Origin: Sulfurimonas lithotrophica
Lineage (GTDB): Bacteria; Campylobacterota; Campylobacteria; Campylobacterales; Sulfurimonadaceae
Direction of reading: 5' to 3'
Length of the DNA: 64,000 nt
NCBI RefSeq assembly: GCF_009258225.1
Contig: NZ_CP043617.1
Span: forward strand, 2,170,001 to 2,234,000
Shown: positions 1-64,000 of the stretch, in pieces
Numbering within the stretch: the stretch's first letter is position 1
How the letters are laid out: each line of letters opens with the position of its first letter
The notes under the pieces: model-generated
The model's database searches: none
The model's input: the letters and a program-made list of their open reading frames with translations, nothing else
What the model was told of the DNA's origin: nothing
Program-made: the position numbers and the translations under genes

Positions 1-648
1 TATGAAAAAAATCAAAAAATACCCAATTCTACTCAACAAAGCGTACCTACTTGGATAGTATTTGGTATGTTTTTTGTAATAATACCTATGTCCACAATCT
101 ACATAAACGAAAGAAAACAAAATACTTTAACTCGATTAACATCCATGAATATATCTGTAATCTCGATGACCTTTTCTAAGATAATTCCCTATCTTCTGAT
201 TAACCACATACAAGTATGGATAATGTTATCCGTAGGAATATTCATTGTACCTCTTTTTAATACGCCTGCTTTGGAAATAAACGGTGATATATCGGCACTC
301 ATATTCTTGTCTTTATCTCTTAGTCTTTCAGCCATAGGATTATCTACTTTAATAGCCGTTAGTGCCAATTCAAGTGAGCAAGCTACGACTATTGGCGGGA
401 TACTAAATATCCTTCTTGGTGCTATAGGCGGGGTTATGGTTCCAAAATTTATAATGCCTGAATCTATGCAGAGTTTTGCAGATATTTCTCCAATGTCATG
501 GGGGCTTGACGGATTTTTAGAAATATTTTTAAAATCCGCGGATATATGGATGGTTTTAAACGAATCAGGTATGTTATTGCTATTTGGCATGGTGTGCTTA
601 ATAGCATCTATGATAATATTAAAAACTAGAATTTCCAAGGGGTTATAA
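1..648 (+). CDS. ABC-2 type transporter permease, C-terminal part (cut by window edge)
   Basis: The reading frame is open from base 1, so the gene begins upstream of the window and only about the last 215 residues are seen. The visible part has the usual ABC-2 permease layout: a hydrophobic segment beginning FGMFFVIIP, a cytoplasmic stretch with NERKQNTLTRL, then four more hydrophobic segments, including a glycine-rich one (GGILNILLGAIGGVMVP) and SPMSWGLDGF. This pattern is typical of DrrB/YhhJ-like export permeases. The following ACP gene starts on the next base after its stop, so it belongs to the polyene operon and probably exports a product or precursor with an ATPase encoded outside the window. 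The family call is firm; the substrate is unknown. Confidence 0.85.
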   Translation, partial: YEKNQKIPNSTQQSVPTWIVFGMFFVIIPMSTIYINERKQNTLTRLTSMNISVISMTFSKIIPYLLINHIQVWIMLSVGIFIVPLFNTPALEINGDISALIFLSLSLSLSAIGLSTLIAVSANSSEQATTIGGILNILLGAIGGVMVPKFIMPESMQSFADISPMSWGLDGFLEIFLKSADIWMVLNESGMLLLFGMVCLIASMIILKTRISKGL

Positions 649-915
649 GTGGATATAGAAATATTAAAGCACGATTTAAAAGTCTTAATAATCGAAGATT
701 GCGAAAAAGAAGATATAGAGCCGCAAGATATAAAAGACGACTTAGAACTTTTCTCTGAGGAGATAGGTTTAGAACTAGATTCTTTAGATGCATTGCAAAT
801 ATCTATGGGTTTACAAAAAAAATATGGAATAAGATTAGGTGATTCTAAAGAGTTCAGACGCAGAGTTACAACTATCCAAAAATTAGCAGAGTACATACAA
901 GAACAAAATGGATAA
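649..915 (+). CDS. acyl carrier protein (polyene cluster, ACP 1)
   Basis: An acidic 88-residue protein with the phosphopantetheine attachment motif LELDSLDALQ; the modified serine is Ser45. The length and helical layout match free-standing ACPs of type II fatty acid and polyketide systems. The start is GTG, directly abutting the stop of the permease gene, and the end overlaps the next ketosynthase by 8 bases, so translation is coupled. It should carry the starter or the growing polyene as a thioester in the cytoplasm. It is one of three ACPs in this cluster (others at 7996 and 13246), and the sequence does not show which step each one serves. Confidence 0.9.
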   Translation: MDIEILKHDLKVLIIEDCEKEDIEPQDIKDDLELFSEEIGLELDSLDALQISMGLQKKYGIRLGDSKEFRRRVTTIQKLAEYIQEQNG

Positions 916-1993
916 TATATACCTATCAAATTTTGAAATACTTTGTTCGCAAGGTAACCTACAAAATACGCTTGAAGCTGTAAAAAGCAATAATATACGC
1001 ATAGATAAAAAACGTATAGTTACAGATATACAAACCTTAGATGCTCCGTATTTTTTATTTGAGGATGAAATAAAAGATGATAAAAACGAGATATATAGCT
1101 CACTCAAGGAACTAGTATCTAAAATAGTATCCAAAATAGACCAACATGAACTCTCTTCAACAGGTTTGATTATAGGAACTGCTTTGGCAGATTTAAATTT
1201 AGGTTTTGCAATAAATTCAGATGCACAAGGAGATGCTTATATCTCTAAAAAAACATCTATTGACACTTATGCTTCCAAACTTGTAAAACACTTTGGGTTA
1301 AATGAGTTTACAATGACTATAAACACGGCTTGTACATCAAGTGCCAATGCCATCTTGGAAGCTTCTAACCTAATTCAGTCAAATATTTTAAATAAAGTGA
1401 TTGTCTTAGGAGTGGAGATACATTCTAAAATGTTAAGCAGTGGTTTTTTGGCAATGAACTTAATAACACTTGACACACAAAAACCTTTTGAAGAATCTCG
1501 TGACGGCTTAGTATTAGGAGAAGCAATAGCAGGCTTGGTTTTATCTAAAGAAGCTTCAAAGTATAAACTTTTAGGCGGTTATTCAAACTGCAATGCCGCA
1601 AGTATTACCGGTGTGAGTGAAAGTGGTGAAGAGTATGTAGAAGTTATGCAAAAAGCACTTATAAATTCAAATCAAACTGTTGATTCTATAACTGCAGTTA
1701 AAACTCATGCTACATCTACCCCTGCTAGCGATCTTAGCGAGATGAACGCCATGGACAATATATTTTCAAAAAAACCGCCTTTATGTGCATTAAAACCTTA
1801 CGTCGGACATACCATAGGTGCATGTGGTACATTGGAATTATCTTTATTTTTATCGTGTATAGATAATGGTTTTATACCCAAGTTACCATCACAAAATAAA
1901 CATATCGAATGTAAAGGCGGTATATTTATGCTAAACTATTTTGGTTTTGGAGGTAATAATACCACCTTGATTATAAAAAGCGAACAAGAATGA
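908..1993 (+). CDS. beta-ketoacyl-ACP synthase (KS, thiolase fold)
   Basis: A 361-residue condensing enzyme. The Cys-His-His triad of FabB/FabF-type ketosynthases is present: Cys142 in TACTSSANAI, His267 in KTHATSTP and His301 in VGHTIGACG. It is a little shorter than FabF (about 410 residues). It overlaps the ACP gene upstream and a triad-less KS-like gene downstream (1990) by a few bases; this KS plus KS-like pairing resembles the ketosynthase/chain-length-factor pairs of aryl polyene clusters (ApeO/ApeC type). It probably performs malonyl-ACP condensation in polyene extension. Which of the two flanking KS proteins is the true partner of the CLF-like protein cannot be decided here. Confidence 0.88.
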   Translation: MDNIYLSNFEILCSQGNLQNTLEAVKSNNIRIDKKRIVTDIQTLDAPYFLFEDEIKDDKNEIYSSLKELVSKIVSKIDQHELSSTGLIIGTALADLNLGFAINSDAQGDAYISKKTSIDTYASKLVKHFGLNEFTMTINTACTSSANAILEASNLIQSNILNKVIVLGVEIHSKMLSSGFLAMNLITLDTQKPFEESRDGLVLGEAIAGLVLSKEASKYKLLGGYSNCNAASITGVSESGEEYVEVMQKALINSNQTVDSITAVKTHATSTPASDLSEMNAMDNIFSKKPPLCALKPYVGHTIGACGTLELSLFLSCIDNGFIPKLPSQNKHIECKGGIFMLNYFGFGGNNTTLIIKSEQE

Positions 1994-2793
1994 AGTTATA
2001 TATAAATGCTATCAGTTCGTATCGTTCAGACCTTGAAGATATTGATGTAAAAAAAGAATTGAAACAAAAATACAAGCATGACCCTAGACGTCAAGATTCG
2101 TTTATTCATCTTGGTGTACTTGGTGCATACAGGTTAAAAGACAAATATTCTATAAATACATTGGACGAACTATATGTTACAACAGGTATCGGTAATGTAA
2201 ACGTACTTGAAAAAATTTATCAATACGTTATAAAAGACGGTAACTCAATTAAGCCATATGATTTTCTGAATATGCTTGGAAATACTACAAGTTACTACAT
2301 AGCAAAAGCACTTGGAACGAAAGGAAAAGCTCTCTTTCAAATTAGTGATAATTTTACATACATAAACACTTTAATGTCCGCATTTTCATCAATAAAACTC
2401 TCAGGTAATAATGCTATAATTTCATCTTGTGATTTAGTAACAGAATCAGATAGAGTTATAAAAAGGGTACTGGGAGTGGATGAGACCACAAAGGTAGTAA
2501 GCTCTGTAAATTATCAAAGAGTATCTTTAGAAAAAAAAGATGCCTTTGCAGAGTTGGAATTAGAAAATAAAACATATACTTTAGATGAAATTAAAACCAT
2601 AATACAAGAAAGCAAATTAAAAACTATTGCTTCTCCTAGATGTAAAGAATTAAATCTAAAATGTAGTGATGTTTTTTTTGAAACGATTGCTAGCAGTACG
2701 ATTAATGAATATATAGAAAAAAATCAGAATATGATTTTTTGTGACTGCATCGGTGAAAAATATAAAATTATAAAATTAAGGATCTTGAATTGA
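1990..2793 (+). CDS. ketosynthase-like protein without active-site triad (chain-length-factor-like)
   Basis: A 267-residue protein with weak but recognisable thiolase-fold features: the segment LGNTTSYYIAKALG, then QISDNFTYINTL at the place where ketosynthases have TACTSSANAI, then a hydrophobic strand with AIISSCD. The catalytic Cys is replaced by Asp/Asn, and no His-Gly-Thr or Gly-His-x-x-Gly motif follows, so it should not condense by itself. It overlaps both flanking ketosynthase genes by 4 bases. By analogy with the KS-CLF heterodimers known in aryl polyene and type II polyketide systems, I infer a non-catalytic partner that sets chain length. It could instead be a decayed ketosynthase, but the intact frame and tight coupling argue against that. 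Confidence 0.7.
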   Translation: MKLYINAISSYRSDLEDIDVKKELKQKYKHDPRRQDSFIHLGVLGAYRLKDKYSINTLDELYVTTGIGNVNVLEKIYQYVIKDGNSIKPYDFLNMLGNTTSYYIAKALGTKGKALFQISDNFTYINTLMSAFSSIKLSGNNAIISSCDLVTESDRVIKRVLGVDETTKVVSSVNYQRVSLEKKDAFAELELENKTYTLDEIKTIIQESKLKTIASPRCKELNLKCSDVFFETIASSTINEYIEKNQNMIFCDCIGEKYKIIKLRILN

Positions 2794-3881
2794 ATGCATA
2801 TATAAACAGCTATGAAGTTGCTTGCAACGCCGGTGACACTATAGCTTTAATGGATGCAATATATAACAAAAATTCAGCTATTACCATTGATACTAATTTT
2901 TTGAACGGCAAACCCGCGGGCTTGGGAATCATGCCAAAGTACGACGACTTTTTTAAAGTTTTAGAAGATGTAGTTCAAAAAATTTTAGATCAATCAAACC
3001 TTGAGAATTTTAATAACACTCTGCTAATCCTTGGTTCATCGGTAGGCGGAATGCAAATAAGTGAAGCTCTTTTCTTTAGGGATCACCATTACAGAAATAT
3101 AGACCCTCTTAAACATTCTATACATGTATTGAGCGATCATCTTATGCAAAAATTCAACTTTTACGATACACGTTCAATCTCAACAGCATGTACCTCAAGT
3201 GCCAATGCCATTTTTTTAGCTAAAAGACTTATAGATGTAGATGCATACGAGAACATTTTAGTAGTAGGTGCAGATGCCATGACACATACCACGGTATTGG
3301 GATTTAACGATCTTAGCGTGCTATCAAGCGATAAGTGCAGACCTTTTGACAAAGAAAGAACCGGTATGAATGTAAGCGAAGCTATAGCAGGTTTATTGAT
3401 TCAAAATATAAAAACAAAAGATTCCATAGAGTTAAAAGGTGTCGGTGCCAGCAGTGATGCTTATCATATGACAAACCCAGATCCTGAAGCAAAAGGTGCT
3501 ATATCATCTATGAATTCTGCTATAAAAGATGCAGGACTAACTCCAAATGACATTGATTATGTAAATGCTCACGGTACTGCTACATTAGCAAACGACAAAG
3601 TAGAAGCATTGGCGATTGAAACATTGTTCGACAAACCGTATGTAAGTTCAACAAAAGCGATTACCGGACATACTCTAGGGGCAGCCGGAGCTATAGAAGC
3701 CATTATTAGCTGTGAAGTTATAAAACGCTCTCTTGTAGCACCTCAAACAGGTCTTAAAGAAGCTGAAAATAAAAATATAAACTTAGTACTTGAGCCCGTA
3801 AAAAAAGAGATTAGAAATGTTGTAAGTAATTCTTTTGCTTTTGGCGGGAATAACACATCTTTAGTACTGGGGGTATGTTAA
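2790..3881 (+). CDS. beta-ketoacyl-ACP synthase (KS)
   Basis: A 363-residue condensing enzyme with Cys134 (TACTSSANAI), His261 (NAHGTATLANDK) and His294 (ITGHTLGAAGA), the full ketosynthase triad, and the C-terminal NSFAFGGNN signature. It is closely similar in layout to the KS at 908. The start is TTG at 2790, overlapping the preceding stop as TTGA. It sits directly downstream of the triad-less KS-like gene, so the order is KS, CLF-like, KS. The role is presumably chain extension or a priming condensation in the polyene pathway; substrate choice cannot be read from the sequence. Confidence 0.88.
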   Translation: MNAYINSYEVACNAGDTIALMDAIYNKNSAITIDTNFLNGKPAGLGIMPKYDDFFKVLEDVVQKILDQSNLENFNNTLLILGSSVGGMQISEALFFRDHHYRNIDPLKHSIHVLSDHLMQKFNFYDTRSISTACTSSANAIFLAKRLIDVDAYENILVVGADAMTHTTVLGFNDLSVLSSDKCRPFDKERTGMNVSEAIAGLLIQNIKTKDSIELKGVGASSDAYHMTNPDPEAKGAISSMNSAIKDAGLTPNDIDYVNAHGTATLANDKVEALAIETLFDKPYVSSTKAITGHTLGAAGAIEAIISCEVIKRSLVAPQTGLKEAENKNINLVLEPVKKEIRNVVSNSFAFGGNNTSLVLGVC

Positions 3882-4528
3882 TGAAAAAAGTAGCTCTAAA
3901 AATTATCAGTGCTGCAAAGGTAGCTGCTCCGAAATCTATAGAAGATCTAGATGAAAAACGAATAGTTCCAAAAATGTTGCTTAGACGTCGATTAACCAGA
4001 AATGCAAAAGTGATGTTGTATTTGAGTGACAAGTGTGGTTTTGACGGCGGAAAAGTTGTTTACGGAAGTTGTTACAGTGAGATTAAAGAAACGGTAGTTA
4101 TTTCGGATGCTATTTTAAATAAAGAACCGATATCGCCGACATCTTTTCAAAACTCTGTTTACAATTCTGCACCGTCATACTTTTCACTTGTTCATCAAGA
4201 TAGAGATGAAATAATAACAATATCTTCGGGTATGAATTCTTCCAGAGATGCTTTAAAAACAGCTGCTTTGCAAGCACTAGTATCCGGAGAAAAGATACTT
4301 TGTGTAGCAACTGAATGTTTAAACGTAAAAAATATCGAACAGGTTAACAGATGTACGACATATTTAGAATCCGGAGCTGCCGTCGTTGTTGAGATTGACA
4401 ACGATACAACAGATGCTTGTGAGATACAAGGCAATGGAGATAGAGGTATTCTTCAATCTCTTCAAGACTTGTTTAAAGTAGTAAACATGTACGAAAATAA
4501 TCAAAAAAAAATACTTATAGAACTTTAG
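3875..4528 (+). CDS. ketoacyl-synthase N-terminal-like protein (PF13723 type)
   Basis: A 217-residue protein. The stretch LLRRRLTRNAKVMLYL, then VYGSCYSEI and SPTSFQNSVYNSAPSYFSL matches the short beta-ketoacyl-synthase-like family (ketoacyl-synt_2) that regularly accompanies aryl polyene and related clusters. No Cys-His-His triad is evident, so catalysis as a KS is unlikely. The start could be ATG 3875 or ATG 3881; the second gives a TAATG junction with the KS stop. Its function in this family is not settled as far as I know; a structural or chain-length role in the KS complex is a guess. Confidence 0.7.
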   Translation: MLMKKVALKIISAAKVAAPKSIEDLDEKRIVPKMLLRRRLTRNAKVMLYLSDKCGFDGGKVVYGSCYSEIKETVVISDAILNKEPISPTSFQNSVYNSAPSYFSLVHQDRDEIITISSGMNSSRDALKTAALQALVSGEKILCVATECLNVKNIEQVNRCTTYLESGAAVVVEIDNDTTDACEIQGNGDRGILQSLQDLFKVVNMYENNQKKILIEL

Positions 4529-4543
4529 AAGGATAAAAAAATC

Positions 4544-6058
4544 ATGGTAATAGACAACAATACAGTAGCATATGAAAATTTCATCTATGATGAAAAAGTA
4601 ACACTTAGCAATGATCCCGAATTTATAGCATTTATCAATGCCGGACATGACTTTTTAATTGAAAACATTAAAAACGGAAGACCTATCTACGGTGTAACGA
4701 CAGGTTATGGTGAAGCCGGTCAGAACTATGCTGCTTTTGAAGAAGCTCAGGAATTACAAAAAAATCTTTATAGCTTTCACGGTTGTGGTGTTGGTGAAAA
4801 CCTGAGTGCCGAGATTTCTAAAATCATGGTAACTATTCGTATGATCTCTCTCTCAAAAGGTAAAAGCGGAATCAGCTACGATTTACTTAAAAGATTTGAG
4901 CTTCTTTTAGATAATAAAATATACCCTGTTATCCCTGCTCAGGGTTCAGTCGGAGCTAGTGGAGATTTAACTCCGTTATCTTATATTGCAGCAGTTATCG
5001 CGGGTGAGCGTGAGTGTTACTTTAATGATGAAATAAGACCTACCGAAGAAGTTTATAAAGAACTTGGAATTGAGGCTTACGTATTTAAACCAAAAGAAGC
5101 ATTGGCTATTATGAACGGTACGGCTTCAATGAGTTCAATCGCAATTGATTCTATTAAAAAATTTGAAATACTACTTGATTCTATGGAGAGCTTTGTAGCA
5201 TCTATATTTGAACTTTTATTATGTGATATTACACCTCTGGAGCCGTTTGTGCATGAGAGTAAACCTTTTGATGGGCAAAAAGCCGTAGCTGCTAACGTAT
5301 TGGCAAAATGTGAAGGTTCCAAACTTACTCACGAAGCGTTCAGTCGTTACGAAAACTTTCACTTAGAAGCTGAACAAAATATTCAAGACAGATACTCTAT
5401 CCGTTGTGCTCCACAAGTTCTAGGTGTAGTTCGCGACAACCTTGAAGTTGCTAAAAAGTGGATTAAAACTGAGATTAACGGTGTAAACGACAATCCTCTT
5501 ATCGACCATGTCGGTAAAAAAATCTACACATCCGGTAACTTCTACGGCGGTTATATAGCTCATGCTATGGATACTATGCGTATATGTGCAGGAAACGTTG
5601 CAGATTTACTTGATAAAGAGTTTGGACTATTGGTTGACCATAAATTTAACAAAGGTCTGGGCGAATCTCTTAAACTAAATAAAAAATCAACTCACCACGG
5701 TTTTAAAGCTATGCAGATTTCACTTAGCTCACTTGCGGCTGATGTTATGATAAATACAACCGCAGCATCTCTACACTCACGTCCTACAGAGTCTTTTAAC
5801 CAGGATAAAGTAAGTATGGGTACAACGGCAGCACTTCACTTTAAAAAACAACTTCCTGATTTAACAAATATGTTAAGTATTGCATTTATCGGTATGGCTC
5901 AGGCCGTAGATATCCGCGGATACGAAAACTGTTCTAGCACTTTACAAAAAAACTACGACTCCGTTCGTTCTATTGTAGAAAAACTAGAGTTTGACAGACG
6001 TATGGACGGTGATATAAGAGCAGTTAATGCAATGATTCAAGAAGGTAAATTAGCATGA
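4544..6058 (+). CDS. MIO-type aromatic amino acid ammonia lyase (HAL/TAL/PAL family)
   Basis: At 504 residues this has the usual length of bacterial histidine/tyrosine ammonia lyases. The cofactor-forming Ala138-Ser139-Gly140 lies in GSVGASGDLTPLSY, and a family-typical YGVTTGYGE and NGVNDNPL are also present. The selectivity loop after LQKNL reads Tyr76-Ser77-Phe78-His79-Gly80; the Phe-His pair is neither the Ser-His usual in histidase nor the His-Leu of Rhodobacter TAL. The enzyme should eliminate ammonia from Tyr, Phe or His to give an aryl (or urocanate) acrylate. Inside a polyene cluster the natural reading is formation of a coumarate/cinnamate starter, as in flexirubin clusters. A good ribosome site (AGAAGGAT) precedes ATG 4544. 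Confidence 0.9.
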   Translation: MVIDNNTVAYENFIYDEKVTLSNDPEFIAFINAGHDFLIENIKNGRPIYGVTTGYGEAGQNYAAFEEAQELQKNLYSFHGCGVGENLSAEISKIMVTIRMISLSKGKSGISYDLLKRFELLLDNKIYPVIPAQGSVGASGDLTPLSYIAAVIAGERECYFNDEIRPTEEVYKELGIEAYVFKPKEALAIMNGTASMSSIAIDSIKKFEILLDSMESFVASIFELLLCDITPLEPFVHESKPFDGQKAVAANVLAKCEGSKLTHEAFSRYENFHLEAEQNIQDRYSIRCAPQVLGVVRDNLEVAKKWIKTEINGVNDNPLIDHVGKKIYTSGNFYGGYIAHAMDTMRICAGNVADLLDKEFGLLVDHKFNKGLGESLKLNKKSTHHGFKAMQISLSSLAADVMINTTAASLHSRPTESFNQDKVSMGTTAALHFKKQLPDLTNMLSIAFIGMAQAVDIRGYENCSSTLQKNYDSVRSIVEKLEFDRRMDGDIRAVNAMIQEGKLA

Positions 6059-6750
6059 AAAAAGTTTTAGTTACCGGCTCAACCGGTGCTATAGGTGAAG
6101 CATGTGCAAGATATTTTCACGACAATGGATATTTTGTATATCTGCACTACCGCTCACAAGAGGCAAAAGCTAAAGAGATTCAAGCCGAACTTGAAAACTC
6201 TGAGATTTTAGGTTTTGACATTGTAAATAAAGAGGATGTGTTTTCAAAACTTGAAAGTTTGGAGATTGACGTACTTGTGAACAACGCAGGTATTACAAAA
6301 GACAACCTTTTCTTTTTCATGCAAGACAATGAGTGGAGTGACGTAATAAACACTTCCGTAAACGGTACATACAATGTTACAAAAGCCGTACTTAAAAACA
6401 TGATATCAAATAAAAACGGCTCAATTATAAACGTAGCGAGTGTATCTGGTCTTGTCGGTAATACGGGTCAGACTAACTATTCTGCCGCAAAAGGTGCAAT
6501 GATAGCTTTTACTAAAGCGCTTTCACAAGAAGTTGCACGTTACAAAATACGTGTAAATACTGTAGCACCCGGTTTAATAGAGTCAGACATGACAAAAGAT
6601 TTACCGCTTAAAGAGCTTAAAAAAACTATACCACTTAGAAGAATCGGTAAAGCTGAGGATGTGGCTGAGACTGTATTTTTTCTAGGTGACAAAGCTTCTT
6701 ATATTACGGGAGAGACCGTAAATATAAGCGGCGGTATGGTCATCACGTAA
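6055..6750 (+). CDS. 3-oxoacyl-ACP reductase, short-chain dehydrogenase (FabG-like)
   Basis: A 231-residue classical SDR: nucleotide motif TGSTGAIG at residues 7-14, NNAG at 76-79, catalytic Ser129, Tyr142 and Lys146 (NYSAAKG), and the PGLIESDM segment. Length and motifs match FabG. It overlaps the ammonia lyase stop by 4 bases (ATGA) and is followed 9 bases later by another ketosynthase. It should reduce the beta-keto group of the growing chain with NADPH so the dehydratase at 13515 can form each double bond. A housekeeping fabG would normally sit in a fab operon, so I assign this copy to the polyene pathway. Confidence 0.9.
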   Translation: MKKVLVTGSTGAIGEACARYFHDNGYFVYLHYRSQEAKAKEIQAELENSEILGFDIVNKEDVFSKLESLEIDVLVNNAGITKDNLFFFMQDNEWSDVINTSVNGTYNVTKAVLKNMISNKNGSIINVASVSGLVGNTGQTNYSAAKGAMIAFTKALSQEVARYKIRVNTVAPGLIESDMTKDLPLKELKKTIPLRRIGKAEDVAETVFFLGDKASYITGETVNISGGMVIT

Positions 6751-6759
6751 GGGGCATAA

Positions 6760-7989
6760 ATGAAAAGAGTAGTAATTACGGGAATCGGACTTAATTCACC
6801 GCTTGGGAACAGTTATGACGAGCTTTACGAATCTTTAAAAGCTGAAAAATGCGGAATAGAATATTTGCCCGAATTTGAAGAGATTCCTGATCTTAGCACA
6901 AAAATCGGCGGAATAGTAAAAAACCTTGACTTTAAAGGTGAGATTCCAAGAAAATACCGCCGTTCTATGGGAAGAGTTGCTCAACTGAATGTTATATCTA
7001 CAGCAGATGCGATAGCTGATGCAAAGCTGTCACAGGAACTTTTATCTTCTAAAAAATGCGGTATATCTTTTGGTTCTACAATGGGTGCGGATGAAGAGAT
7101 ATTTAGATGGATATCTGAAGTACACGAGCAAAAGAGTTATAAAGCTCAGAACTCTATGGCGTTTTTAAAAGTTATGAGTCATACAGTAGCTGCGAATATA
7201 GCCCAAATGTTTGAGATAAAAGGTCGTAATATACCGACGTGTTCTGCTTGTACATCTTCGGCTCAGGCTATCGGTGTAGGATATGAGAGTGTAAAATACG
7301 GTATGAGTGATATTATGATTTGTGGCGGTGCCGAGGGGCAACACCACCTCTCAGCAGGTATATTTGACGTACTCGGTGCTGCATCGTCTAACCATAACCA
7401 CGAACCGCACAAAGCATCTCGACCTTTTAATCATTCACGTGACGGTTTGGTTATCAGTGAAGGAAGCGGGGCTATAGTCTTGGAAGAACTTGAACACGCA
7501 CTTGCTCGCGGAGCTAAAATCTACGGTGAGATTATCGGTTATGCAACAAGTTGTGACGGTTCACACTTAACAACACCGTCTAAAGAAGGTATGCAAAGTG
7601 TTATGGAGTGGTCGCTTGAAGATGCACATCTTAAACCTGAACAGATTGATTACATAAACGCTCATGCTACAGCTACCGAGAAAGGCGATATAGCCGAGAG
7701 TCATGCTACATTTAGCGTATTTGGCGGTAATACCCCTATCAGTAGTACAAAAGGTCATATGGGACACTTGCTTGGCGGTTGTGGAGTAGTCGAGAGTGTT
7801 ATATGTTTATTGGCACTTAATAAATCATTTTTACCAAAAACCATGAACTTTGAATCATTGGATCCAGAATGTGCAGAGATTAATGTTTTAGCAAAAAATG
7901 AGAATAAAGATTGTAAAATTGTCATGAATAATAACTTCGCCTTTGGTGGGATAAATACGTCGTTAATTTTTCAAGAGTATAAAGGATAA
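6760..7989 (+). CDS. beta-ketoacyl-ACP synthase, FabF-like (KS)
   Basis: A 409-residue protein of FabF length with Cys164 (CSACTSSAQA), His302 (NAHATATEKGD) and His336 (GHMGHLLGG), and a C-terminal NNFAFGGIN. It is the most FabF-like of the three triad-bearing ketosynthases in the cluster and resembles the third KS (ApeR type) of aryl polyene operons. An ACP gene follows after 6 bases. It probably carries out one specific condensation, for example the first elongation of the aryl starter, but that assignment is inference. It is not an obvious replacement for the housekeeping fabF, which would be expected beside fab genes. Confidence 0.9.
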   Translation: MKRVVITGIGLNSPLGNSYDELYESLKAEKCGIEYLPEFEEIPDLSTKIGGIVKNLDFKGEIPRKYRRSMGRVAQLNVISTADAIADAKLSQELLSSKKCGISFGSTMGADEEIFRWISEVHEQKSYKAQNSMAFLKVMSHTVAANIAQMFEIKGRNIPTCSACTSSAQAIGVGYESVKYGMSDIMICGGAEGQHHLSAGIFDVLGAASSNHNHEPHKASRPFNHSRDGLVISEGSGAIVLEELEHALARGAKIYGEIIGYATSCDGSHLTTPSKEGMQSVMEWSLEDAHLKPEQIDYINAHATATEKGDIAESHATFSVFGGNTPISSTKGHMGHLLGGCGVVESVICLLALNKSFLPKTMNFESLDPECAEINVLAKNENKDCKIVMNNNFAFGGINTSLIFQEYKG

Positions 7990-7995
7990 TAAATT

Positions 7996-8256
7996 ATGGT
8001 AACAAAAGAGGAAATTTTTGAGAAAGTAAAAACTACTTTAATAAATGACTTCGAAATAGAAGATGATGAAGTAGTACTAGACGCTCATATCTATAAAGAC
8101 TTAGATTTAGACAGCTTAGATGCAATTGACTTAATGGTTACACTCGATAAACAACTCGGGATTGAAACTAAACCTGAAGAAATGAAAAATTTGGCAACTA
8201 TCGATGATGTTTGCAACTTTATTGTAGATACTGTAACAGCCAAAGAAAATGGCTAA
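7996..8256 (+). CDS. acyl carrier protein (polyene cluster, ACP 2)
   Basis: An 86-residue acidic ACP; the attachment serine is Ser40 in LDLDSLDAID. It starts at ATG 7996, 6 bases after the KS stop, and overlaps the next membrane-protein gene by 8 bases. The motif is closer to the canonical D-S-L-D form than that of the ACP at 13246 (D-S-V-D). It should carry acyl intermediates between the KS, KR and DH enzymes. Confidence 0.92.
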   Translation: MVTKEEIFEKVKTTLINDFEIEDDEVVLDAHIYKDLDLDSLDAIDLMVTLDKQLGIETKPEEMKNLATIDDVCNFIVDTVTAKENG

Positions 8257-8794
8257 ACTCCTCTCTCTTTTATATGCTCCGCTCTTTATTGTACTTATGT
8301 ACAATTTTGAGTTTAAAGCGGTTGTTTTAATCTATCTATTTTTATCGGTTATCTTTTTTATATACAGATATATTAAAAAAACTTCTTTAAGAGACCTCAT
8401 CCTCCCTTTATTTTATATAGTAATGCTTTTATCCGCATATAATTTTGCATCTTTTGAAATTGTAAAGCTTGTACCGGTAACTTTATCTGCCGTATTTTTT
8501 GTACTGTTTGTAGATTCAACTCTAAACAATAAAGAGTTGATTTATACTTCAACAACAAAGTTTTATCCAAAAAAGCTTCAAGATTGGGAGGTCGATTATC
8601 TAAAAAAAGGAGATGCTTATTGGGCTGTTGTTACAATGATAAATACGGCAATTCAAATAGCCGTAGTTTACTTTGCCAGTGACTACATATGGGCATTTTA
8701 TACTTCGGTTGGTTGGTATATATTCTTTTTTAGTGCTCTGTTTATTCAAATAATATACGGAAGGTTTGTCTGGAGAAAAAACTTTGAGAATTAA
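8249..8794 (+). CDS. predicted inner-membrane protein of the aryl polyene cluster (COG4648-like)
   Basis: A 181-residue very hydrophobic protein with about six membrane segments and a short polar loop (KKLQDWEVDYLKKGD) before the last two. Size, position between an ACP and an acyltransferase, and the final YGRFVWRKN resemble the COG4648 membrane proteins found in aryl polyene clusters. No catalytic motif is visible. It overlaps the ACP stop and the following acyltransferase start, so the three are translationally coupled. I infer a role in moving or holding the lipid-linked polyene at the inner membrane; the biochemical function is unknown. Confidence 0.6.
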   Translation: MAKLLSLLYAPLFIVLMYNFEFKAVVLIYLFLSVIFFIYRYIKKTSLRDLILPLFYIVMLLSAYNFASFEIVKLVPVTLSAVFFVLFVDSTLNNKELIYTSTTKFYPKKLQDWEVDYLKKGDAYWAVVTMINTAIQIAVVYFASDYIWAFYTSVGWYIFFFSALFIQIIYGRFVWRKNFEN

Positions 8795-9533
8795 ATGTTT
8801 ATATTCTTTATGGGCACTTGTACTTTTTTGGGCTCTTATTTTTGCACTTTTAATCCCTGCATATACCGTATATCTTATAGCATTTTTATTTACAAAATAT
8901 CCCCAAGATGCATTTCAAATCTTCCCAAGATACATATTTAAGCTATATTTCAAAATTGTACCCAAAATTAATCTTATCCTCGATATTCCGGATGAGCTTC
9001 CAATGGGTGCGGTGTATGTAGCTACCCACCAATCAAGTATAGATTACCCTATACTCGGCTCATTTATACCAAAGTATCTATCACTTACAAACGTAAACGT
9101 AACATGGATACCCATAGCATCTACCTCGGCAAAACTTATCGGCATCAGATATCTAAACTCAAGCGATTTGGGTGCGGTGGCTAAAAGCTATGAAGAGCTC
9201 CAAAAGCAGTTAAATGAAGGAAGAAACGTTATAATCTTTCCCGAAGGTACTAGGCATCAAGCGGGAGAAGAGCTTGGCAAGTTTAAAAAAGTCGCTTTTC
9301 GTCTTGCATTAAACACTTCATCTCCAATAATACCGATTGTAATAGAGGGAAGCGGAAAAGTGCTCGCCAAAGGTGATCCATGTTACAAAACTCTAAAACA
9401 AACAGATGTTCATGTTAAAATGTTAAAACCGATTGACCCGAAAAATTTTAAAGGCGAACGTGAACTTTTAAAATACACCCAAAAACTATTGCAAGACAAA
9501 AAGGACGAAATGTGCGAAATACTTTACTCTTAA
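8784..9533 (+). CDS. lysophospholipid acyltransferase family protein (PlsC-like)
   Basis: It has the two hallmark motifs of the 1-acylglycerol-3-phosphate acyltransferase fold: the H-x4-D box THQSSIDY and IFPEGTR, after an N-terminal membrane segment. The open frame runs up to a TTG at 8766, but TTG 8784 has a well-placed GGAG at 8772-8775 with 8-base spacing, so I choose it; the protein is then 249 residues. It likely transfers the finished polyene acyl chain from ACP to a lipid acceptor, as proposed for acyltransferases in aryl polyene clusters. A housekeeping PlsC role is possible but less likely given the context. Confidence 0.85.
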   Translation: MRIKCLYSLWALVLFWALIFALLIPAYTVYLIAFLFTKYPQDAFQIFPRYIFKLYFKIVPKINLILDIPDELPMGAVYVATHQSSIDYPILGSFIPKYLSLTNVNVTWIPIASTSAKLIGIRYLNSSDLGAVAKSYEELQKQLNEGRNVIIFPEGTRHQAGEELGKFKKVAFRLALNTSSPIIPIVIEGSGKVLAKGDPCYKTLKQTDVHVKMLKPIDPKNFKGERELLKYTQKLLQDKKDEMCEILYS

Positions 9534-9991
9534 TACTTTTAACACTCACTTTAGATGCAAAATCATATAAATTTGATGAATTTAGATATGTAAAAGCGGT
9601 ACAAGTCGAGTTTAAAAAAAGCGGAACTATCTCTATAAACAATAAAAGCATCTCGATTACATACGATAAACCACAATACCAAAAAGTCACCTCTTCAAAA
9701 GAGGGTGTTACAATAGATAAAGGTAACGGTGAGATTCAAAATTTAGAGGGTCGTGCACTGCAATATACAAAAGTTTATTTAGAATTAATTCGTGAACTTG
9801 ATGATATAAACAACTATAAAGACAATAAAAACTTTTCAGTAGAACAAGACAAAAACTTATATACGCTTTATCCAAAAGAGGGTATTGATTTTAGAATTGA
9901 AAAAATTAATATACAAACAAATAACAATAAAGTTAAAAGCTTTAAAATGCACATGAAAAATGAAGATGTAATCACTATAGTTAAAAAATGA
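9512..9991 (+). CDS. LolA-like periplasmic lipoprotein carrier homologue
   Basis: A 159-residue protein with a short N-terminal hydrophobic segment (LLLILLTLTLDA) that looks like a signal peptide, followed by a beta-rich soluble domain with motifs such as KKSGTISIN and GVTIDKGNGEI. This matches the LolA-type outer-membrane carrier proteins of aryl polyene clusters in size and position directly before the MMPL exporter. The start is GTG 9512 with an AAGGA site just upstream, inside the end of the acyltransferase gene. It probably shuttles the polyene lipid across the periplasm. Sequence identity to true LolA looks low, so the call rests partly on context. Confidence 0.65.
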   Translation: MRNTLLLILLTLTLDAKSYKFDEFRYVKAVQVEFKKSGTISINNKSISITYDKPQYQKVTSSKEGVTIDKGNGEIQNLEGRALQYTKVYLELIRELDDINNYKDNKNFSVEQDKNLYTLYPKEGIDFRIEKINIQTNNNKVKSFKMHMKNEDVITIVKK

Positions 9992-12078
9992 AACATCTAA
10001 ACATATTAATCTTTTTATTGCTGGGTACTATAACTCTGCTCAATTTGCAAAATATAAAAATCTCTACAAATTTTATGGATGCTTTGTTTTCAAAAGAGAG
10101 CACCGAGATTTACCAAATATCTCAAAAGCTCGGTTCATCAAGTGATATTTTAATATCTACAAAAGGATTTGATAAAAAAGCTTTAGATAAACTTTACAAA
10201 ATAAAAGAAGATTTATTAAAACTAAAAGCAATCGATACGGTAAAAATATCCCTCCTTCCATCTAAAGAGATAAGAGAATATATAGCAAAAAACTACTATC
10301 TGCTATCTGATTTTAAAAATAAAAAATTTAGCGACGATGAGATAAAAAATAAGTTACAAAAAATTTACAACGAGATATCGACATCTGTATTTTATACACC
10401 CGTAGATAACAGTGATCCTATGGGACTATTTAGTTTTGGAAAAATCTCAAACGAGAGATATCTAAAACTAAAAGAACACGGTTACATATTAAAAGCCACA
10501 ACAAAAATAAAACTCTCCCAAGCTAGCAAATCAAGAGAGTTATACAATCAAATTCACTCGATAACCGACAAATATCCTAACACAATATCATTCGCACCTT
10601 TTTATTTTTTAGTTGAGAATTCTGCTTATATACAAGCAGATGCCACAGATATAATCACTCTATCTTCAATATTGCTGTTAGTGCTTTATTTTATTATCTT
10701 AAAAAATATAAAACTATTTTTTCATACCGTTTTAGCACTTAGTTCATCTGCGATGCTTGCCGTTTTAATATCTACATCTATATATGATGAGATAAATATT
10801 ATATCGCTTGTGTTTGGTATTAGCATAACTACTATCTCTATAGACTATATGTTTCACTACTATTTTCACGACGAGTTTGAAGCTAAAAAGTTTATAAAAC
10901 AAAAAAAAGTATTTTTTGGATTTTTAACAACTTTTGGAGTATTTTTAATATTTAGTTTTATAGATATAAAACTCTTTGCCGAGCTTAGCCTTTTTTCCGT
11001 AGTATCACTCGCATCGGCATATATAATCTTTAGCTTGGCATTTCCATATCTAAATATAAAATCTCCACATATAAAGCAAAAAAATACAAAGCTGCAAAGT
11101 TTTAATCCGCTTATAGTAACGACTATATCTATTTTAATGCTTATCTATTCGACACTCTTTTTAGAATTTGATTCAGATTTAAAAAGCTTGGATTATCAAA
11201 ATACAAAACTAAAAGATATCTCAAAAAAGTTCAATACTTCACTAGGTGCAGACAAATACCAAAGACTTTTACTCAGTGCATCGACAAAAGAAAAACTTCT
11301 TCAAAAATATGAACAAGTCGAACAAAAACATCCCTCAATTAAAGGTATAGGAAACTTTATATATAGCCAAAACAAATGCCAAGATAAGCTAAATACACTT
11401 AAAACTTATGATTTTATTCAACTCAACAAAAAGATAAACAGTATTTCAACAGATATAGGTTTTAGCAATATTTTTAAAAACACATATCTAAATATACAAA
11501 ATACAAAATGTGAAATGGTTCTACCTGATGATATAGATTTCAAAATCATTAAATACCAAAACAAGTTTTATACTTTGGCTCTAATAGAAAAAGACGACAA
11601 GATATCAAGTGATGAAAACCTGCTTATATTAAATATGGGAGAGATATTATCAAAAAATTTGGATGAGTTAAAAAATACTCTTTTGATTTTTACTATATTT
11701 TCTTTAATATTCGTACTCGGATCTTTATTTGGAATATCAAAAACAAAAATCTTATATCCTCTGAGTTACATACTATTTCCCGTAAGTGTGGTACTATTCA
11801 CGCTATCATTTTATTCGCAGCTAAATATTATGCATATGTTTGCACTGGTCATTCTTATATCTATAGGGATAGATTACGGTATATATATGTTGGACACTTC
11901 AACACACTCACAAACTACAAAAGCTATACGTTACGCTATGCTTAGCACGTTTGCAGGTTTTGGGGTACTTATATTCTCAAGTGTAAATTCACTTCACTCC
12001 ATAGGATATGTAATCTCGGTTGGGATTATGTCTATATTCGTTTTATTAATTTTAAAGGGCAAAAATGAAAATATTTAA
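9988..12078 (+). CDS. MMPL/RND-family exporter
   Basis: A 696-residue membrane protein. An N-terminal anchor is followed by a long periplasmic loop, then five closely spaced membrane segments around residues 220-350, a second periplasmic loop, and a final block of membrane segments at about 560-690. This duplicated layout is that of MMPL/RND lipid exporters. GIDYGIYML near the end and SIDYMFHYYF in the first block are the paired Asp-Tyr motifs that relay protons in MMPL proteins. It overlaps the LolA-like gene by 4 bases (ATGA). It should lift the polyene lipid from the inner membrane and hand it to the LolA-like carrier, as in aryl polyene clusters. Confidence 0.88.
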   Translation: MKHLNILIFLLLGTITLLNLQNIKISTNFMDALFSKESTEIYQISQKLGSSSDILISTKGFDKKALDKLYKIKEDLLKLKAIDTVKISLLPSKEIREYIAKNYYLLSDFKNKKFSDDEIKNKLQKIYNEISTSVFYTPVDNSDPMGLFSFGKISNERYLKLKEHGYILKATTKIKLSQASKSRELYNQIHSITDKYPNTISFAPFYFLVENSAYIQADATDIITLSSILLLVLYFIILKNIKLFFHTVLALSSSAMLAVLISTSIYDEINIISLVFGISITTISIDYMFHYYFHDEFEAKKFIKQKKVFFGFLTTFGVFLIFSFIDIKLFAELSLFSVVSLASAYIIFSLAFPYLNIKSPHIKQKNTKLQSFNPLIVTTISILMLIYSTLFLEFDSDLKSLDYQNTKLKDISKKFNTSLGADKYQRLLLSASTKEKLLQKYEQVEQKHPSIKGIGNFIYSQNKCQDKLNTLKTYDFIQLNKKINSISTDIGFSNIFKNTYLNIQNTKCEMVLPDDIDFKIIKYQNKFYTLALIEKDDKISSDENLLILNMGEILSKNLDELKNTLLIFTIFSLIFVLGSLFGISKTKILYPLSYILFPVSVVLFTLSFYSQLNIMHMFALVILISIGIDYGIYMLDTSTHSQTTKAIRYAMLSTFAGFGVLIFSSVNSLHSIGYVISVGIMSIFVLLILKGKNENI

Positions 12079-13204
12079 TATCGACACACAAAGTTATGAA
12101 AAAATTCGTCCGATACCGGATGCATCTACGAAAATAGAACGTCTTGTTCACGCGATATATTGTTATGAAAATGAGATTTTTGAAGTTCTTTACGATAAAA
12201 CACAGCCCTCTTTAAAAAAGTATGTAGAAAATTTTGACAGAGATTATATAACCCAAGAGGGGATGCAGTTTTTATTTTTTACATCGGGTACTACGGGTGA
12301 TCCTACCGGTGTATATAAGACACGTAAAAATATTGAACTTGCTATTGATGATTTGATTAAGGTACTCGATACTTCAAAAATACAGCGTGTAGTTGCAACC
12401 GTACCTTTTATTCATCTTTATGGTATCGAAGCAGGTGCACTGCTATCTCATAAGCTTGGAGTTGAACTTCATACAAAAGAAAACTTTTTAATCCAAGAAC
12501 TTATAGCAGAAGCTAAAAAACCAAATACCCTTGTTATAACCACTCCGCTTTTCATAAAAGCCCTAAATAAAACAACGGAACAAGATAGTTTAAAAGATAG
12601 TTTCTTTATAACATCAACTGCTCCTCTAAACCATGAGGATGCAAAAACATTTAGTGAAAAATTTAACTCTTCGGTTTTACAAATATTCGGTTCAACCGAA
12701 ACGGGGGCTATAGCTTATAAAATAAATGATGAAAAAATTTGGCATGCATTTGAGAGTGTTACGCTTACGACCGAAAATAATATGCTCGGTATATTTTCCC
12801 CTTTTATAGCTCCAAAAACATTAACTTCTTTTATTCAAAACGTTGAACTACCCTTTGCAACCGAAGACATAGTAGAGGTTATAGGAAACAAAGATTTTGA
12901 ACTTATAGGCAGAAGTTCAAATATAGCAAAAATTGCAGGTAAGCGTATTTCAACACTGCAAATCGAAGCTATAATAGAAAATCTTAACTACATAGATGCC
13001 GTACTTATAAAAATAAAAAGAGATGACAAAGCACTAAAAGACGAAATACTTGAAATATATGTAGAGTCAGATCAAAAACTTCAAGCAAAAGTCTTAAAAG
13101 AACTCTTTACTAAACATTTCGGTTCTTTGCATCTACCGTTTAAAATTTTTAATCACAAAAAAATTATCCGCTCATCTGTGGGGAAAAAAATTGGTTTTGA
13201 GTAA
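12065..13204 (+). CDS. AMP-forming acyl/aryl ligase (adenylate-forming enzyme)
   Basis: The adenylation P-loop FTSGTTGDPTG starts near residue 72, a later FGSTETGA is the usual A5-type motif, and a C-terminal GKK around residue 375 can supply the catalytic lysine. At 379 residues it is clearly shorter than ordinary acyl-CoA ligases (about 500); the N-terminal subdomain is trimmed. In an aryl polyene cluster such an enzyme activates the aryl acid and loads it on an ACP. Here the substrate would be the acrylate made by the ammonia lyase at 4544. It overlaps the end of the exporter gene by 14 bases. Confidence 0.85.
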   Translation: MKIFNIDTQSYEKIRPIPDASTKIERLVHAIYCYENEIFEVLYDKTQPSLKKYVENFDRDYITQEGMQFLFFTSGTTGDPTGVYKTRKNIELAIDDLIKVLDTSKIQRVVATVPFIHLYGIEAGALLSHKLGVELHTKENFLIQELIAEAKKPNTLVITTPLFIKALNKTTEQDSLKDSFFITSTAPLNHEDAKTFSEKFNSSVLQIFGSTETGAIAYKINDEKIWHAFESVTLTTENNMLGIFSPFIAPKTLTSFIQNVELPFATEDIVEVIGNKDFELIGRSSNIAKIAGKRISTLQIEAIIENLNYIDAVLIKIKRDDKALKDEILEIYVESDQKLQAKVLKELFTKHFGSLHLPFKIFNHKKIIRSSVGKKIGFE

Positions 13205-13212
13205 TATTTTGG

Positions 13213-13218
13213 TATAAT
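13213..13218 (+). promoter_or_regulatory. predicted -10 box upstream of ACP 3
   Basis: A perfect TATAAT preceded by TTTTGG lies in the only real gap (41 bases) inside the polyene cluster, 27 bases before the GTG start of the ACP at 13246. No convincing -35 box is present at the usual distance, as is common in Campylobacterota. It would let the ACP, dehydratase and hydrolase genes be transcribed independently of the upstream operon. Confidence 0.6.
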
Positions 13219-13245
13219 TCAGACAATATTAATTAAGGATACTTT

Positions 13246-13509
13246 GTGATAACGACAACTCAGTTAAAAGAAAAAATAATCGAAGGGTTAAGCCTTGAAG
13301 ACATGACGCCGGATGAAATAGAAGATAATGAAGCATTATTCGGTGATGAAGGTTTAGGTCTAGATTCAGTGGATGCTATTGAACTTACACTTGTACTTGA
13401 AAAAGAGTTTGGTGTTAAAGTTACCAACATGAATGCTGCTGAGAGCATTTTTGCCACACCTACTTCTTTATGTGAGTATATTAACGAACAACAAACTGCT
13501 AACGCATAA
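13246..13509 (+). CDS. acyl carrier protein (polyene cluster, ACP 3)
   Basis: An 87-residue acidic ACP with attachment Ser41 in GLGLDSVDAIEL. The start is GTG 13246, with AAGGA 9-10 bases upstream, and a predicted promoter precedes it. The dehydratase gene begins 5 bases after the stop. The D-S-V-D form sets it apart from the two other ACPs (D-S-L-D), suggesting a different partner, perhaps the ligase that loads the starter. That last point is inference. Confidence 0.92.
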   Translation: MITTTQLKEKIIEGLSLEDMTPDEIEDNEALFGDEGLGLDSVDAIELTLVLEKEFGVKVTNMNAAESIFATPTSLCEYINEQQTANA

Positions 13510-13514
13510 ACTAC

Positions 13515-13871
13515 ATGACTGAGCTTATTCTTCCACATCAAAAACCGGTACGATTTGCTTCACACGTAATCACAAGAGATGGGGATAAGGCAATAGTTCA
13601 AAATGAATTTGGGGAAGTTCCAAGCTTAGGAATGATTATAGAAGCTGCCGCTCAAAGTACGATAGCTATAGCACTAGAAGAAGAGATAGGAAGAGTCGGC
13701 TTTTTGACAACTCTTAAAAATGTAAAACTACATTCTAAACCTACGATCTCGGAATGTCAGATGCATATAGAGCTTTTAAATCGTGTAAGCGGTGTCGGAC
13801 ATCTGTCCTTTGAAGCAAAACAAAACGGCGTGACAATAGCAAGCGGCGGATATGTAGTTGTAATACAATGA
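13515..13871 (+). CDS. hotdog-fold 3-hydroxyacyl-ACP dehydratase (ApeP/FabZ-like)
   Basis: A 118-residue single hotdog domain. LPHQKPVRF near the N-terminus carries the catalytic His region of FabZ/ApeP dehydratases, followed by the hydrophobic helix segment GMIIEAAAQSTIAIAL and a C-terminal GGYVVVI strand. The length fits the short ApeP-type dehydratases better than FabZ (about 150). It would remove water from the 3-hydroxyacyl-ACP made by the ketoreductase at 6055, leaving each new double bond in the polyene. It lies between ACP 3 and the hydrolase, overlapping the latter by 4 bases. Confidence 0.85.
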   Translation: MTELILPHQKPVRFASHVITRDGDKAIVQNEFGEVPSLGMIIEAAAQSTIAIALEEEIGRVGFLTTLKNVKLHSKPTISECQMHIELLNRVSGVGHLSFEAKQNGVTIASGGYVVVIQ

Positions 13872-14725
13872 AAACTATTATACATTCAATAATCCTTGTA
13901 TTTATAAGCTTATTGTTTGTTGCTTGCGGTCCAAAAACTTTTCCGTCTGATAACAAAATTTACGACTCTCCTAAAAACTATGAATATTCTTACACTTCAC
14001 ATACTTTTTTATCTGAAGATTCTACAAAACTTTATGCATACCACATAAAGAGTGATGAACAAAATTCAAAAGGTCTTATCGTCTTGGCTAACGGTATGAA
14101 ACAAAATATGTCTTTTAGGTTTACAGAATGGCTGTGGATACTTGATGCAGGTTATGATTTGTTTATATTTGATTATAGAAGCTATGGAGAGTCATATGCT
14201 GAAGCCGACCTATTTGGTTTTGTAGATGATGTTAAAGCAGCACTCAAATATGCTCACAGTTTGGATAAAGAGAAAAAAATAGTACTTATAGGTCAATCAA
14301 TGGGCGGAACATTTGTAATAAACGCACTAAAAAATAAAGAGTATGATTACCTTTCTTTTGCCGTATCAGACTCAACATTTACGGGTTTTGACGATGTGTT
14401 AAGCAGTCTTCTCAGAAGAAGTATTATTCTTTTCCCTTTTTCTTGGATACCCTACCTTACAGTACCAAAAGAATTAAATGCCGATGAAAATATTCAATAT
14501 TTAAAAACACCCATACTGTTCATAGCAGGAGATGACGATATAGTTGTAGATTATGAAGACTCCATAGAACTATATAATATGACAAAGGCTAAAAAAGCCC
14601 TTTGGATAGTCAAAGATGCCGCTCATGTACAAAGTTTCAATAACTTGGAAGTAAGAGATAATTTTTTAAAAATTTTGGAGGACAACACTTTATTATTTAA
14701 GCAACAAAAGAAAATTTTTAAATAA
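13868..14725 (+). CDS. alpha/beta hydrolase lipoprotein
   Basis: A 285-residue protein with a lipoprotein signal ending in the lipobox Leu-Phe-Val-Ala-Cys20, so the mature protein should be lipid-anchored outside the cytoplasm. The hydrolase triad is visible: Ser144 in GQSMGG, Asp222 or Asp224 in AGDDDIV, and His253 in DAAHVQSF. It ends the polyene cluster and overlaps the dehydratase by 4 bases. Because it is exported it cannot be an ordinary cytosolic editing thioesterase; it may trim or transfer the polyene ester in the periplasm, or act on the envelope more generally. The substrate is unknown. Confidence 0.8.
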   Translation: MKTIIHSIILVFISLLFVACGPKTFPSDNKIYDSPKNYEYSYTSHTFLSEDSTKLYAYHIKSDEQNSKGLIVLANGMKQNMSFRFTEWLWILDAGYDLFIFDYRSYGESYAEADLFGFVDDVKAALKYAHSLDKEKKIVLIGQSMGGTFVINALKNKEYDYLSFAVSDSTFTGFDDVLSSLLRRSIILFPFSWIPYLTVPKELNADENIQYLKTPILFIAGDDDIVVDYEDSIELYNMTKAKKALWIVKDAAHVQSFNNLEVRDNFLKILEDNTLLFKQQKKIFK

Positions 14726-14728
14726 ATC

Positions 14729-16252
14729 ATGCCAAATTCAATTTTAATAGTAGATGGTTCAAAACTCGTAAATGACAACCTGACGAAGTATTTAACAAAT
14801 GCTAACTTTGATGTAGTACAAGCTTTTAGTATATTGCAAGCAAAAGAGATTTTAACAAATAGCGATTTTGAGTTTTGTCTTTTAGACTTAAACCTTCCAG
14901 ATGGCAGCGGAGAGGAACTTCTTGATATATTTGAAGAAAAAGAAGGTGTTAAAGTAGTTATATTTACTTTTGAAAAAGACAATAAAAAAAGAAGAAAACT
15001 TTTCTCTTACAACTGCGTTATCGACTATATAATAAAAGAGAGGAACTTTAACGAACTCTCTTTTAACATAGTCGAACTTATAAAAAAAATATCCACCAAC
15101 GACCAATTTAATATACTTATCGTAGATGATTCTCCCACAACTTTAATGATTCTAAATATACTTCTGCAAAAACGCGGTTTTAATATCTACGAAGCTACAA
15201 ACGGTGTAGATGCACTAAATATTATAAAAAACGAAAAAATCGATTCGGTTATAGCCGATTTGGAGATGCCCCAAATGAGCGGTGATAAACTTCTGGCCAA
15301 AATAAAAAAAATCCCTGAACATATCTCTACACCGATTATGATTTTATCCGGTACGTCAAAAGCCGAAATGATATCTTATGTAATCAAAAACGGAGCAAGC
15401 GACTTTATTAAAAAACCTTTTGTACCGGAAGAGTTTATCCTAAAAGTCGATAAGATGATGGAAGATTTAAAACAAAAAAAACTCATCAAGCATCAGCAAG
15501 AACTTTTGCAAAGCAAACTCGATAAAGAGATTCAAAAAAATTGGGAATATAATAAAATGCTTATTCATCAGTCAAAGATGGCTGAAATGGGTGAAATGTT
15601 AACCTACATAGCCCACCAGTGGCGTCAACCGCTTAATGCACTTGGACTGGTACTGCAAAAACAAAAATTATTTTTCTCAATGGGTACACTTGATGAAAAA
15701 AAATTAAACGAAAGTGTCTCCAAAGGATTAAACTTAGTTTCTCAAATGTCAAATACCATTGAAGACTTTAAAAACTTTTTTAAAGACGATAAACATATTC
15801 AAAATATATATATATCTGAGGTTATAGATAAAGCACTTGTAATTATAGAGCCCACTTTAGAAGCTAACGGCATATCTGTTAAAGTCCATGCAGAAATAGA
15901 TACAAAACTAAGCATCATAGCAAACGAGTTGGCACAAGTGATATTAAATATTTTGGCAAATGCCATGGATGCACTTATAATAAACGAGATTAAAAAGCCA
16001 AAAATAGATATAAATATAAACCAAATAAACAACATCGCTTTAGTATCTGTTGAAGATAATGCAGGTGGGATAGATGCTGAAATAATTGAGCATATATTTG
16101 AGCCATACTTCACTACAAAACAAGAAAACAAGGGTACTGGACTTGGATTATATATGTCCAAAACTATAGTCAAAGATCATATAAACGGAGATATATTGGT
16201 ATCAAATACCGATAAAGGTGCTATTTTTACTATAGTTATTCCGCTAAAGTAA
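14729..16252 (+). CDS. histidine kinase with two N-terminal receiver domains
   Basis: A 507-residue cytoplasmic protein. Receiver 1 covers about residues 4-120 with Asp53 (CLLDLNLP) but has VDG rather than VDD in its acidic pocket; receiver 2 covers about 127-245 with VDDS and Asp177 (IADLEMP). A coiled stretch leads into a HisKA-like segment with His296 in IAHQWRQPLNAL and an HATPase domain with DNAGGI and GTGLGLYMSK. The HQWRQPLN form is common in Campylobacterota and deltaproteobacterial kinases. No membrane segment is present. It starts 3 bases after the hydrolase and ends 5 bases from the convergent response regulator at 16258, a possible partner. Confidence 0.9.
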   Translation: MPNSILIVDGSKLVNDNLTKYLTNANFDVVQAFSILQAKEILTNSDFEFCLLDLNLPDGSGEELLDIFEEKEGVKVVIFTFEKDNKKRRKLFSYNCVIDYIIKERNFNELSFNIVELIKKISTNDQFNILIVDDSPTTLMILNILLQKRGFNIYEATNGVDALNIIKNEKIDSVIADLEMPQMSGDKLLAKIKKIPEHISTPIMILSGTSKAEMISYVIKNGASDFIKKPFVPEEFILKVDKMMEDLKQKKLIKHQQELLQSKLDKEIQKNWEYNKMLIHQSKMAEMGEMLTYIAHQWRQPLNALGLVLQKQKLFFSMGTLDEKKLNESVSKGLNLVSQMSNTIEDFKNFFKDDKHIQNIYISEVIDKALVIIEPTLEANGISVKVHAEIDTKLSIIANELAQVILNILANAMDALIINEIKKPKIDININQINNIALVSVEDNAGGIDAEIIEHIFEPYFTTKQENKGTGLGLYMSKTIVKDHINGDILVSNTDKGAIFTIVIPLK

Positions 16253-16257
16253 ACTAA

Positions 16258-16845
16258 CTATATACACTTTTTTTCTATTGCGTATTTAACAATATCGGAA
16301 TTTGAGACAAGTGATAACTTTTCGAGTATCCTTCTTCTGTATGTACTGATTGTTTTTGGTTTTACGCCGTATTTTTCAGCTATTTGCGCAGGTTTTATGC
16401 CTCTTGCAATATCACACATAACTTCATATTCCCGTTTAGACAATACATCTAAAACATCATTGTTTGCATCATCTTCGATACTGACACTCTCTTTTATTTT
16501 TTCTATTAACTCTTCTACGTTTATAGGTTTTAAAAGAAAACCGTTTGCCTGCATATTTATAGCATCCAGCAGATAACTTTTTTCACTAAAAGCCGAGGCA
16601 AATATAGTAACTATGTCTTTATGTGCTTTTTTTACTTCGCTTAGCATATCTAAGCCGTCTAAACACGGCATCCTTATGTCGGATATCAAAACATCGGGTT
16701 TATATTTTTGTATATATTCCAAACCTTCGCAGCCGTCTTTAGCTTCTGCGACGTGTTTAAACAAAGAACTTAAAATCTCGACAAGTTCCTCTCTGACATT
16801 ATCATCGTCTTCAACTACAATAATACTTATGTTATCTCTAGTCAT
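16258..16845 (-). CDS. response regulator with LuxR-type DNA-binding domain
   Basis: A 195-residue protein. The receiver domain has VEDDD in the acidic pocket and the phosphorylation site Asp56 (LISDIRMP). A LuxR/GerE-type helix-turn-helix follows from about residue 133 (LSKREYEVMCDIARG, then KPKTISTYRRRILEKL). It is a NarL-type transcription regulator. The gene is convergent with the receiver-kinase at 14729 and follows the PBP1A gene by one base on the same strand. A link with the kinase, and through it with control of the polyene cluster, is plausible but not shown. Confidence 0.92.
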   Translation of the reverse strand: MTRDNISIIVVEDDDNVREELVEILSSLFKHVAEAKDGCEGLEYIQKYKPDVLISDIRMPCLDGLDMLSEVKKAHKDIVTIFASAFSEKSYLLDAINMQANGFLLKPINVEELIEKIKESVSIEDDANNDVLDVLSKREYEVMCDIARGIKPAQIAEKYGVKPKTISTYRRRILEKLSLVSNSDIVKYAIEKKCI

Positions 16846-16846
16846 C

Positions 16847-18853
16847 TTAAAACAACAGTTCCTCTGTAGCTTTAACTTCTTGTTCTACTCTTGGCGGTTT
16901 AGAAATATCGCTAAAGTATTCTTTTCTTTTTCCGACTTTTACTTCTACTATTCCATCAGGTACGTCAAATTTTCTTTTTATTTGAGGATACAGTTTTAAA
17001 AGTGAATCATAGTACATTTTAAATGCAGGTCCTGCTATTTTACCACCAGTTTCCCATCTATGCATCGGAGAATTGTCGTCATTTCCAAACCATACTATGG
17101 TTTGAATCGTCGGGGAATATCCTGCAAACCAACCATCTACATTATTATTTGTAGTACCTGTTTTTCCTGCAAGTTCAATCCCCCAAGCTTTTGCACGGCG
17201 ACCCGTACCACGGTTAACAACATCACGCAAAATAGACGTCATTATAAATGCTTGCGTAGGCTCGGTTATAAACCTTGTTATCTCTTGACGCTCATATACG
17301 ACATCACCGTTTTTTTCTATAGACGAAATTAGACTAGGTTCTATCTGTATGCCGTCATTTGCAAAAGAAGAATAGTATTTTGCAAGTTGAAGCGGAGATA
17401 AAGAGATTGTACCAAGAGAGACTGATAAATCCCTAGGAAGATTCTCTATACCAAACTTATCAAGCTGTGTTAAAAGCTGGTTTAATCCTATCTCGTTTAC
17501 AAGGTTGATCGTAGCAAGGTTTCTTGAGTGTACAAGTGCTTCGCGAAGAGATATTAAACCTTTATAGTTTTTCTCATAGTTTTTCGGCTTCCACATTAAC
17601 TCTTCGCCGTCTTTTTCATACTTGTATGTACGCGAAACATCTACAAGTTTAGTAGCACCCGAATACCCTAAATCTATACCCACTTGATATATAAAAGGCT
17701 TAAAGGCAGACCCCGGCTGACGTCTTCCCTGCGTGGCACGATTATATGAACTTTTTTCATAATCGGTACTTCCGACCATCGCGAGTATATTTCCTGTTTT
17801 TGCTTCAAGTGAAACAAGTGCACCGTTTAGAAGTGTAGTATTTGTCTCGGGTGCTACTTCCCAAGTAGGGTCTTTTGCAAGAATCTCCTGATCTTTGATT
17901 TTATATTCTTCTATTCTCTCCAAAGACATCTCATAAGCTTTTTTAACAGCTTCACGGGCAACTTCTTGAAGTCTTAAATCTACGGTAGTATAAACTTTAT
18001 AACCACCGCTTTTGATATCTTCCATACCTTCTTTTAACATTCTGCGGACAACTTCATCAACAATAAAAGGTGCTTGATTCTGAGTCAGGGTATCATCATA
18101 AACTTCCGGATTTCTAGCTATCTCTTCTTGGTAGGTCACTTCATCAATCCAGCCTAAGACCTTCATACGTTTTAGTACGCGGTTAGCTCTGCCCATAGAT
18201 ATTTCATAATTTTTAGTCGGTGCATATGTACTAGGTGCTTTTGGTAACCCTACCAATACGGCTATCTCTTTTAGTGTTAAATCTTCTAAACGCTTATGAA
18301 AGTAGCCATCCGCCGCTGTTTTGATTCCGTAATAACCGTGACCGAAATAAATCTCGTTTAGATATCTCTCTAAAATCTGCTCTTTTGTCAGATGACGTTC
18401 AAGCTTTAGCGAGTAAATAGCTTCTTTAATTTTACGGGAGAGTTTTTTCTCACGTGTAAGCAGTACGTTTTTTACAAGTTGTTGTGTTATCGTACTTGCA
18501 CCCTCAACCGCACGACCTGCTTTTAAAACCTTTATGGCTGCACGAAAAATAGCATCTATATTTATGCCCGGATGCTCAAAGAAAGATGTATCTTCTATAG
18601 CTACAAGAGCTTCTACGACATGAGGCGGTATCTCTTCAAAGGGTGCATAGTATCTATGCTTTTTATCAAAAAGGTTTGCTATTTTATTTCCGTCTTTGTC
18701 GTATATTATTGTTGTTTGCTTAGGGTTATAGTTTATTAAAGATGATATATCATAGGTAGAGACTTGTAAAAAGTATCCAAGTACCAAAAACGGAGTTAAA
18801 AATCCCAGTATCAGTATAGTATATATTATATTTTTGAAACTAATGTTTCTCAT
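16847..18853 (-). CDS. mrcA: penicillin-binding protein 1A (bifunctional transglycosylase/transpeptidase)
   Basis: A 668-residue class A PBP. The order is an N-terminal membrane anchor (residues 9-30), a GT51 glycosyltransferase with Glu87 in AIEDTSFFEHPG and GASTITQQLVKN, and a transpeptidase with Ser382-Lys385 (PGSAFKP), SRN at 443-445 and KTG at 564-566. It polymerises and crosslinks peptidoglycan in the periplasm. It overlaps the ABC ATPase gene upstream by 4 bases and is followed after one base by the response regulator. The symbol follows E. coli usage; Campylobacter annotations often call it pbpA. Confidence 0.93.
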   Translation of the reverse strand: MRNISFKNIIYTILILGFLTPFLVLGYFLQVSTYDISSLINYNPKQTTIIYDKDGNKIANLFDKKHRYYAPFEEIPPHVVEALVAIEDTSFFEHPGINIDAIFRAAIKVLKAGRAVEGASTITQQLVKNVLLTREKKLSRKIKEAIYSLKLERHLTKEQILERYLNEIYFGHGYYGIKTAADGYFHKRLEDLTLKEIAVLVGLPKAPSTYAPTKNYEISMGRANRVLKRMKVLGWIDEVTYQEEIARNPEVYDDTLTQNQAPFIVDEVVRRMLKEGMEDIKSGGYKVYTTVDLRLQEVAREAVKKAYEMSLERIEEYKIKDQEILAKDPTWEVAPETNTTLLNGALVSLEAKTGNILAMVGSTDYEKSSYNRATQGRRQPGSAFKPFIYQVGIDLGYSGATKLVDVSRTYKYEKDGEELMWKPKNYEKNYKGLISLREALVHSRNLATINLVNEIGLNQLLTQLDKFGIENLPRDLSVSLGTISLSPLQLAKYYSSFANDGIQIEPSLISSIEKNGDVVYERQEITRFITEPTQAFIMTSILRDVVNRGTGRRAKAWGIELAGKTGTTNNNVDGWFAGYSPTIQTIVWFGNDDNSPMHRWETGGKIAGPAFKMYYDSLLKLYPQIKRKFDVPDGIVEVKVGKRKEYFSDISKPPRVEQEVKATEELLF

Positions 18854-19539
18854 TTCCTAAAGTCCCTGTTTGCAAAATTTGCTTCGATTAAAGTTTGTGT
18901 ATATTTTTCTTTTGGTGATTGTAAAATATCTTGCATTTTACCATATTCAACCATACTTCCGTCTTTTATAACGCATATATCCTCACATAAACTCTTTGCC
19001 GAGTTCATATCATGTGTTACGAATAATATTTTAAATTCATACTCTTTTTGAAGCTCTTTGAGTAGATCTAAAATTAAAATTCTAGTATTTGGGTCAAGTG
19101 CGGTTGTGGGTTCATCCAACATCAAGAGTTTAGGATCGCCCTCTAACGCCATAGCTATAACCACGCGTTGGAGTTGTCCACCCGATAACTCAGGGGGAAA
19201 CCTCTCTTGTAAAGATGCATCTAAACCTACGTGTTCAAACAACTCATCAACTCTCTCCTGTGAGGTAAAAAACTGCTTTTTTATTTTTGTAAGCGGAGAG
19301 AGTGCCGTAAAAGGATTTTGCGGAACAAACCCGAGTGTCTTACCTGCTACTAATTCAAAGTCTGCATCTATACTAAGCTCTTTTGTCATTGTGTTTGGAA
19401 GCATATTTAGAAGTGCTTTAATACTTAAAGACTTTCCGCTACCACTCTGACCTACCAATGCCAATGATGATTTAATTTCAAATCCAATATCTACTAAAGT
19501 TTTATCGTTTAAATCTATTTTGAGTTTGTTGATTTTCAT
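18850..19539 (-). CDS. ABC transporter ATP-binding protein (oligopeptide/nickel type)
   Basis: A 229-residue ATPase: Walker A GQSGSGKS at residues 30-37, Q-loop FVPQNPF, signature LSGGQLQRV, Walker B LLMLDEPTTALD and the H-loop VTHD. The FVPQNPFTALSPL stretch is typical of DppD/OppD/NikD-type ATPases, but it lacks their C-terminal oligopeptide extension. No permease or binding protein lies nearby in the window. Its neighbours are PBP1A (4-base overlap) and, 24 bases upstream, the last gene of the restriction-modification operon. The transport substrate is unknown. Confidence 0.85.
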   Translation of the reverse strand: MKINKLKIDLNDKTLVDIGFEIKSSLALVGQSGSGKSLSIKALLNMLPNTMTKELSIDADFELVAGKTLGFVPQNPFTALSPLTKIKKQFFTSQERVDELFEHVGLDASLQERFPPELSGGQLQRVVIAMALEGDPKLLMLDEPTTALDPNTRILILDLLKELQKEYEFKILFVTHDMNSAKSLCEDICVIKDGSMVEYGKMQDILQSPKEKYTQTLIEANFANRDFRK

Positions 19540-19563
19540 TAGAGATATTTTATCTTATTTGAC

Positions 19564-20448
19564 CTAATAGTTGGTTATCAGAATCTCTTTTGTAGAGTCT
19601 GCTTCTTTATTTTTTGCCTGATAATTACAGTTATGATAAGTATAAGTTAGATGATTTACCTTATATTTTTTGCTCCACTTTAGTAAAAGCTCATTTGTTT
19701 TGCCCTTATTTTCAAATACGTTTGAGAGTGCAAACTTCACGCCTTTTGCATCTAAAGCATCCATGTAGTCTAAAAGTTCTTGTTCTTTAGCTTCACCCCA
19801 ACCGCCGTTTTCATTGTAAGCCGCCAAAGTTGCAAGATACGGCGGGTCTATATATACAAATGAGTCTTTTGAGACAGATATATCTTTAAAATCTTTACTG
19901 CTAAAAGAGATGTTTAGATTATTTAACCTATCTATAAAAAGTTCTAAGTTCTTTCTCATGTTTTTATTAAAATCTCTTTTGTTTACGGGTGTATTAAACT
20001 CGCCCTTGGAGTTAAAACGGATTTGGTTGTTAAATGCAAAAACCAAAGTCGTATAGAACATAAGAGGAGTTTTGTTTTTGTTGTAATCGTTTCTTAGTTT
20101 CTCATACGCTTTTTTGTTATAAGCCCCGACACCTTTAGATGAGTTTGTTTTGTACTTATCGTAACCGTATTTTGAAGTGTTTGAGAGTCCGTAAGAATCT
20201 ATAATAGCATCTATCTGCTCTACCAGCTTGTTTGCATCTGATGCTTTAAAAAACTCATACAGATTTATAATATCCGTATTTATATCGTTTGCGATTATTC
20301 TTTTTGCATCTACATTTACAGCTACGTTGCATCCGCCTGCAAACAGATCCACAAAAGTATCAATTTTATCTGGGAAAAGCGGGGTTATCTGTTTTAAAAG
20401 CTTGTGCTTTCCGCCTGTGTAGTTTAGGGGAGATTTTAAAAAATTCAT
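19564..20448 (-). CDS. DNA adenine N6-methyltransferase, D12/Dam family
   Basis: A 294-residue protein when started at the ATG at 20448, which overlaps the upstream stop as ATGA; a longer frame to 20499 would run far into the nuclease gene and is rejected. Motifs in the alpha-class order: SPLNYTGGKHKLL (motif X), VDLFAGGCNVAVN (motif I, AdoMet binding) and DPPY at residues 201-204 (motif IV, catalytic). These define D12-class adenine methylases such as Dam and DpnM. It is the last gene of a five-gene restriction-modification operon, right after an AlwI-family endonuclease, so it should protect one strand or form of that enzyme's site. The exact target sequence cannot be read from the protein. 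Confidence 0.88.
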   Translation of the reverse strand: MNFLKSPLNYTGGKHKLLKQITPLFPDKIDTFVDLFAGGCNVAVNVDAKRIIANDINTDIINLYEFFKASDANKLVEQIDAIIDSYGLSNTSKYGYDKYKTNSSKGVGAYNKKAYEKLRNDYNKNKTPLMFYTTLVFAFNNQIRFNSKGEFNTPVNKRDFNKNMRKNLELFIDRLNNLNISFSSKDFKDISVSKDSFVYIDPPYLATLAAYNENGGWGEAKEQELLDYMDALDAKGVKFALSNVFENKGKTNELLLKWSKKYKVNHLTYTYHNCNYQAKNKEADSTKEILITNY

Positions 20449-22262
20449 AACTTCCCATCCGTAAAGTTTTTTACAATATTTGGAATAGCCCTTAACCACT
20501 CATCAGAACTATTTATATTTTCATCATCTTTTAACTCTACTACACTTTCTAAAAAACTCTGAAATCTTATATGAACAAAACCTTTGTTGTCTTCTTTTAA
20601 AAGTTTTATATACTCTAAAATATCTATGATTTGGGTTATCGTCAAAGGGATTATTTTTTGCTTTTTTCCTTCATACTCATACTTAAGTGAAAACCAAAAA
20701 GTATTTATTGTATCTCTGTGCATCTGAGGTGCTACAAATATACAATAGTTCTCTTTAGATGACTTATCTTCAAAATCCCTAAAGTGTCTCATAACAGGCT
20801 GACCTTCATTATGCCACTGGTCACGTCCCGTTAGCATCGTAACCTCACAGATGCTATTAAAAGATTCATAATAACACTCAATATCTGGCTTATTTGCAGG
20901 GGCTGTAAATATAAAATCGCCATCGTCACCAAGCAACGAATTCGGCTTTATCTCTTTTGCATCGTTGATTATATTTAAAGCCATAGTTATATACTTCTCT
21001 AACGCTATGCTTGGTTTTAAATCTAAAGTCCTGATATTTTTTAATGAATCTATTGTCTCATCAATTTTAGATATATCTTGCAGTTGAATTTTTAAAACCT
21101 GTTTTAAAAGTAACTTTCTGTACTCTCTTAATCTATTTATCTCTTGTTCTTCAAATTGTTTCAAAGTTAAACTTGGTTCTCTTAATTTAACAGATGCCAA
21201 AAACAGTGTATGGCTTTTTTTAGATAAGTTATTCTCTCTAAATATTTTATCAATATCTCTAACCAAATCATTATATATTTCATTTAGATTTTTTGCATTT
21301 TCCCAAGGTAGTTGCGGTAAATTTATATTCGATATATAATCTATATATTCATCTTTTGTAAATTTTTCTGCACTTCCATCATATGTTTTTAAAAGTGTTT
21401 CTATCTCAACTTTTCTTCTTGGTTCCAAGTCTATATAGTATCCACCGCCGCGAATATAAATAAGACGTGTCAAACGAAAATACCTTATGGTATTATCTGC
21501 ATAATCACTTAGATTTTCTATATTTACAAAGTCATATAAAAATTGCTCTTTAAAGGCTTCTATAAACTCTTTTTTTAATTTATACTCTTTTATACTTTCT
21601 GTTCTTTGCCTAAACTCTAATAGCTGCTCTGCCTGTGAATCAAGTTCTTTATAGTGTGTCAGTGTCTGAGCAAATATCTCAAACTCAACCCTTGAAATCC
21701 CTTTTTCTTTTAGCCCTTTTTCACTGCATAACTCATTTACTCTTTTAATAAGATGCAAGGTTAATATAAAAGGTTTTAAATCATATATTGTATTATCGGA
21801 GAACTCTCTATCTACGGGATTTGGATACTGCCATTTTAAAAAACTTCTAAAAAAAAGCTCCCCTAAGTCATAATTGTCGCTTAAAAGATACTCACCCAAA
21901 GAGGTTATTTTTATCTTTCTATCTTTTATAGTCGCTAACCCCATCTTTTCAAGTGTTTTATACGAGTTTCTGCCTCGCATAGAAGCACCGACATAGTTTT
22001 TTGACTCAAATATATCTTTTGCATCTTCCATTGAGATTTTTTTGTTTATATCTTCAAGCAAGTCTATATGTTCTGACGATAGTCCGTTATAAAACTGGGT
22101 ATTTCCATATCCGTAGTATCTGTTTTTAATAAGTCTTATTTGAAACTCTAACTGTGCATCTTTATTCCAGATACAACCCTGCATCTCTTTTAGAGTAATT
22201 AGAAAGTTTCTTAACCTTTCAGGGTTTCTAAGAGTAGTTGATATAGACCAGACTTTTTTCAA
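20445..22262 (-). CDS. AlwI-family type IIS restriction endonuclease
   Basis: A 605-residue protein that opens with KVWSISTTLRNPERLRNFL, a strong match to the N-terminus of the AlwI/PleI/MlyI/BstNBI family as I know it, and has the family's overall length. A likely nuclease core lies in the C-terminal third (around DIECYYESFNSICEVTMLTG, where the Glu/Asp-x-n pattern precedes GRDQWHNEGQPVMRH). Known members read asymmetric sites (GGATC or GAGTC) and cut a few bases away. The start is TTG 22262, overlapping the DpnD-like stop as TTGA. Asymmetric recognition fits the presence of two different adenine methylases in the operon. Confidence 0.85.
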   Translation of the reverse strand: MKKVWSISTTLRNPERLRNFLITLKEMQGCIWNKDAQLEFQIRLIKNRYYGYGNTQFYNGLSSEHIDLLEDINKKISMEDAKDIFESKNYVGASMRGRNSYKTLEKMGLATIKDRKIKITSLGEYLLSDNYDLGELFFRSFLKWQYPNPVDREFSDNTIYDLKPFILTLHLIKRVNELCSEKGLKEKGISRVEFEIFAQTLTHYKELDSQAEQLLEFRQRTESIKEYKLKKEFIEAFKEQFLYDFVNIENLSDYADNTIRYFRLTRLIYIRGGGYYIDLEPRRKVEIETLLKTYDGSAEKFTKDEYIDYISNINLPQLPWENAKNLNEIYNDLVRDIDKIFRENNLSKKSHTLFLASVKLREPSLTLKQFEEQEINRLREYRKLLLKQVLKIQLQDISKIDETIDSLKNIRTLDLKPSIALEKYITMALNIINDAKEIKPNSLLGDDGDFIFTAPANKPDIECYYESFNSICEVTMLTGRDQWHNEGQPVMRHFRDFEDKSSKENYCIFVAPQMHRDTINTFWFSLKYEYEGKKQKIIPLTITQIIDILEYIKLLKEDNKGFVHIRFQSFLESVVELKDDENINSSDEWLRAIPNIVKNFTDGKL

Positions 22263-22450
22263 TTTTTTCTCTCATCAGAAATATTTTTTTTATTTTCAAT
22301 AATAACATCTCCATTGAAATCAGAATAATCTAAAACTATATCTTCATTGTTATACATATCTGAAACTATATTAACAGCCTCTTCTTCTGAACTAGCTTCA
22401 ACAGTAATTGTTTTTGACAAAACTTCTGTTATATTTATTTCATACTTCAT
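22259..22450 (-). CDS. dpnD: DpnD/PcfM-like small protein
   Basis: A 63-residue protein of the form KYEINITEVLSKTITVEA, then a helix rich in Glu (SSEEEAVNIVSDMYNN) and DIVLDYSDFNGDVIIE. This beta-alpha-beta pattern is that of the DpnD-PcfM family; in Streptococcus pneumoniae dpnD lies directly after dpnC (DpnI). The same order is seen here: it starts one base after the DpnI-homologue stop and overlaps the AlwI-like gene. The function of DpnD is not known to me. The family assignment is by motif and position, moderately sure. Confidence 0.75.
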   Translation of the reverse strand: MKYEINITEVLSKTITVEASSEEEAVNIVSDMYNNEDIVLDYSDFNGDVIIENKKNISDERKN

Positions 22451-22451
22451 A

Positions 22452-23216
22452 TTATTTTAACCTATATTTTCCTCGACTTACAAACTCAAGATAATCTCTA
22501 TCTCTAAGCAATTGAAGTTGTTGTCTTATTTTTGCTTGAATATTATTATTTTTTGGATGTCTTATTTTTAAATATTTTTCAAATTTGTACATATCATTAA
22601 GTGTAAAACTATTCTCATTAATTTTTTCAATACACATGATTATATCAATTATCCAACTTTTTGACTGGATGTCAGATGATTGTCTTAAAAAATTAGTTTT
22701 ATTCCACTCTTCTAATACTTTATCTTTACTTTGTATTTCACCATTTTCGATATAAGATATTTTACCGCTATTTGGAATACTGGATATATCAATATTACAC
22801 ATAAAATAGTTAGGTCTATTCGGTATGCCTTTTTTTCTTTTTATAATCATTTCCGGAACAAACATATAACCCGGTGTTGCTACGAAATTTATTATTTTAT
22901 GTGTATCCTTTTCATAATTTAAAAAGAAAAAATTTGGACTACTATCACTAGTAATTCTCTCAATCATAGTATCATATGCCCCATCGGCAACAATCTTACC
23001 GAGTGAATTACCTTTTTTACTTTTTAATTCATAATCCTCACTGCATTTTAAACAAAAGAAATCTGCCACAGGTTTATTATTTTTATATTCGCTTACATTA
23101 TCTCCACATTTAGGACAATATATATTTTCATTTACCCAGTTTTCAGTCAATACCCTTATCTTTTGTGAATTGTTTTTATATCCATCGCTTAAAGCAGAAT
23201 ATAAATTTAAATTCAT
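22452..23216 (-). CDS. dpnC: DpnI-family methyl-directed restriction endonuclease (type IIM)
   Basis: A 254-residue protein, the size of pneumococcal DpnI and similar over its whole length as I recall that sequence. It has NSQKIRVLTENWV, a zinc site (Cys34, Cys37, Cys55, Cys58), and the PD-(D/E)xK core Asp52 (PVADF), Glu63 and Lys65 (ELKSKKGN). NFFFLNY, the CNIDIS strand and a C-terminal winged-helix (IRQQLQLLRDRDYLEF, then GKYR) follow. DpnI cuts GATC only when adenine is methylated. Here Tyr137 stands where I recall a tryptophan in DpnI (AGWIGC). It overlaps the methylase upstream by 4 bases (ATGA) and is followed by the DpnD-like gene. Confidence 0.92.
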   Translation of the reverse strand: MNLNLYSALSDGYKNNSQKIRVLTENWVNENIYCPKCGDNVSEYKNNKPVADFFCLKCSEDYELKSKKGNSLGKIVADGAYDTMIERITSDSSPNFFFLNYEKDTHKIINFVATPGYMFVPEMIIKRKKGIPNRPNYFMCNIDISSIPNSGKISYIENGEIQSKDKVLEEWNKTNFLRQSSDIQSKSWIIDIIMCIEKINENSFTLNDMYKFEKYLKIRHPKNNNIQAKIRQQLQLLRDRDYLEFVSRGKYRLK

Positions 23217-24226
23217 TTAATAACCTTCACAAAAAACACCCTCTCTTTATTGTCGGCGTGTTCACTCTTGCCCGTTGTAAATGCTTTGTAATCTTTCTCA
23301 TAAACCTTAACTTCGCCACGCTTTGACATAGATTTTATAATATCCTCGTCACTTATTTTAGCATTGCTTCTATCGTTTCCGCGTTTTGCCATGTTGTTAT
23401 ATGAGAGGAGCATATATTTACATTTTGCATTGACTACCAAGTCATCAAAACTCTCTGCCGCACTACGTTTTGAATATTCGCTTTTTATCTTGCTTCTGTC
23501 AAACTTTTTGGCTACTCCAAACACCTCCGGCTTTTGCCAAAGAGATAGATTTTCAAGCAGGTGGTAAGCGTCACAGTATTGTCTGGAATTATACGGCGGA
23601 TCCATATACAAGACATCACATTCTATATCGCGTATAAGCATATTCGCATCTGTGTTGTGAACTTCGTTTAGAGCATTTTTTTCATTGTCTATATCTAGCA
23701 TCTTCATCTCAAAACTCTGTTCACGTATCTCTTTTTTTATGTATGCATCGTAGTGTCCTACGGTATTTGCGATGCGGTCTATTGCATAGTTTAGAGAAGT
23801 GATAAGTATATGTTTTTCTTTGAGATTTATTGCATCGGATATATATAGTTTTTTAATCTCTTGACGAATAAAACCTATCTTTTTTGCCACCTCATCAGAA
23901 AAGTAACGCCCACCAAAATTTTTAGAAAAGTAGTTTGCTTTTGTAGGAGTAGATGCATTAAATTCAGCTATGTAGTTTAGTACCTTTTTTTCATCATAAT
24001 CTTCATCGTTTAAAAAAGCGTTTAGTGAGATGAAGTTTTGGTAAAGCAGATCGTTTGAGATGATTTTCTTGTCTTTAGCGTTAAAGTATTCACCTACAAC
24101 CCCGGTACCTGAGAATATATCGCACAAAGAGTCAAACTCCCCAACTTCGCTTTGGATTATCTCATCTATAAAAGGCAAAATGCTATTTTTATTTCCTAAG
24201 TATCTGCGTTGTGAAATTTTATACAA
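23213..24226 (-). CDS. DNA adenine methyltransferase, D12 class
   Basis: A 337-residue protein: QRRYLGNKNSILPFI (motif X), LCDIFSGTGVVGEYF (motif I) and YMDPPYNSRQY (motif IV), the alpha order of D12 adenine methylases. The start is TTG 24226, with AGGA 9 bases upstream; the only nearby ATG is out of frame and runs straight into a stop. It is the first gene of the restriction-modification operon and overlaps the DpnI homologue by 4 bases. It differs clearly from the second methylase at 19564, so the pair may treat the two strands of an asymmetric site. Recognition sequence unknown. Confidence 0.88.
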   Translation of the reverse strand: MYKISQRRYLGNKNSILPFIDEIIQSEVGEFDSLCDIFSGTGVVGEYFNAKDKKIISNDLLYQNFISLNAFLNDEDYDEKKVLNYIAEFNASTPTKANYFSKNFGGRYFSDEVAKKIGFIRQEIKKLYISDAINLKEKHILITSLNYAIDRIANTVGHYDAYIKKEIREQSFEMKMLDIDNEKNALNEVHNTDANMLIRDIECDVLYMDPPYNSRQYCDAYHLLENLSLWQKPEVFGVAKKFDRSKIKSEYSKRSAAESFDDLVVNAKCKYMLLSYNNMAKRGNDRSNAKISDEDIIKSMSKRGEVKVYEKDYKAFTTGKSEHADNKERVFFVKVIK

Positions 24227-24255
24227 ACCAAATCATCCTATTTTTTTTTAAATAT

Positions 24256-24270
24256 ATTGCAATTTGCAAT
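24256..24270. repeat. inverted repeat in the promoter region of the restriction-modification operon
   Basis: Two 7-base arms, ATTGCAA and TTGCAAT, are separated by one T. They lie in the 48-base gap between bioF and the first methylase gene, next to a run of nine T (24241-24249; A on the coding strand). The position, 30-45 bases before the TTG start, suits an operator for self-control of the operon. No controller protein gene is seen. Confidence 0.5.
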
Positions 24271-24274
24271 TTTT

Positions 24275-25372
24275 TTAGATAATTTTAGCCAATTTTTTAC
24301 ACAGAGAGATTAAGTCGCTCTCACTCTCGCCCAGTCTTGCTATAAGACGTACTATCGCTTTTGGGACGGTCGGTTGGCGTATAGCTCCTATTGCATAATC
24401 CTCTTTTTGCATAAGCTCTTTTATATCCATCACTTTTTTATTGTCGTTTATGATTATCGGCACTATTAAACCATCTACGCTGATGCCAAGTTCACGCTGT
24501 ATTATCATCTTACGAAGGTTTATCTCGCCAAGTAAGATCTCTCTGTTTTCTCTGATATATTCAAGAGATTTATGCGCTAAGAGAGTATCATAAAGGGAGA
24601 GTGCCGTCGCGTAGATTATAGGTTTTGCACGGTTTATAAGATAATCTATAATGTGAGCAGATGCGAGTATATATGCACCGAATCCACCATATGCTTTTCC
24701 AAGTGTACCCATCTTTATATGATTTGGTTTTGGAGTGATTTTGTACAAATCAAACACACCCATAAGTCTCTCCCCCACAACTCCGCTGCTGTGAGCTTCA
24801 TCTACTATAAGTATGGCGTCTTGTGCATCTGCTATCTCAAAAACTTCCCTATCGCACAAATCCCCATCCATAGAGTAGATGCCCTCAACAGCTATTATCT
24901 TTCTTTTTGCATCTGAGTGCTCACGTAAGAGTCTTTGTAAATCTTGCATATCGTTATGTTTAAAAAAGACTACACTTACATGTTCAAGCTGTGTAGCCAG
25001 CACACCTGATGCATGGTAAAGCTCATCCATAAACAGCATATCGCCTTTACGACAAAGCGCTTCTATCATCGCTATATTTGCGTTAAATCCGCTTCCAACA
25101 ACTACCGCATCTTCAAAGTTGTTTGCTTCGCAAAGTGCTACTTCGAAATCTTTATGCACTTGATGGTAACCGTTTACAAGTAAAGATGCTTTAGCAGAAT
25201 GTGAAGGCAGTTTTTCCAGCTCTTGAGAGGTTGCTTTATGAAGCTCTTTGTTATGTGCAAGCCCTAAGTAGTCATTAGATGCAAAGTCTTTTAACGCGGC
25301 ATCTACAACTTTTCTCTCTCTGTATCTGAGTGATTTTTTTAAAGCTTTTAGTTCATTTTCATAGTACATCAT
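24275..25372 (-). CDS. bioF: 8-amino-7-oxononanoate synthase (biotin synthesis)
   Basis: A 365-residue PLP enzyme of the alpha-oxoamine synthase family: ASNDYLGLA near the N-terminus, DEAHSSGVVG, and the PLP lysine Lys226 in GTLGKAYGG. It joins pimeloyl thioester and alanine to make the biotin precursor KAPA. It is slightly shorter than E. coli BioF (384). Related KBL or serine palmitoyltransferase activities are possible, but the compact size favours BioF. It overlaps the diguanylate cyclase stop by 4 bases; other bio genes are not in the window. Confidence 0.88.
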   Translation of the reverse strand: MMYYENELKALKKSLRYRERKVVDAALKDFASNDYLGLAHNKELHKATSQELEKLPSHSAKASLLVNGYHQVHKDFEVALCEANNFEDAVVVGSGFNANIAMIEALCRKGDMLFMDELYHASGVLATQLEHVSVVFFKHNDMQDLQRLLREHSDAKRKIIAVEGIYSMDGDLCDREVFEIADAQDAILIVDEAHSSGVVGERLMGVFDLYKITPKPNHIKMGTLGKAYGGFGAYILASAHIIDYLINRAKPIIYATALSLYDTLLAHKSLEYIRENREILLGEINLRKMIIQRELGISVDGLIVPIIINDNKKVMDIKELMQKEDYAIGAIRQPTVPKAIVRLIARLGESESDLISLCKKLAKII

Positions 25373-27162
25373 TTAACAACTACCATATTTCGTCCACCGT
25401 TTTTTGCTTCATATAAAGCGTCATCTACTCTTTTAAGTATGCTGTCAACATCTTCATTTTCAATATACTGACTAACTCCAAAACTTACAGTTATAGGAAC
25501 AACCTCTTTATGCTCTTCTACACCTATTCTTAATTTTTCAGCTATCTTTTGAGCATCACTCTTAGCCGAATACGGTAACAGTATAACAAACTCTTCACCG
25601 CCGATTCTGCAAAAAATATCACTCTCCCTTAACATAGACGATATAAATCTGGTATATTCAATAAGCACATCGTCCCCCACTTTATGACCGTACTTGTCAT
25701 TTATACGCTTAAAATAATCGATATCAAACATAACAATAGATAATGGATGTTTATACCTCATGCAGTTATATATTTCATCATTTATCTTTGTGTGAAAGTA
25801 TCTACGGTTTCCGATGCCCGTAAGCATATCCGTTATACTCCAGTTTTCAAGTTGATGTTTATAATGTTCTTCATTTGTAATATCTGAAAACACTACACTG
25901 TAGTAGTTGTCTTCTTTTGAAATGAGTACGGCATTTAACATAAAGTAGTAAGTTTCATCTGCATATTTTATCTTAACTTTATTTATGGATTTTTGATTTT
26001 TAACTATATAATCTATCCATGTCAAACCTTTTACGGTTTTACCTATATACTCGCCTTCTTCAATAAAAAAATCGCATACACATTCATGTTCTTGTCTAAA
26101 TTCCTCTAAGGAATTGTACTTATTAAAATAAGTAAAAAACATCTTATTTGCATCAACTATATATTTGCCGTCGTTTACCATCACTATATTTCTTGAAGAA
26201 TCGATTATACTTTTATAATAAACCTTTTGTTTTCTCATAAGGTAAAACAAACTTATATTTATAATCCCTGCAACCACCATAATGCCTATAAGTCCAAGTG
26301 CAATCCATTTAAATACAAAAAAATCCAAGTCCACCGTAGGTATATTTTTTATATTTTTAGACATAATATAGTAACCTATTAGTTCTTTATCTATAGATTC
26401 AAGCTTATAAGTCGTAACCAAATTATTTTGGATTATTTTATATGTCTGAGAGTAAAACTCTTTAATGTCGGTATTTTTTAAATACTTTTGCATATAAAGC
26501 GGTGCATCGAAATTTGCTATATAATACTCATCTACAAATATATTTGTATAAGGATATTTTAGCTGTTTGGTATATTTTTTATCCAAAACTACCATAGAAT
26601 CCACATCAAATTTTTTCATCTGTTTTTCTATAGAATTAAAATGCGATATAACTTCTAAAGCACCTACTATCTCTTTATCTTCAAAAATCGGCACTATAGC
26701 TTTTATAGACAAATCGAACTTACCGACACTAATAGAGTATATAACTTCCTTTTTATTTATGGCATCTGCGATATCTTTTCTTATATCTCTAAGATTATCC
26801 CCTTTTTTATCCGTCCAGCTTCTATACAAGGAGTTTAAGTTTTTATCTATAATTTGAATCCAAATATTTTTATACAGTGTATTTTTCCTAAATTTAGCAC
26901 TTAAATTTTTATAATACTTGTCTGATATATTTTTACTTTTTATATTTTGCGCCAAAAATCCATCACCTGCCAACGCTATGGCTATCGCTACCGTGGCTTT
27001 TTGCTTGGAGAGTATCATTTCGGATACTCTTTTTTGCATAAGTTTTGCTTGGGTGTCGTACCTTTGATTTTTTAGTTCGTATTTTTTTGTATTTACAAAA
27101 TCAACATATACCCACCCACCGTATAACAGTAACATAATAACACCGATAATAGTTAGATACAC
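25369..27162 (-). CDS. membrane diguanylate cyclase with periplasmic sensor and PAS-like domain
   Basis: A 597-residue protein. The layout is membrane segment at 2-20, a periplasmic domain of about 260 residues (dCache-like), a second membrane segment at 285-308, a PAS-like domain at 315-430 with a Cys361-x-Cys363 motif, and a C-terminal GGDEF domain with GGEEF at 521-525. The inhibitory I-site RxxD (512-515) sits five residues before the active site, so product feedback by cyclic di-GMP is expected. The start is GTG 27162; the ribosome site is weak and an in-frame ATG nine codons later is an alternative. It overlaps bioF by 4 bases, though no functional link is evident. Confidence 0.9.
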   Translation of the reverse strand: MYLTIIGVIMLLLYGGWVYVDFVNTKKYELKNQRYDTQAKLMQKRVSEMILSKQKATVAIAIALAGDGFLAQNIKSKNISDKYYKNLSAKFRKNTLYKNIWIQIIDKNLNSLYRSWTDKKGDNLRDIRKDIADAINKKEVIYSISVGKFDLSIKAIVPIFEDKEIVGALEVISHFNSIEKQMKKFDVDSMVVLDKKYTKQLKYPYTNIFVDEYYIANFDAPLYMQKYLKNTDIKEFYSQTYKIIQNNLVTTYKLESIDKELIGYYIMSKNIKNIPTVDLDFFVFKWIALGLIGIMVVAGIINISLFYLMRKQKVYYKSIIDSSRNIVMVNDGKYIVDANKMFFTYFNKYNSLEEFRQEHECVCDFFIEEGEYIGKTVKGLTWIDYIVKNQKSINKVKIKYADETYYFMLNAVLISKEDNYYSVVFSDITNEEHYKHQLENWSITDMLTGIGNRRYFHTKINDEIYNCMRYKHPLSIVMFDIDYFKRINDKYGHKVGDDVLIEYTRFISSMLRESDIFCRIGGEEFVILLPYSAKSDAQKIAEKLRIGVEEHKEVVPITVSFGVSQYIENEDVDSILKRVDDALYEAKNGGRNMVVVK

Positions 27163-27334
27163 TTTTTCGATTTTAATGGAACACCCCCTCTATATAACTT
27201 ATTGTATCAACATATACATTTATCTTATATAAAACGTTTTAGAACTAATTATTTCCTGTTAAAATATTAAAATTTAACCGTTGACTTAACAGTTTTTGTG
27301 TACAATGTAATTAATTGGGGATTTGGCATATATT

Positions 27335-29650
27335 ATGAAACTATTAATTTTTTTACTTTTTATTACATCTTTGTATGCAGGCGAGAAAATCGTTTTACAA
27401 CTAAAATGGCTACATCAGTTTCAGTTTGCGGGATATTATGCTGCAAAGGAAAAAGGTTTTTACAACGAGCTTGGACTTGATGTCGAGATACGGGAGAGAG
27501 ACAGAAGTAAAAATAATATAGAACAAGTTATAAACGGTGAAGCCCAGTACGGCATAGCAGACTCTATACTATTTTTATACAGATCTAAAAAAGAACCCTT
27601 AGTTATAGTTACACCGATATTTCAACATACTCCAAATGTCATATTGACTCTAAAAAGCAGCGATATCGACTCTCCGTATAAACTAAATAATAAAAAATTG
27701 CTATTTTATAAAAAAGATACCGACGGCTTTGGAATATTAGCTATGTTTGAACACCTAGGTGTAAAACCGTATTTAGATAGAACCAAAGATAAAAAAAGTT
27801 ATGAAGCACTGATGAAACACGAAGTAGATGCTTATACGGGATACCTCAGTAATGAACCTTTTTATTTTAAAGAAAAAGGGATGGATATAAATATCATTAA
27901 CCCCGCAAATTACGGTTTAGATTTATACGGGGATATGCTTTTTACAAACAAAGATGAAGCAACAAAACATCCCGAAAGAGTAAAAAAATTTAAAGAAGCA
28001 ACAATAAAAGGTTGGTATTATGCATTGGAGCACAAAGATGAGATGATTAAAATCATCAAATCCAAGTATGCAAAAAACAAATCTATAAAGCACTTAAGAT
28101 ATGAAGCAGATGCCCTAGAAGAGATAATCCAACGCAAATCAATTCCCATCGGAACACTTGACAAAGGTCGCATTAGATACACGCTTGAACTTTATAAAGA
28201 CCATGGCTTAATAGAAAATGAGATTGACGTGGATGATTATATTTTTGATTCTTTTAATAAAAAAATAGACAAAAACACTATTTTAAACTCTAAAGAAAAT
28301 GATTACCTAAAAAAGAAAAAAGTAATCAAGATGTGTATAGACCCGGACTGGATGCCTTTTGAGAAAAACGATAGAGGAAAACACATCGGTATGACTGCCG
28401 AATATAAACAAATCTTGGAAAAAGAGATAGGTATCCCTATAGAGGTGGTTCAAACAAAAACCTGGCAGGATTCTTTAAAATTCGGTAAAGAGAGAAAATG
28501 TGATATTTTTTCCCTTGTAATGCCTACGAAAGAGAGACTAAAGTACTTAGATTTTTCTACGCCGTATTTAAAAATACCATTAGTAATAGTAACAAACATT
28601 GATGAGTTTTTTATAAACGACATCTCATCCGTTACGAATAAAAAAATAGGTGTCGTTGACGGTTATGCATACGGTGAAATACTAAGAGAAAAATACCCTA
28701 AAATGAACTTAGTCAAATTAAAAAATCTTAAAGACGGGCTTGAAAAAGTTAGAAACAAAGAACTTTTTGGTTTTATAGGGACATTGGCAACTACGGGTTA
28801 CCATATTCAAAAAAATTATATCGGGGAGCTAAAAATAGCAGGCAAATTTGATGAAAAATGGGAACTTGGTATTGGTACGAGAAACGACGAACCTATATTA
28901 AAGAGTATATTTGACAAAGCGATAAAGCAGATATCTTTAAAAAAACATCAAGAAATTCTTAACAAATGGATATCGGTTAAATATGAACAAGAGATGGATT
29001 ATAAACCGATATTAAAGTGGGCACTTGGCATCTCTTTTGTTTTTATTATTGTTTTGTTATTTATATTAAGAATAAACAGAAAATTAAACCTTGAAATAAG
29101 AAGCCGTAAAGAAACGGAGAGAAAACTCCAAGAACTCTCTATAACGGATGAGTTGACCACCCTTTATAACAGAAGATATTTTAATATTATATTTACAAAA
29201 CTGCTAAACAGTGCAAAACGCGATAATCATAATATTTGTTTTGCATTAATGGATATCGATTTCTTTAAACCGTATAACGATACATATGGGCATATTATGG
29301 GAGACAAAGCCTTGCGGGATGTTTCTAGATGCATCAAAGACTCTCTCTCAAGAGCAGATGATTATTGTTTTAGACTAGGCGGAGAGGAGTTTGCAATACT
29401 CTTTAAAGGCTTATCAAAAGAACAAGCAACAAAACTCATCAAAGGCATTAAACAGAATATAGAAGATTTAAAAATTGAACATAAGAAAAACGGTGCAAGT
29501 CAGTATTTAACCGCATCCTTTGGGTTAGTTGTCAAAGATGCAAAAGAGGTTAAAAATGAAAATGAGTTATATAGAGAAGCAGATGCACTTTTATACAAAG
29601 CAAAAGAGAACGGAAGAAATAAAGTATGCGTTAACGACGAGACCGTTTAG
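27335..29650 (+). CDS. diguanylate cyclase with NMT1-like and SBP_bac_3-like periplasmic domains
   Basis: A 771-residue protein with a signal peptide (MKLLIFLLFITSLYAG). First comes an NMT1/THI5-like binding domain (LKWLHQFQFAGYYAAKEKGF), then from about residue 330 a second periplasmic binding domain of the SBP_bac_3 type (KMCIDPDWMPFE, then DIFSLVMPTKERLKYLDFSTPY). A membrane segment near 567-588 and a GGDEF domain with GGEEF and an I-site RADD follow. It should turn binding of small molecules outside the cell into cyclic di-GMP. The frame extends to a TTG at 27323, but ATG 27335 begins the signal peptide and is chosen. Confidence 0.9.
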   Translation: MKLLIFLLFITSLYAGEKIVLQLKWLHQFQFAGYYAAKEKGFYNELGLDVEIRERDRSKNNIEQVINGEAQYGIADSILFLYRSKKEPLVIVTPIFQHTPNVILTLKSSDIDSPYKLNNKKLLFYKKDTDGFGILAMFEHLGVKPYLDRTKDKKSYEALMKHEVDAYTGYLSNEPFYFKEKGMDINIINPANYGLDLYGDMLFTNKDEATKHPERVKKFKEATIKGWYYALEHKDEMIKIIKSKYAKNKSIKHLRYEADALEEIIQRKSIPIGTLDKGRIRYTLELYKDHGLIENEIDVDDYIFDSFNKKIDKNTILNSKENDYLKKKKVIKMCIDPDWMPFEKNDRGKHIGMTAEYKQILEKEIGIPIEVVQTKTWQDSLKFGKERKCDIFSLVMPTKERLKYLDFSTPYLKIPLVIVTNIDEFFINDISSVTNKKIGVVDGYAYGEILREKYPKMNLVKLKNLKDGLEKVRNKELFGFIGTLATTGYHIQKNYIGELKIAGKFDEKWELGIGTRNDEPILKSIFDKAIKQISLKKHQEILNKWISVKYEQEMDYKPILKWALGISFVFIIVLLFILRINRKLNLEIRSRKETERKLQELSITDELTTLYNRRYFNIIFTKLLNSAKRDNHNICFALMDIDFFKPYNDTYGHIMGDKALRDVSRCIKDSLSRADDYCFRLGGEEFAILFKGLSKEQATKLIKGIKQNIEDLKIEHKKNGASQYLTASFGLVVKDAKEVKNENELYREADALLYKAKENGRNKVCVNDETV

Positions 29651-29811
29651 AGTTTTGTTGATAAACTTATTTCATTCAGAAGTTGTTGAGCATTACTTAT
29701 TGATAATCCGGACTTTGAGCAAGCACTATTAAATGTTTCTTTATTCTTTAAAAGCCTTATCAATACATTTAGTCGGAATGTTTGAGAAATATTTATTATA
29801 TTTATTGGCAA
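29647..29811 (-). CDS. small protein of unknown function (54 residues)
   Basis: An unlisted short ORF: TTG 29811 is preceded by a perfect AAGGAG (29817-29822) at 5-base spacing and runs 54 codons to TAA at 29647. The product is basic and Asn/Ser-rich with a possible helix-turn-helix-like segment (NKETFNSACSKSGLSISNAQ). It starts 27 bases after the 3' end of the initiator tRNA gene on the same strand and ends overlapping the stop of the convergent diguanylate cyclase by 4 bases. No family is recognised. The strong ribosome site and fill of the whole gap make it likely real, but homologues would be needed to prove it. Confidence 0.5.
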   Translation of the reverse strand: MPINIINISQTFRLNVLIRLLKNKETFNSACSKSGLSISNAQQLLNEISLSTKL

Positions 29812-29838
29812 ATTTTCTCCTTATATTTTATTTTTTAT

Positions 29839-29915
29839 TGGTTGCGGAAGTTGGATTTGAACCAACGGCCTTTGGGTTATGAGCCCAACGAGCTACCGAA
29901 CTGCTCTATTCCGCG
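29839..29915 (-). tRNA. initiator tRNA-fMet (CAT anticodon)
   Basis: 77 bases with encoded CCA. The anticodon loop is CTCATAA between a GGG/CCC-containing stem, and position 1 is C opposite A72, so the acceptor end lacks the first Watson-Crick pair. Both are marks of the bacterial initiator tRNA rather than elongator Met or Ile-lysidine tRNA. The TTCAAATC loop is intact. It is close to E. coli tRNA-fMet. Confidence 0.95.
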
Positions 29916-29950
29916 ATAAGACGTAGTATTATTTGTAGATATCTAGATTT

Positions 29951-29970
29951 GGACAGAGATTTCTCTGTCC
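29951..29970 (-). terminator. hairpin after the cold-shock gene
   Basis: Two perfect 9-base arms, GGACAGAGA and TCTCTGTCC, with a 2-base centre, lie 10 bases after the stop of the cold-shock gene. No U-rich tract follows on the minus strand, so it may stabilise the transcript end rather than terminate on its own. Confidence 0.5.
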
Positions 29971-29980
29971 CTTGATGCTA

Positions 29981-30199
29981 TTAAAGCGCCGTTACGTTTT
30001 CAGCCTGTGGACCTTTTTCGCCTTGACCTATTTCAAAAGTAACTTTTTGACCGTCATTAAGAGATACACGATCATAACCGTTACTATTTATTTGACGATA
30101 GTGTACGAATACATCTTTACCACCGTTTTCTTGTTCGATAAAACCGAAACCTTTATCTGAATTGAACCATTTAACGGTTCCGTTTATTTGAGTTGCCAT
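29981..30199 (-). CDS. cold-shock protein, CspA family
   Basis: A 72-residue single cold-shock domain with both RNA-binding motifs, KGFGFI and DVFVHY, after NGTVKWFN. It binds single-stranded nucleic acid and acts as an RNA chaperone and antiterminator. Length and sequence are standard for the family. A good ribosome site (AAAGGAA) and a TATAAT at 30247-30252 precede it. Confidence 0.96.
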
Positions 30200-30246
30200 T
30201 GCAATTCCTTTTGTTGTTAATACATATCATTTCTGAGATGCTCAAA

Positions 30247-30252
30247 ATTATA
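30247..30252 (-). promoter_or_regulatory. predicted -10 box for the cold-shock gene
   Basis: TATAAT on the minus strand, preceded by CTT, lies 48 bases before the start codon, giving a leader of about 40 bases. That is shorter than the long cold-sensing leader of E. coli cspA. No clear -35 box. Confidence 0.5.
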
Positions 30253-30423
30253 AAGTGGAGTGTTTTTCTGTTGGGAGGTTAATACTGTAAACTGTAAGTA
30301 AGCAATAAAAATCTTGCCTTAGATGAAACTCTAAATCATCATTCGATAAAAGAAGTATAGCTGAATAAATATATAATAGCAAGTTTTTGTATTAGTCCAT
30401 AACATACGGCACTGAGGATTAGT

Positions 30424-30969
30424 TTAAATAAAAACTTTTAATAAGTCCGTATTTAAGCCCATAGCCGTTGACTCATAACCTCTTACCTCTTTTATATACT
30501 TTTTACAAAAGCCCTCGACCATACAGGCTCCTGCTTTTCCTCGCCAGTCTCCGCTAGCCATATATCTGTCCAAATCTTCTAGGTTAAACTCGTAAAATAT
30601 ATAATCGGTTGAAGATATATCTATGATTTTTTTGCCAACATCTTCATAAATCATACAAGTTATAATAGAAGTAATATTTCCGCTTTGGGTCATCAGTATA
30701 TTTCGTGCATCGTCTTCGCATCTGGCTTTGCGTAAAATTTGATTTTGGCTTGTAACCACCGTATCTGCCACCAAAAGCGGATAATCTTCTATACCAAATT
30801 CTCTTCTATTTACCTCGTACTTTCCGTGTGTAGCCTGATATACAAAATTTTTAGGGCTAGATGCAATTATGGAATCTTCATCAAAATCAACAGACTCTTG
30901 AATAAAACCAATGCCTGCATCTTTTAAAAGTTTTGCACGCGTCTCAGAGGCGGATGCTAAACGCAACAT
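30424..30969 (-). CDS. maf: Maf-family nucleotide pyrophosphatase
   Basis: A 181-residue Maf/HAM1-superfamily protein: LRLASASETRAKLL at the N-terminus (phosphate-binding S-x-S-x-x-R), DFDED, and VADTVV with the metal-binding Asp. Maf proteins hydrolyse non-canonical or modified nucleoside triphosphates (dTTP/UTP or m7GTP types) and affect septum formation. It overlaps the YchJ-like gene by 13 bases, so they form one transcript. Substrate class cannot be fixed here. Confidence 0.88.
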   Translation of the reverse strand: MLRLASASETRAKLLKDAGIGFIQESVDFDEDSIIASSPKNFVYQATHGKYEVNRREFGIEDYPLLVADTVVTSQNQILRKARCEDDARNILMTQSGNITSIITCMIYEDVGKKIIDISSTDYIFYEFNLEDLDRYMASGDWRGKAGACMVEGFCKKYIKEVRGYESTAMGLNTDLLKVFI

Positions 30970-31313
30970 TTTTTATATTTCCTTCCGCTGCCGCACGGAC
31001 AAGCCTCATTTCTCTGTATTTTTGTATTAAAAAGTTCTCCGCTGTCGTAAAGCCATTCTCCATCTACTTTTACAAACTTGCTTCTTTCATGTAAAACGCC
31101 TAAAACATCATTATCTTTATAATAAGCTTTAAACTCAACTTCATCATCTTTTGCATCTAATATATCTAATTTTAACCACTCTATATTTTCATAACCGCTC
31201 ATGTCTGAAGATATTTTTTTTGTCGTTGTTCTTGCAAGATACTCTCCATCCCTTCGGACAAAGGCATCATAGCGGCTTTTCATCAACTCCAAAGGAGTTT
31301 CTATCTTTTTCAT
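30957..31313 (-). CDS. ychJ: YchJ-like SEC-C motif protein
   Basis: A 118-residue protein with an NTF2-like core (MKSRYDAFVRRDGEYLARTT) and a C-terminal zinc-binding SEC-C motif, ACPCGSGRKYKKCC. E. coli YchJ has two SEC-C motifs; here the N-terminal one is missing, as the protein begins MKKIETPLELM. Its function is not established. It is the first gene of a pair with maf. Confidence 0.85.
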   Translation of the reverse strand: MKKIETPLELMKSRYDAFVRRDGEYLARTTTKKISSDMSGYENIEWLKLDILDAKDDEVEFKAYYKDNDVLGVLHERSKFVKVDGEWLYDSGELFNTKIQRNEACPCGSGRKYKKCCV

Positions 31314-31385
31314 ACATATCCCTAAAATTTATAAAAGCTTATGATACACTATAACAAATTAAATTCTAAATAATAATTTCTTGGT

Positions 31386-31391
31386 TATAAT
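31386..31391 (+). promoter_or_regulatory. predicted -10 box for the FIST kinase gene
   Basis: TATAAT preceded by TTGGT, 41 bases before the TTG start at 31432, in the 118-base divergent gap between ychJ and the kinase. No clear -35 box. Confidence 0.5.
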
Positions 31392-31431
31392 AAACACAAA
31401 TGAGCACTTTTTGTTTAGGGGGAAACTAATA

Positions 31432-34400
31432 TTGATTCAAATTAATCATCTCTTTATATCTGCCCAAAAACTAGTAAAAATCTTAAATGAAAAAAACATA
31501 GATTTAAAAAGTAACAAAATATTAATTCAGATTTTTACTTCTGTTTTAGATGAAACAATCATTGAGTCCAATTTAAAATCAATTTTAAAAGAACTTCCAA
31601 ACGCACATATCATAGGTTCAACTACATCAGGAGAGATTATAGATGCACAGATGAGTGAAGATAACTTTTTTTTATCCATATCTATTTTTAAAAATACCTC
31701 AATAAAATCTATCCACAAAATAGAAAAAGACTCATATGAACTCGGAGAACAAGTATCAAAAGAGCTTTTTGACAAAAAACCTTGCAAATGTATTATAAGT
31801 TTTTGTGACGGTATAAAACATAACGGCGAAGAATATCTAAAAGCCTTAAATAAAAAAAATATAGATGAAGCCGTTTTAGCCGGCGGCATGGCAGCTGATA
31901 TGCAAAGATTTACAAAAACTTATACTATCCATCAGGATAAAGTTTTTCAAGGCGGTGCCGTAGCCGTTGCACTGTATGGAGATGATTTGGATGTGTATCA
32001 GGATTATAATCTTGGCTGGCGTGCAGTAGGTCCGAAGTTTACAATAACAAAATCAAAAGGACCAAGGGTTTATGAGATAAATAATAAACCGATAGAAAAG
32101 CTGTATGAAGAAGTTTTAGGATTGGAAGTTGTAAAAAATATTCCAAACTCAACCATTGAATTTCCGCTTATAAAAAAAGAAGCAGATACTTATATCGCAC
32201 GTTCTATGATCTCTAAACTTGATGATTCCATCGTCTATGCGGGTAATTTACATGAGGGGGAAGAGGTACAGTTTGGAATAGGAAGTTCGGCTTTAGCAAA
32301 CAGATACGATTTTTCTAAAAACGTGAATTTTAACAAAAACAATATTCAGGCATCGTTTATATACTCATGTACGGCACGGAAACAATTTTTGGGTAAGTCA
32401 ATGGAGACTACGTTTAGAAAAATAGCTCAGCTTTCGCCAAGTTCGGGTTTTTTTACTTACGGGGAATTTTATAGATCAAAAGAACCCTCTTTTTTAAACA
32501 TAACCACAACTATAGTTTTTTTATCCGAGAGAAGTGATTTAGACAATATGAGTAGTGTAAAAATTTCAAATACACCGCATCAAAAGTCATTAACCGAAGA
32601 TGCTACCTTTAATCTTATAGATTATATTTCAAAAGAGTTACAGCATAATGAAAAGATTTTAAAAGAATACTTTAAAGCAATGGACAGCAACCTTATAATA
32701 TCAAAAATTGATTTAGATGGAAATATTACCTATGCCAATAAGAAGTTCTCTTTAGTAAGCGGATATTCAAATGAAGAACTTGTAGGACAGTCATACAGTA
32801 TAATAAAGCATCCGGACGTCCCCAAAAAGCTATATACGGATATATTAGAAAATGCCAAAAATACCAATATTTGGTCTGCAAACATAGCTAATATGGCAAA
32901 AGACGGTTCAACATATTATGTAAAAAGTACCATTATTTCGATACACGACGAAGATGGAAAAACTTATGAATATATGTCTATAAAAGAGGATATTACTGAA
33001 CTTATTCTTACACAAAAAGCATACCAAAAAGAGAAAGACTTCTCGGAAATACTTCTAAATACATCACAAAATATTATCATAGTTATAAAAAACGATGCTA
33101 TCTATAAAACCAACGATACTTTTTATAAATATTTTGATTTCAAAGATATAGACGACTTTAAATCTAAACATAACTGTATTTGCGAACTTGCCCTAAAAAG
33201 AGAAGGTTATATTCAAGAGATGATAAATAGTAAAAAATGGTATGAAGTTATCAGTCAAAACAAAGATACGGTTTATAAGATGCTATTTAAAACAAAAGAC
33301 TCTAAAGAAAGAGCATTTTCCGTAAGTTCGGATGTTATAACAATCGATAATGAAACTTTGATAGTTAGTTCTTTTAGTGATATCACGGAAGTTGAAAACG
33401 CAAGGATGCAGGCTGAATCTGCAGAACAGCTAATGTCTAGATTTTTGGCAAATATGTCCCATGAGATACGTACGCCTATGAATGGAATTATAGGTTTTTC
33501 AGACCTTTTATTAAACACAAAACTAAATAAAACCCAAAAAAAATATTCAGAAATTATCAATAACTCTGCGAACTCACTCCTAAATATCATAAACGCAATA
33601 TTGGATTTTTCTAAACTGCAAAGTCACAATATTGAACTCGATATTATACCTATAGATATAGTAGAGATTATAGAGGATATATACAATCTTTTAAAATTTA
33701 CCGCAGATAGAAAAGCGATAAAATTAACTCAAAGTATAGATAAAAACTTACGTAAAAATGTCTATTTTGATTCTACAAGACTAAAGCAAGTTATTACAAA
33801 CCTTGTTTCCAATGCCATTAAGTTTACCGATGCAGGCGGCCGTGTTACTATATCTTTAGATGTATTGGAATCTTTAACCCACGCCCAAAAAGTAAGAATA
33901 GCTGTAAGTGACACAGGTATCGGTATAGCACAAGAAAATATAGGCAAAATCTTTTCAGCCTTCAAACAAGAAGATACTTCAACTACCAGAAAATACGGTG
34001 GAACAGGTCTAGGGTTATCGATATCAAAAGATTTGGTTGATATATTTGACTCAGAGCTTAAAGTTGAATCAGAGCTCGATAAAGGAAGTACTTTTTTCTT
34101 TGACTTATATCTTGAAACTTCTGATGAAACAGAGAACAAAACAGCTCAAACAGAAACTAAAAACACCGATGCAAAACCTGATGCCAAAGATATGTCTGTT
34201 TTAGTCGTAGATGACTCAAACGTCAATATAATTTTGATGAAATCTATTTTAGAGGAGTATAAAATCTCCGTAGATACGGCATATGACGGAGAAGAAGCTA
34301 TAAATAAAGTTAAAAACAAAACTTATGATATTGTTTTTATGGATATAAATATGCCTACAATGGGTGGGATGGATGCAACAAAAATAATCAGAGAGTTTAA

Positions 34401-34881
34401 TAAAAATATAAAAATCGTAGCCTTGACTGCAAATGTCATAGAGGGTGATAAAAAACGCTTTATGGATGCGGGTATGGATGATTATCTATCAAAACCATTG
34501 GTCATAAGCGAGCTTGAACGTGTATTGTTCGGGTTTAATTTTGATGAATTTTTTCAGACAACTAAAGAAGCTGTTTCACTGGGTGATGAAGTCATATTTA
34601 AGCTATACGATTCTATTTTGGAAGTAGCTTCGGAAATAGTAGAAGAGATTAAAAAAGCTATAGAGAACTCAGATTTTAAAACTATACAAAATGCTGCACA
34701 CAAACTAAAAGGTGCATCTAGTTCACTGAGGTTAAACTACATAAACGAAATATCTAAAACAATGGAAGAGGATGCAGTAGCGGAATTAGACAGAAACTTC
34801 CAAGCAGAATTAAATAAAATCGAGAAATTTTTTAGACTTTTTAAAAAAAGTCTAGAACAGGCAAAAACCTCTAAAGATTAA
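31432..34881 (+). CDS. FIST-domain hybrid histidine kinase (FIST-PAS-PAS-HisKA-HATPase-REC-Hpt)
   Basis: 1149 residues from TTG 31432, which has AGGGGGA (31417-31423) at 8-base spacing; an upstream in-frame TTG at 31381 would lie before the -10 box. Domains in order: FIST N and C (about 20-370), a PAS at 415-530 ([10 protein letters not shown]), a second PAS-like domain with Cys582-x-Cys584, HisKA with His677 ([10 protein letters not shown]), HATPase (GTGLGLSIS), a receiver with Asp971 (FMDINMP) and an Hpt with His1090 (AAHKLKG). No membrane segment is seen, so it senses an internal signal; FIST domains are thought to bind small ligands such as amino acids. It is a complete phosphorelay in one chain; the output partner is unknown. 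Confidence 0.92.
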
Positions 34882-35360
34882 AAAATGCTTGAGAGATAAG
34901 AACCTAAAAAGATTGCAATAAGACCTAAAAAAATATTTGTCGGAACTTGATACTTGCCGATAAATCCAAGTTGGGATTTTGCCAAAACCATATCCCCGTT
35001 TTTGATAGCTTTTTCAGCACGGTTTCTTCTTTTTATCATAACTATAAGGTTTATAAACATAACAGCCCAAATAGCCTCTTTTGCGTGTGCAAAAATCGCA
35101 TAATCACTGCTTGATAACGAATATGCCTTTATCATTATAAATGCAGTAATAAACAGTAGTACTACAAAAGGAAGCACTATCGCAAAAAGTTTTTTCAGTG
35201 CGAGCGAGATATGTTCTAATCTTTTTAGAGGTGATTCAATCTGCATAAAAGATGGATGGGCCGCATAACGCATAGCTATCATACCTCCAACCCAGATTAC
35301 ACCGCTGATTACATGAATAAAAAGTATAAAAACTTTGTACTCTGCAAAAAAATCAGACAT
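34878..35360 (-). CDS. CopD-like/DUF2269-like membrane protein
   Basis: A 160-residue protein with four membrane segments: residues about 10-30 ([18 protein letters not shown]), 58-78, 92-108 and 140-158. The His in [14 protein letters not shown] is typical of the CopD/haem-copper-like small membrane family. A metal or haem role is possible but unproven. It starts directly before alaS ends (its start abuts the alaS stop at 35361) and overlaps the convergent kinase by 4 bases. Confidence 0.65.
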
Positions 35361-37913
35361 CTATGAAAGAGCCTCTGTAATGAACTTAAGTGAAGCCTCT
35401 TTAGCTTCAGGAAGTTTAGTTTTGTCTTTTCCACCTGCTTGTGCAAAGTCAGGACGACCACCGCCGCCACCACCTAAAATAGGTGCAATCTGCTTAATCC
35501 AATCACCCGCTTTAGCATTTGCATCTTTAACACCTGCAGCTATTAGAACTTTATCGCCTTTTACCTGGAAAAGCATTGCACAAAGTTTATCGTTTTGATT
35601 TTTAAGCTCATCTATTTTTTCTTTGATGTCGCCGTTTGGATACTCTTCAACTACAACAGCTACACCGTTTATCTCTGAAGCTGTTATCTCAACTTTAGCA
35701 GACTCTTGAGCTTCTTTTACTTCTACTTTTAGCTCTTCAATAGTTGATTTAAGTCTGTTTATACCGGCAATTACGTCAAGATTTTTAACTTCGGATTCTA
35801 CTTGTTTAAGCAACATTCTTTGCTCACAAAAGTGCTCATATGCAGCACGCCCTACAACAGCCTCTATACGTCTGACACCGGCACTTACACCACTCTCTTT
35901 TGTGATTATAAAACTACCTATAGATGCAGTGTTGCCAACATGCACACCACCGCAAAGCTCAATAGATGCATCTTCAAAACTCACAACACGCACATCGTCA
36001 CCGTATTTCTCACCAAACTGAGCTTTAGCCCCGCTCTCTCTTGCACGATCTATATCCATGACTTCTGTTTTTGCATCTATACCGCGAGCGATAATAGCAT
36101 TTACACGCTGTTCTATCTCGGCAAGTTCTGAATGTTCCAAGGCTTTAGGGTGTGAGAAATCAAAACGTAAACGATTTGCTTCGTTTAATGAACCCGCTTG
36201 TGATATATGATCACCCAGTACATCAAAAAGTACGGCATGAAGCAAGTGAGTAGCCGAATGGTGTTTTGTAATCTCTTGACGCGATATATCAACATGGCTA
36301 TCTACAACGGTTGAAACTTTTAACTCTTTAGTTACCTCTATTTGAGATAAGTTAAGTCCGAAGAATTTTTTAGTGTCTAGTACTTTTGCAAAACCTTCTA
36401 ACTCTCCAGTATCTCCGACTTGTCCACCGCTCTCAGCATAAAAAGGAGTGATATCTAAAAGAACCCAGCCTTTTTCACCCTCGGTTAATGAGCCTGTTAT
36501 TTTAAAATCCGCATCTAAAAGTGCTTGAACTTCACCGGAATGGCTTGTAAATTCATAACCTACAAAAGTGTTCTCGCCAAAATTTTCTAACAATACTTTA
36601 AAGTCACCGTGAGTATCTGCATCTCCACTGCCTTTCCAAGCAGCTTTTGCACGAGTTCTTTGCTCATTCATAAGAGAGTCAAACTTATCTGCATCTAGCT
36701 TTAAGTTATGGCTTTTTAACATATCTTCAGTCAAATCAAGAGGGAATCCGAATGTATCGTAAAGTTTAAATGCAACCTCACCGCTAAATACGTCTTTTGT
36801 ATTTTCTAGTTCATCTTCAAATAAAGCTATACCGCTCTCAATAGTTTTGAAAAATCTTGCTTCTTCAAGTTCTATCTGCTCCTTAACCGCATCTGATTTT
36901 TCACTTAAATATGCATATTCCTTACCCATAATACTAACTAAAGTATCAACAAGTTTATACATAAACGGTTTTCTAAAACCAAGCAGATAACCGTGACGAA
37001 CCGCACGTCTTAATATACGTCTTAAAACATAACCACGCCCTTCGTTTGAGAAGTTGATGCCTTGAGAAAGCAAAAATACTGCTGTACGGATATGATCGGC
37101 TATAACACGGTAACTCGCACCGCTTTCATACTCATACTCTTTTCCTATAAGTTCTTCAACTTTACGGATAATAGGCATAAACAAAGATGAACCGTAGTTT
37201 GAGAGTGCTCCCTCTTTAATAGCTACTACACGCTCTAGTCCCATTCCCGTATCGATAGAAGGTTTTGCAAGTGGAATACGCTCTCCACCTTTTTCTTTAA
37301 CTTCATATTGCATAAATACAAGGTTCCAAATTTCTAAAAATCTGTCACCTTCTCCGCCCATTTTATCCTCAGGGCCGTTGAAATGCTCTTTACCTTGGTC
37401 ATAAAAAATTTCAGAACAAGGTCCACAAGGTCCGGTATCTCCCATAGACCAAAAGTTATCTTCATCCCCAAGACGCATAATACGCTCTAGCGGTACGTGC
37501 TTTTGCCATAACTTTTCTGCTTCATCGTCACTCTCATGCACGGTTACCCATAGCTTCTCCACGGGAAGTTCTAAAACTTCTGTGATAAATTCCCATGAAT
37601 AATCGATAACTTCTTCTTTAAAATAATCCCCAAAACTAAAATTACCCAACATTTCAAAAAAAGTATGATGACGTGCAGTATGACCTACGTTTTCTAGGTC
37701 ATTATGCTTCCCCCCGGCTCTCAAACATGTTTGACACGATGTAGCACGTGGATTAGACGGTGTCGGAACTTCCCCTGTAAATATAGACTTAAACGGTACC
37801 ATACCCGCATTATTAAACAAAAGTGTTGCATCTTCAGGAACAAGTGGTGCGGATGCAACTCTTTGATGATTTTTTGATTCAAAAAATTTTAAAAACTCTT
37901 CTCTGATATCCAT
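35361..37913 (-). CDS. alaS: alanyl-tRNA synthetase
   Basis: An 850-residue class II synthetase of standard length. The N-terminal catalytic core ([18 protein letters not shown], then GMGLERVV), the editing domain with the zinc-binding [10 protein letters not shown] and CGGVHV, and the C-terminal oligomerisation region ending with the glycine-rich [15 protein letters not shown] are all present. It charges tRNA-Ala and clears mischarged Ser/Gly. A TATAAT (37955-37960) and AGGAA precede it. Confidence 0.97.
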
Positions 37914-37954
37914 ATATTATTTCCTAACTATAACCGCATTGTAAAATTGACGCG

Positions 37955-37960
37955 ATTATA
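37955..37960 (-). promoter_or_regulatory. predicted -10 box for alaS
   Basis: TATAAT on the minus strand, 42 bases before the alaS ATG, followed by an AGGAAA ribosome site close to the start. The 169-base gap to the divergent gene at 38083 holds nothing else I can name. Confidence 0.5.
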
Positions 37961-38082
37961 TCCAAAAAAGCCTATATTATGCATAATTTTTTCTAACTGG
38001 TAACCAAAATGAAGAAAAAACGTAATCATTCTGATACATTTTATATATACAATCCCGAAACTAAACTAAGGAAAAACCCAAT

Positions 38083-38316
38083 ATGTTAGAAAGAATTTTT
38101 ACTATAGATGCATACAATGAAGAACTGGAGATATTTGATAATTTAGACGATGAATGTGCCCAAAGTATATGTGAAAATAATCTTGAAATCCCTAAAGAAT
38201 ATATAAATAAAATCAGTTGCAAAAATGATAGTTTTACAATATATTTAGCAAATTCGAGATCTTACTATCGTGATGACTGGTATGTAAACTTGCAACGTTT
38301 AGAATATGTTTCTTAA
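38083..38316 (+). CDS. hypothetical small acidic protein
   Basis: A 77-residue acidic protein with no signal peptide or membrane segment, rich in Asp, Glu, Asn and Tyr (DNLDDECAQ, then SRSYYRDDWY near the end). AAGGAAA lies 10-14 bases before ATG 38083, and a TACAAT-like box is upstream. It is divergent from alaS and convergent with the DUF523 gene 6 bases later. No family recognised. Confidence 0.6.
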   Translation: MLERIFTIDAYNEELEIFDNLDDECAQSICENNLEIPKEYINKISCKNDSFTIYLANSRSYYRDDWYVNLQRLEYVS

Positions 38317-38322
38317 TAATTT

Positions 38323-38763
38323 TTAGATATATTCGTTTTCATCTTTTATAAAACTTTTGGGAAACTGTTTTAAAAACATATCAGCCGCCAAACCGTTTCC
38401 ATATTCTAATATATTTTTATCTTTATCTAAAATAGGCGTAGTCCCTAAACCGCATGAAGGAGATTTTGATTTTAAAATAACTTCGTCTGCATCTAAATAT
38501 TTTTCTAAAAAAGAAGCTATCTCTTCTTTTAGTTTTTGTGTGACGTCTATATTTGTTTCATCCGTAATAATTCTATTTTTATTATCGACTAAAACAACAT
38601 TTATTCTCTCCCTTGGAGTTCCAAAAAGAGGAGCTTCGGGACAAAACGGAATAATTTCACAATCTTTAAACTTGTTTATAACTGCATCTACGGCTTTTGT
38701 TTTACCGTCATACCTGCAATACTCACCTAACAAACATGCAGATATTATTACTTTTTTTTTCAT
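38323..38763 (-). CDS. DUF523 protein
   Basis: A 146-residue protein with the conserved DUF523 features: ISACLLGEYCRYDGK near the N-terminus, FCPEAPLFGTPRE and KSKSPSCGLG, with conserved cysteines suggesting metal or thiol chemistry. The function is unknown. It follows the HD-GYP-like gene with a one-base overlap (TAATG). Confidence 0.85.
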   Translation of the reverse strand: MKKKVIISACLLGEYCRYDGKTKAVDAVINKFKDCEIIPFCPEAPLFGTPRERINVVLVDNKNRIITDETNIDVTQKLKEEIASFLEKYLDADEVILKSKSPSCGLGTTPILDKDKNILEYGNGLAADMFLKQFPKSFIKDENEYI

Positions 38764-39722
38764 TATTTTTTTACTAAAAGAGTTATAAATATTTTTATAT
38801 ATTGATGATTAAAACGATTACGCATCTGCTCATCTTTCATCATATACGTCAGTGCTTCAAAGCTACTCATCTCTTTTCGATATGGTCTTGTACTAGTTAG
38901 TGCATCAAAAACATCGCAAATAGAAAGTATGGATGCGAATATACTAATCTCACCTTTTTTTAAATGATTTGGGTATCCTGAACCGTCATAATTTTCATGG
39001 TGGTGCATAATTGCTTCTATGATATGGGGGTTATGAATATGATTATGTTTTATAATTTCCGTGCTGTACATGGCGTGTTTATGTATATCTTCTATCTCAT
39101 CTGCCGATAATTTGGAGTCTTTTAGTACAATATTATTATCTACTTTTTTTATCCCTATATCTTGTAGATATCCTGCCATCCCTAATGATAAAAGTTTTTT
39201 GTCTTGAATTTCAAGTGATATACCTAGGTTTACGGCATAGATAGCTACGTGTAATGAATGGTGTGCAAGCATATTATCATTTTGAAAATGTATTATATTT
39301 TCTTTTACAAAATTTCTATTATGTCTAATAAGTAAAATAATCGCTTTTATCATAGACTCCACATCTTCAAAATCAAAGAGATTGTCGGATGATTTTAAAA
39401 AATTATCAAAAAAGATATCATTCATTTTATATAAATAATTTATGCAATACTCGGGATTGTGTTTGGCATAAGATATATACGTTTCTAAATTTTTAGACTC
39501 GTTTTTTCGTAAATCTACATACTTTTTTGGAATAAAAACAGCTTTTTGAGACTGCAATACATCATATATTTTATCATCTATTAATGTACCCGCTTTAACG
39601 GCTATTGTAGAATCGTCTTGTTCTATATACATATCGTACGGCAAGATAACATCTTTATTTATTGTATCTAATGCAATCTGATATTTATCTATATTTTGCC
39701 CTTTTTTAACTTTTATCAGCAT
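38763..39722 (-). CDS. HD-GYP-like protein with altered HD motif
   Basis: A 319-residue protein. The N-terminal part (1-130) resembles the DUF3391-like region in front of many HD-GYP domains; the HD-GYP part covers about 145-300 with HHSLHVA, HHHENYDGSGYP (240-251) and DVFDALTSTRPYRK. The HD pair itself reads Gln187-Asp188 (YLQDIG) instead of His-Asp. HD-GYP enzymes hydrolyse cyclic di-GMP with a metal centre that uses this His, so activity may be lost or changed. It lies between an aldehyde dehydrogenase (13 bases upstream) and DUF523. Confidence 0.85.
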   Translation of the reverse strand: MLIKVKKGQNIDKYQIALDTINKDVILPYDMYIEQDDSTIAVKAGTLIDDKIYDVLQSQKAVFIPKKYVDLRKNESKNLETYISYAKHNPEYCINYLYKMNDIFFDNFLKSSDNLFDFEDVESMIKAIILLIRHNRNFVKENIIHFQNDNMLAHHSLHVAIYAVNLGISLEIQDKKLLSLGMAGYLQDIGIKKVDNNIVLKDSKLSADEIEDIHKHAMYSTEIIKHNHIHNPHIIEAIMHHHENYDGSGYPNHLKKGEISIFASILSICDVFDALTSTRPYRKEMSSFEALTYMMKDEQMRNRFNHQYIKIFITLLVKK

Positions 39723-39735
39723 AGCAATCCTTAAC

Positions 39736-41157
39736 TTATCGACAGATTATGACACTTTTTATCTCTGTCATCTCCTCAATGGCAAACTTTGGACCTTCCC
39801 GTCCTACTCCGCTTAGTTTTACACCGCCGTATGGCTGAATATCAAACCTAAGCGTCGGCATATCGTTTATAACAACCCCGCCTGCATCAAGTTCGTCTAT
39901 TGCACGGTTTGTTAATGATAAATCGTTCGTAAACACCGAAAACTGTAATCCATATGGAGAGTTGTTCATACGAGGAAGTGCATCGTCAAAACCGTTAACC
40001 TTAACAAGTGAGACAATCGGAGCAAAAACTTCCTCACATACTATAGCCATATCATCACGCACATCTGCCATTACACAAGGATAAAACGTTCTATCTTCGA
40101 CTTTAGGTTCTAAAAGGGCACGAGCACCTTCATCTATCGCACTTTGTACCCAACTCATTGCGCGTTCACACGCATCATCATCAATAAGAGGTCCCATAAA
40201 GGTCTCTTCATCGTATGGACTTCCCACTTTTAGTTTTTTAGTCTCTTCTGCCATCTTTTGTGCAAACTCATCATAAATATCTGCATCTACATAGATACGC
40301 TGAAGAGAGATACAAACTTGACCCGAATTTATAAATGCACCTAATGCACATCTGTTTGCTGCTAAGTCTAAATCAGCCGACTTGTCTATAAACGTAGCGG
40401 CATTACCGCCAAGTTCAAGTCCGACTTTTTTAATCCCTGCAGATTTTGTAATTATTTCCCCGACGGGTACGCTTCCCGTAAAACTTACAACACGGGGAAT
40501 GTCGGATGTTACTAAAGCAGAACCAACCTCTGCATCCCCGTAAACTACACTTAGTGCATCTTTTATGGCATATCTGCTGTTTATGAAAAGTTTTGCAAAC
40601 TTGTATGCAGTCAAAGGAGCTTCGGGTGTCGGTTTTAGTACAACTGCATTTCCCGCAACTAAAGCAGGACCTAGTTTATGTGCAACTAAATTTAGAGGAA
40701 AATTAAACGGTGTAATAGCAGCTACTACACCGACAGGCTCACGTCGAAAAAAACTCATAGTTTTTTTACCGCTTGCCATTGCATCCGTGTTTATCGTCTC
40801 ACCATGCATTGTACGCATAGTCTCTGCACTTAATGTTAAAGTCTCTATAGCACGATCAACCTCAACCCGTGCAAATGCCAAAGGTTTTCCGACCTCATCA
40901 GTTATGGTCATAGCTATATCTTCTTTATTTAAAGCAAGATTATTTGCTACATCTAAAAGCCAGTTACATCTTTGGCTTAGTGTAGATGCACGGGTAGCTT
41001 TTGTTGCCTTCTGGGCTATTTTTAAGGCCTTGATTGTATCATCTGCATCACATACCGGAGCGGTAGAAACAACCCTTTTATTGTATGGACTTCTTCTTTG
41101 GCTTATCTCATCTTTTGTAGCCTCGTTTGAGCCAAAAAAAATCTTTGCACTATTCAT
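39736..41157 (-). CDS. NAD(P)-dependent aldehyde dehydrogenase
   Basis: About 473 residues. It has the family motifs PFNFPLNLVAHKLGPAL, KPTPEAPLTA, FTGSVPVGE, the general base Glu in LELGGN, the catalytic Cys in NSGQVCISLQR, and EEVFAPI. These match ALDH-superfamily enzymes of the lactaldehyde/glyceraldehyde-3-phosphate (non-phosphorylating) group. The frame extends to 41175, but the ribosome site AGGGG lies inside that extension; the second of two adjacent ATGs (41157) has the better spacing. The substrate is not determined by the sequence. Confidence 0.88.
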   Translation of the reverse strand: MNSAKIFFGSNEATKDEISQRRSPYNKRVVSTAPVCDADDTIKALKIAQKATKATRASTLSQRCNWLLDVANNLALNKEDIAMTITDEVGKPLAFARVEVDRAIETLTLSAETMRTMHGETINTDAMASGKKTMSFFRREPVGVVAAITPFNFPLNLVAHKLGPALVAGNAVVLKPTPEAPLTAYKFAKLFINSRYAIKDALSVVYGDAEVGSALVTSDIPRVVSFTGSVPVGEIITKSAGIKKVGLELGGNAATFIDKSADLDLAANRCALGAFINSGQVCISLQRIYVDADIYDEFAQKMAEETKKLKVGSPYDEETFMGPLIDDDACERAMSWVQSAIDEGARALLEPKVEDRTFYPCVMADVRDDMAIVCEEVFAPIVSLVKVNGFDDALPRMNNSPYGLQFSVFTNDLSLTNRAIDELDAGGVVINDMPTLRFDIQPYGGVKLSGVGREGPKFAIEEMTEIKSVIICR

Positions 41158-41276
41158 CATATCCCCTAAAAGCAATAATAATATAAATTGATTATAACAT
41201 TTAATATATTTTTTTAATTTAAAGGTATTGTTTTTTATGTTATCATTGTTGATAATATATACATAAGGAGGATGTT

Positions 41277-41501
41277 ATGAACACTACTCGTTATTTATTT
41301 CAATCGCCTTATCACTCTCAGGTTCAATTTGGCAGACCTGATCCAAGTAGTGAACAAAACCAAAAAACTGACAATAATTTAACCAACTTAAATGATGTAA
41401 ACAACAGTGTGCAAAAAGAGGCTCAGAGTTTTCAAGCTACTCAAACCACGGAAGTTAAACCAAAAGTTAGTTCAGCAAATAAACTTGATGTTTATGCTTA
41501 A
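41277..41501 (+). CDS. hypothetical small polar protein
   Basis: A 74-residue protein, Gln/Asn/Ser/Thr-rich and probably disordered, with no cysteine, no signal and no membrane segment; it ends in NKLDVYA. A strong AAGGAGGA site precedes ATG 41277, and an inverted repeat TTATCA/TGATAA (41240-41255) sits in the promoter region. It is flanked by minus-strand genes on both sides, so it has its own promoter. No function recognised. Confidence 0.7.
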   Translation: MNTTRYLFQSPYHSQVQFGRPDPSSEQNQKTDNNLTNLNDVNNSVQKEAQSFQATQTTEVKPKVSSANKLDVYA

Positions 41502-41502
41502 G

Positions 41503-42114
41503 TTATTTGATGTAGTTATTATCTTTTAGTATCTCTATAAAAGTATCAGCCATCATTTCATACCCTTTTTCATTTGGATGAACATAGTCGCTTTTTAGAT
41601 TATTTCTTCTTTGAATATAACCTATAATATCTTCCTCATAAAGTACATCTTCTTCTTGTGCCACTTCATGGTATAAATCTATTGCATCCATATCAAGCAG
41701 GTTAAATTCAGGCACACCAACTAGTAAAACTTTTGCACCGACCTCTTTTATGCTTTTAATCATTTTTTTAAGGTTTGATTTTAGTTCATTACGAGGCAGT
41801 TTTTGCAATATATCATTTCCGCCGTGACACAAAATAACCAAGTCGGGTTCAAAAGCCAAATAATCTTTTAATCTCTCAACACCCTCGGCAGATATCTCAC
41901 CGTTAACGCCTGCATTTATTGTATTTAATAATGTTTTTTCTTTAAAAAAATCAGGATAACTTTTATCTGAACCAAATCCATATGTAAGACTATCGCCAAA
42001 TGCCAAAACAGTTGCATCGCTACTCAAAAGTATTTCCTTGTCATTATTTGTCATATTGCGAAAGAAGATTATTATACTTAAAATAAGAAGTGCTACAATT
42101 AGATAGTTTTTCAT
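41503..42114 (-). CDS. GDSL-family esterase/lysophospholipase (TesA-like)
   Basis: A 203-residue SGNH hydrolase with an N-terminal membrane anchor or signal (YLIVALLILSIIIFF). The blocks are visible: AFGDSLTYGFG with the nucleophile Ser, GVNGE with Gly, GGNDIL with Asn, and DYVHPNEKGY with the Asp-His pair. It likely acts on ester bonds in the periplasm or at the membrane. It is the last gene of the long minus-strand run from 51704, 9 bases after yraN. Confidence 0.88.
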   Translation of the reverse strand: MKNYLIVALLILSIIIFFRNMTNNDKEILLSSDATVLAFGDSLTYGFGSDKSYPDFFKEKTLLNTINAGVNGEISAEGVERLKDYLAFEPDLVILCHGGNDILQKLPRNELKSNLKKMIKSIKEVGAKVLLVGVPEFNLLDMDAIDLYHEVAQEEDVLYEEDIIGYIQRRNNLKSDYVHPNEKGYEMMADTFIEILKDNNYIK

Positions 42115-42123
42115 ATATACTCC

Positions 42124-42453
42124 TTAAAGAGTTATATTCTCCACATAAGAGATATCATCTTGTACTACAACTATAGCATCGTAAACATAATTCAAATCTA
42201 AAGAATTTTTTTTCATGTAAATATCGCCTGTTTTTATAAGGCGTGAGAGTTTTGTCGGAGTGATATTTTGGATAGCCTTTTCATAATCTTCAGCACTTTT
42301 AACTTCTATGAAATGAAGAACTTCATCCTTTATGCTTATTATATCTATCTCACCAAAACGTGAGTAAAAGTTTCTATCAACTATCTCATGACCATGATCG
42401 TAAAGATATTTAGCCGCCAATTCTTCGGCAATATCTCCTTTTTTTCTACTCAT
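42124..42453 (-). CDS. yraN: YraN family protein (UPF0102, nuclease-fold)
   Basis: A 109-residue protein with the family pattern GDIAEELAAKYLYDHGHEIVDRN, then the nuclease-like core FGEIDII and HFIEVKS (Glu-Asp...Glu-x-Lys). It is a predicted Holliday-junction-resolvase-like nuclease of unproven role. It starts one base after the formate-dehydrogenase-like stop. I recall a YraN gene (Cj0148c) next to hom in Campylobacter jejuni, so its place in this run is conserved. Confidence 0.92.
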   Translation of the reverse strand: MSRKKGDIAEELAAKYLYDHGHEIVDRNFYSRFGEIDIISIKDEVLHFIEVKSAEDYEKAIQNITPTKLSRLIKTGDIYMKKNSLDLNYVYDAIVVVQDDISYVENITL

Positions 42454-44523
42454 TTAGCAATTAATAACTTCCACTTTTACAGATTTAAATGCAGCCGTTA
42501 AAATCAACTCATCACACTTGTCTCCAAATAGAGCATTTATACGTGAATCTGCATGATGAAAAGTTACAAATAAAGTTTTTGGTTTTACCTTGTCGGTTAG
42601 TTTTACGGTAAGTGGATTAGTTTCTCCATACTCAGTTTTTAGTATAACTTTATCACTTGTAAAATCTGCGGCATCATCTTCACATACAAGTAAAATATCT
42701 TCAGGATATCTCTCTAAAAGAGAGTCTGTCTGTTTTGTTTGAGCAGCATTGTTGTAATGTGCCAGTGTACGCCCTGTTGTAAGATGATAACCGCTTAAAG
42801 TTTTTTTAGTAATCTCTTCAACCATCCCGCGTAACTCATACTGTTTATAGTGAAATCTTCCATATCCGTCTTCCGTACGAAAGTCCAGTTGATGTAAAAT
42901 TGGAGTATCTTCTGTGTGTACTGGCCATTGCAGACCGCGTTTACGGTGTTTTTCAAGTCTATGATAATCTGCTCCGCTAAAGCGTCTATATGCTACGCGC
43001 TGTACCTCTTCCCAAATATCTTTGGAAGAAGTATATGAAGCACTCCCTCCCATCTTATTGTCAAGTTGTTTTAAAACTTCCCAATCATCAGGCAAGTCTG
43101 ATTGTACAAGAGGCTGTGATAGATGCAGACGACGCATTGCATTTACATATACACCGGTTTTTTCATATGCCGATTTTACGCCTACGACTATATCTGCTTT
43201 AGAAGCGATATCGGTCATAAAAAGCTCTTGAACCATTACAAATTCCAAGTTTTTTATAGCTTTGTCAACTTTGTTAATATTTGGATGAATATGCGTTAGA
43301 TCCTCACCTATATTCAATACGGCTTTTACACGACCTTCTATCATCTCATCTACAAGTTGTGGAGTCATAAGTCCCACCTCTTTAGGCTCTTGATAATCAG
43401 GGTCGTAATATGGGAGCATACCCATATCACAAGCACCTTGAACATTGTTCTGTCCACGAAGAGGCATAAGTCCTGTACCGCTTTTACCTATATTTCCAGT
43501 CATAAGGGCTAAATGCGTTATAGCCATAACTGCATATGAGCCGTCAAGATGTTCAGTAATACCCAGACCCCAGAATATCATAGAGTTTTTAAGCGCATAT
43601 TCACGTGCAACTTTGCGGATAGTTTTTGCCATATCTTCATATCCGGCTATCTCTTTAAAATAATCGGGATTAGCATACGGATCGTTTAATATCTTATCTT
43701 TAAACTCTGCAAAACCTTTAGTGCGTTCAGCTATAAAACTCTCATCATAAAGTTCTTCATCTATAACTACGTATGCAAGCATATTCAGTACAAGCAGATT
43801 TGCTTCATGCGGCATAATAGCTTTGTACTTTGCAAAACGGTGAAGTTTAATTTCACGAACATCAAATACAGCCAAGTTATCATGTTCACGTGCTACATCT
43901 AAAATACGGTTTGCGATAATAGGGTGGGCTTCAGTCGTATTTGAGCCTATAACTATCATAAACTCGGCATTGTAAATATCATTGTAAGGATTAGTAGCAG
44001 CACCTTCCCCTATGGTCGTACGCATCCCTTTGAGTGAGGGTGAGTGGCATACGCGGGCACAGTTATCAACGTGAGGGGAGTTTAAAGTATGACGTGTAAA
44101 TTTTTGGAAAAAGTAAGAGTTCTCACAAGAAGTTCTAGCTCCGCCGATTGAACATACGGCTTTACGTCCGTATTGTTCTTGAATCTCTTTTAGTTTGATG
44201 GATGCTGCAGTGGTAGCCGTATCTAAATCACATTCATACCACGTATCATCAAAATCTTTTAATTTTGAGCCGATTGCATTTTTAATTGATGGATTTTTTT
44301 CTAAAAAGCTTTTTTTAATTCTCGGTGCTCTTAGACGGTTTGGAGATTCTACAAAGTCATGACCGTATTTACCTTTTATACAAAGTTTTCCCTGTGAAAC
44401 TACTCCGTCGGGATGAGCAAATATCTTTGTAATTTTATTTTCTTTTATATCTACGTTTGCCGCTATATCACAACCAACACCACAATAAGTACATACACTG
44501 TCTATCGTTTGAATATTTTCCAT
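42454..44523 (-). CDS. molybdopterin oxidoreductase, formate dehydrogenase alpha-subunit-like
   Basis: A 689-residue protein. An N-terminal 4Fe-4S site is formed by Cys11, Cys14, Cys18 and Cys48 (CTYCGVGC, LCIKGK). The Mo ligand position reads NCARVCHSPS with Cys159, where E. coli FdhF has selenocysteine. MPLRGQNNVQGACDMG and a C-terminal molybdopterin-dinucleotide-binding domain (LTTGRTLAHYNNAAQTK) follow. This fits the cytoplasmic FdhF/FdhA type. There is no Tat signal and no electron-transfer subunit nearby, so the electron acceptor is unknown. It lies between hom and yraN, a place where I do not recall such a gene in Campylobacter. Confidence 0.88.
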   Translation of the reverse strand: MENIQTIDSVCTYCGVGCDIAANVDIKENKITKIFAHPDGVVSQGKLCIKGKYGHDFVESPNRLRAPRIKKSFLEKNPSIKNAIGSKLKDFDDTWYECDLDTATTAASIKLKEIQEQYGRKAVCSIGGARTSCENSYFFQKFTRHTLNSPHVDNCARVCHSPSLKGMRTTIGEGAATNPYNDIYNAEFMIVIGSNTTEAHPIIANRILDVAREHDNLAVFDVREIKLHRFAKYKAIMPHEANLLVLNMLAYVVIDEELYDESFIAERTKGFAEFKDKILNDPYANPDYFKEIAGYEDMAKTIRKVAREYALKNSMIFWGLGITEHLDGSYAVMAITHLALMTGNIGKSGTGLMPLRGQNNVQGACDMGMLPYYDPDYQEPKEVGLMTPQLVDEMIEGRVKAVLNIGEDLTHIHPNINKVDKAIKNLEFVMVQELFMTDIASKADIVVGVKSAYEKTGVYVNAMRRLHLSQPLVQSDLPDDWEVLKQLDNKMGGSASYTSSKDIWEEVQRVAYRRFSGADYHRLEKHRKRGLQWPVHTEDTPILHQLDFRTEDGYGRFHYKQYELRGMVEEITKKTLSGYHLTTGRTLAHYNNAAQTKQTDSLLERYPEDILLVCEDDAADFTSDKVILKTEYGETNPLTVKLTDKVKPKTLFVTFHHADSRINALFGDKCDELILTAAFKSVKVEVINC

Positions 44524-44554
44524 AAAATCATCTCTTTATCTTTATTTATTATAG

Positions 44555-45814
44555 TTAGACTATCCTAATCATTACGGGTTTTGTATTTACAAACTCTAAG
44601 TCTTCTAACTCGTCAATCATCTTTTGTATATCACTCTCAAGTGCTACATGAGTTGAAATCAATAGATTAGCACTTGTCTCGGATGTTGATTTTTGAAGCA
44701 TTGTTTTAACCGAAATATTGTTGTTTTCAAAGATTTTTGTAATCTTTGCCAATACGCCTGTTTTATCGTTTACGTTTATACGAAGGTAGTATTTGGATTC
44801 TATTTCACCTGATGGTTTTAAAGTGAATTTTCCCTCTATCGGTTTATCAAACCCAAGCATCGGTGCAGATTTTCCGGCACGTGCTATATCTATAATATTT
44901 GCTATTACGGCACTTGCCGTTGCATCTCCACCGGCACCCGGACCGTAGTATAGAGTTTCACCCACTTTATCGCCGACTACACTTATACCGTTCATTACAC
45001 CGTCGATTTTAGCAATCATTTCATCTTGAGATATCATAGCGGCATGTACACGCAGCTCAACTTCGTTAGAGTCTTTTTTGGCAATTCCGAGAAGTTTTAT
45101 AGCATATCCGAACTCTTTTGCAAACGCTACGTCTTCGCTTGATACGTTTTCAATACCTTCAATTAAAATATCTTCAGGTTTTGCATCTATACCGTATGCA
45201 ATAGATGCAAGTATAAGAAGCTTATGCGCAGCATCAAATCCACCCACGTCAAATGTAGGATCAGCTTCGGCATAACCAAGGTCTTGGCTCTCTTTTAGAA
45301 TTGCATCATATGCAACTCCCTCATTTGCCATCTTAGTCATCATATAGTTACAAGTACCGTTTAAAATACCCATAATAGATTCGATATGATTAGCTGAGAG
45401 TCCATCACGAAGTGCATTGATTATAGGTATTCCGCCTGCAACCGCTGCCTCATATTCAAATGCTTTATCTTTTGCCAAGTCTTGTAGTTCATATCTATGG
45501 TAAGCTAAAAGTGCTTTATTAGCAGTAACGACTGCTTTTCCGTTTTTCAATGCTTTTTTTACTACTTCATAAGGCTCTTCTATACCACCCATAAGTTCAA
45601 CTACTATATCAATTTCAGGGTCATTTAGAATATCATCGGGATTATCGGTAAGTGCAATATCTACACCCCTGTCACGCCCAAGAGTTTTTACAACTCCGCT
45701 TTTGGCTACTATCTCTACACCGGCACGAGCACTTATAATGTCTGCATTATCTTTTAAAATATTTGCAACACTTGCACCGACTGTACCGACACCGATTATC
45801 CCGACTTTTAGCAT
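44555..45814 (-). CDS. hom: homoserine dehydrogenase
   Basis: A 419-residue protein: NAD(P)-binding GIIGVGTVGASV at the N-terminus, TANKALLA, the catalytic-domain stretch AAVAGGIPII and LNGTCNYMMTKM, and a C-terminal ACT domain from about residue 340 for feedback by threonine. It reduces aspartate semialdehyde to homoserine for Thr and Met synthesis. It follows the aminotransferase gene after one base. Confidence 0.95.
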   Translation of the reverse strand: MLKVGIIGVGTVGASVANILKDNADIISARAGVEIVAKSGVVKTLGRDRGVDIALTDNPDDILNDPEIDIVVELMGGIEEPYEVVKKALKNGKAVVTANKALLAYHRYELQDLAKDKAFEYEAAVAGGIPIINALRDGLSANHIESIMGILNGTCNYMMTKMANEGVAYDAILKESQDLGYAEADPTFDVGGFDAAHKLLILASIAYGIDAKPEDILIEGIENVSSEDVAFAKEFGYAIKLLGIAKKDSNEVELRVHAAMISQDEMIAKIDGVMNGISVVGDKVGETLYYGPGAGGDATASAVIANIIDIARAGKSAPMLGFDKPIEGKFTLKPSGEIESKYYLRINVNDKTGVLAKITKIFENNNISVKTMLQKSTSETSANLLISTHVALESDIQKMIDELEDLEFVNTKPVMIRIV

Positions 45815-45815
45815 A

Positions 45816-47033
45816 TTATTTTTCCTCTTGAAACTGTTTTAAAAACTCTTTAATATTTCTTGCAGCTTGACGGATGCGGTTGTCATTCTCTATCAGCGCT
45901 ATACGCACATAACCCTCACCGTATGTTCCAAAACCGATTCCCGGAGCTACCGCTACACCCGCTTCGGTTAGAAGTCTTTTTGAAAACTCCAATGAACCTA
46001 GATGCGCAGCACATTCAGGTATTTTTGCCCAAGAGAACATACTCGCTTGATTTTTACGTATATGCCACCCTGCACGTCCAAACGCTTCTATTAAAACATC
46101 TTGACGGTGATCATACTTGTCAACTATATCTTTTACACACTGCTGGTCACCGTTTAATGCTACCGTAGCCGCTACTTGAATAGGCGTAAACATACCGTAA
46201 TCAAGCCATGATTTTATCTTTTGAAGTGCACCGATTAATTTTTTATTACCTACAAAGAAACCTACGCGCCAGCCTGCCATATTGTAACTTTTTGAAAGTG
46301 TAAAACTCTCTACAGCCACATCTTTTGCACCGGGAACCGACATAATAGAAGGTGTCTTATATCCGCCAAAAGTGATATCACCATATGCGATATCACTAAT
46401 TACATAAAACCTCATCTCTTTTGCCATAGCAACCAAACGCTCGTAAAACTGAGGGGTTACTGTTGCCGTTGATGGGTTATGCGGGAAGTTTACAAGTACA
46501 TATTTTGGTTTTGGTGATGTTTCTTGAAAAACTTTTACTAAATCTTCAAAAAATTTATCTTCATCAATTTTGTAATCTTCATCAAAACTAATTCCAAATT
46601 TTGCAACGTTTCCACCTGCTAATATAAATGCATATTCGTGAATAGGATAAGTCGGATCGGGTACAACCACTACGTCACCGGGATTTGTAATAGCGTATGA
46701 TAAATGTGCATACCCCTCTTTCGAGCCCATAGTAGCTACACATTCAGTTTCAGGATCAAGTTTACAATCATATCTCTGCTCATACCAGTCAGATATAGCT
46801 TTAAGTAATTTTGGTATGCCCTTGGAAGTAGAATATCCATGAGTTTTTGTTTTCTTGGCCGATTCAACAAGTTTCTCTCTTATGTGCTCTGGCGTATCCC
46901 CATCCGGGTTACCCATAGAAAAATCTATAACATCTTTACCTGCACGACGCTCTTGCATCTTAATGTCATTAACTTCTGCGAAAACATATTTAGGGAGTCT
47001 TTCAACTCTGTTGAATCTTATCTCATCAAACAA
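45816..47033 (-). CDS. class I/II aminotransferase (AlaC / LL-DAP aminotransferase-like)
   Basis: A 405-residue PLP enzyme: SMGNPDGDTPEHI at the N-terminus, DPTYPIHEYAF, NFPHNPS, and the PLP lysine in TLSKSYNMAGWRVGF. This pattern fits the AlaC/YfdZ and LL-diaminopimelate aminotransferase subgroup. It pairs with hom in an operon, which suggests amino acid synthesis from aspartate or alanine; exact substrates cannot be told. I recall the same pair as Cj0150c-Cj0149c. Confidence 0.88.
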   Translation of the reverse strand: MFDEIRFNRVERLPKYVFAEVNDIKMQERRAGKDVIDFSMGNPDGDTPEHIREKLVESAKKTKTHGYSTSKGIPKLLKAISDWYEQRYDCKLDPETECVATMGSKEGYAHLSYAITNPGDVVVVPDPTYPIHEYAFILAGGNVAKFGISFDEDYKIDEDKFFEDLVKVFQETSPKPKYVLVNFPHNPSTATVTPQFYERLVAMAKEMRFYVISDIAYGDITFGGYKTPSIMSVPGAKDVAVESFTLSKSYNMAGWRVGFFVGNKKLIGALQKIKSWLDYGMFTPIQVAATVALNGDQQCVKDIVDKYDHRQDVLIEAFGRAGWHIRKNQASMFSWAKIPECAAHLGSLEFSKRLLTEAGVAVAPGIGFGTYGEGYVRIALIENDNRIRQAARNIKEFLKQFQEEK

Positions 47034-47093
47034 AAGAATTTCCTTGGTTTAAATTATTTTTCGTATTTTAGCCAAATAAGTTAAAGATGTGCT

Positions 47094-47993
47094 TTATCTC
47101 TCTCCTATAGGCGTTAAATAGAGGCTGTCCTTGATATTTTTTAGTGTATAAATATCTGAGATTTTTATATATTTTGCATTTTGCGGAATGTTTAAATACA
47201 TAGCACGTCTTTTAGTATCTCTTTTTACTACCTTTAACAGATGCAAAGAAGCATCAAAGTATGTAATATACGGATACCAAGAGTTTCTGTAGCTACTCTC
47301 AATTTTTAGTTTTTGTATCCCGGATACATCCAACCAATATGAATAAAGCGAGCGGTTGAGTTCAACTTGTTCTCCATCAATCAACATATCAACGGCTAAG
47401 AAAGCATCTCTCATATCTACGCTGAAAGTCCATTCCGTTTGAGTATGTCTTATAACATCGACTATTTTTGAACCGCTGTTATATAATTCTCTTTGTAAAA
47501 CTTGAGGATCGGTAACATACTCGGCTTTTAAAGTTATTGACCATGTAAACCCGCTTTCGTTTAGTTTTGATTCTTTTGTAACATAACGATAATAACCTAT
47601 ATTTCTTAAAGCATCCCCCATAATTTTTACAAAAAACAAAGGGTTGTCGCTAGTATGAAAATTAATCCTTAACTCTTTTGGTTTTTTAAAATAAAGATTT
47701 AGCAAACCGTTATCTTTAAGTGTTTGAACAACTTTAACGGAATCTATTCTACCATTGACTATAAAATCTGATTTTGGAGAAAAAATAATATTTATATATG
47801 CTTGATTTTTTTTATATGTACTCTCATCCAAAAGAGATTTGATTTTTAAATCAAGTTCTTCTATAAGAGGACTTATATTTTCTATATTAACCGATGACTC
47901 CGTTTTAAATTGAGTCTCATTTTCTTGTTCATAAATTTCTTGGGCAAAATTAAGGGAACAAAACAACAAAAGCGATAAAAAAAGTTTTACCAT
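47094..47993 (-). CDS. conserved periplasmic protein of unknown function
   Basis: A 299-residue protein with a signal peptide (LFLSLLLFCSLNFAQ). The rest is soluble, beta-rich and charged, with no catalytic motif that I recognise. It overlaps the RodZ-like membrane protein gene by 7 bases, and the same pair (Cj0152c-Cj0151c) is recalled from Campylobacter. A cell-envelope or cell-shape role is possible from context only. Confidence 0.7.
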   Translation of the reverse strand: MVKLFLSLLLFCSLNFAQEIYEQENETQFKTESSVNIENISPLIEELDLKIKSLLDESTYKKNQAYINIIFSPKSDFIVNGRIDSVKVVQTLKDNGLLNLYFKKPKELRINFHTSDNPLFFVKIMGDALRNIGYYRYVTKESKLNESGFTWSITLKAEYVTDPQVLQRELYNSGSKIVDVIRHTQTEWTFSVDMRDAFLAVDMLIDGEQVELNRSLYSYWLDVSGIQKLKIESSYRNSWYPYITYFDASLHLLKVVKRDTKRRAMYLNIPQNAKYIKISDIYTLKNIKDSLYLTPIGER

Positions 47994-48784
47994 TCTTTAC
48001 CTTTATTTAAATCAAGAAACTCTTCATAGTTTATCTTTTTAAGATGACCGTCTTTGTATAAAAAACGTATATTTCTATAATCTTTATGTTTATCTAATTC
48101 ACCGTTAATATTAAATGTAACATGACCGTGTCCAAGTGTAATTAACCAATGACCTTTTGGATCTAACTCTAACTCCTCTGACTGCTCAAGAGTTATCTGC
48201 TGTTTTTTATCGGTATTTAAATTTATATAACCCACCCACAATTTCGTTTGAGGAATAATTTTAAATTCATTTAAAACTTTTTCTTCAGGCTTAATTTGCT
48301 CTACTTCATTTTGTGGAACAATCTCTTCTTGAGGTTTAATTTTTGAAGTCACTTCTTCAATTTGTTCGTTATCTATTTTATGGTTTTGTTCTATATCGGA
48401 TGATGGCATATTTACGGCTACTATTATAAAAATAATAACTGCAGCAATAATATAATACAGAGTATAACTACTTGTTTTTTTAGGTGTTATAAAAACTTTT
48501 GACTCTATGGTCGGGCTCTCTTGTATCTGTGAAAAATGTGCCATTCCTTCGGCTCTTAAATCACTTAAATCCAGTGAATACTCTCTCTCAAGTATCGATA
48601 CGAAACCAAGAAATTGTATCTTGTTCATAGATTTAAAATAACCGTTTACCAAGTCTTCACATGAAACTTTTGGTATATGTGTTTTTTCATGTATCTTTTG
48701 TGCACCGATGCTTTTTATTTTTTCATAGTTTGCATTGGTTACTTTATTTGTATCTTCAAAATTTACATCCTGGTTTTCACTCAT
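47987..48784 (-). CDS. RodZ-like membrane protein
   Basis: A 265-residue protein with a small helical N-terminal domain (about 20-90, CEDLVNGYFKSMNKIQFLGF), one membrane segment near 108-125 (YYIIAAVIIFIIVAVNM), a Glu/Pro/Gln linker and a periplasmic C-terminal domain from about 168 (LWVGYINLNTDKKQQITL, then WLITLGHGHVTFNING). The C-terminal domain resembles that of RodZ (DUF4115). The N-terminal domain differs from the usual RodZ helix-turn-helix. I infer a link with cell shape or wall growth. It overlaps the methylase gene by 8 bases. Confidence 0.6.
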   Translation of the reverse strand: MSENQDVNFEDTNKVTNANYEKIKSIGAQKIHEKTHIPKVSCEDLVNGYFKSMNKIQFLGFVSILEREYSLDLSDLRAEGMAHFSQIQESPTIESKVFITPKKTSSYTLYYIIAAVIIFIIVAVNMPSSDIEQNHKIDNEQIEEVTSKIKPQEEIVPQNEVEQIKPEEKVLNEFKIIPQTKLWVGYINLNTDKKQQITLEQSEELELDPKGHWLITLGHGHVTFNINGELDKHKDYRNIRFLYKDGHLKKINYEEFLDLNKGKEW

Positions 48785-49460
48785 ATCTCATCCTATCCAT
48801 CAAAATTGCTCCTGCTACGCTTACGTTCAAGCTATCAAACTGATGTGACATTTTTATACTTACTACCTCATCAAGTTTTGAGCTTACTCTATTAGTTAGA
48901 CCTTCACCTTCACTACCTAGAACAAGTACCCTCTTTTGTTTTGGTTTGATATCTCTTACGTCTTTGCCGCCCATATCCGCTCCGTATGATGTAAAACCAG
49001 ATGTTTTAAAATCATTTAGTACGTTATGTATGTTAGTCTCTATTGCAAAAGGCATATCGTAAAGTGCACCCGTACTTGTACGCATAATTGCTTCAAGCGG
49101 AAGTTTTTTAACCCCACATGCAACCACGGCATCTACGCCAAGTGCATATGCACTTCTTATAATAGCCCCGATATTACCTACATCTGTAAGCGAAGATAAA
49201 ACCAAAATAAACTTTTTATCCAGAAATGATTTATACTCATGCAAATTATACTCTTCAACTTCAGCCAACATACCTTGATGCGATGCATTCTTGCACATCT
49301 TTCCCGCTGCTTCGGCAGGTATTCTCTTAACCTCAAAACCAATCTTCATAAGACGTGAATATTCTTTTTTATCAATTTCACGTGCAAGATAAAGAGTTTT
49401 AATTTTTTGGGGATAATTTTTGATTATATAATTAACCGGTTGTTTAGCATAAATTAACAT
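48777..49460 (-). CDS. TrmH/SpoU-family RNA 2'-O-methyltransferase (RlmB-like)
   Basis: A 227-residue SPOUT methylase: an N-terminal substrate-binding region, then LSSLTDVGNIGAIIRSAYALG (motif 1), VLGSEGEGL (motif 2) and SLNVSVAGAILM (motif 3). It should methylate ribose in rRNA or tRNA; RlmB-type modification of 23S rRNA is the best guess. It is placed between rsmI and the RodZ-like gene, as I recall for Cj0153c. Confidence 0.9.
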   Translation of the reverse strand: MLIYAKQPVNYIIKNYPQKIKTLYLAREIDKKEYSRLMKIGFEVKRIPAEAAGKMCKNASHQGMLAEVEEYNLHEYKSFLDKKFILVLSSLTDVGNIGAIIRSAYALGVDAVVACGVKKLPLEAIMRTSTGALYDMPFAIETNIHNVLNDFKTSGFTSYGADMGGKDVRDIKPKQKRVLVLGSEGEGLTNRVSSKLDEVVSIKMSHQFDSLNVSVAGAILMDRMRYE

Positions 49461-49483
49461 GGAGGTATTTTACCCAAAATATT

Positions 49484-50299
49484 TTAAACTTCCAACAATC
49501 TTTGGTAACAAGCTTTGGTATTTTCACCCGTAATTTTAGAAATAAGCTTTGCTTGTTGTTTCTTTGGGATATCTAAGGCAAGAATGTCTTTTTGGCTAAT
49601 AGCACTTGCATTTTGAGCCTCAGATGCTTTTATAACTACTACCCATTCACCTTTAAAATTTCCATCAAGTTTTTTTAGGCATTCTGTTGCATTACCGTTT
49701 ATATAACGCTGATACTTTTTAGTGAGTTCTTTTGCCAAAAAAATCTCTCTTTGGCTATCTGCATCCGCAAGCTCGTTTAAAAGCTTTTCCAAACGATGCG
49801 GAGATTCATAAAGCACTGTTGTATAACCACTGTTTAATGCACCCTCTAATGAAAGACTTCTATCTTTTCCTTTGTGAGGCAAAAAGCCCCAAAAAAGCAT
49901 TTTAGTCTCAATAAAGCCGCTTGCTACAAAAGCGGTTAAAACTGCATTTGCACCGGGAAGTACATCATACTCTATATCGTTATCGATGCAGTATCTGACT
50001 AAAAGCTGTCCCGGATCACTCACTCCAGCCATTCCGGCATCACTTACATAAACAACATTTTGCTCAAAAAATGATTTTTCAAGTTTTTCAACAAAAGATT
50101 TTTCATTATGTGAATGCAAAGATATAAACTCTTGATTTTCTCTAAAAACGGTGTTGTAACGCTCTTTTAAAATGTGGATTAATTTTTTTGTAACGCGGGT
50201 ATCTTCGCAAAGAAGTGTTTGGGCATTGCTTAAAGCCTCAATAGCACGAAGTGATATATCACTTATATTTCCAATCGGAGTTGGAACGAGAGTTAACAA
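49484..50299 (-). CDS. rsmI: 16S rRNA 2'-O-ribose C1402 methyltransferase
   Basis: A 271-residue tetrapyrrole-methylase-fold enzyme: LVPTPIGNISDISLRA at the N-terminus, LLCEDTRVTKKL, SDAGMAGVSDPG and YESPHRLEKLL are RsmI signatures. It starts 14 bases after the rpmE stop. The usual length is about 280 residues. Confidence 0.95.
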   Translation of the reverse strand: MLTLVPTPIGNISDISLRAIEALSNAQTLLCEDTRVTKKLIHILKERYNTVFRENQEFISLHSHNEKSFVEKLEKSFFEQNVVYVSDAGMAGVSDPGQLLVRYCIDNDIEYDVLPGANAVLTAFVASGFIETKMLFWGFLPHKGKDRSLSLEGALNSGYTTVLYESPHRLEKLLNELADADSQREIFLAKELTKKYQRYINGNATECLKKLDGNFKGEWVVVIKASEAQNASAISQKDILALDIPKKQQAKLISKITGENTKACYQRLLEV

Positions 50300-50313
50300 G
50301 GAAAAATCCTTGA

Positions 50314-50514
50314 TTAACCCATATTGTAACGTTTTTTGAACTTGTCGATACGACCTGCAGTATCTACCATTCTCTCACTTCCTGTGAAGAAAGGGTGACA
50401 TTCATTACAGATGTCGATTCTCATGCTGTCTTTTTCACTTTTTGTTTCAAAAGTGTTTCCACATGCACATGTTACTGTACAAGTTACCAAAGTCGGGTGG
50501 ATATCTTTTTTCAT
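50314..50514 (-). CDS. rpmE: 50S ribosomal protein L31 (zinc-binding type)
   Basis: 66 residues beginning MKKDIHP, with the zinc ligands Cys16, Cys18 (CACGNTF), Cys36 and Cys39 (CNECHPF) and the [17 protein letters not shown] end. The cysteine-bearing form marks the housekeeping, zinc-requiring L31. A promoter and a hairpin leader precede it. Confidence 0.97.
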
Positions 50515-50563
50515 TATTTTGCCTTTTGCATCGCGTCGAAGTACGCAATACTATATATTTTTT

Positions 50564-50585
50564 AATTCCGTATGGGTGCGGAATT
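50564..50585 (-). other. hairpin in the rpmE leader
   Basis: Arms AATTCCG and CGGAATT (7 base pairs, 8-base loop) lie between the predicted -10 box (50597-50602) and the rpmE start, leaving 49 bases to the ATG. On the minus strand the stem is followed by A rather than U, so it is not a standard terminator. It may be a protein-binding leader element. Confidence 0.4.
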
Positions 50586-50596
50586 TTGGAGCTGAA

Positions 50597-50602
50597 ATTA
50601 TA
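50597..50602 (-). promoter_or_regulatory. predicted -10 box for rpmE
   Basis: TATAAT preceded by TTTTGGG on the minus strand, in the 105-base gap after rsmE. It matches the TTTTGG-TATAAT pattern before the ACP at 13246. It gives rpmE its own transcript with a leader of about 75 bases. Confidence 0.6.
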
Positions 50603-50619
50603 CCCAAAATTTCCTTAGG

Positions 50620-51291
50620 TTACAACAATACTTTTGAAGCGACTGCCATAACGGCACTTTCACTTCTTAAAACCATAGGGGTATCGAGTCTAAAAACCTC
50701 TAAAGATTTTAAGAACTCTTTCTCATCTTGAGAAAAACCACCCTCGCAACCGATAATAACAGTAGATATATCTTTTACTTCATCTAAAGTCTTCTCGACA
50801 AAATCAAAAACTTTTGCATCCGGATTTTGTTTTACAAACTCCTCTAAAGATGAACTTGTATCAAATTCTATTTTTTGTGTTGAACCACACTGTTGCATAG
50901 ATGCATGAAGTATCCTATCAAATCGTTTAAAATCAAGCTTTATATTTCGCTGACTTCTTTTACAATCTATAAAAGTTATTTTACTTACACCGATTTCACT
51001 CAAACTAGGAAGTACCTTTTCTACACTTTTAGCATCTACTTTACACCAACCTATATGCAACTCTTTTTTTGCTTTTATTTCAAATACTTTAGAGTCTTGC
51101 AAAGATAAAGTAACTTGTTTTGGCTCTATAGCATCAACTCTATATGTGTGGAGTTTTTTAATATCATCTTCATTTCTAAAAGCTATCTTATCATCTACTT
51201 TATGACGACGTACTTTTACAAGATACTTATGTAGTTCACCTTTAAGTATTAAAACTTCATTACCTGCATTTTCATCAAAGATATATATCAT
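50620..51291 (-). CDS. rsmE: 16S rRNA uridine-1498 N3-methyltransferase
   Basis: A 223-residue SPOUT methylase: the N-terminal PUA-like part (LKGELHKYLVKVRRHKVDD), QRNIKLDFKRFDRILHASMQQCGST and the knot motifs IIGCEGGFSQDE and LRSESAVMAV. All are RsmE signatures. It overlaps the upstream membrane-protein gene by 4 bases. Confidence 0.92.
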   Translation of the reverse strand: MIYIFDENAGNEVLILKGELHKYLVKVRRHKVDDKIAFRNEDDIKKLHTYRVDAIEPKQVTLSLQDSKVFEIKAKKELHIGWCKVDAKSVEKVLPSLSEIGVSKITFIDCKRSQRNIKLDFKRFDRILHASMQQCGSTQKIEFDTSSSLEEFVKQNPDAKVFDFVEKTLDEVKDISTVIIGCEGGFSQDEKEFLKSLEVFRLDTPMVLRSESAVMAVASKVLL

Positions 51292-51704
51292 TTTGCTATG
51301 CTAACCATCCAAATATAGATAATTAAAGTACCAATAAATTCAAGTGCAAAAATCTTTTTAGCCTTCTCTTTAAAAAGTAAAAAACCTTCTTTATCGCTAT
51401 TTAATACATACTTAAAAGTTTTTGCGCGCTTAGCTTCTAAAACTATTAACACAATACCATAAACTATCATAACAATATTTTCTAGTGTGAACGATAGATG
51501 TTTTGCAGCCATCATTATCACGCCCGTAAATAAAACTGCACCTATCATCGTCCCGACAATAGGGTTAAAAAGCATTGTAAATTTTCTATATTCTTGTACA
51601 CTTTTTGCACTAAATAATTTGTAAAAATTTACACCTATAACCAATAAAACAGCTAACACACTATAGTTGTGTGCTACAATACTCATACTATACATTTCAT
51701 TCAT
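51288..51704 (-). CDS. conserved small membrane protein
   Basis: A 138-residue protein with four membrane segments (about residues 12-30, 45-65, 75-90 and 115-135) and a basic loop (LEAKRAKTFKYVLNSDKEG). No catalytic motif is visible and no function is known to me. It is the first gene of the rsmE operon and is divergent from moeA. Confidence 0.65.
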   Translation of the reverse strand: MNEMYSMSIVAHNYSVLAVLLVIGVNFYKLFSAKSVQEYRKFTMLFNPIVGTMIGAVLFTGVIMMAAKHLSFTLENIVMIVYGIVLIVLEAKRAKTFKYVLNSDKEGFLLFKEKAKKIFALEFIGTLIIYIWMVSIAK

Positions 51705-51717
51705 AATGAAATTTTAC

Positions 51718-51723
51718 TATAAT
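51718..51723 (+). promoter_or_regulatory. predicted -10 box for moeA
   Basis: TATAAT, 29 bases before the moeA ATG, in the 48-base divergent gap. AGGG lies about 8 bases before the ATG as a ribosome site. Confidence 0.5.
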
Positions 51724-51752
51724 TATTATTATTTTTTATCAGGGCAGTACAT

Positions 51753-52973
51753 ATGGAAGTTACAATAGAGCAAGCACTCGATTTTATCTACAAAAACACA
51801 ATTAAAAAAGCAACAAAAATTTTACCGATGGAGCAGGCACTGGGATTTATCATGGCAGAAGATATAAGTGCAACCCATAACCTGCCACCGTATGATAATT
51901 CGGCAATGGACGGGTATGCCGTTAAAATATCGGATGCTTCTAAATGTGTAGAGGTGACAGATACTATATTTGCCGGTGATAATTCAAAAGCTGTTTTAAA
52001 AAATGGATGTGGCATAAAAATAATGACGGGTGCAAAAATACCCGAAGGGACTGAAGCTATAGTTCCAAGAGAAGATACTACCGAATGTGGGGACGGTGTA
52101 GTCCTTCCAGATAGCCTATCTGAAGGAAGACATATACGTCATTGTGGAGAGGATATAAAAAAAGGTGAAATACTTTTACACAAAGGGGAACGTCTTGGGG
52201 CTCATCAAATCACACTTTTAGCATCTCAAGGGATTAGCCATATAAAGGTATATAAACAACCTCGTGTTGCAATATTTGCAAGCGGCAGTGAGCTTAAGAT
52301 GCACTTTGAGAGTGTAGTAGATTCGTATCAACTGTACAACACAAATGCTCCCGCACTAAAAGCCAGATGTGAAGAGCTTGGTTGTGAAGTTGATTTCATA
52401 GGTACTGCAAAAGACTCTCTTGAAGAGTTACAAGAGCATCTTGAGAGTGCGCTAAACAGTGACTTGATTATTACAAGCGGTGGAGTTAGTGTCGGAGATG
52501 CAGACTATACAAAAGAGGCGTTTGGTAGTTTTGGCATGGAGACTTACTTTGATAAGGTTCAAATAAAACCCGGAAAACCGACAACTTTTGGTCGTATAAA
52601 CAAAACTATGGTATTAAATCTTCCCGGAAATCCACTTGCTGCATCTGTAAACTTTGAGCTTTTTGGTCAAAGTATCATTTTAGCAATGAGCGGGGCAAAT
52701 GAGAAATACCTAAATACTATAGATGCAAAAATGGCAGAGGAGTTTAAACTAAGAGCTGGTCGTCGCACACTGCTTCCCGGTTATTTTGACGGCTCAAAGT
52801 TCACACCTAGCAAGAACTTTGCACCCGGTATGGTAAAACCTCTCTCAGAGGCTAACTCTTACATAATGATAAGCGAAGAGTGTAGTTTAATTAAAGAGGG
52901 AGATATAGTAAAAATACTTCCTATTAGATTTGCATTTAATTCAAATGAGCAAAACAGTTTAGTAAGTCCTTAG
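51753..52973 (+). CDS. moeA: molybdopterin molybdenumtransferase
   Basis: A 406-residue protein with the MoeA signatures LPPYDNSAMDGYAV, IMTGAKIPEG, ITSGGVSVGDADYTKE and LNLPGNPLAASV. It inserts molybdenum into molybdopterin, serving enzymes such as the formate-dehydrogenase-like protein at 42454. It is convergent with queD with a 4-base overlap. moaA lies 1.3 kb away on the other strand. Confidence 0.95.
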   Translation: MEVTIEQALDFIYKNTIKKATKILPMEQALGFIMAEDISATHNLPPYDNSAMDGYAVKISDASKCVEVTDTIFAGDNSKAVLKNGCGIKIMTGAKIPEGTEAIVPREDTTECGDGVVLPDSLSEGRHIRHCGEDIKKGEILLHKGERLGAHQITLLASQGISHIKVYKQPRVAIFASGSELKMHFESVVDSYQLYNTNAPALKARCEELGCEVDFIGTAKDSLEELQEHLESALNSDLIITSGGVSVGDADYTKEAFGSFGMETYFDKVQIKPGKPTTFGRINKTMVLNLPGNPLAASVNFELFGQSIILAMSGANEKYLNTIDAKMAEEFKLRAGRRTLLPGYFDGSKFTPSKNFAPGMVKPLSEANSYIMISEECSLIKEGDIVKILPIRFAFNSNEQNSLVSP

Positions 52974-53551
52974 ACACTATCTGGATTTACAAACTGCTCA
53001 CCGCGCTTTAGTTTCTCAAATAAGTCTTTATCTTTCCAATCCGCTTTGATTGCATCAGAGAATATTATATCGTTTAAATCAATGATTCCCATCTTTTGCG
53101 AATATGCATCTTCACGAAAACATTGTGCATAACCTGTATCTGTTTCATGAACTATAATACTGTGCAGTTTAACATCTCTTTCACCGTTTATACCGCGTGT
53201 TAACTCTAAAACTCTGTCTATCATTAAAAATATAACACGGCTAAACTGCTCACATGATGGTGATACAGGTAAAACCACCCATCTGTCTGAGTGTTTTTTC
53301 ATATCTGCTATATACTCATCTGAATCTTGATTCCAAAGAGTTATCCCATGGTCAAACGAATCAACCAAAGTTTTCATATTGTCTTTCATTAAACCAAAGT
53401 CATACACCATCTGGGCATTATCTAAAAAGTCTGATTCAAATAAAAGTTCAATTTTATATGAATGTCCGTGGATTGAGCTTCTGCATCTAATAGTTGAGCA
53501 ATCTCTGACAATATGTGTATTTTCAAATTTAAATAATTTACGAATTATCAT
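52970..53551 (-). CDS. queD: 6-carboxy-tetrahydropterin synthase family protein (QueD)
   Basis: A 193-residue protein of the PTPS fold: the zinc histidines are in ENTHIVRDC and SIHGHSYK, with Cys before the HxH and a C-terminal IVHETDTGYAQC. E. coli QueD is about 120 residues; this one is longer, mainly in the middle and at the C-terminus. It sits one base after queE, so a queuosine (7-deazaguanine) role is likely. Confidence 0.88.
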   Translation of the reverse strand: MIIRKLFKFENTHIVRDCSTIRCRSSIHGHSYKIELLFESDFLDNAQMVYDFGLMKDNMKTLVDSFDHGITLWNQDSDEYIADMKKHSDRWVVLPVSPSCEQFSRVIFLMIDRVLELTRGINGERDVKLHSIIVHETDTGYAQCFREDAYSQKMGIIDLNDIIFSDAIKADWKDKDLFEKLKRGEQFVNPDSV

Positions 53552-53552
53552 C

Positions 53553-54311
53553 TTATACGCCTTTTTCTTTATCCCAAATTCTCATGTGTAATCTATCTGA
53601 AAAATTATAACCTCTATCTTTGCAATACTCAATCAACTCCATGGAGTTTTGTTCCAACTCTTTTTTATCCGATGCAACGGGCATACAATATACTCCAATA
53701 TTGGGAGCATGGGAGCTTATATCTTCTATCTCTTCATCTAAAGCTGCATTTATCGACTCTGCATCTATAGAAAACTTAAAAAAAGAGTCTTTAGAGTTTA
53801 GTGATATTGAATTTATAATGTCAGGTCTTACCCTTTTTCTATAGCTCTCTTCTGAGTTTGAGAGTTTTACCGAGAGTGCAAATATACACTCTTTATATAC
53901 AGGATGCTTTTCAAAGTCAACTCCAAGAGAACCGTTTGTCTCAAAAGTGATCCTGTGAGATTTTTTTTGTAAAGCCTTTAAAAACTCTATAAATATCTCA
54001 TCATTGGCATATATAAGCGGTTCCCCACCGGTTAAAACTACATCCACTGCATTTGGAAGATCATATATATCCAAAACATTTAAAAGGTCTTCCACTCTGT
54101 TTATCGGTATCCAGTTTTTTAAAAAATGTTCTTTATCGACTGCATATATGGTATCGCAACCAGTTATTTCACTTCCATCTTCAAGCTGTTCCGTGCAGCC
54201 AAAACCTTTACAAGTCATATTACATCCGCCAAAACGAAAAAACAAACTTGGAGTACCTACGTAACGTCCTTCACCTTGGATAGAGTAAAAATGTTCTACA
54301 AGGTATAGCAA
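53553..54311 (-). CDS. queE: 7-carboxy-7-deazaguanine synthase (radical SAM)
   Basis: A 252-residue protein. The N-terminus IQGEGRYVGTPSLFFRFGGCN is that of QueE, and VVLTGGEPLIY and FETNGS follow. The cluster-binding cysteines are unusual: Cys30-x3-Cys34-x4-Cys39, while the Cys-Asp-Thr that normally holds the third cysteine is displaced to Cys52-Asp-Thr54. It makes CDG from carboxy-tetrahydropterin produced by QueD. It lies between moaA and queD with gaps of a few bases. Confidence 0.9.
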   Translation of the reverse strand: MLYLVEHFYSIQGEGRYVGTPSLFFRFGGCNMTCKGFGCTEQLEDGSEITGCDTIYAVDKEHFLKNWIPINRVEDLLNVLDIYDLPNAVDVVLTGGEPLIYANDEIFIEFLKALQKKSHRITFETNGSLGVDFEKHPVYKECIFALSVKLSNSEESYRKRVRPDIINSISLNSKDSFFKFSIDAESINAALDEEIEDISSHAPNIGVYCMPVASDKKELEQNSMELIEYCKDRGYNFSDRLHMRIWDKEKGV

Positions 54312-54314
54312 GAT

Positions 54315-55280
54315 TTAACCGCCTGTCTCATAAAAAGCACGATTTGATGACTCACCGTCTTCACCGCCCCAACGATTTTTCTCAGGTTTAGTACGTACCA
54401 CTTCTTTTAAAACTGCCGTAGCACCTTTTATATCTCCACGTTTTACAGCCTCACCTATACTCATAGCTTCATCAAAATATAAACACGGTATTAAGTTACC
54501 CTCGGCAGTTAAACGAATACGGTTACACTGTTTACAAAAATCATCTTCATAAGGCTCAATAATACCAAATCTGTAACCATCATCCATAGTATAATAGTGT
54601 GATGGGCTTGCACCGTCAAAACCGTCATCGCTAAAGCTGTACTTTTCTCTTAACAAAGCTAATAATTCCGGAGATTTAAGACCTTTTATCTCAGCTTTTG
54701 CATGTTGGTTTTCCATATATTCAATAAATCTTATAGACATCCCACGAGCTTTACAGTATTCAAGTACATCTATAATCTCCTCGGCATTAACCGTTTTCAT
54801 CGGAACCATATTTACTTTTACTTTAAGTCCTACTTTTAATGCCTCTTCAACACCTGCCAAAACATTCTCTAAAACATCTTTTCCTGCTATATCACGAGCA
54901 ACTTCAGGCTTTAGAGTATCTATGCTTACATTTATACGTTTGAGCCCTGCATCTTTTAGTTTCTGAGCAGCACCTTTTAGTAAAAATGCATTTGTAGTCA
55001 TTGCCAAGTCAATCTCTGGTGCATAATCGTATATCATCTTTATAAAAGTGTCCAAGCCTTCACGAAGAAGTGGTTCACCACCTGTAATACGGATTTTTTT
55101 AACACCTTCGTCTATACAAACTTTTACAAACTCAAAAAGTTCCTCAAAGGTAAGTAGGTTTTCTTTTGGAACCCAAGAAAAGGGTTTCTCGGGCATACAG
55201 TAGTTACATCTAAAATTACATCTCTCAGTTACGGATATACGTATATAGTCAACTACTCTATCATACGAATCAATCAGCAT
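54315..55280 (-). CDS. moaA: GTP 3',8-cyclase, molybdopterin synthesis
   Basis: A 321-residue radical SAM enzyme with the N-terminal cluster site in [12 protein letters not shown] (CX3CX2C), the TGGEPLLR motif, a second cluster ([19 protein letters not shown]) and the Gly-Gly C-terminus needed for activity. It converts GTP to the first intermediate of molybdopterin. The start overlaps the lipoprotein gene upstream by 11 bases. Confidence 0.96.
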
Positions 55281-55902
55281 TTAAAATCTCAGTTTTTAGT
55301 TTTTTAAACTCTTCCTCTGTTAATATACCCTCTTCTTTTAGCTTATGGGCTTCTTTAATTTTTTCTATCTTTGATTTAGAAACATACTCTACTTTAGGTG
55401 CGACTTTAATTGGCTCTTTTTCCTCTTTGTCATCATCATAAATTAAAGATTCTATTTTTTTCTCAAGTATAGAACCGCTAAGTTTTGTTTTTTTAATCTC
55501 TTTTAGCCCAATAGTTGAATCTACTTCCTCAAATTCAAAATCACCGCCAGGCAGCGTATTTATTCTAAAAAAGTAAGTTTTACCGGACTCAGTACTAAAA
55601 TCGATATCTTTAGTTATAAGTGCAGATCGTGTCGCAGATATTTGTACGTTTTTTGAAGCTTTTAGGTTAATAGCGGTATATTCATTTTCTACAAGCGTTT
55701 TATCTATCCCTATTCTATTTATTTGCAGAAAGTACTTTCCCATATTCATAGCATCATTATCTTGCAGTATTTTATTTGCATAAACATATACTAAAGCAGA
55801 GTTTTCAAGTGGGTCTTGTTCTTTAAAAGGTACCTTATCGGCACAACCAAAAAATGAAAGTGTTATTGTAAGTGTTATTAGTGTTTTTATTATTGTGTTC
55901 AT
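55270..55902 (-). CDS. DUF2846-like lipoprotein with C-terminal SHOCT domain
   Basis: About 210 residues from ATG 55902. The lipoprotein signal ends in the lipobox Ser-Phe-Phe-Gly-Cys-Ala-Asp. A beta-rich central region follows (SALVYVYAN, then [16 protein letters not shown]). The C-terminus, [19 protein letters not shown], is a SHOCT domain, a short oligomerising module. The frame extends to TTG 55920, but a TATAAT box overlaps that part, so the ATG is preferred. Its role is unknown, and its place before moaA is probably only shared transcription. Confidence 0.75.
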
Positions 55903-55909
55903 ACGAAGT

Positions 55910-55915
55910 ATTATA
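55910..55915 (-). promoter_or_regulatory. predicted -10 box just before the lipoprotein gene
   Basis: TATAAT preceded by TGTG, ending 7 bases before ATG 55902 on the minus strand. Transcription would start at or next to the ATG, giving a leaderless or nearly leaderless mRNA for the lipoprotein-moaA-queE-queD operon. No Shine-Dalgarno sequence is seen before this ATG. Confidence 0.5.
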
Positions 55916-55967
55916 CACAAGTTTTATAAATTTTAAATTGATTTGTGAAAAAGAGGAAGTTTATAGA

Positions 55968-55993
55968 TATTCTCAAGCCAAAGCTTGAGAATA
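55968..55993 (-). terminator. hairpin after the porin gene
   Basis: A perfect 11-base-pair stem (arms 55968-55978 and 55983-55993) with a CAAA loop starts 18 bases after the porin stop. The following minus-strand bases are only weakly U-rich, but position and stability suit a terminator or 3' stabiliser of a highly expressed porin mRNA. Confidence 0.65.
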
Positions 55994-56010
55994 ATATAGT
56001 TTAACAACTA

Positions 56011-57336
56011 TTAGAAGTTGTAACGAGCCCAAAGACGAAGTCTATCATCAGATTCCCATAAACCAGCCGCTTTGTTAGCTGCTGTTCTATCTAAACTGCG
56101 AAGCATAGCTGAAGCCCAGTAAGTAACACCACCAGCTTTAACTTTGTAGATTAAATCTAATTCTGAATAATCTTCAGCAACTGCTATACCAGCAACTGCA
56201 TTTCTATCATCAGTAGTCATATTATAGTTAACAATAACTTTACCCATATCTCCCATATTATATGCAGCTTTTAAACCAATAGTACTTGCATCACTAGAGA
56301 TAAAGTCTTGGTTATAGATAGCTTGAGTAAATAAAGGTGATTTAATACCAGTACCAGTATTTTTAACAGCTATTGTACCATCATCAACTGTAGTATATGC
56401 TAATTCAACCATTAAATTATCAACCGGTTTCATACCAACTTTTACACCTAATGCAGAAGTATCTTTATTTAAAGCTCTAGTTACAGTAGCATCATCTTTT
56501 ATATCTGGTGAAATATTACCATACTGAAGACCTATGTTAAGACCTAGTGGTAAATCTTTACCTGCGATTTTAGCATCAATCCATAATGCTGTAGCATTGT
56601 TACCATTATTATCTGCCGTTGCAGTTGCTGCAGTACCAGCAAGTGGAGCTAAATCAATACCATGTAAAGTGTAGTATGAAGCTGTTAATGCAGTCATTGG
56701 AATTGACTTATTAGCAACTGTCAACATATATGCTCCATCATTTACATCTAACCCAGCACCTTTTAAATCAGATAAAGTGCTATAGTTAGCATTTGGATCA
56801 TTTGATTCACCTACCCATGCACCAACAATTGTAGTGTCTTTTATATCTGTATTAATAGCTACGATAGCATCAAAAGTATTTTTAAATACATTCCAACCCT
56901 CTGAATACGCTAGAGGAGAAAGTGATTTTGGAAGTTCTTGACGACCAAGTTTTAAAGTAGTGTTTCCTATTTGTTTAGCTACAAATATTTTACTTAACAT
57001 TATCTGCGTAGTTAAATCATTATTTAAACTTTGCCCAGCATCTGCTCTAGTTCCAGAAACAAGATTTTTTTCTAAACCTAAAGTACCAATATAAGAAGCT
57101 TGTGTTCCTAAAGTGAAACCATTACCAATATCACCACCAATGTTTAGCTGCAAACCAACATTTGCCATTGATTCATCTTTATCAAACATACCTTTATCAG
57201 CTCTTGTATCATCAGTATGAGTTTCATAATAAATTACTGCCTGACCAGTAGTTGTTAAATCTACACCTTTATCAGCTGCCATTGCACCTGTACTAATTGC
57301 AGCTACAGCCGCTAAAGAAACTAAAGTTTTTTTCAT
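56011..57336 (-). CDS. major outer-membrane porin-like protein
   Basis: A 441-residue protein with a clear signal peptide (KKTLVSLAAVAAISTGAMAAD) and a beta-barrel pattern of alternating residues, ending in Ala-Arg-Tyr-Asn-Phe with the C-terminal Phe typical of barrel proteins. NTTLKLGRQELPKSLSPL matches OprD/Campylobacterota porins. It forms a diffusion channel, and a high Ala, Thr and Asp content fits a surface protein. It has its own promoter region (57337-57702) and a hairpin behind it. Confidence 0.88.
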   Translation of the reverse strand: MKKTLVSLAAVAAISTGAMAADKGVDLTTTGQAVIYYETHTDDTRADKGMFDKDESMANVGLQLNIGGDIGNGFTLGTQASYIGTLGLEKNLVSGTRADAGQSLNNDLTTQIMLSKIFVAKQIGNTTLKLGRQELPKSLSPLAYSEGWNVFKNTFDAIVAINTDIKDTTIVGAWVGESNDPNANYSTLSDLKGAGLDVNDGAYMLTVANKSIPMTALTASYYTLHGIDLAPLAGTAATATADNNGNNATALWIDAKIAGKDLPLGLNIGLQYGNISPDIKDDATVTRALNKDTSALGVKVGMKPVDNLMVELAYTTVDDGTIAVKNTGTGIKSPLFTQAIYNQDFISSDASTIGLKAAYNMGDMGKVIVNYNMTTDDRNAVAGIAVAEDYSELDLIYKVKAGGVTYWASAMLRSLDRTAANKAAGLWESDDRLRLWARYNF

Positions 57337-57702
57337 TCTATTCTCCTGTTTTGTTTTAACAAACCCATAGAGCTAATCCATCCCTTTTTCTAAGCCATTA
57401 AGGCTTTTTCAAATCAACTTTTCGCTATATGAGTTTATTAATATCGGGAATATTGTATATCAGTAAAAATAAATTTAGTCTTAAAATCCCAATAATATTT
57501 GCAAATTGTTTATTTTTGGACAATATTTTCGATGTTTAAATAATTTTTAAGCAAAATGTATCATATTTTTGTGACACTAAGAATTTTCTAAATGACAAAT
57601 TTTTGCCATATTCTATTTTATATATGTATTTAATATCTACTATAAATAGCATATAAAAGACTAATTTTGCTATAATTTTTCAAATTTTAATTAGGAAAAA
57701 AT
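57337..57702. promoter_or_regulatory. 366-base divergent promoter region between porin and RDD genes
   Basis: Very AT-rich with no ORF of note. On the porin side a TACAAT-like -10 box (57452-57457, minus strand) would give a leader of about 110 bases, with a small AGCC/GGCT hairpin near 57393-57405. On the RDD side TGCTATAAT (57668-57676) is clear. Nothing recognisable is seen in the middle 180 bases. Confidence 0.45.
57671..57676 (+). promoter_or_regulatory. extended -10 box for the RDD gene
   Basis: TATAAT preceded by TGC, an extended -10 form, 26 bases before ATG 57703; TAGGAAA serves as ribosome site. No clear -35 box. Confidence 0.6.
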
Positions 57703-58176
57703 ATGAGATTTAGAGATTTAAAAAACAATAATAAAACAAAAAACATACAAAAACAAACAAATCGAAAAGCTCACTATGCCAAAACAAGTTTAAGGATAAA
57801 AGCTTTTATTACTGATTTGTTTATGATTTATGCACCTATTCTTTATGTAATTACATATATTTTTATGGGTGGTAAAGATGAATTTCAAGAATCAAACTTA
57901 GCCCCTTTTATAGGTGTTAGTTTATATGCTCTAATATACAGTCTTTTAGTTGGTAAATTCGGTCAAACCCCTGGTAAAAAAGCATACGATATTAAAATAG
58001 TAGATGCAAAGACCGGTCAGTTACTTGGCTTTTGGCGTTCTCTTTGCAGATTTGTTATGTTTTTATTCTCAGCCGCTATTTTACTTGGTCTTATGACTCA
58101 GCTATATAGAAAAGACAATCGTACTTTACATGATTTGATTTGCGGAAGTGTTGTTATACAAGATACTAAACTCTAG
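57703..58176 (+). CDS. RDD family membrane protein
   Basis: A 157-residue protein: a polar basic N-terminus (Asn/Lys/Gln-rich), then RIKAFITDLFMIYAPILY carrying the Arg and first Asp of the RDD motif, KFGQTPGKKAYDIKIV, and a last segment before DNRTLHDLICGSVV with the final Asp. Three membrane segments are seen. The role is unknown, with possible transport or ion-related functions in the family. It is convergent with the barrel-protein gene at 58190. Confidence 0.85.
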   Translation: MRFRDLKNNNKTKNIQKQTNRKAHYAKTSLRIKAFITDLFMIYAPILYVITYIFMGGKDEFQESNLAPFIGVSLYALIYSLLVGKFGQTPGKKAYDIKIVDAKTGQLLGFWRSLCRFVMFLFSAAILLGLMTQLYRKDNRTLHDLICGSVVIQDTKL

Positions 58177-58189
58177 TATCTTGTATATG

Positions 58190-58708
58190 TTATCTTAATC
58201 CTTTAAACTTATACTCTGCACCTAAAGAGAAATTTGAAAGTTCATCCGTAACAGTATGATCTATATAAAAATTTATATTTTCACTAAACTGATACCCTGC
58301 ACCTATACCTACTGAGACTTCCATACCGTCATTACCGTAAGATGATTTATCAACTGAATAATAAACCATACCCGCCCTACCTTTAGCATAAAAATCTTCA
58401 GTAAATTCGTATGTATAAGTAGCATATCCTCCAAGTGTTGAAAAGTCAACTTCGTATGAACCTTTAGAAGGTGAAATAATTGAATGTGTGAATTCTGCTT
58501 CAACTCCCAAATTTCCGGGACCGTCTTTTAGATTTTTAAAAGGAAACCCACCTTTTAGAATAAGCCCTAACCCACTGTCAAGTTTATCAGCAGATTGAAT
58601 AGCAAAACCTGCACCTAAATAGATGTCGTTTTCATCTACAGGTACCTTTGCATATGTATGTATAGTTAATGTGCTCAGCGAAATGATTGTTAATATAATA
58701 TTTTTCAT
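58190..58708 (-). CDS. small outer-membrane beta-barrel protein
   Basis: A 172-residue protein with a signal peptide (NIILTIISLSTLTIHTYA), then amphipathic strands (YLGAGFAIQSADK, GLGLILKGGFPFK, VSVGIGAGYQFSENINFY) ending in LGAEYKFKGLR, the pattern of an eight-stranded OmpA/opacity-type barrel. No binding motif is visible. It is transcribed alone on the minus strand, downstream of petABC and its terminator. Confidence 0.75.
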   Translation of the reverse strand: MKNIILTIISLSTLTIHTYAKVPVDENDIYLGAGFAIQSADKLDSGLGLILKGGFPFKNLKDGPGNLGVEAEFTHSIISPSKGSYEVDFSTLGGYATYTYEFTEDFYAKGRAGMVYYSVDKSSYGNDGMEVSVGIGAGYQFSENINFYIDHTVTDELSNFSLGAEYKFKGLR

Positions 58709-58779
58709 GTAGAATCCTTTAAATTATATTAAAATATCTTACATTAAAAAAATAAATTTAAAATAAATAAAAAGGATAT

Positions 58780-58802
58780 ATACCCCTAAGAAATAGGGGT
58801 AT
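58780..58802 (-). terminator. rho-independent-type terminator of petABC
   Basis: A 9-base-pair stem (58780-58788 with 58794-58802; core CCCC/GGGG) with a 5-base loop starts 17 bases after the petC stop. It is followed on the minus strand by a U-rich stretch (CCTTTTTATTTATTTT). This is the cleanest terminator in the window. Confidence 0.7.
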
Positions 58803-58819
58803 GAAGTATATGAAGAAGA

Positions 58820-59758
58820 TTAGTGTAAATCTCTCCATACTTGTTTTTTCCAAAGAAGTGCAAAGATTGCAAAGATTACCATAAATATCATTACATTTTT
58901 ACCGATAGCTTCTCTTTCATGTCTTTTAGTATCAGCAGAATCAGCTAAATACTCTATAACTTTCTCAGCTGCATCTGCAGTAACACCTACACGAGGCATT
59001 GCAGTTCCAGCTAAGTGATTTTGCGGATTTTCGATAAACGTACTTAAAAAGTGTTCATTACGAGAACGATAGTACATACTTAAATCCGGTGGCAGTTTAC
59101 CCATATAAGCTTTTAAAGAATCTTGATATTCCAAAAGTTTAATGTCAAACGCTAAAGAATCTTTTTCATGTTTAAACCTAGGTTTCGTACCAAGTTGAGT
59201 CCAGTTTTCATAACCAACAGCGTGACATCTACCACAAGCATCTTCAAATGCCATAGCAGGAGTTACTTCTTCTGGTTTAACGGCAATAGACTGTAAGTAA
59301 GCTACCATATCAGCAACTTCTTGATCTATATCACCACCCATTCCGTAAAAAGGAACCATTGGGTGCATTTTACCGCTTGCAGCATCAAATTTATGCTCAA
59401 CTTTAAGAGCATGAGCAGGGTTTTTAATTAAATCACTCAAAAATTTAGCTTCATATATAGCACCTGCATTTGATAAATCAGGTGGATTCACACCATAACT
59501 TTGAGCTGCCATAACACCGTCCATAGGAGCAGGCATACCTGCAGCTTCTATAGAGTGACAACCTGCACAACCACCGTTTATAATCAACTCTTGACCACGA
59601 GTTGCATCACCTTTTTTAGTTAGCGCAGGAAGATCATTGTAAGTAAAACCTTCACTATCTACATGTTTATGCATTTGCGAATGAGCATACGGCTCAACTA
59701 AAAAATATGTTAAAAGTGTAAAGAAAACAACTACTGCTAATATTTTTAATTCTCTCAT
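58820..59758 (-). CDS. petC: diheme cytochrome c subunit of cytochrome bc1 complex
   Basis: A 312-residue protein with an N-terminal membrane anchor, two haem c sites, Cys64-x2-Cys67-His68 (CAGCHS) and Cys175-x2-Cys178-His179 (CGRCHA), and a C-terminal membrane segment (residues 290-306). The diheme form is the one typical of Campylobacterota bc1 complexes, unlike the monoheme c1 of other proteobacteria. It passes electrons from the Rieske protein to a soluble cytochrome. It is the last gene of petABC, 10 bases after petB. Confidence 0.95.
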   Translation of the reverse strand: MRELKILAVVVFFTLLTYFLVEPYAHSQMHKHVDSEGFTYNDLPALTKKGDATRGQELIINGGCAGCHSIEAAGMPAPMDGVMAAQSYGVNPPDLSNAGAIYEAKFLSDLIKNPAHALKVEHKFDAASGKMHPMVPFYGMGGDIDQEVADMVAYLQSIAVKPEEVTPAMAFEDACGRCHAVGYENWTQLGTKPRFKHEKDSLAFDIKLLEYQDSLKAYMGKLPPDLSMYYRSRNEHFLSTFIENPQNHLAGTAMPRVGVTADAAEKVIEYLADSADTKRHEREAIGKNVMIFMVIFAIFALLWKKQVWRDLH

Positions 59759-59768
59759 TTGTTTCTCC

Positions 59769-60983
59769 TTATACTTTTTTTTCGTTTTTAGTTATGAATG
59801 GCAAAATTATCCACATAGCTATAAACAACAGAGATGCAATTAGACCAATAGTACTAAAGATACCTTCCGGCGGTAATTTACCCATAGCCGTTAATACAAC
59901 CATATCAACCAACATTACCCAAAACCAAATAGCAAATTTACCACGACGATTTGCAGGTACGGTATTTTCACTTCTGTCTAACCAAGGAAGCAACATAAAG
60001 ATAACTTGTGCAAAACCAAACGCTACAAGACCAATATCAACAGGGAACGGTCTTAGAATCTCATATGACCATAAGAAATACCACTCAGGATAAATATGTG
60101 CAGGCGTTTTTAGTCCATCTGCCGGATCGAAGTTTACAGGATCTAGTGCAAAACCATAATGCCAGAAAACTAAATAAAAGAAGAAGATTAAGAAAAATCC
60201 TACAACCATTAAATCTTTAGATAAGAAATCATTAGCAAATCTCATAACTTTTGAACCTTTAGTATCACCGTCTAAATATTTTTTAGCTTCAACATCAAAG
60301 TCAATTTCTTCACCGTCTTGATTATTAACGTGAGGAATTCTAAGTGCTGCAAAGTGAAGACCGATAAGACCCATGATTGCTAACGGTAATAAAAATACGT
60401 GTAACATAAAAAATCTGTTTAAGAATGCTTGTGCAGGAACATAGTCACCACGAATCCACTCAACTAAACCGTCTAAGTGTAATGAACCTAAAGAAAAGAT
60501 GTTAGTAATAACCATACCGGCCCAGTAAGACATTTGACCCCATGGTAACATATAACCCGAGAATGCTTCTGCAGAGAATGTTACGAATAACAACATACCT
60601 GAGATCCAAATCATCTCACGACCCTTTTTATAAGAACCGTAGTAAATACCGGTAAACATATGAATATATATTACAAGGAAAACAACCGAAGCTGCTACAC
60701 CATGAACGTGTCTCCATAACCAACCAAAATCAACTTCTCTCATTATTGTATAGTTAACACTGTAAAATGCCGTATCTACACTTGGTTGATAATACATTAA
60801 TAAAAATATACCCGAAATTGTAAGCAGACCGAAAGTTACTGCTAAAATCATACCCATTGCCCATAAGAAGTTGATATTTTTCGGAATCCAATACTCAGAT
60901 GCCATTACCTTTTCAACTTTCTCAACTGCTAATCTTTGGTTTAACCAATCTTTAACACTTGTTGCTTTTGTAAAATGTGCCAT
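59769..60983 (-). CDS. petB: cytochrome b subunit of bc1 complex
   Basis: A 404-residue membrane protein with eight or so segments, paired His residues for the two b haems (WRHVHGVAAS in helix B region, LHVFLLPLA further on) and the quinol-oxidation motif YPEWYF. The full-length b (not split as in b6f) has an extra polar insert near 215-235 (NNQDGEEIDFDVEAKKYL). It oxidises quinol and moves protons. It lies between petA and petC. Confidence 0.96.
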   Translation of the reverse strand: MAHFTKATSVKDWLNQRLAVEKVEKVMASEYWIPKNINFLWAMGMILAVTFGLLTISGIFLLMYYQPSVDTAFYSVNYTIMREVDFGWLWRHVHGVAASVVFLVIYIHMFTGIYYGSYKKGREMIWISGMLLFVTFSAEAFSGYMLPWGQMSYWAGMVITNIFSLGSLHLDGLVEWIRGDYVPAQAFLNRFFMLHVFLLPLAIMGLIGLHFAALRIPHVNNQDGEEIDFDVEAKKYLDGDTKGSKVMRFANDFLSKDLMVVGFFLIFFFYLVFWHYGFALDPVNFDPADGLKTPAHIYPEWYFLWSYEILRPFPVDIGLVAFGFAQVIFMLLPWLDRSENTVPANRRGKFAIWFWVMLVDMVVLTAMGKLPPEGIFSTIGLIASLLFIAMWIILPFITKNEKKV

Positions 60984-60995
60984 TTATCCTCCCTT

Positions 60996-61526
60996 CTATA
61001 GCGTAACGCCGTTGTCTTTCATTGCTTGATACTCAGGACCAACTTCACCAAGTAACAATTTGTTACCATCTATTTTAAACGGAGGAATATCAAATCCACG
61101 CGGTGGTGGAACTTTTGTAACTAACCCTGATGCACTAAACATACCACCGTGGCATGCACATAAGAAATCTCCCTTGTCTTTTCTAAATGCCGGAATACAT
61201 CCTAGGTGTGTACATAAACCGATAGCAATCATAAAATTGTCGTTTCCAACTTTAATATTTCTTGCTTGCGCTTCCGGATTTCCTTCTTCATCTTTCATCA
61301 TCTCTGGAGTCTTTTTAAGAACAAAGATTGGCTTACCACGCCATTTTTCCGTAACCATTACACCCTCTTCATATATACTCATATCAAGAGTCGTAAAACC
61401 TGCAGCTTTTACACTTGGAAGTGGATCCCAAGATTTTTTCATAGCTACCAATGAACCTATTGCACCTAAACCTGCAACAGCTCCAAACGCTTTTCCCATA
61501 AAACCTCTACGGCTATTTTCTTTCAT
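60996..61526 (-). CDS. petA: Rieske iron-sulfur subunit of bc1 complex
   Basis: A 176-residue protein with a Tat-type N-terminus (SRRGFMGKAFGAVAGLGAIG) and both Rieske cluster boxes: Cys105-x-His107-x2-Cys110 (CTHLGC) and Cys123-x-Cys125-His126 (CACHGG). The two cysteines 110 and 125 can form the usual disulfide. It is the first gene of petABC, with a TATAAT 32 bases before the start. Confidence 0.96.
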   Translation of the reverse strand: MKENSRRGFMGKAFGAVAGLGAIGSLVAMKKSWDPLPSVKAAGFTTLDMSIYEEGVMVTEKWRGKPIFVLKKTPEMMKDEEGNPEAQARNIKVGNDNFMIAIGLCTHLGCIPAFRKDKGDFLCACHGGMFSASGLVTKVPPPRGFDIPPFKIDGNKLLLGEVGPEYQAMKDNGVTL

Positions 61527-61557
61527 ACTTTCTCACTTTTGTGAATTTTTACGCCTT

Positions 61558-61563
61558 ATTATA
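61558..61563 (-). promoter_or_regulatory. predicted -10 box for petABC
   Basis: TATAAT preceded by AGTA on the minus strand, in the 50-base gap between the upstream gene and petA. It gives a leader of about 25 bases. Confidence 0.55.
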
Positions 61564-61576
61564 TACTAAACTTATT

Positions 61577-62368
61577 TTAATTATATATAAAACTAAGAAA
61601 ATTTAAAGAATTTGTATGAATTTGCTGATACGAATTGTTACGAATAGCCCTAAAAACCTTACTCTCTTGACCTAGGTCAAGAGAATCTAATATAGGAATA
61701 TTTAATTTTTCAAAAAGCTCTTCAAAAGAGTCTAAATAGTCGTCTCTTTTTAAAAATATCGGCTTTCCTCCTGATGCCAAACACTCTAAAGCCGCTTGTG
61801 GGGAAGCTGTAATTAAGGCTTCACAGGATGTTATAACTTCATCATAATCTTCAAATTCATAATGATTTTTAAAGTTTTCTTTGAGCATATCTTCATAATC
61901 AAAAAAATAGTAATAACCTAAAAGTAATGCAGTATCTAATTTTTTTAAGCTTGGTATTAGTTTTTCTAAATCTTTTTCATAATCGTCATCACCGAAGAAA
62001 AATGCTAAAGGTATTTTTTTTTCATACTTTTGAAAATATTTTTCATCAACTACAAGCTCGTCCGCTTTAATATGTATAAAACTTGAAAAATACTCTTTCA
62101 TATCTTCAAGCATGATAGGGTTTGCTTCATCCGAATCAAATATAAGTCTATCTCCGTGATGTGCGATATGCGGAATATTTCTCACAACATCTATTCCGAC
62201 CGCTTTATCTATACCAAATTCCCTAGATTCGTTAGCTATACGAAAATCTGAACAAAGCAGTGTAATATCCACACCTTTTTTCTGTAACTCTTTTACTATA
62301 ACTACTGCGCGTCTAAATCTATCTAGTCCTACTCGATGTCCGGTATGCACATAATAATATGTTTTCAT
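61577..62368 (-). CDS. GT-B-fold-like protein of unknown function
   Basis: A 263-residue cytoplasmic protein. The N-terminus (YYVHTGHRVGLDRFRRAVVIV) recalls the nucleotide-sugar hydrolase PseG and other GT-B-fold proteins, where a Gly-His-Arg loop follows the first strand. A later YDEVITSCEALITASPQAALECLASGGKPIFL is like the donor-site end of such folds. A carbohydrate-active role is possible but not shown. It lies upstream of petABC on the same strand. Confidence 0.55.
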   Translation of the reverse strand: MKTYYYVHTGHRVGLDRFRRAVVIVKELQKKGVDITLLCSDFRIANESREFGIDKAVGIDVVRNIPHIAHHGDRLIFDSDEANPIMLEDMKEYFSSFIHIKADELVVDEKYFQKYEKKIPLAFFFGDDDYEKDLEKLIPSLKKLDTALLLGYYYFFDYEDMLKENFKNHYEFEDYDEVITSCEALITASPQAALECLASGGKPIFLKRDDYLDSFEELFEKLNIPILDSLDLGQESKVFRAIRNNSYQQIHTNSLNFLSFIYN

Positions 62369-62554
62369 TTTATATTCTTTGTTTTTTTTATGAATTGTAC
62401 TAAAAAGAGATTAAGACAAATTTAGTATATATCTGAAAATACACTTAAGTAAATAATTAATAATAATATATTAAAAAATAATTTAACTTTAAAGAAACTT
62501 ATATTACAATCGAACCGTTATATAAGTCAAACTTATTACAAATAAGGACACAAA

Positions 62555-64000
62555 ATGATTGACAAGATGACCATCAGAGCCAAGCTTATTTTTTTAAGTG
62601 TTGTAGTTTTATCCGTTATAACTTTATTCTCCGTTAAAAATGCTTATAACACTTGGAGTGAACATGAAAACATAAAAAAGACAGCTTCTCTTATAAAACT
62701 TTCCGTAAAAATGAGTGCCGTGTTACATGAGTTGCAAAAGGAGCGTGGAGCAAGTGCAGGATTTCTAGGTTCTAAAGGAACTAAATTTGTAGATATTCTT
62801 CCTAAACAGCATACTTCAAGTGACACAAAAATTAAAGAACTTAGAGATTATATAAATCAAAATCCTTCAGAAGCAGCTTCCAAAGTTAGCACAGAAATCG
62901 ATTTAAATTCTGTACTGTCCATGAGAACTAAAGTTAAGTCTCAAAGCGCACAAGTCAAAGATGCCGTAACATTCTATACTTCTTTAAATAAAAAAATCAT
63001 AGACACTATTTCTCATTTTTCAACAATACCGAAAAATGGCGATTTGAGAACAAACTTCAACAGTTTTGTTATTTTTATAAGTTCTAAAGAAAGAGCCGGC
63101 ATCGAACGTGCCGTTTTATCAAGTGTTTTTGCAAAAGATAGTTTTACAAGAACAACTGCTGCAAAATTTGCATCTTTAGTATCTGAACAAAAGGCATTAA
63201 CAAATCTGTTTATGCATACTGCAAATCAAGAGATGCAAAATGCTTTCAATAAAATTAAATCCGATAGTTCATTTACACAAGTAGAAAACTTTAGACAAAT
63301 AGCATCTTCAAAAGAGAGTGATTTTGGAGTAGATGCAACAGTATGGTTTAAAACAATTACTAAAAAAATAAATAAACTAAAAGAGTTTGAAGATACCTTG
63401 GCAAATTATACTTTAAATATGGCTGACAATATGGTTTCTTCATCTTTTATGTCCCTTATTTTTGTATCAATATTATCTGCCCTTGTAATTTTATTTGCTA
63501 TGTATCTGACAAGAAACGTATCTAACGGAATCACAAATTCCATCTGCAAGTTTAAAGAGGTCATAGGCAGAATAACTACCAACGGTGATTTATCCGTTGA
63601 TGTTAACAGAAGGGCTGTAGCAAGAGATGAGATGGATGAAATAACTTTCTTACTGGCAACACTTGTAAGTTTAGTAAAAGATTTAACCGCAAGAATAAAT
63701 ACTTCCGTTCATAAAGCTTCTCAAGGGGATTTTACTTACAATCTTAACAGTGATGGTTTAAACGGGGATTTTGCCGAAGCCATACGCAATGTTCAAGACG
63801 GAATAAATGCCATGAAATCATCTCATGAAAAACAGACGTTTATAAACTTTTCTTCAAAAGTACGAGCAGTAGGTAGCATCGGTGATGGTTTAGGGCTTAT
63901 TCAAGGTGAGATGACTAGCTTAATTCAAGAACTCGGAGATGTGCAAACTACAACAAAACAAACGGCTAAAACTTCAAATGAATCTATGGGAGCGGTAGAT
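62555..64000 (+). CDS. methyl-accepting chemotaxis-type protein with NIT sensor domain (cut by window edge)
   Basis: ATG 62555 has AAGGACA just upstream, and the frame stays open for 482 codons to the window end. Parts: membrane segment at about 8-27, a periplasmic NIT (nitrate/nitrite-sensing) domain with LQKERGASAGFLGSKG and SSKERAGIERAVL, a second membrane segment at about 296-317, a HAMP region (about 320-370) and a second HAMP-like stretch. The signalling domain must lie beyond the window, so MCP versus other output is inferred. NIT domains sense nitrate or nitrite in known cases. Confidence 0.85.
   Translation, partial: MIDKMTIRAKLIFLSVVVLSVITLFSVKNAYNTWSEHENIKKTASLIKLSVKMSAVLHELQKERGASAGFLGSKGTKFVDILPKQHTSSDTKIKELRDYINQNPSEAASKVSTEIDLNSVLSMRTKVKSQSAQVKDAVTFYTSLNKKIIDTISHFSTIPKNGDLRTNFNSFVIFISSKERAGIERAVLSSVFAKDSFTRTTAAKFASLVSEQKALTNLFMHTANQEMQNAFNKIKSDSSFTQVENFRQIASSKESDFGVDATVWFKTITKKINKLKEFEDTLANYTLNMADNMVSSSFMSLIFVSILSALVILFAMYLTRNVSNGITNSICKFKEVIGRITTNGDLSVDVNRRAVARDEMDEITFLLATLVSLVKDLTARINTSVHKASQGDFTYNLNSDGLNGDFAEAIRNVQDGINAMKSSHEKQTFINFSSKVRAVGSIGDGLGLIQGEMTSLIQELGDVQTTTKQTAKTSNESMGAVD

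Follow-up and report, generated by a model that had tools for sequence, protein, structure and literature searches.

Can a cell keep in one operon both a nuclease directed against a methyl mark and the methylases that most likely write it? The textbook case of two systems that exclude each other is that of DpnI and GATC methylation, and a nuclease set against the cell's own methyl mark is a combination expected to be self-destructive. This question is raised by an operon in a stretch of 64,000 nucleotides from Sulfurimonas lithotrophica (the window). This operon, M1-R-M2, encodes a Type IIS restriction-modification (R-M) system of the AlwI type and has a pneumococcal-type dpnI-dpnD cassette inserted in the junction between M1 and R. 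We infer the enzyme activities and their two-layer role, and put the probability that DpnI and the AlwI-type R-M form a two-layer defence operon at about 60%.

The five genes lie on the minus strand and all of their reading frames are intact. M1 (23213–24226) encodes a D12-class N6-adenine methyltransferase of 337 aa with a TTG start (PF02086, 3e-30), and is joined by an ATGA overlap (23213–23216) to the gene for a DpnI-family endonuclease of 254 aa (22452–23216; PF06044, 6e-70). A 1-base gap at 22451 separates this gene from that of a DpnD/PcfM-like small protein of 63 aa (22259–22450; PF14207, 1.7e-17), which shares a TTGA overlap (22259–22262) with R, an AlwI-family Type IIS restriction endonuclease of 605 aa, again with a TTG start (20445–22262; PF09491, 3e-81). 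A second ATGA overlap (20445–20448) leads into M2, a Dam-family N6-adenine methyltransferase of 294 aa with an ATG start (19564–20448; PF02086, 2e-36; TIGR00571, 6e-47), for which there is a longer alternative form with a GTG start at 20499. The reading frame coordinates and the family matches bear out the initial annotation, which had described a five-gene operon held together by these three overlaps and the single-base gap.

The dpnI-dpnD cargo (approximate limits 22259–23212, minus strand) is an AT-rich insert in the M1|R junction, with a GC content of 26.3% for dpnI and 24.0% for dpnD against 30.6–39.1% for the neighbouring genes. The operon is flanked upstream by a bioF-like aminotransferase gene (24275–25372; PF00155) and downstream by an ABC-transporter ATPase gene (18850–19539; PF00005), both also on the minus strand. 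In at least 10 relatives without the operon bioF and the ATPase gene are about 6–17 bp apart, hence the whole operon is itself an insertion. The ATPase flank is common to G398, G332, G304 and G389, and at this same locus the M1|R junction varies: G332 carries M1-R-M2 without an insert there, G304 and G389 carry M1-R-Mbeta, and G398 has a different gene, of 452 aa, between M1 and R. In G565 the junction holds a PrrC-related AAA_13 ATPase (PF13166, 2e-177; PADLOC PDC-S06, 4e-268; PrrC, 5e-13), a candidate PrrC/RloC-like defence gene. Other cargo is found in the M1|R junction of 3–4 of the 9 other same-strand operons, and in the R|second-methylase junction of 0 of 10 (p 0.03–0.09, a post hoc comparison). 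As it is empty or differently filled among relatives, the M1|R junction behaves as a recurrent cargo slot.

The initial annotation had proposed that a gene order found nowhere else, in a host without adenine methylation at GATC-like sites, would mean a chance join. The exact five-gene order is indeed absent from all others of the 17 genomes with R, and in the phylum DpnI is mostly a solitary gene, both of which favour the view that two unrelated mobile cassettes without a functional relation have met here. We consider this unlikely, as the uneven filling of the two junctions, with a PrrC-like candidate among the cargo, argues against it. So does the distribution of DpnI. Just three of about 35 DpnI genomes (the window's, G391 and G451) also hold such an R-M operon, and their DpnI proteins all fall in one clade, for which the odds are 1 in 561 given the window (a post hoc statistic); G391, a named MAG, and G451 both seem to be drafts assembled from metagenomes. 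The order is unique to this operon, but the junction is a recurrent slot and the DpnI clade tracks genomes with an AlwI-like R-M.

Two further ideas on the distribution of DpnI were rejected. Mutual exclusion with the AlwI-like R-M did not emerge from a draw within the genus (2 co-residences against 0.9 expected) or within the order (2 of 9 against 21 of 390, p 0.09). Carriage by phages or plasmids failed as well, with no full-length DpnI relatives in viral contigs or phages and, among plasmids, only two Neisseria records, both of chromosome size. Among related Campylobacterota, DpnI genes follow a truncated dam at L093, L095, L096 and in G177, and DpnD also adjoins DpnI at L128 (G391), L064 (G177) and L098.

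Aligned along its full length, the window DpnI shares 46–47% identity with S. pneumoniae DpnI (E 9e-76), far beyond chance. Its AF2 model (pLDDT 89) resembles 4esj and 4kyw, with a TM score of 0.86–0.88 to 4esj, and its architecture is that of a PD-(D/E)XK domain with a C-terminal winged helix (PF17726, 8e-32). The catalytic residues D53, E64 and K66 and the Cys4 zinc site are all kept, and so are S17, Q18, N48, R126 and R135, which contact the bases in DpnI (PMC4117772). The dN/dS against the nearest relative is 0.15, and the protein is under purifying selection. This conservation speaks against the idea of a dead or silent cassette, with dpnI unexpressed or M1 and M2 off, and hence neither a conflict nor a two-layer defence. 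The tight translational junctions of the five open genes, and a GAAGG motif 7 nt upstream of the DpnI start, tell against it too. That such decay happens is evident from DpnI remnants in other Campylobacterota (G304, G254, G409 and G240) and from R-M operons in the genus of which only M1 (G384) or fragments (G371) are left; for the window we regard it as a fairly improbable account.

The site of the R-M is most likely GGATC/GATCC, judging from indirect evidence. R scores 422 bits on PDLC03393, which is identified as AlwI by its label and by the exclusion of BspD6I, and 96 bits on PDLC03394, the BspD6I/BstNBI family. BspD6I itself scores 1148 bits on the latter, which places R outside the BstNBI/BspD6I (GAGTC) branch, while the catalytic D460 and E473-V-T475 of R align with N.BspD6I and are invariant in relatives. 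M1 has PADLOC matches to PDLC03292 (363 bits) and PDLC03373 (355 bits); its DPPYNSRQY motif is kept in all aligned relatives, and its window-unique changes are only three and conservative. The best solved relative of M2 is phage T4 Dam (1e-51), in which an insertion of about 19 aa in M2 is without counterpart. The top family of Mbeta, the replacement of M2 in relatives, is that of the pSRQ700 beta methylase. Furthermore, G117 and G166 carry a fused M1::M2 with R, an arrangement described for AlwI and EacI (PMC4081073, PMC3526280). The assignment of R, the likeness of M2 to T4 Dam, the Mbeta family and the fused forms together favour GGATC/GATCC. AlwI systems methylate both GGATC and GATCC (PMC4081073, PMC3526280), which results in Gm6ATC on both strands, so the conflict between DpnI and the methylases that had been pointed out at the start is real in principle. 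No published GGATC methylome from Sulfurimonas or Campylobacter relatives turned up in a literature search.

An R-M site without GATC, e.g. GGATG, GATGC or GASTC, would leave the marks of M1 and M2 invisible to DpnI and make the cassette a compatible cargo. M1 and M2 both also match PDLC03287, which we take to be of the M.FokI (GGATG) type from its fitting length, and three genomes repeat the pairing of DpnI with such an R-M. Because Mbeta also shows a close likeness to GANTC methylases of the CcrM/HinfI type, the site assignment is not exclusive, and the AlwI family takes in enzymes for GATGC and GASTC (PMC9799307). We nonetheless find such a site rather doubtful, as R matches PDLC03393 much better than the BspD6I family, the M1 score for PDLC03292 is double that for PDLC03287, and T4 Dam and the pSRQ700 family are nearest to M2 and Mbeta, respectively. 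The earlier suggestion that the methylases mark a site that DpnI ignores is possible but less favoured, since the indirect evidence leans towards a site with GATC in it.

Inferring the site from sequence avoidance was rejected. In a 464-kb host sample (twenty 20-kb stretches and the window) the 4-mer with the strongest depletion by z-score is GATC, at 0.28 of expected, but relatives that lack DpnI at the locus show a similar deficit, and GATC scarcity is therefore no evidence for the system. GGATC, at 1.35 of expected, is not specifically avoided. There are about 1000 GGATC sites per genome and, if GGATC is the site, these would bear the DpnI substrate and become self-targets when the methylases and DpnI are both active. 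The operon probably does place on the host's own chromosome the kind of methyl mark that DpnI enzymes attack.

The methyl pocket of the window protein differs from that of DpnI by a 2-residue loop deletion, the loss of L129, and the changes W138Y and G140M. In a first alignment of Campylobacterota DpnI proteins, the Y/M pair was seen only in the window and L064, with W138 and G140 in all others. That the altered loop signals a changed methyl reading, as the initial annotation had allowed, was rejected, because the loop type is also found in stand-alone Sulfurimonas copies (L090, L092) and in gonococcal Drg, which has a deletion, H and M at the L129, W138 and G140 positions. N. gonorrhoeae Drg has been proven to act on GmeATC alone (PMC4269198), and DpnI homologues with Y and H at 138 are on record (PMC4117772); these pocket residues are therefore not family-defining, and the loop is no ground for supposing an altered reading. 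A substitution beside the pocket, I139F in DpnI numbering and residue 138 of the window protein, is found only in the window DpnI clade, and keeps the idea alive. This clade (the window, G391 and G451) could have been retuned, with I139F as part of the change, to spare Gm6ATC in the GGATC/GATCC context and to cut it elsewhere, which we consider quite improbable. If true, R would punish under-methylation and DpnI would punish Dam-type over-methylation, and only DNA with the exact methyl pattern would survive.

In the two-layer reading M1 and M2, each predicted to modify one strand of an AlwI-type site, would mark one strand each of what is most likely GGATC/GATCC, and R would cut foreign DNA without that mark. 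DpnI would supply the second layer, which depends on modification, by cutting foreign DNA that bears Gm6ATC. A phage or plasmid with Dam-type methylation would escape R, but carry the Gm6ATC mark for DpnI. Such a system had been one of the initial proposals; it fits the anatomy and is partly supported. Given that the anatomy is correct, the conflict could be avoided in three ways. The site may quite conceivably not be read as Gm6ATC after all, and one partner may equally be silent or inactive in the cell; a DpnI clade that spares the host's GGATC methylation is possible but somewhat doubtful.

Each part of this arrangement has known counterparts. The pneumococcal DpnI cassette (dpnC-dpnD) has the same two genes, dpnI then dpnD, with DpnI at full length, and is an allelic alternative to the methylase-bearing DpnII and DpnIII cassettes, whereas the window cassette lies inside a methylase operon with M1 and the Dam-family M2 intact. 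The neisserial Drg (dam-replacing gene) is of the same family and loop type (2-residue deletion, M at 140) but wrecked the methylase where it inserted, unlike the cassette in the window, where both methylases are intact. In the EcoprrI locus an R-M operon likewise encloses a second defence gene, PrrC, and a PrrC-like AAA_13 gene occupies M1|R in G565; PrrC, however, is a tRNA nuclease triggered by inhibition of the R-M enzyme, and DpnI a DNA nuclease triggered by a methyl mark. The AlwI, EacI and GmeI (GGATC) systems likewise pair an AlwI-family endonuclease with an adenine methylase for each strand, but in the window M1 and M2 are separate genes flanking R, and M1|R holds DpnI-DpnD. In G. metallireducens an unrelated 333-aa reading frame separates M.GmeI and GmeIP (PMC3526280). 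Possible self-targeting through a co-resident GATC-containing methylase has also been described for winged-helix m6A-dependent endonucleases, where such conflicts are rare (<100 of >1000), mostly involve stand-alone genes, and some adjacent methylases are inactivated (PMC11037411). The window methylases, in contrast, are intact and in DpnI's own operon.

An intact operon that joins DpnI to what is probably a GATC-type R-M makes the cell's tolerance of a nuclease against its own likely mark directly testable. Furthermore, the differing extra genes at the M1|R junction across species, one of them PrrC/RloC-like, suggest that ordinary Type II R-M operons can host back-up defences.

The operon consists of five intact genes on the minus strand, and re-reading the sequence confirmed the positions and overlaps claimed in the initial annotation. 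They encode a D12-class adenine methylase (M1, 24226-23213), a DpnI homologue with both DpnI domains (23216-22452), a small DpnD/PcfM-like protein (DpnD, 22450-22259), an AlwI-family nuclease (R, 22262-20445) and a D12-class adenine methylase of the Dam subfamily (M2, 20448-19564). Pfam, NCBIfam and PADLOC are concordant on these assignments (M1 and R by Pfam and PADLOC, M2 by all three, DpnI and DpnD by Pfam). A search of the 2.4 Mb host genome, whose closest named relatives in the data belong to Sulfurimonas, found no other D12 methylase and no N6_N4-type methylase above threshold, so within these two families M1 and M2 are the sole candidates for GATC methylation. In a sample of this genome (loci L070-L089 and the window), all four forms of GTMKAC (GTATAC, GTAGAC, GTCTAC and GTCGAC) reach only 0.09-0.13, a roughly nine-fold under-representation that would suit a present or past AccI-like restriction-modification (R-M) system in the host. 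GGCC, at 0.21, is likewise low.

The bioF-like aminotransferase and ABC-transporter ATPase genes that flank the operon lie only ~6-17 bases apart in at least ten relatives, so all of the DNA between them in the window is inserted. At this spot one relative (G332) carries M1-R-M2, two (G304 and G389) carry M1-R-Mbeta, with a beta-class methylase replacing M2, and another (G398) has a 452-aa gene between M1 and R, followed by M2. This gene (L111:9014-10372) encodes a hydrophobic C-terminal third and has no Pfam or PADLOC match. The M1 of G348 is 91% identical to that of the window and is followed by a C5-cytosine methylase as far as the contig end, and G384 has kept M1 alone.

Elsewhere in the order, G565 hosts a PrrC-related AAA_13 ATPase between M1 and an AlwI-like R (726 aa, L143:3024-5204, PADLOC candidate PDC-S06). 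The same junction holds two small genes in G043, an ambiguous 98-aa ORF in G451 and no cargo in G134 and G429. In G134 (L050:6865-8700) a RadC-like protein (PF04002) is fused ahead of M1, and R is extended at its N-terminus by ~210 aa. Among ten operons in which M1, R and a second methylase follow in this order, four or five bear cargo at the M1/R junction and none between R and the second methylase (p 0.087 or 0.033, respectively). We infer that the M1/R junction is a cargo slot. There are precedents for such nesting, namely PrrC in EcoprrI (PMC12707154) and the published GmeI system, where an unrelated 333-aa ORF separates M and R (PMC3526280).

The GC content of DpnI (26.3%) and DpnD (24.0%) is below that of their neighbours (30.6-39.1%). 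In G332, which lacks cargo, the stop of M1 overlaps the start of R within the string AAAAATTGAAAAAAG. In the window this string is found where DpnD meets R; the end of M1 is new and overlaps with the start of DpnI. This layout is as expected if a two-gene cassette had entered M1 in its final codons. G391 hosts a DpnI-DpnD pair away from its R-M genes, with a DpnI 80% identical to that of the window.

The surroundings of DpnI vary in other genomes. In many Campylobacterota a ~146-aa protein directly follows DpnI, in DpnD's place (e.g. L092:7769-8209 and L096:4516-4965); it starts with MPI(S/T/K)R..AL.I..YLLDN.SFYFPF and the scanned copies have no Pfam match. At four loci (L093, L095, L096 and L064) DpnI directly follows a dam gene cut down to its first ~75 codons, like the neisserial drg, so dam replacement has also occurred in Campylobacterota. 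The L095 contig is filed as Desulfosporosinus; its DpnI is identical to that of G531, a Campylobacterota genome, and the contig looks like a mis-binned one from Campylobacterota. In a Selenomonadaceae MAG (L098:1436-3239) DpnI and DpnD come immediately after a D12 methylase of near full length, which reads DSPY instead of DPPY and has an odd C-terminus.

The catalytic (D53, E64, K66), zinc (Cys4) and base-contact (S17, Q18, N48, R126, R135) residues of S. pneumoniae DpnI (PMC4117772) all align with identical residues in the window protein. Its AlphaFold model (pLDDT 89) matches structures 4esj and 4kyw, and a dN/dS of 0.15 (dS 0.74) against the G391 relative indicates purifying selection. The methyl-pocket loop differs from that of S. 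pneumoniae, with two residues deleted, L129 lost, W138Y and G140M. These changes do not support the suggestion that methyl reading has changed, since the gonococcal relative Drg has the same deletion together with H138 and M140, and cuts GmeATC but not unmethylated DNA, the same pattern as DpnI (PMC4269198). We therefore predict that the window DpnI is an active Gm6ATC enzyme.

Which site do the methylases mark? R matches PADLOC family PDLC03393 at 422 bits. A second family labelled as nicking, PDLC03394, gives 1148 bits for a BspD6I fragment and 96 bits for R; PDLC03394 is thus the BspD6I family and PDLC03393 probably the AlwI branch. The Mbeta enzymes score best with the family of the pSRQ700 beta methylase, which we take to belong to the GATC system LlaDCHI, although CcrM/HinfI-type families score almost equally. 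T4 Dam is the closest solved structure to M2, whose 19-aa insertion is comparable to one of 15 aa that has been reported in the Dam-type proteins paired with AlwI-family enzymes (PMC12898733). The published AlwI layout, a fused M1::M2 plus R (PMC4081073), is present in G117 and G166. The window M1 has three unique changes at otherwise invariant sites, all conservative, so its site should equal that of its DpnI-free relatives. Taken together, we put the probability that the R-M site is GGATC/GATCC at about two in three.

AlwI-type methylation (GGm6ATC and Gm6ATCC) places Gm6ATC on both strands. There are ~1000 GGATC/GATCC sites per genome, scaled from a 464 kb sample, and if methylated in this way they should be cut by an active DpnI. 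A survey of winged-helix m6A nucleases found that such methylase/nuclease conflicts are rare and mostly involve stand-alone enzymes (PMC11037411). Nevertheless, three of 17 R-bearing genomes host an intact DpnI (the window's own, G391 and G451), so coexistence is not avoided. Within the ~35 DpnI-bearing Campylobacterota genomes found, their DpnIs group together in a single clade (support 100/92), and none of the remainder showed R. Given the window, the chance that both other R-bearing DpnI genomes are its two sisters is 1 in 561, a post hoc figure; both sisters look like draft metagenome assemblies. Three substitutions are common to the clade, L113T, F117M and I139F in DpnI numbering, and I139F adjoins the methyl-binding residue. 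Three explanations would reconcile DpnI with the methylases: the site may not be read as Gm6ATC, the clade may tolerate this mark, or one partner may be silent.

Each part of this operon is of a known kind; what is new is the way they are combined, with the cassette of a modification-dependent nuclease inside a modification-blocked R-M operon and at a junction where some other genomes have different cargo. The surprising part is the coexistence of DpnI with probable GATC methylation, which depends on the predicted site.
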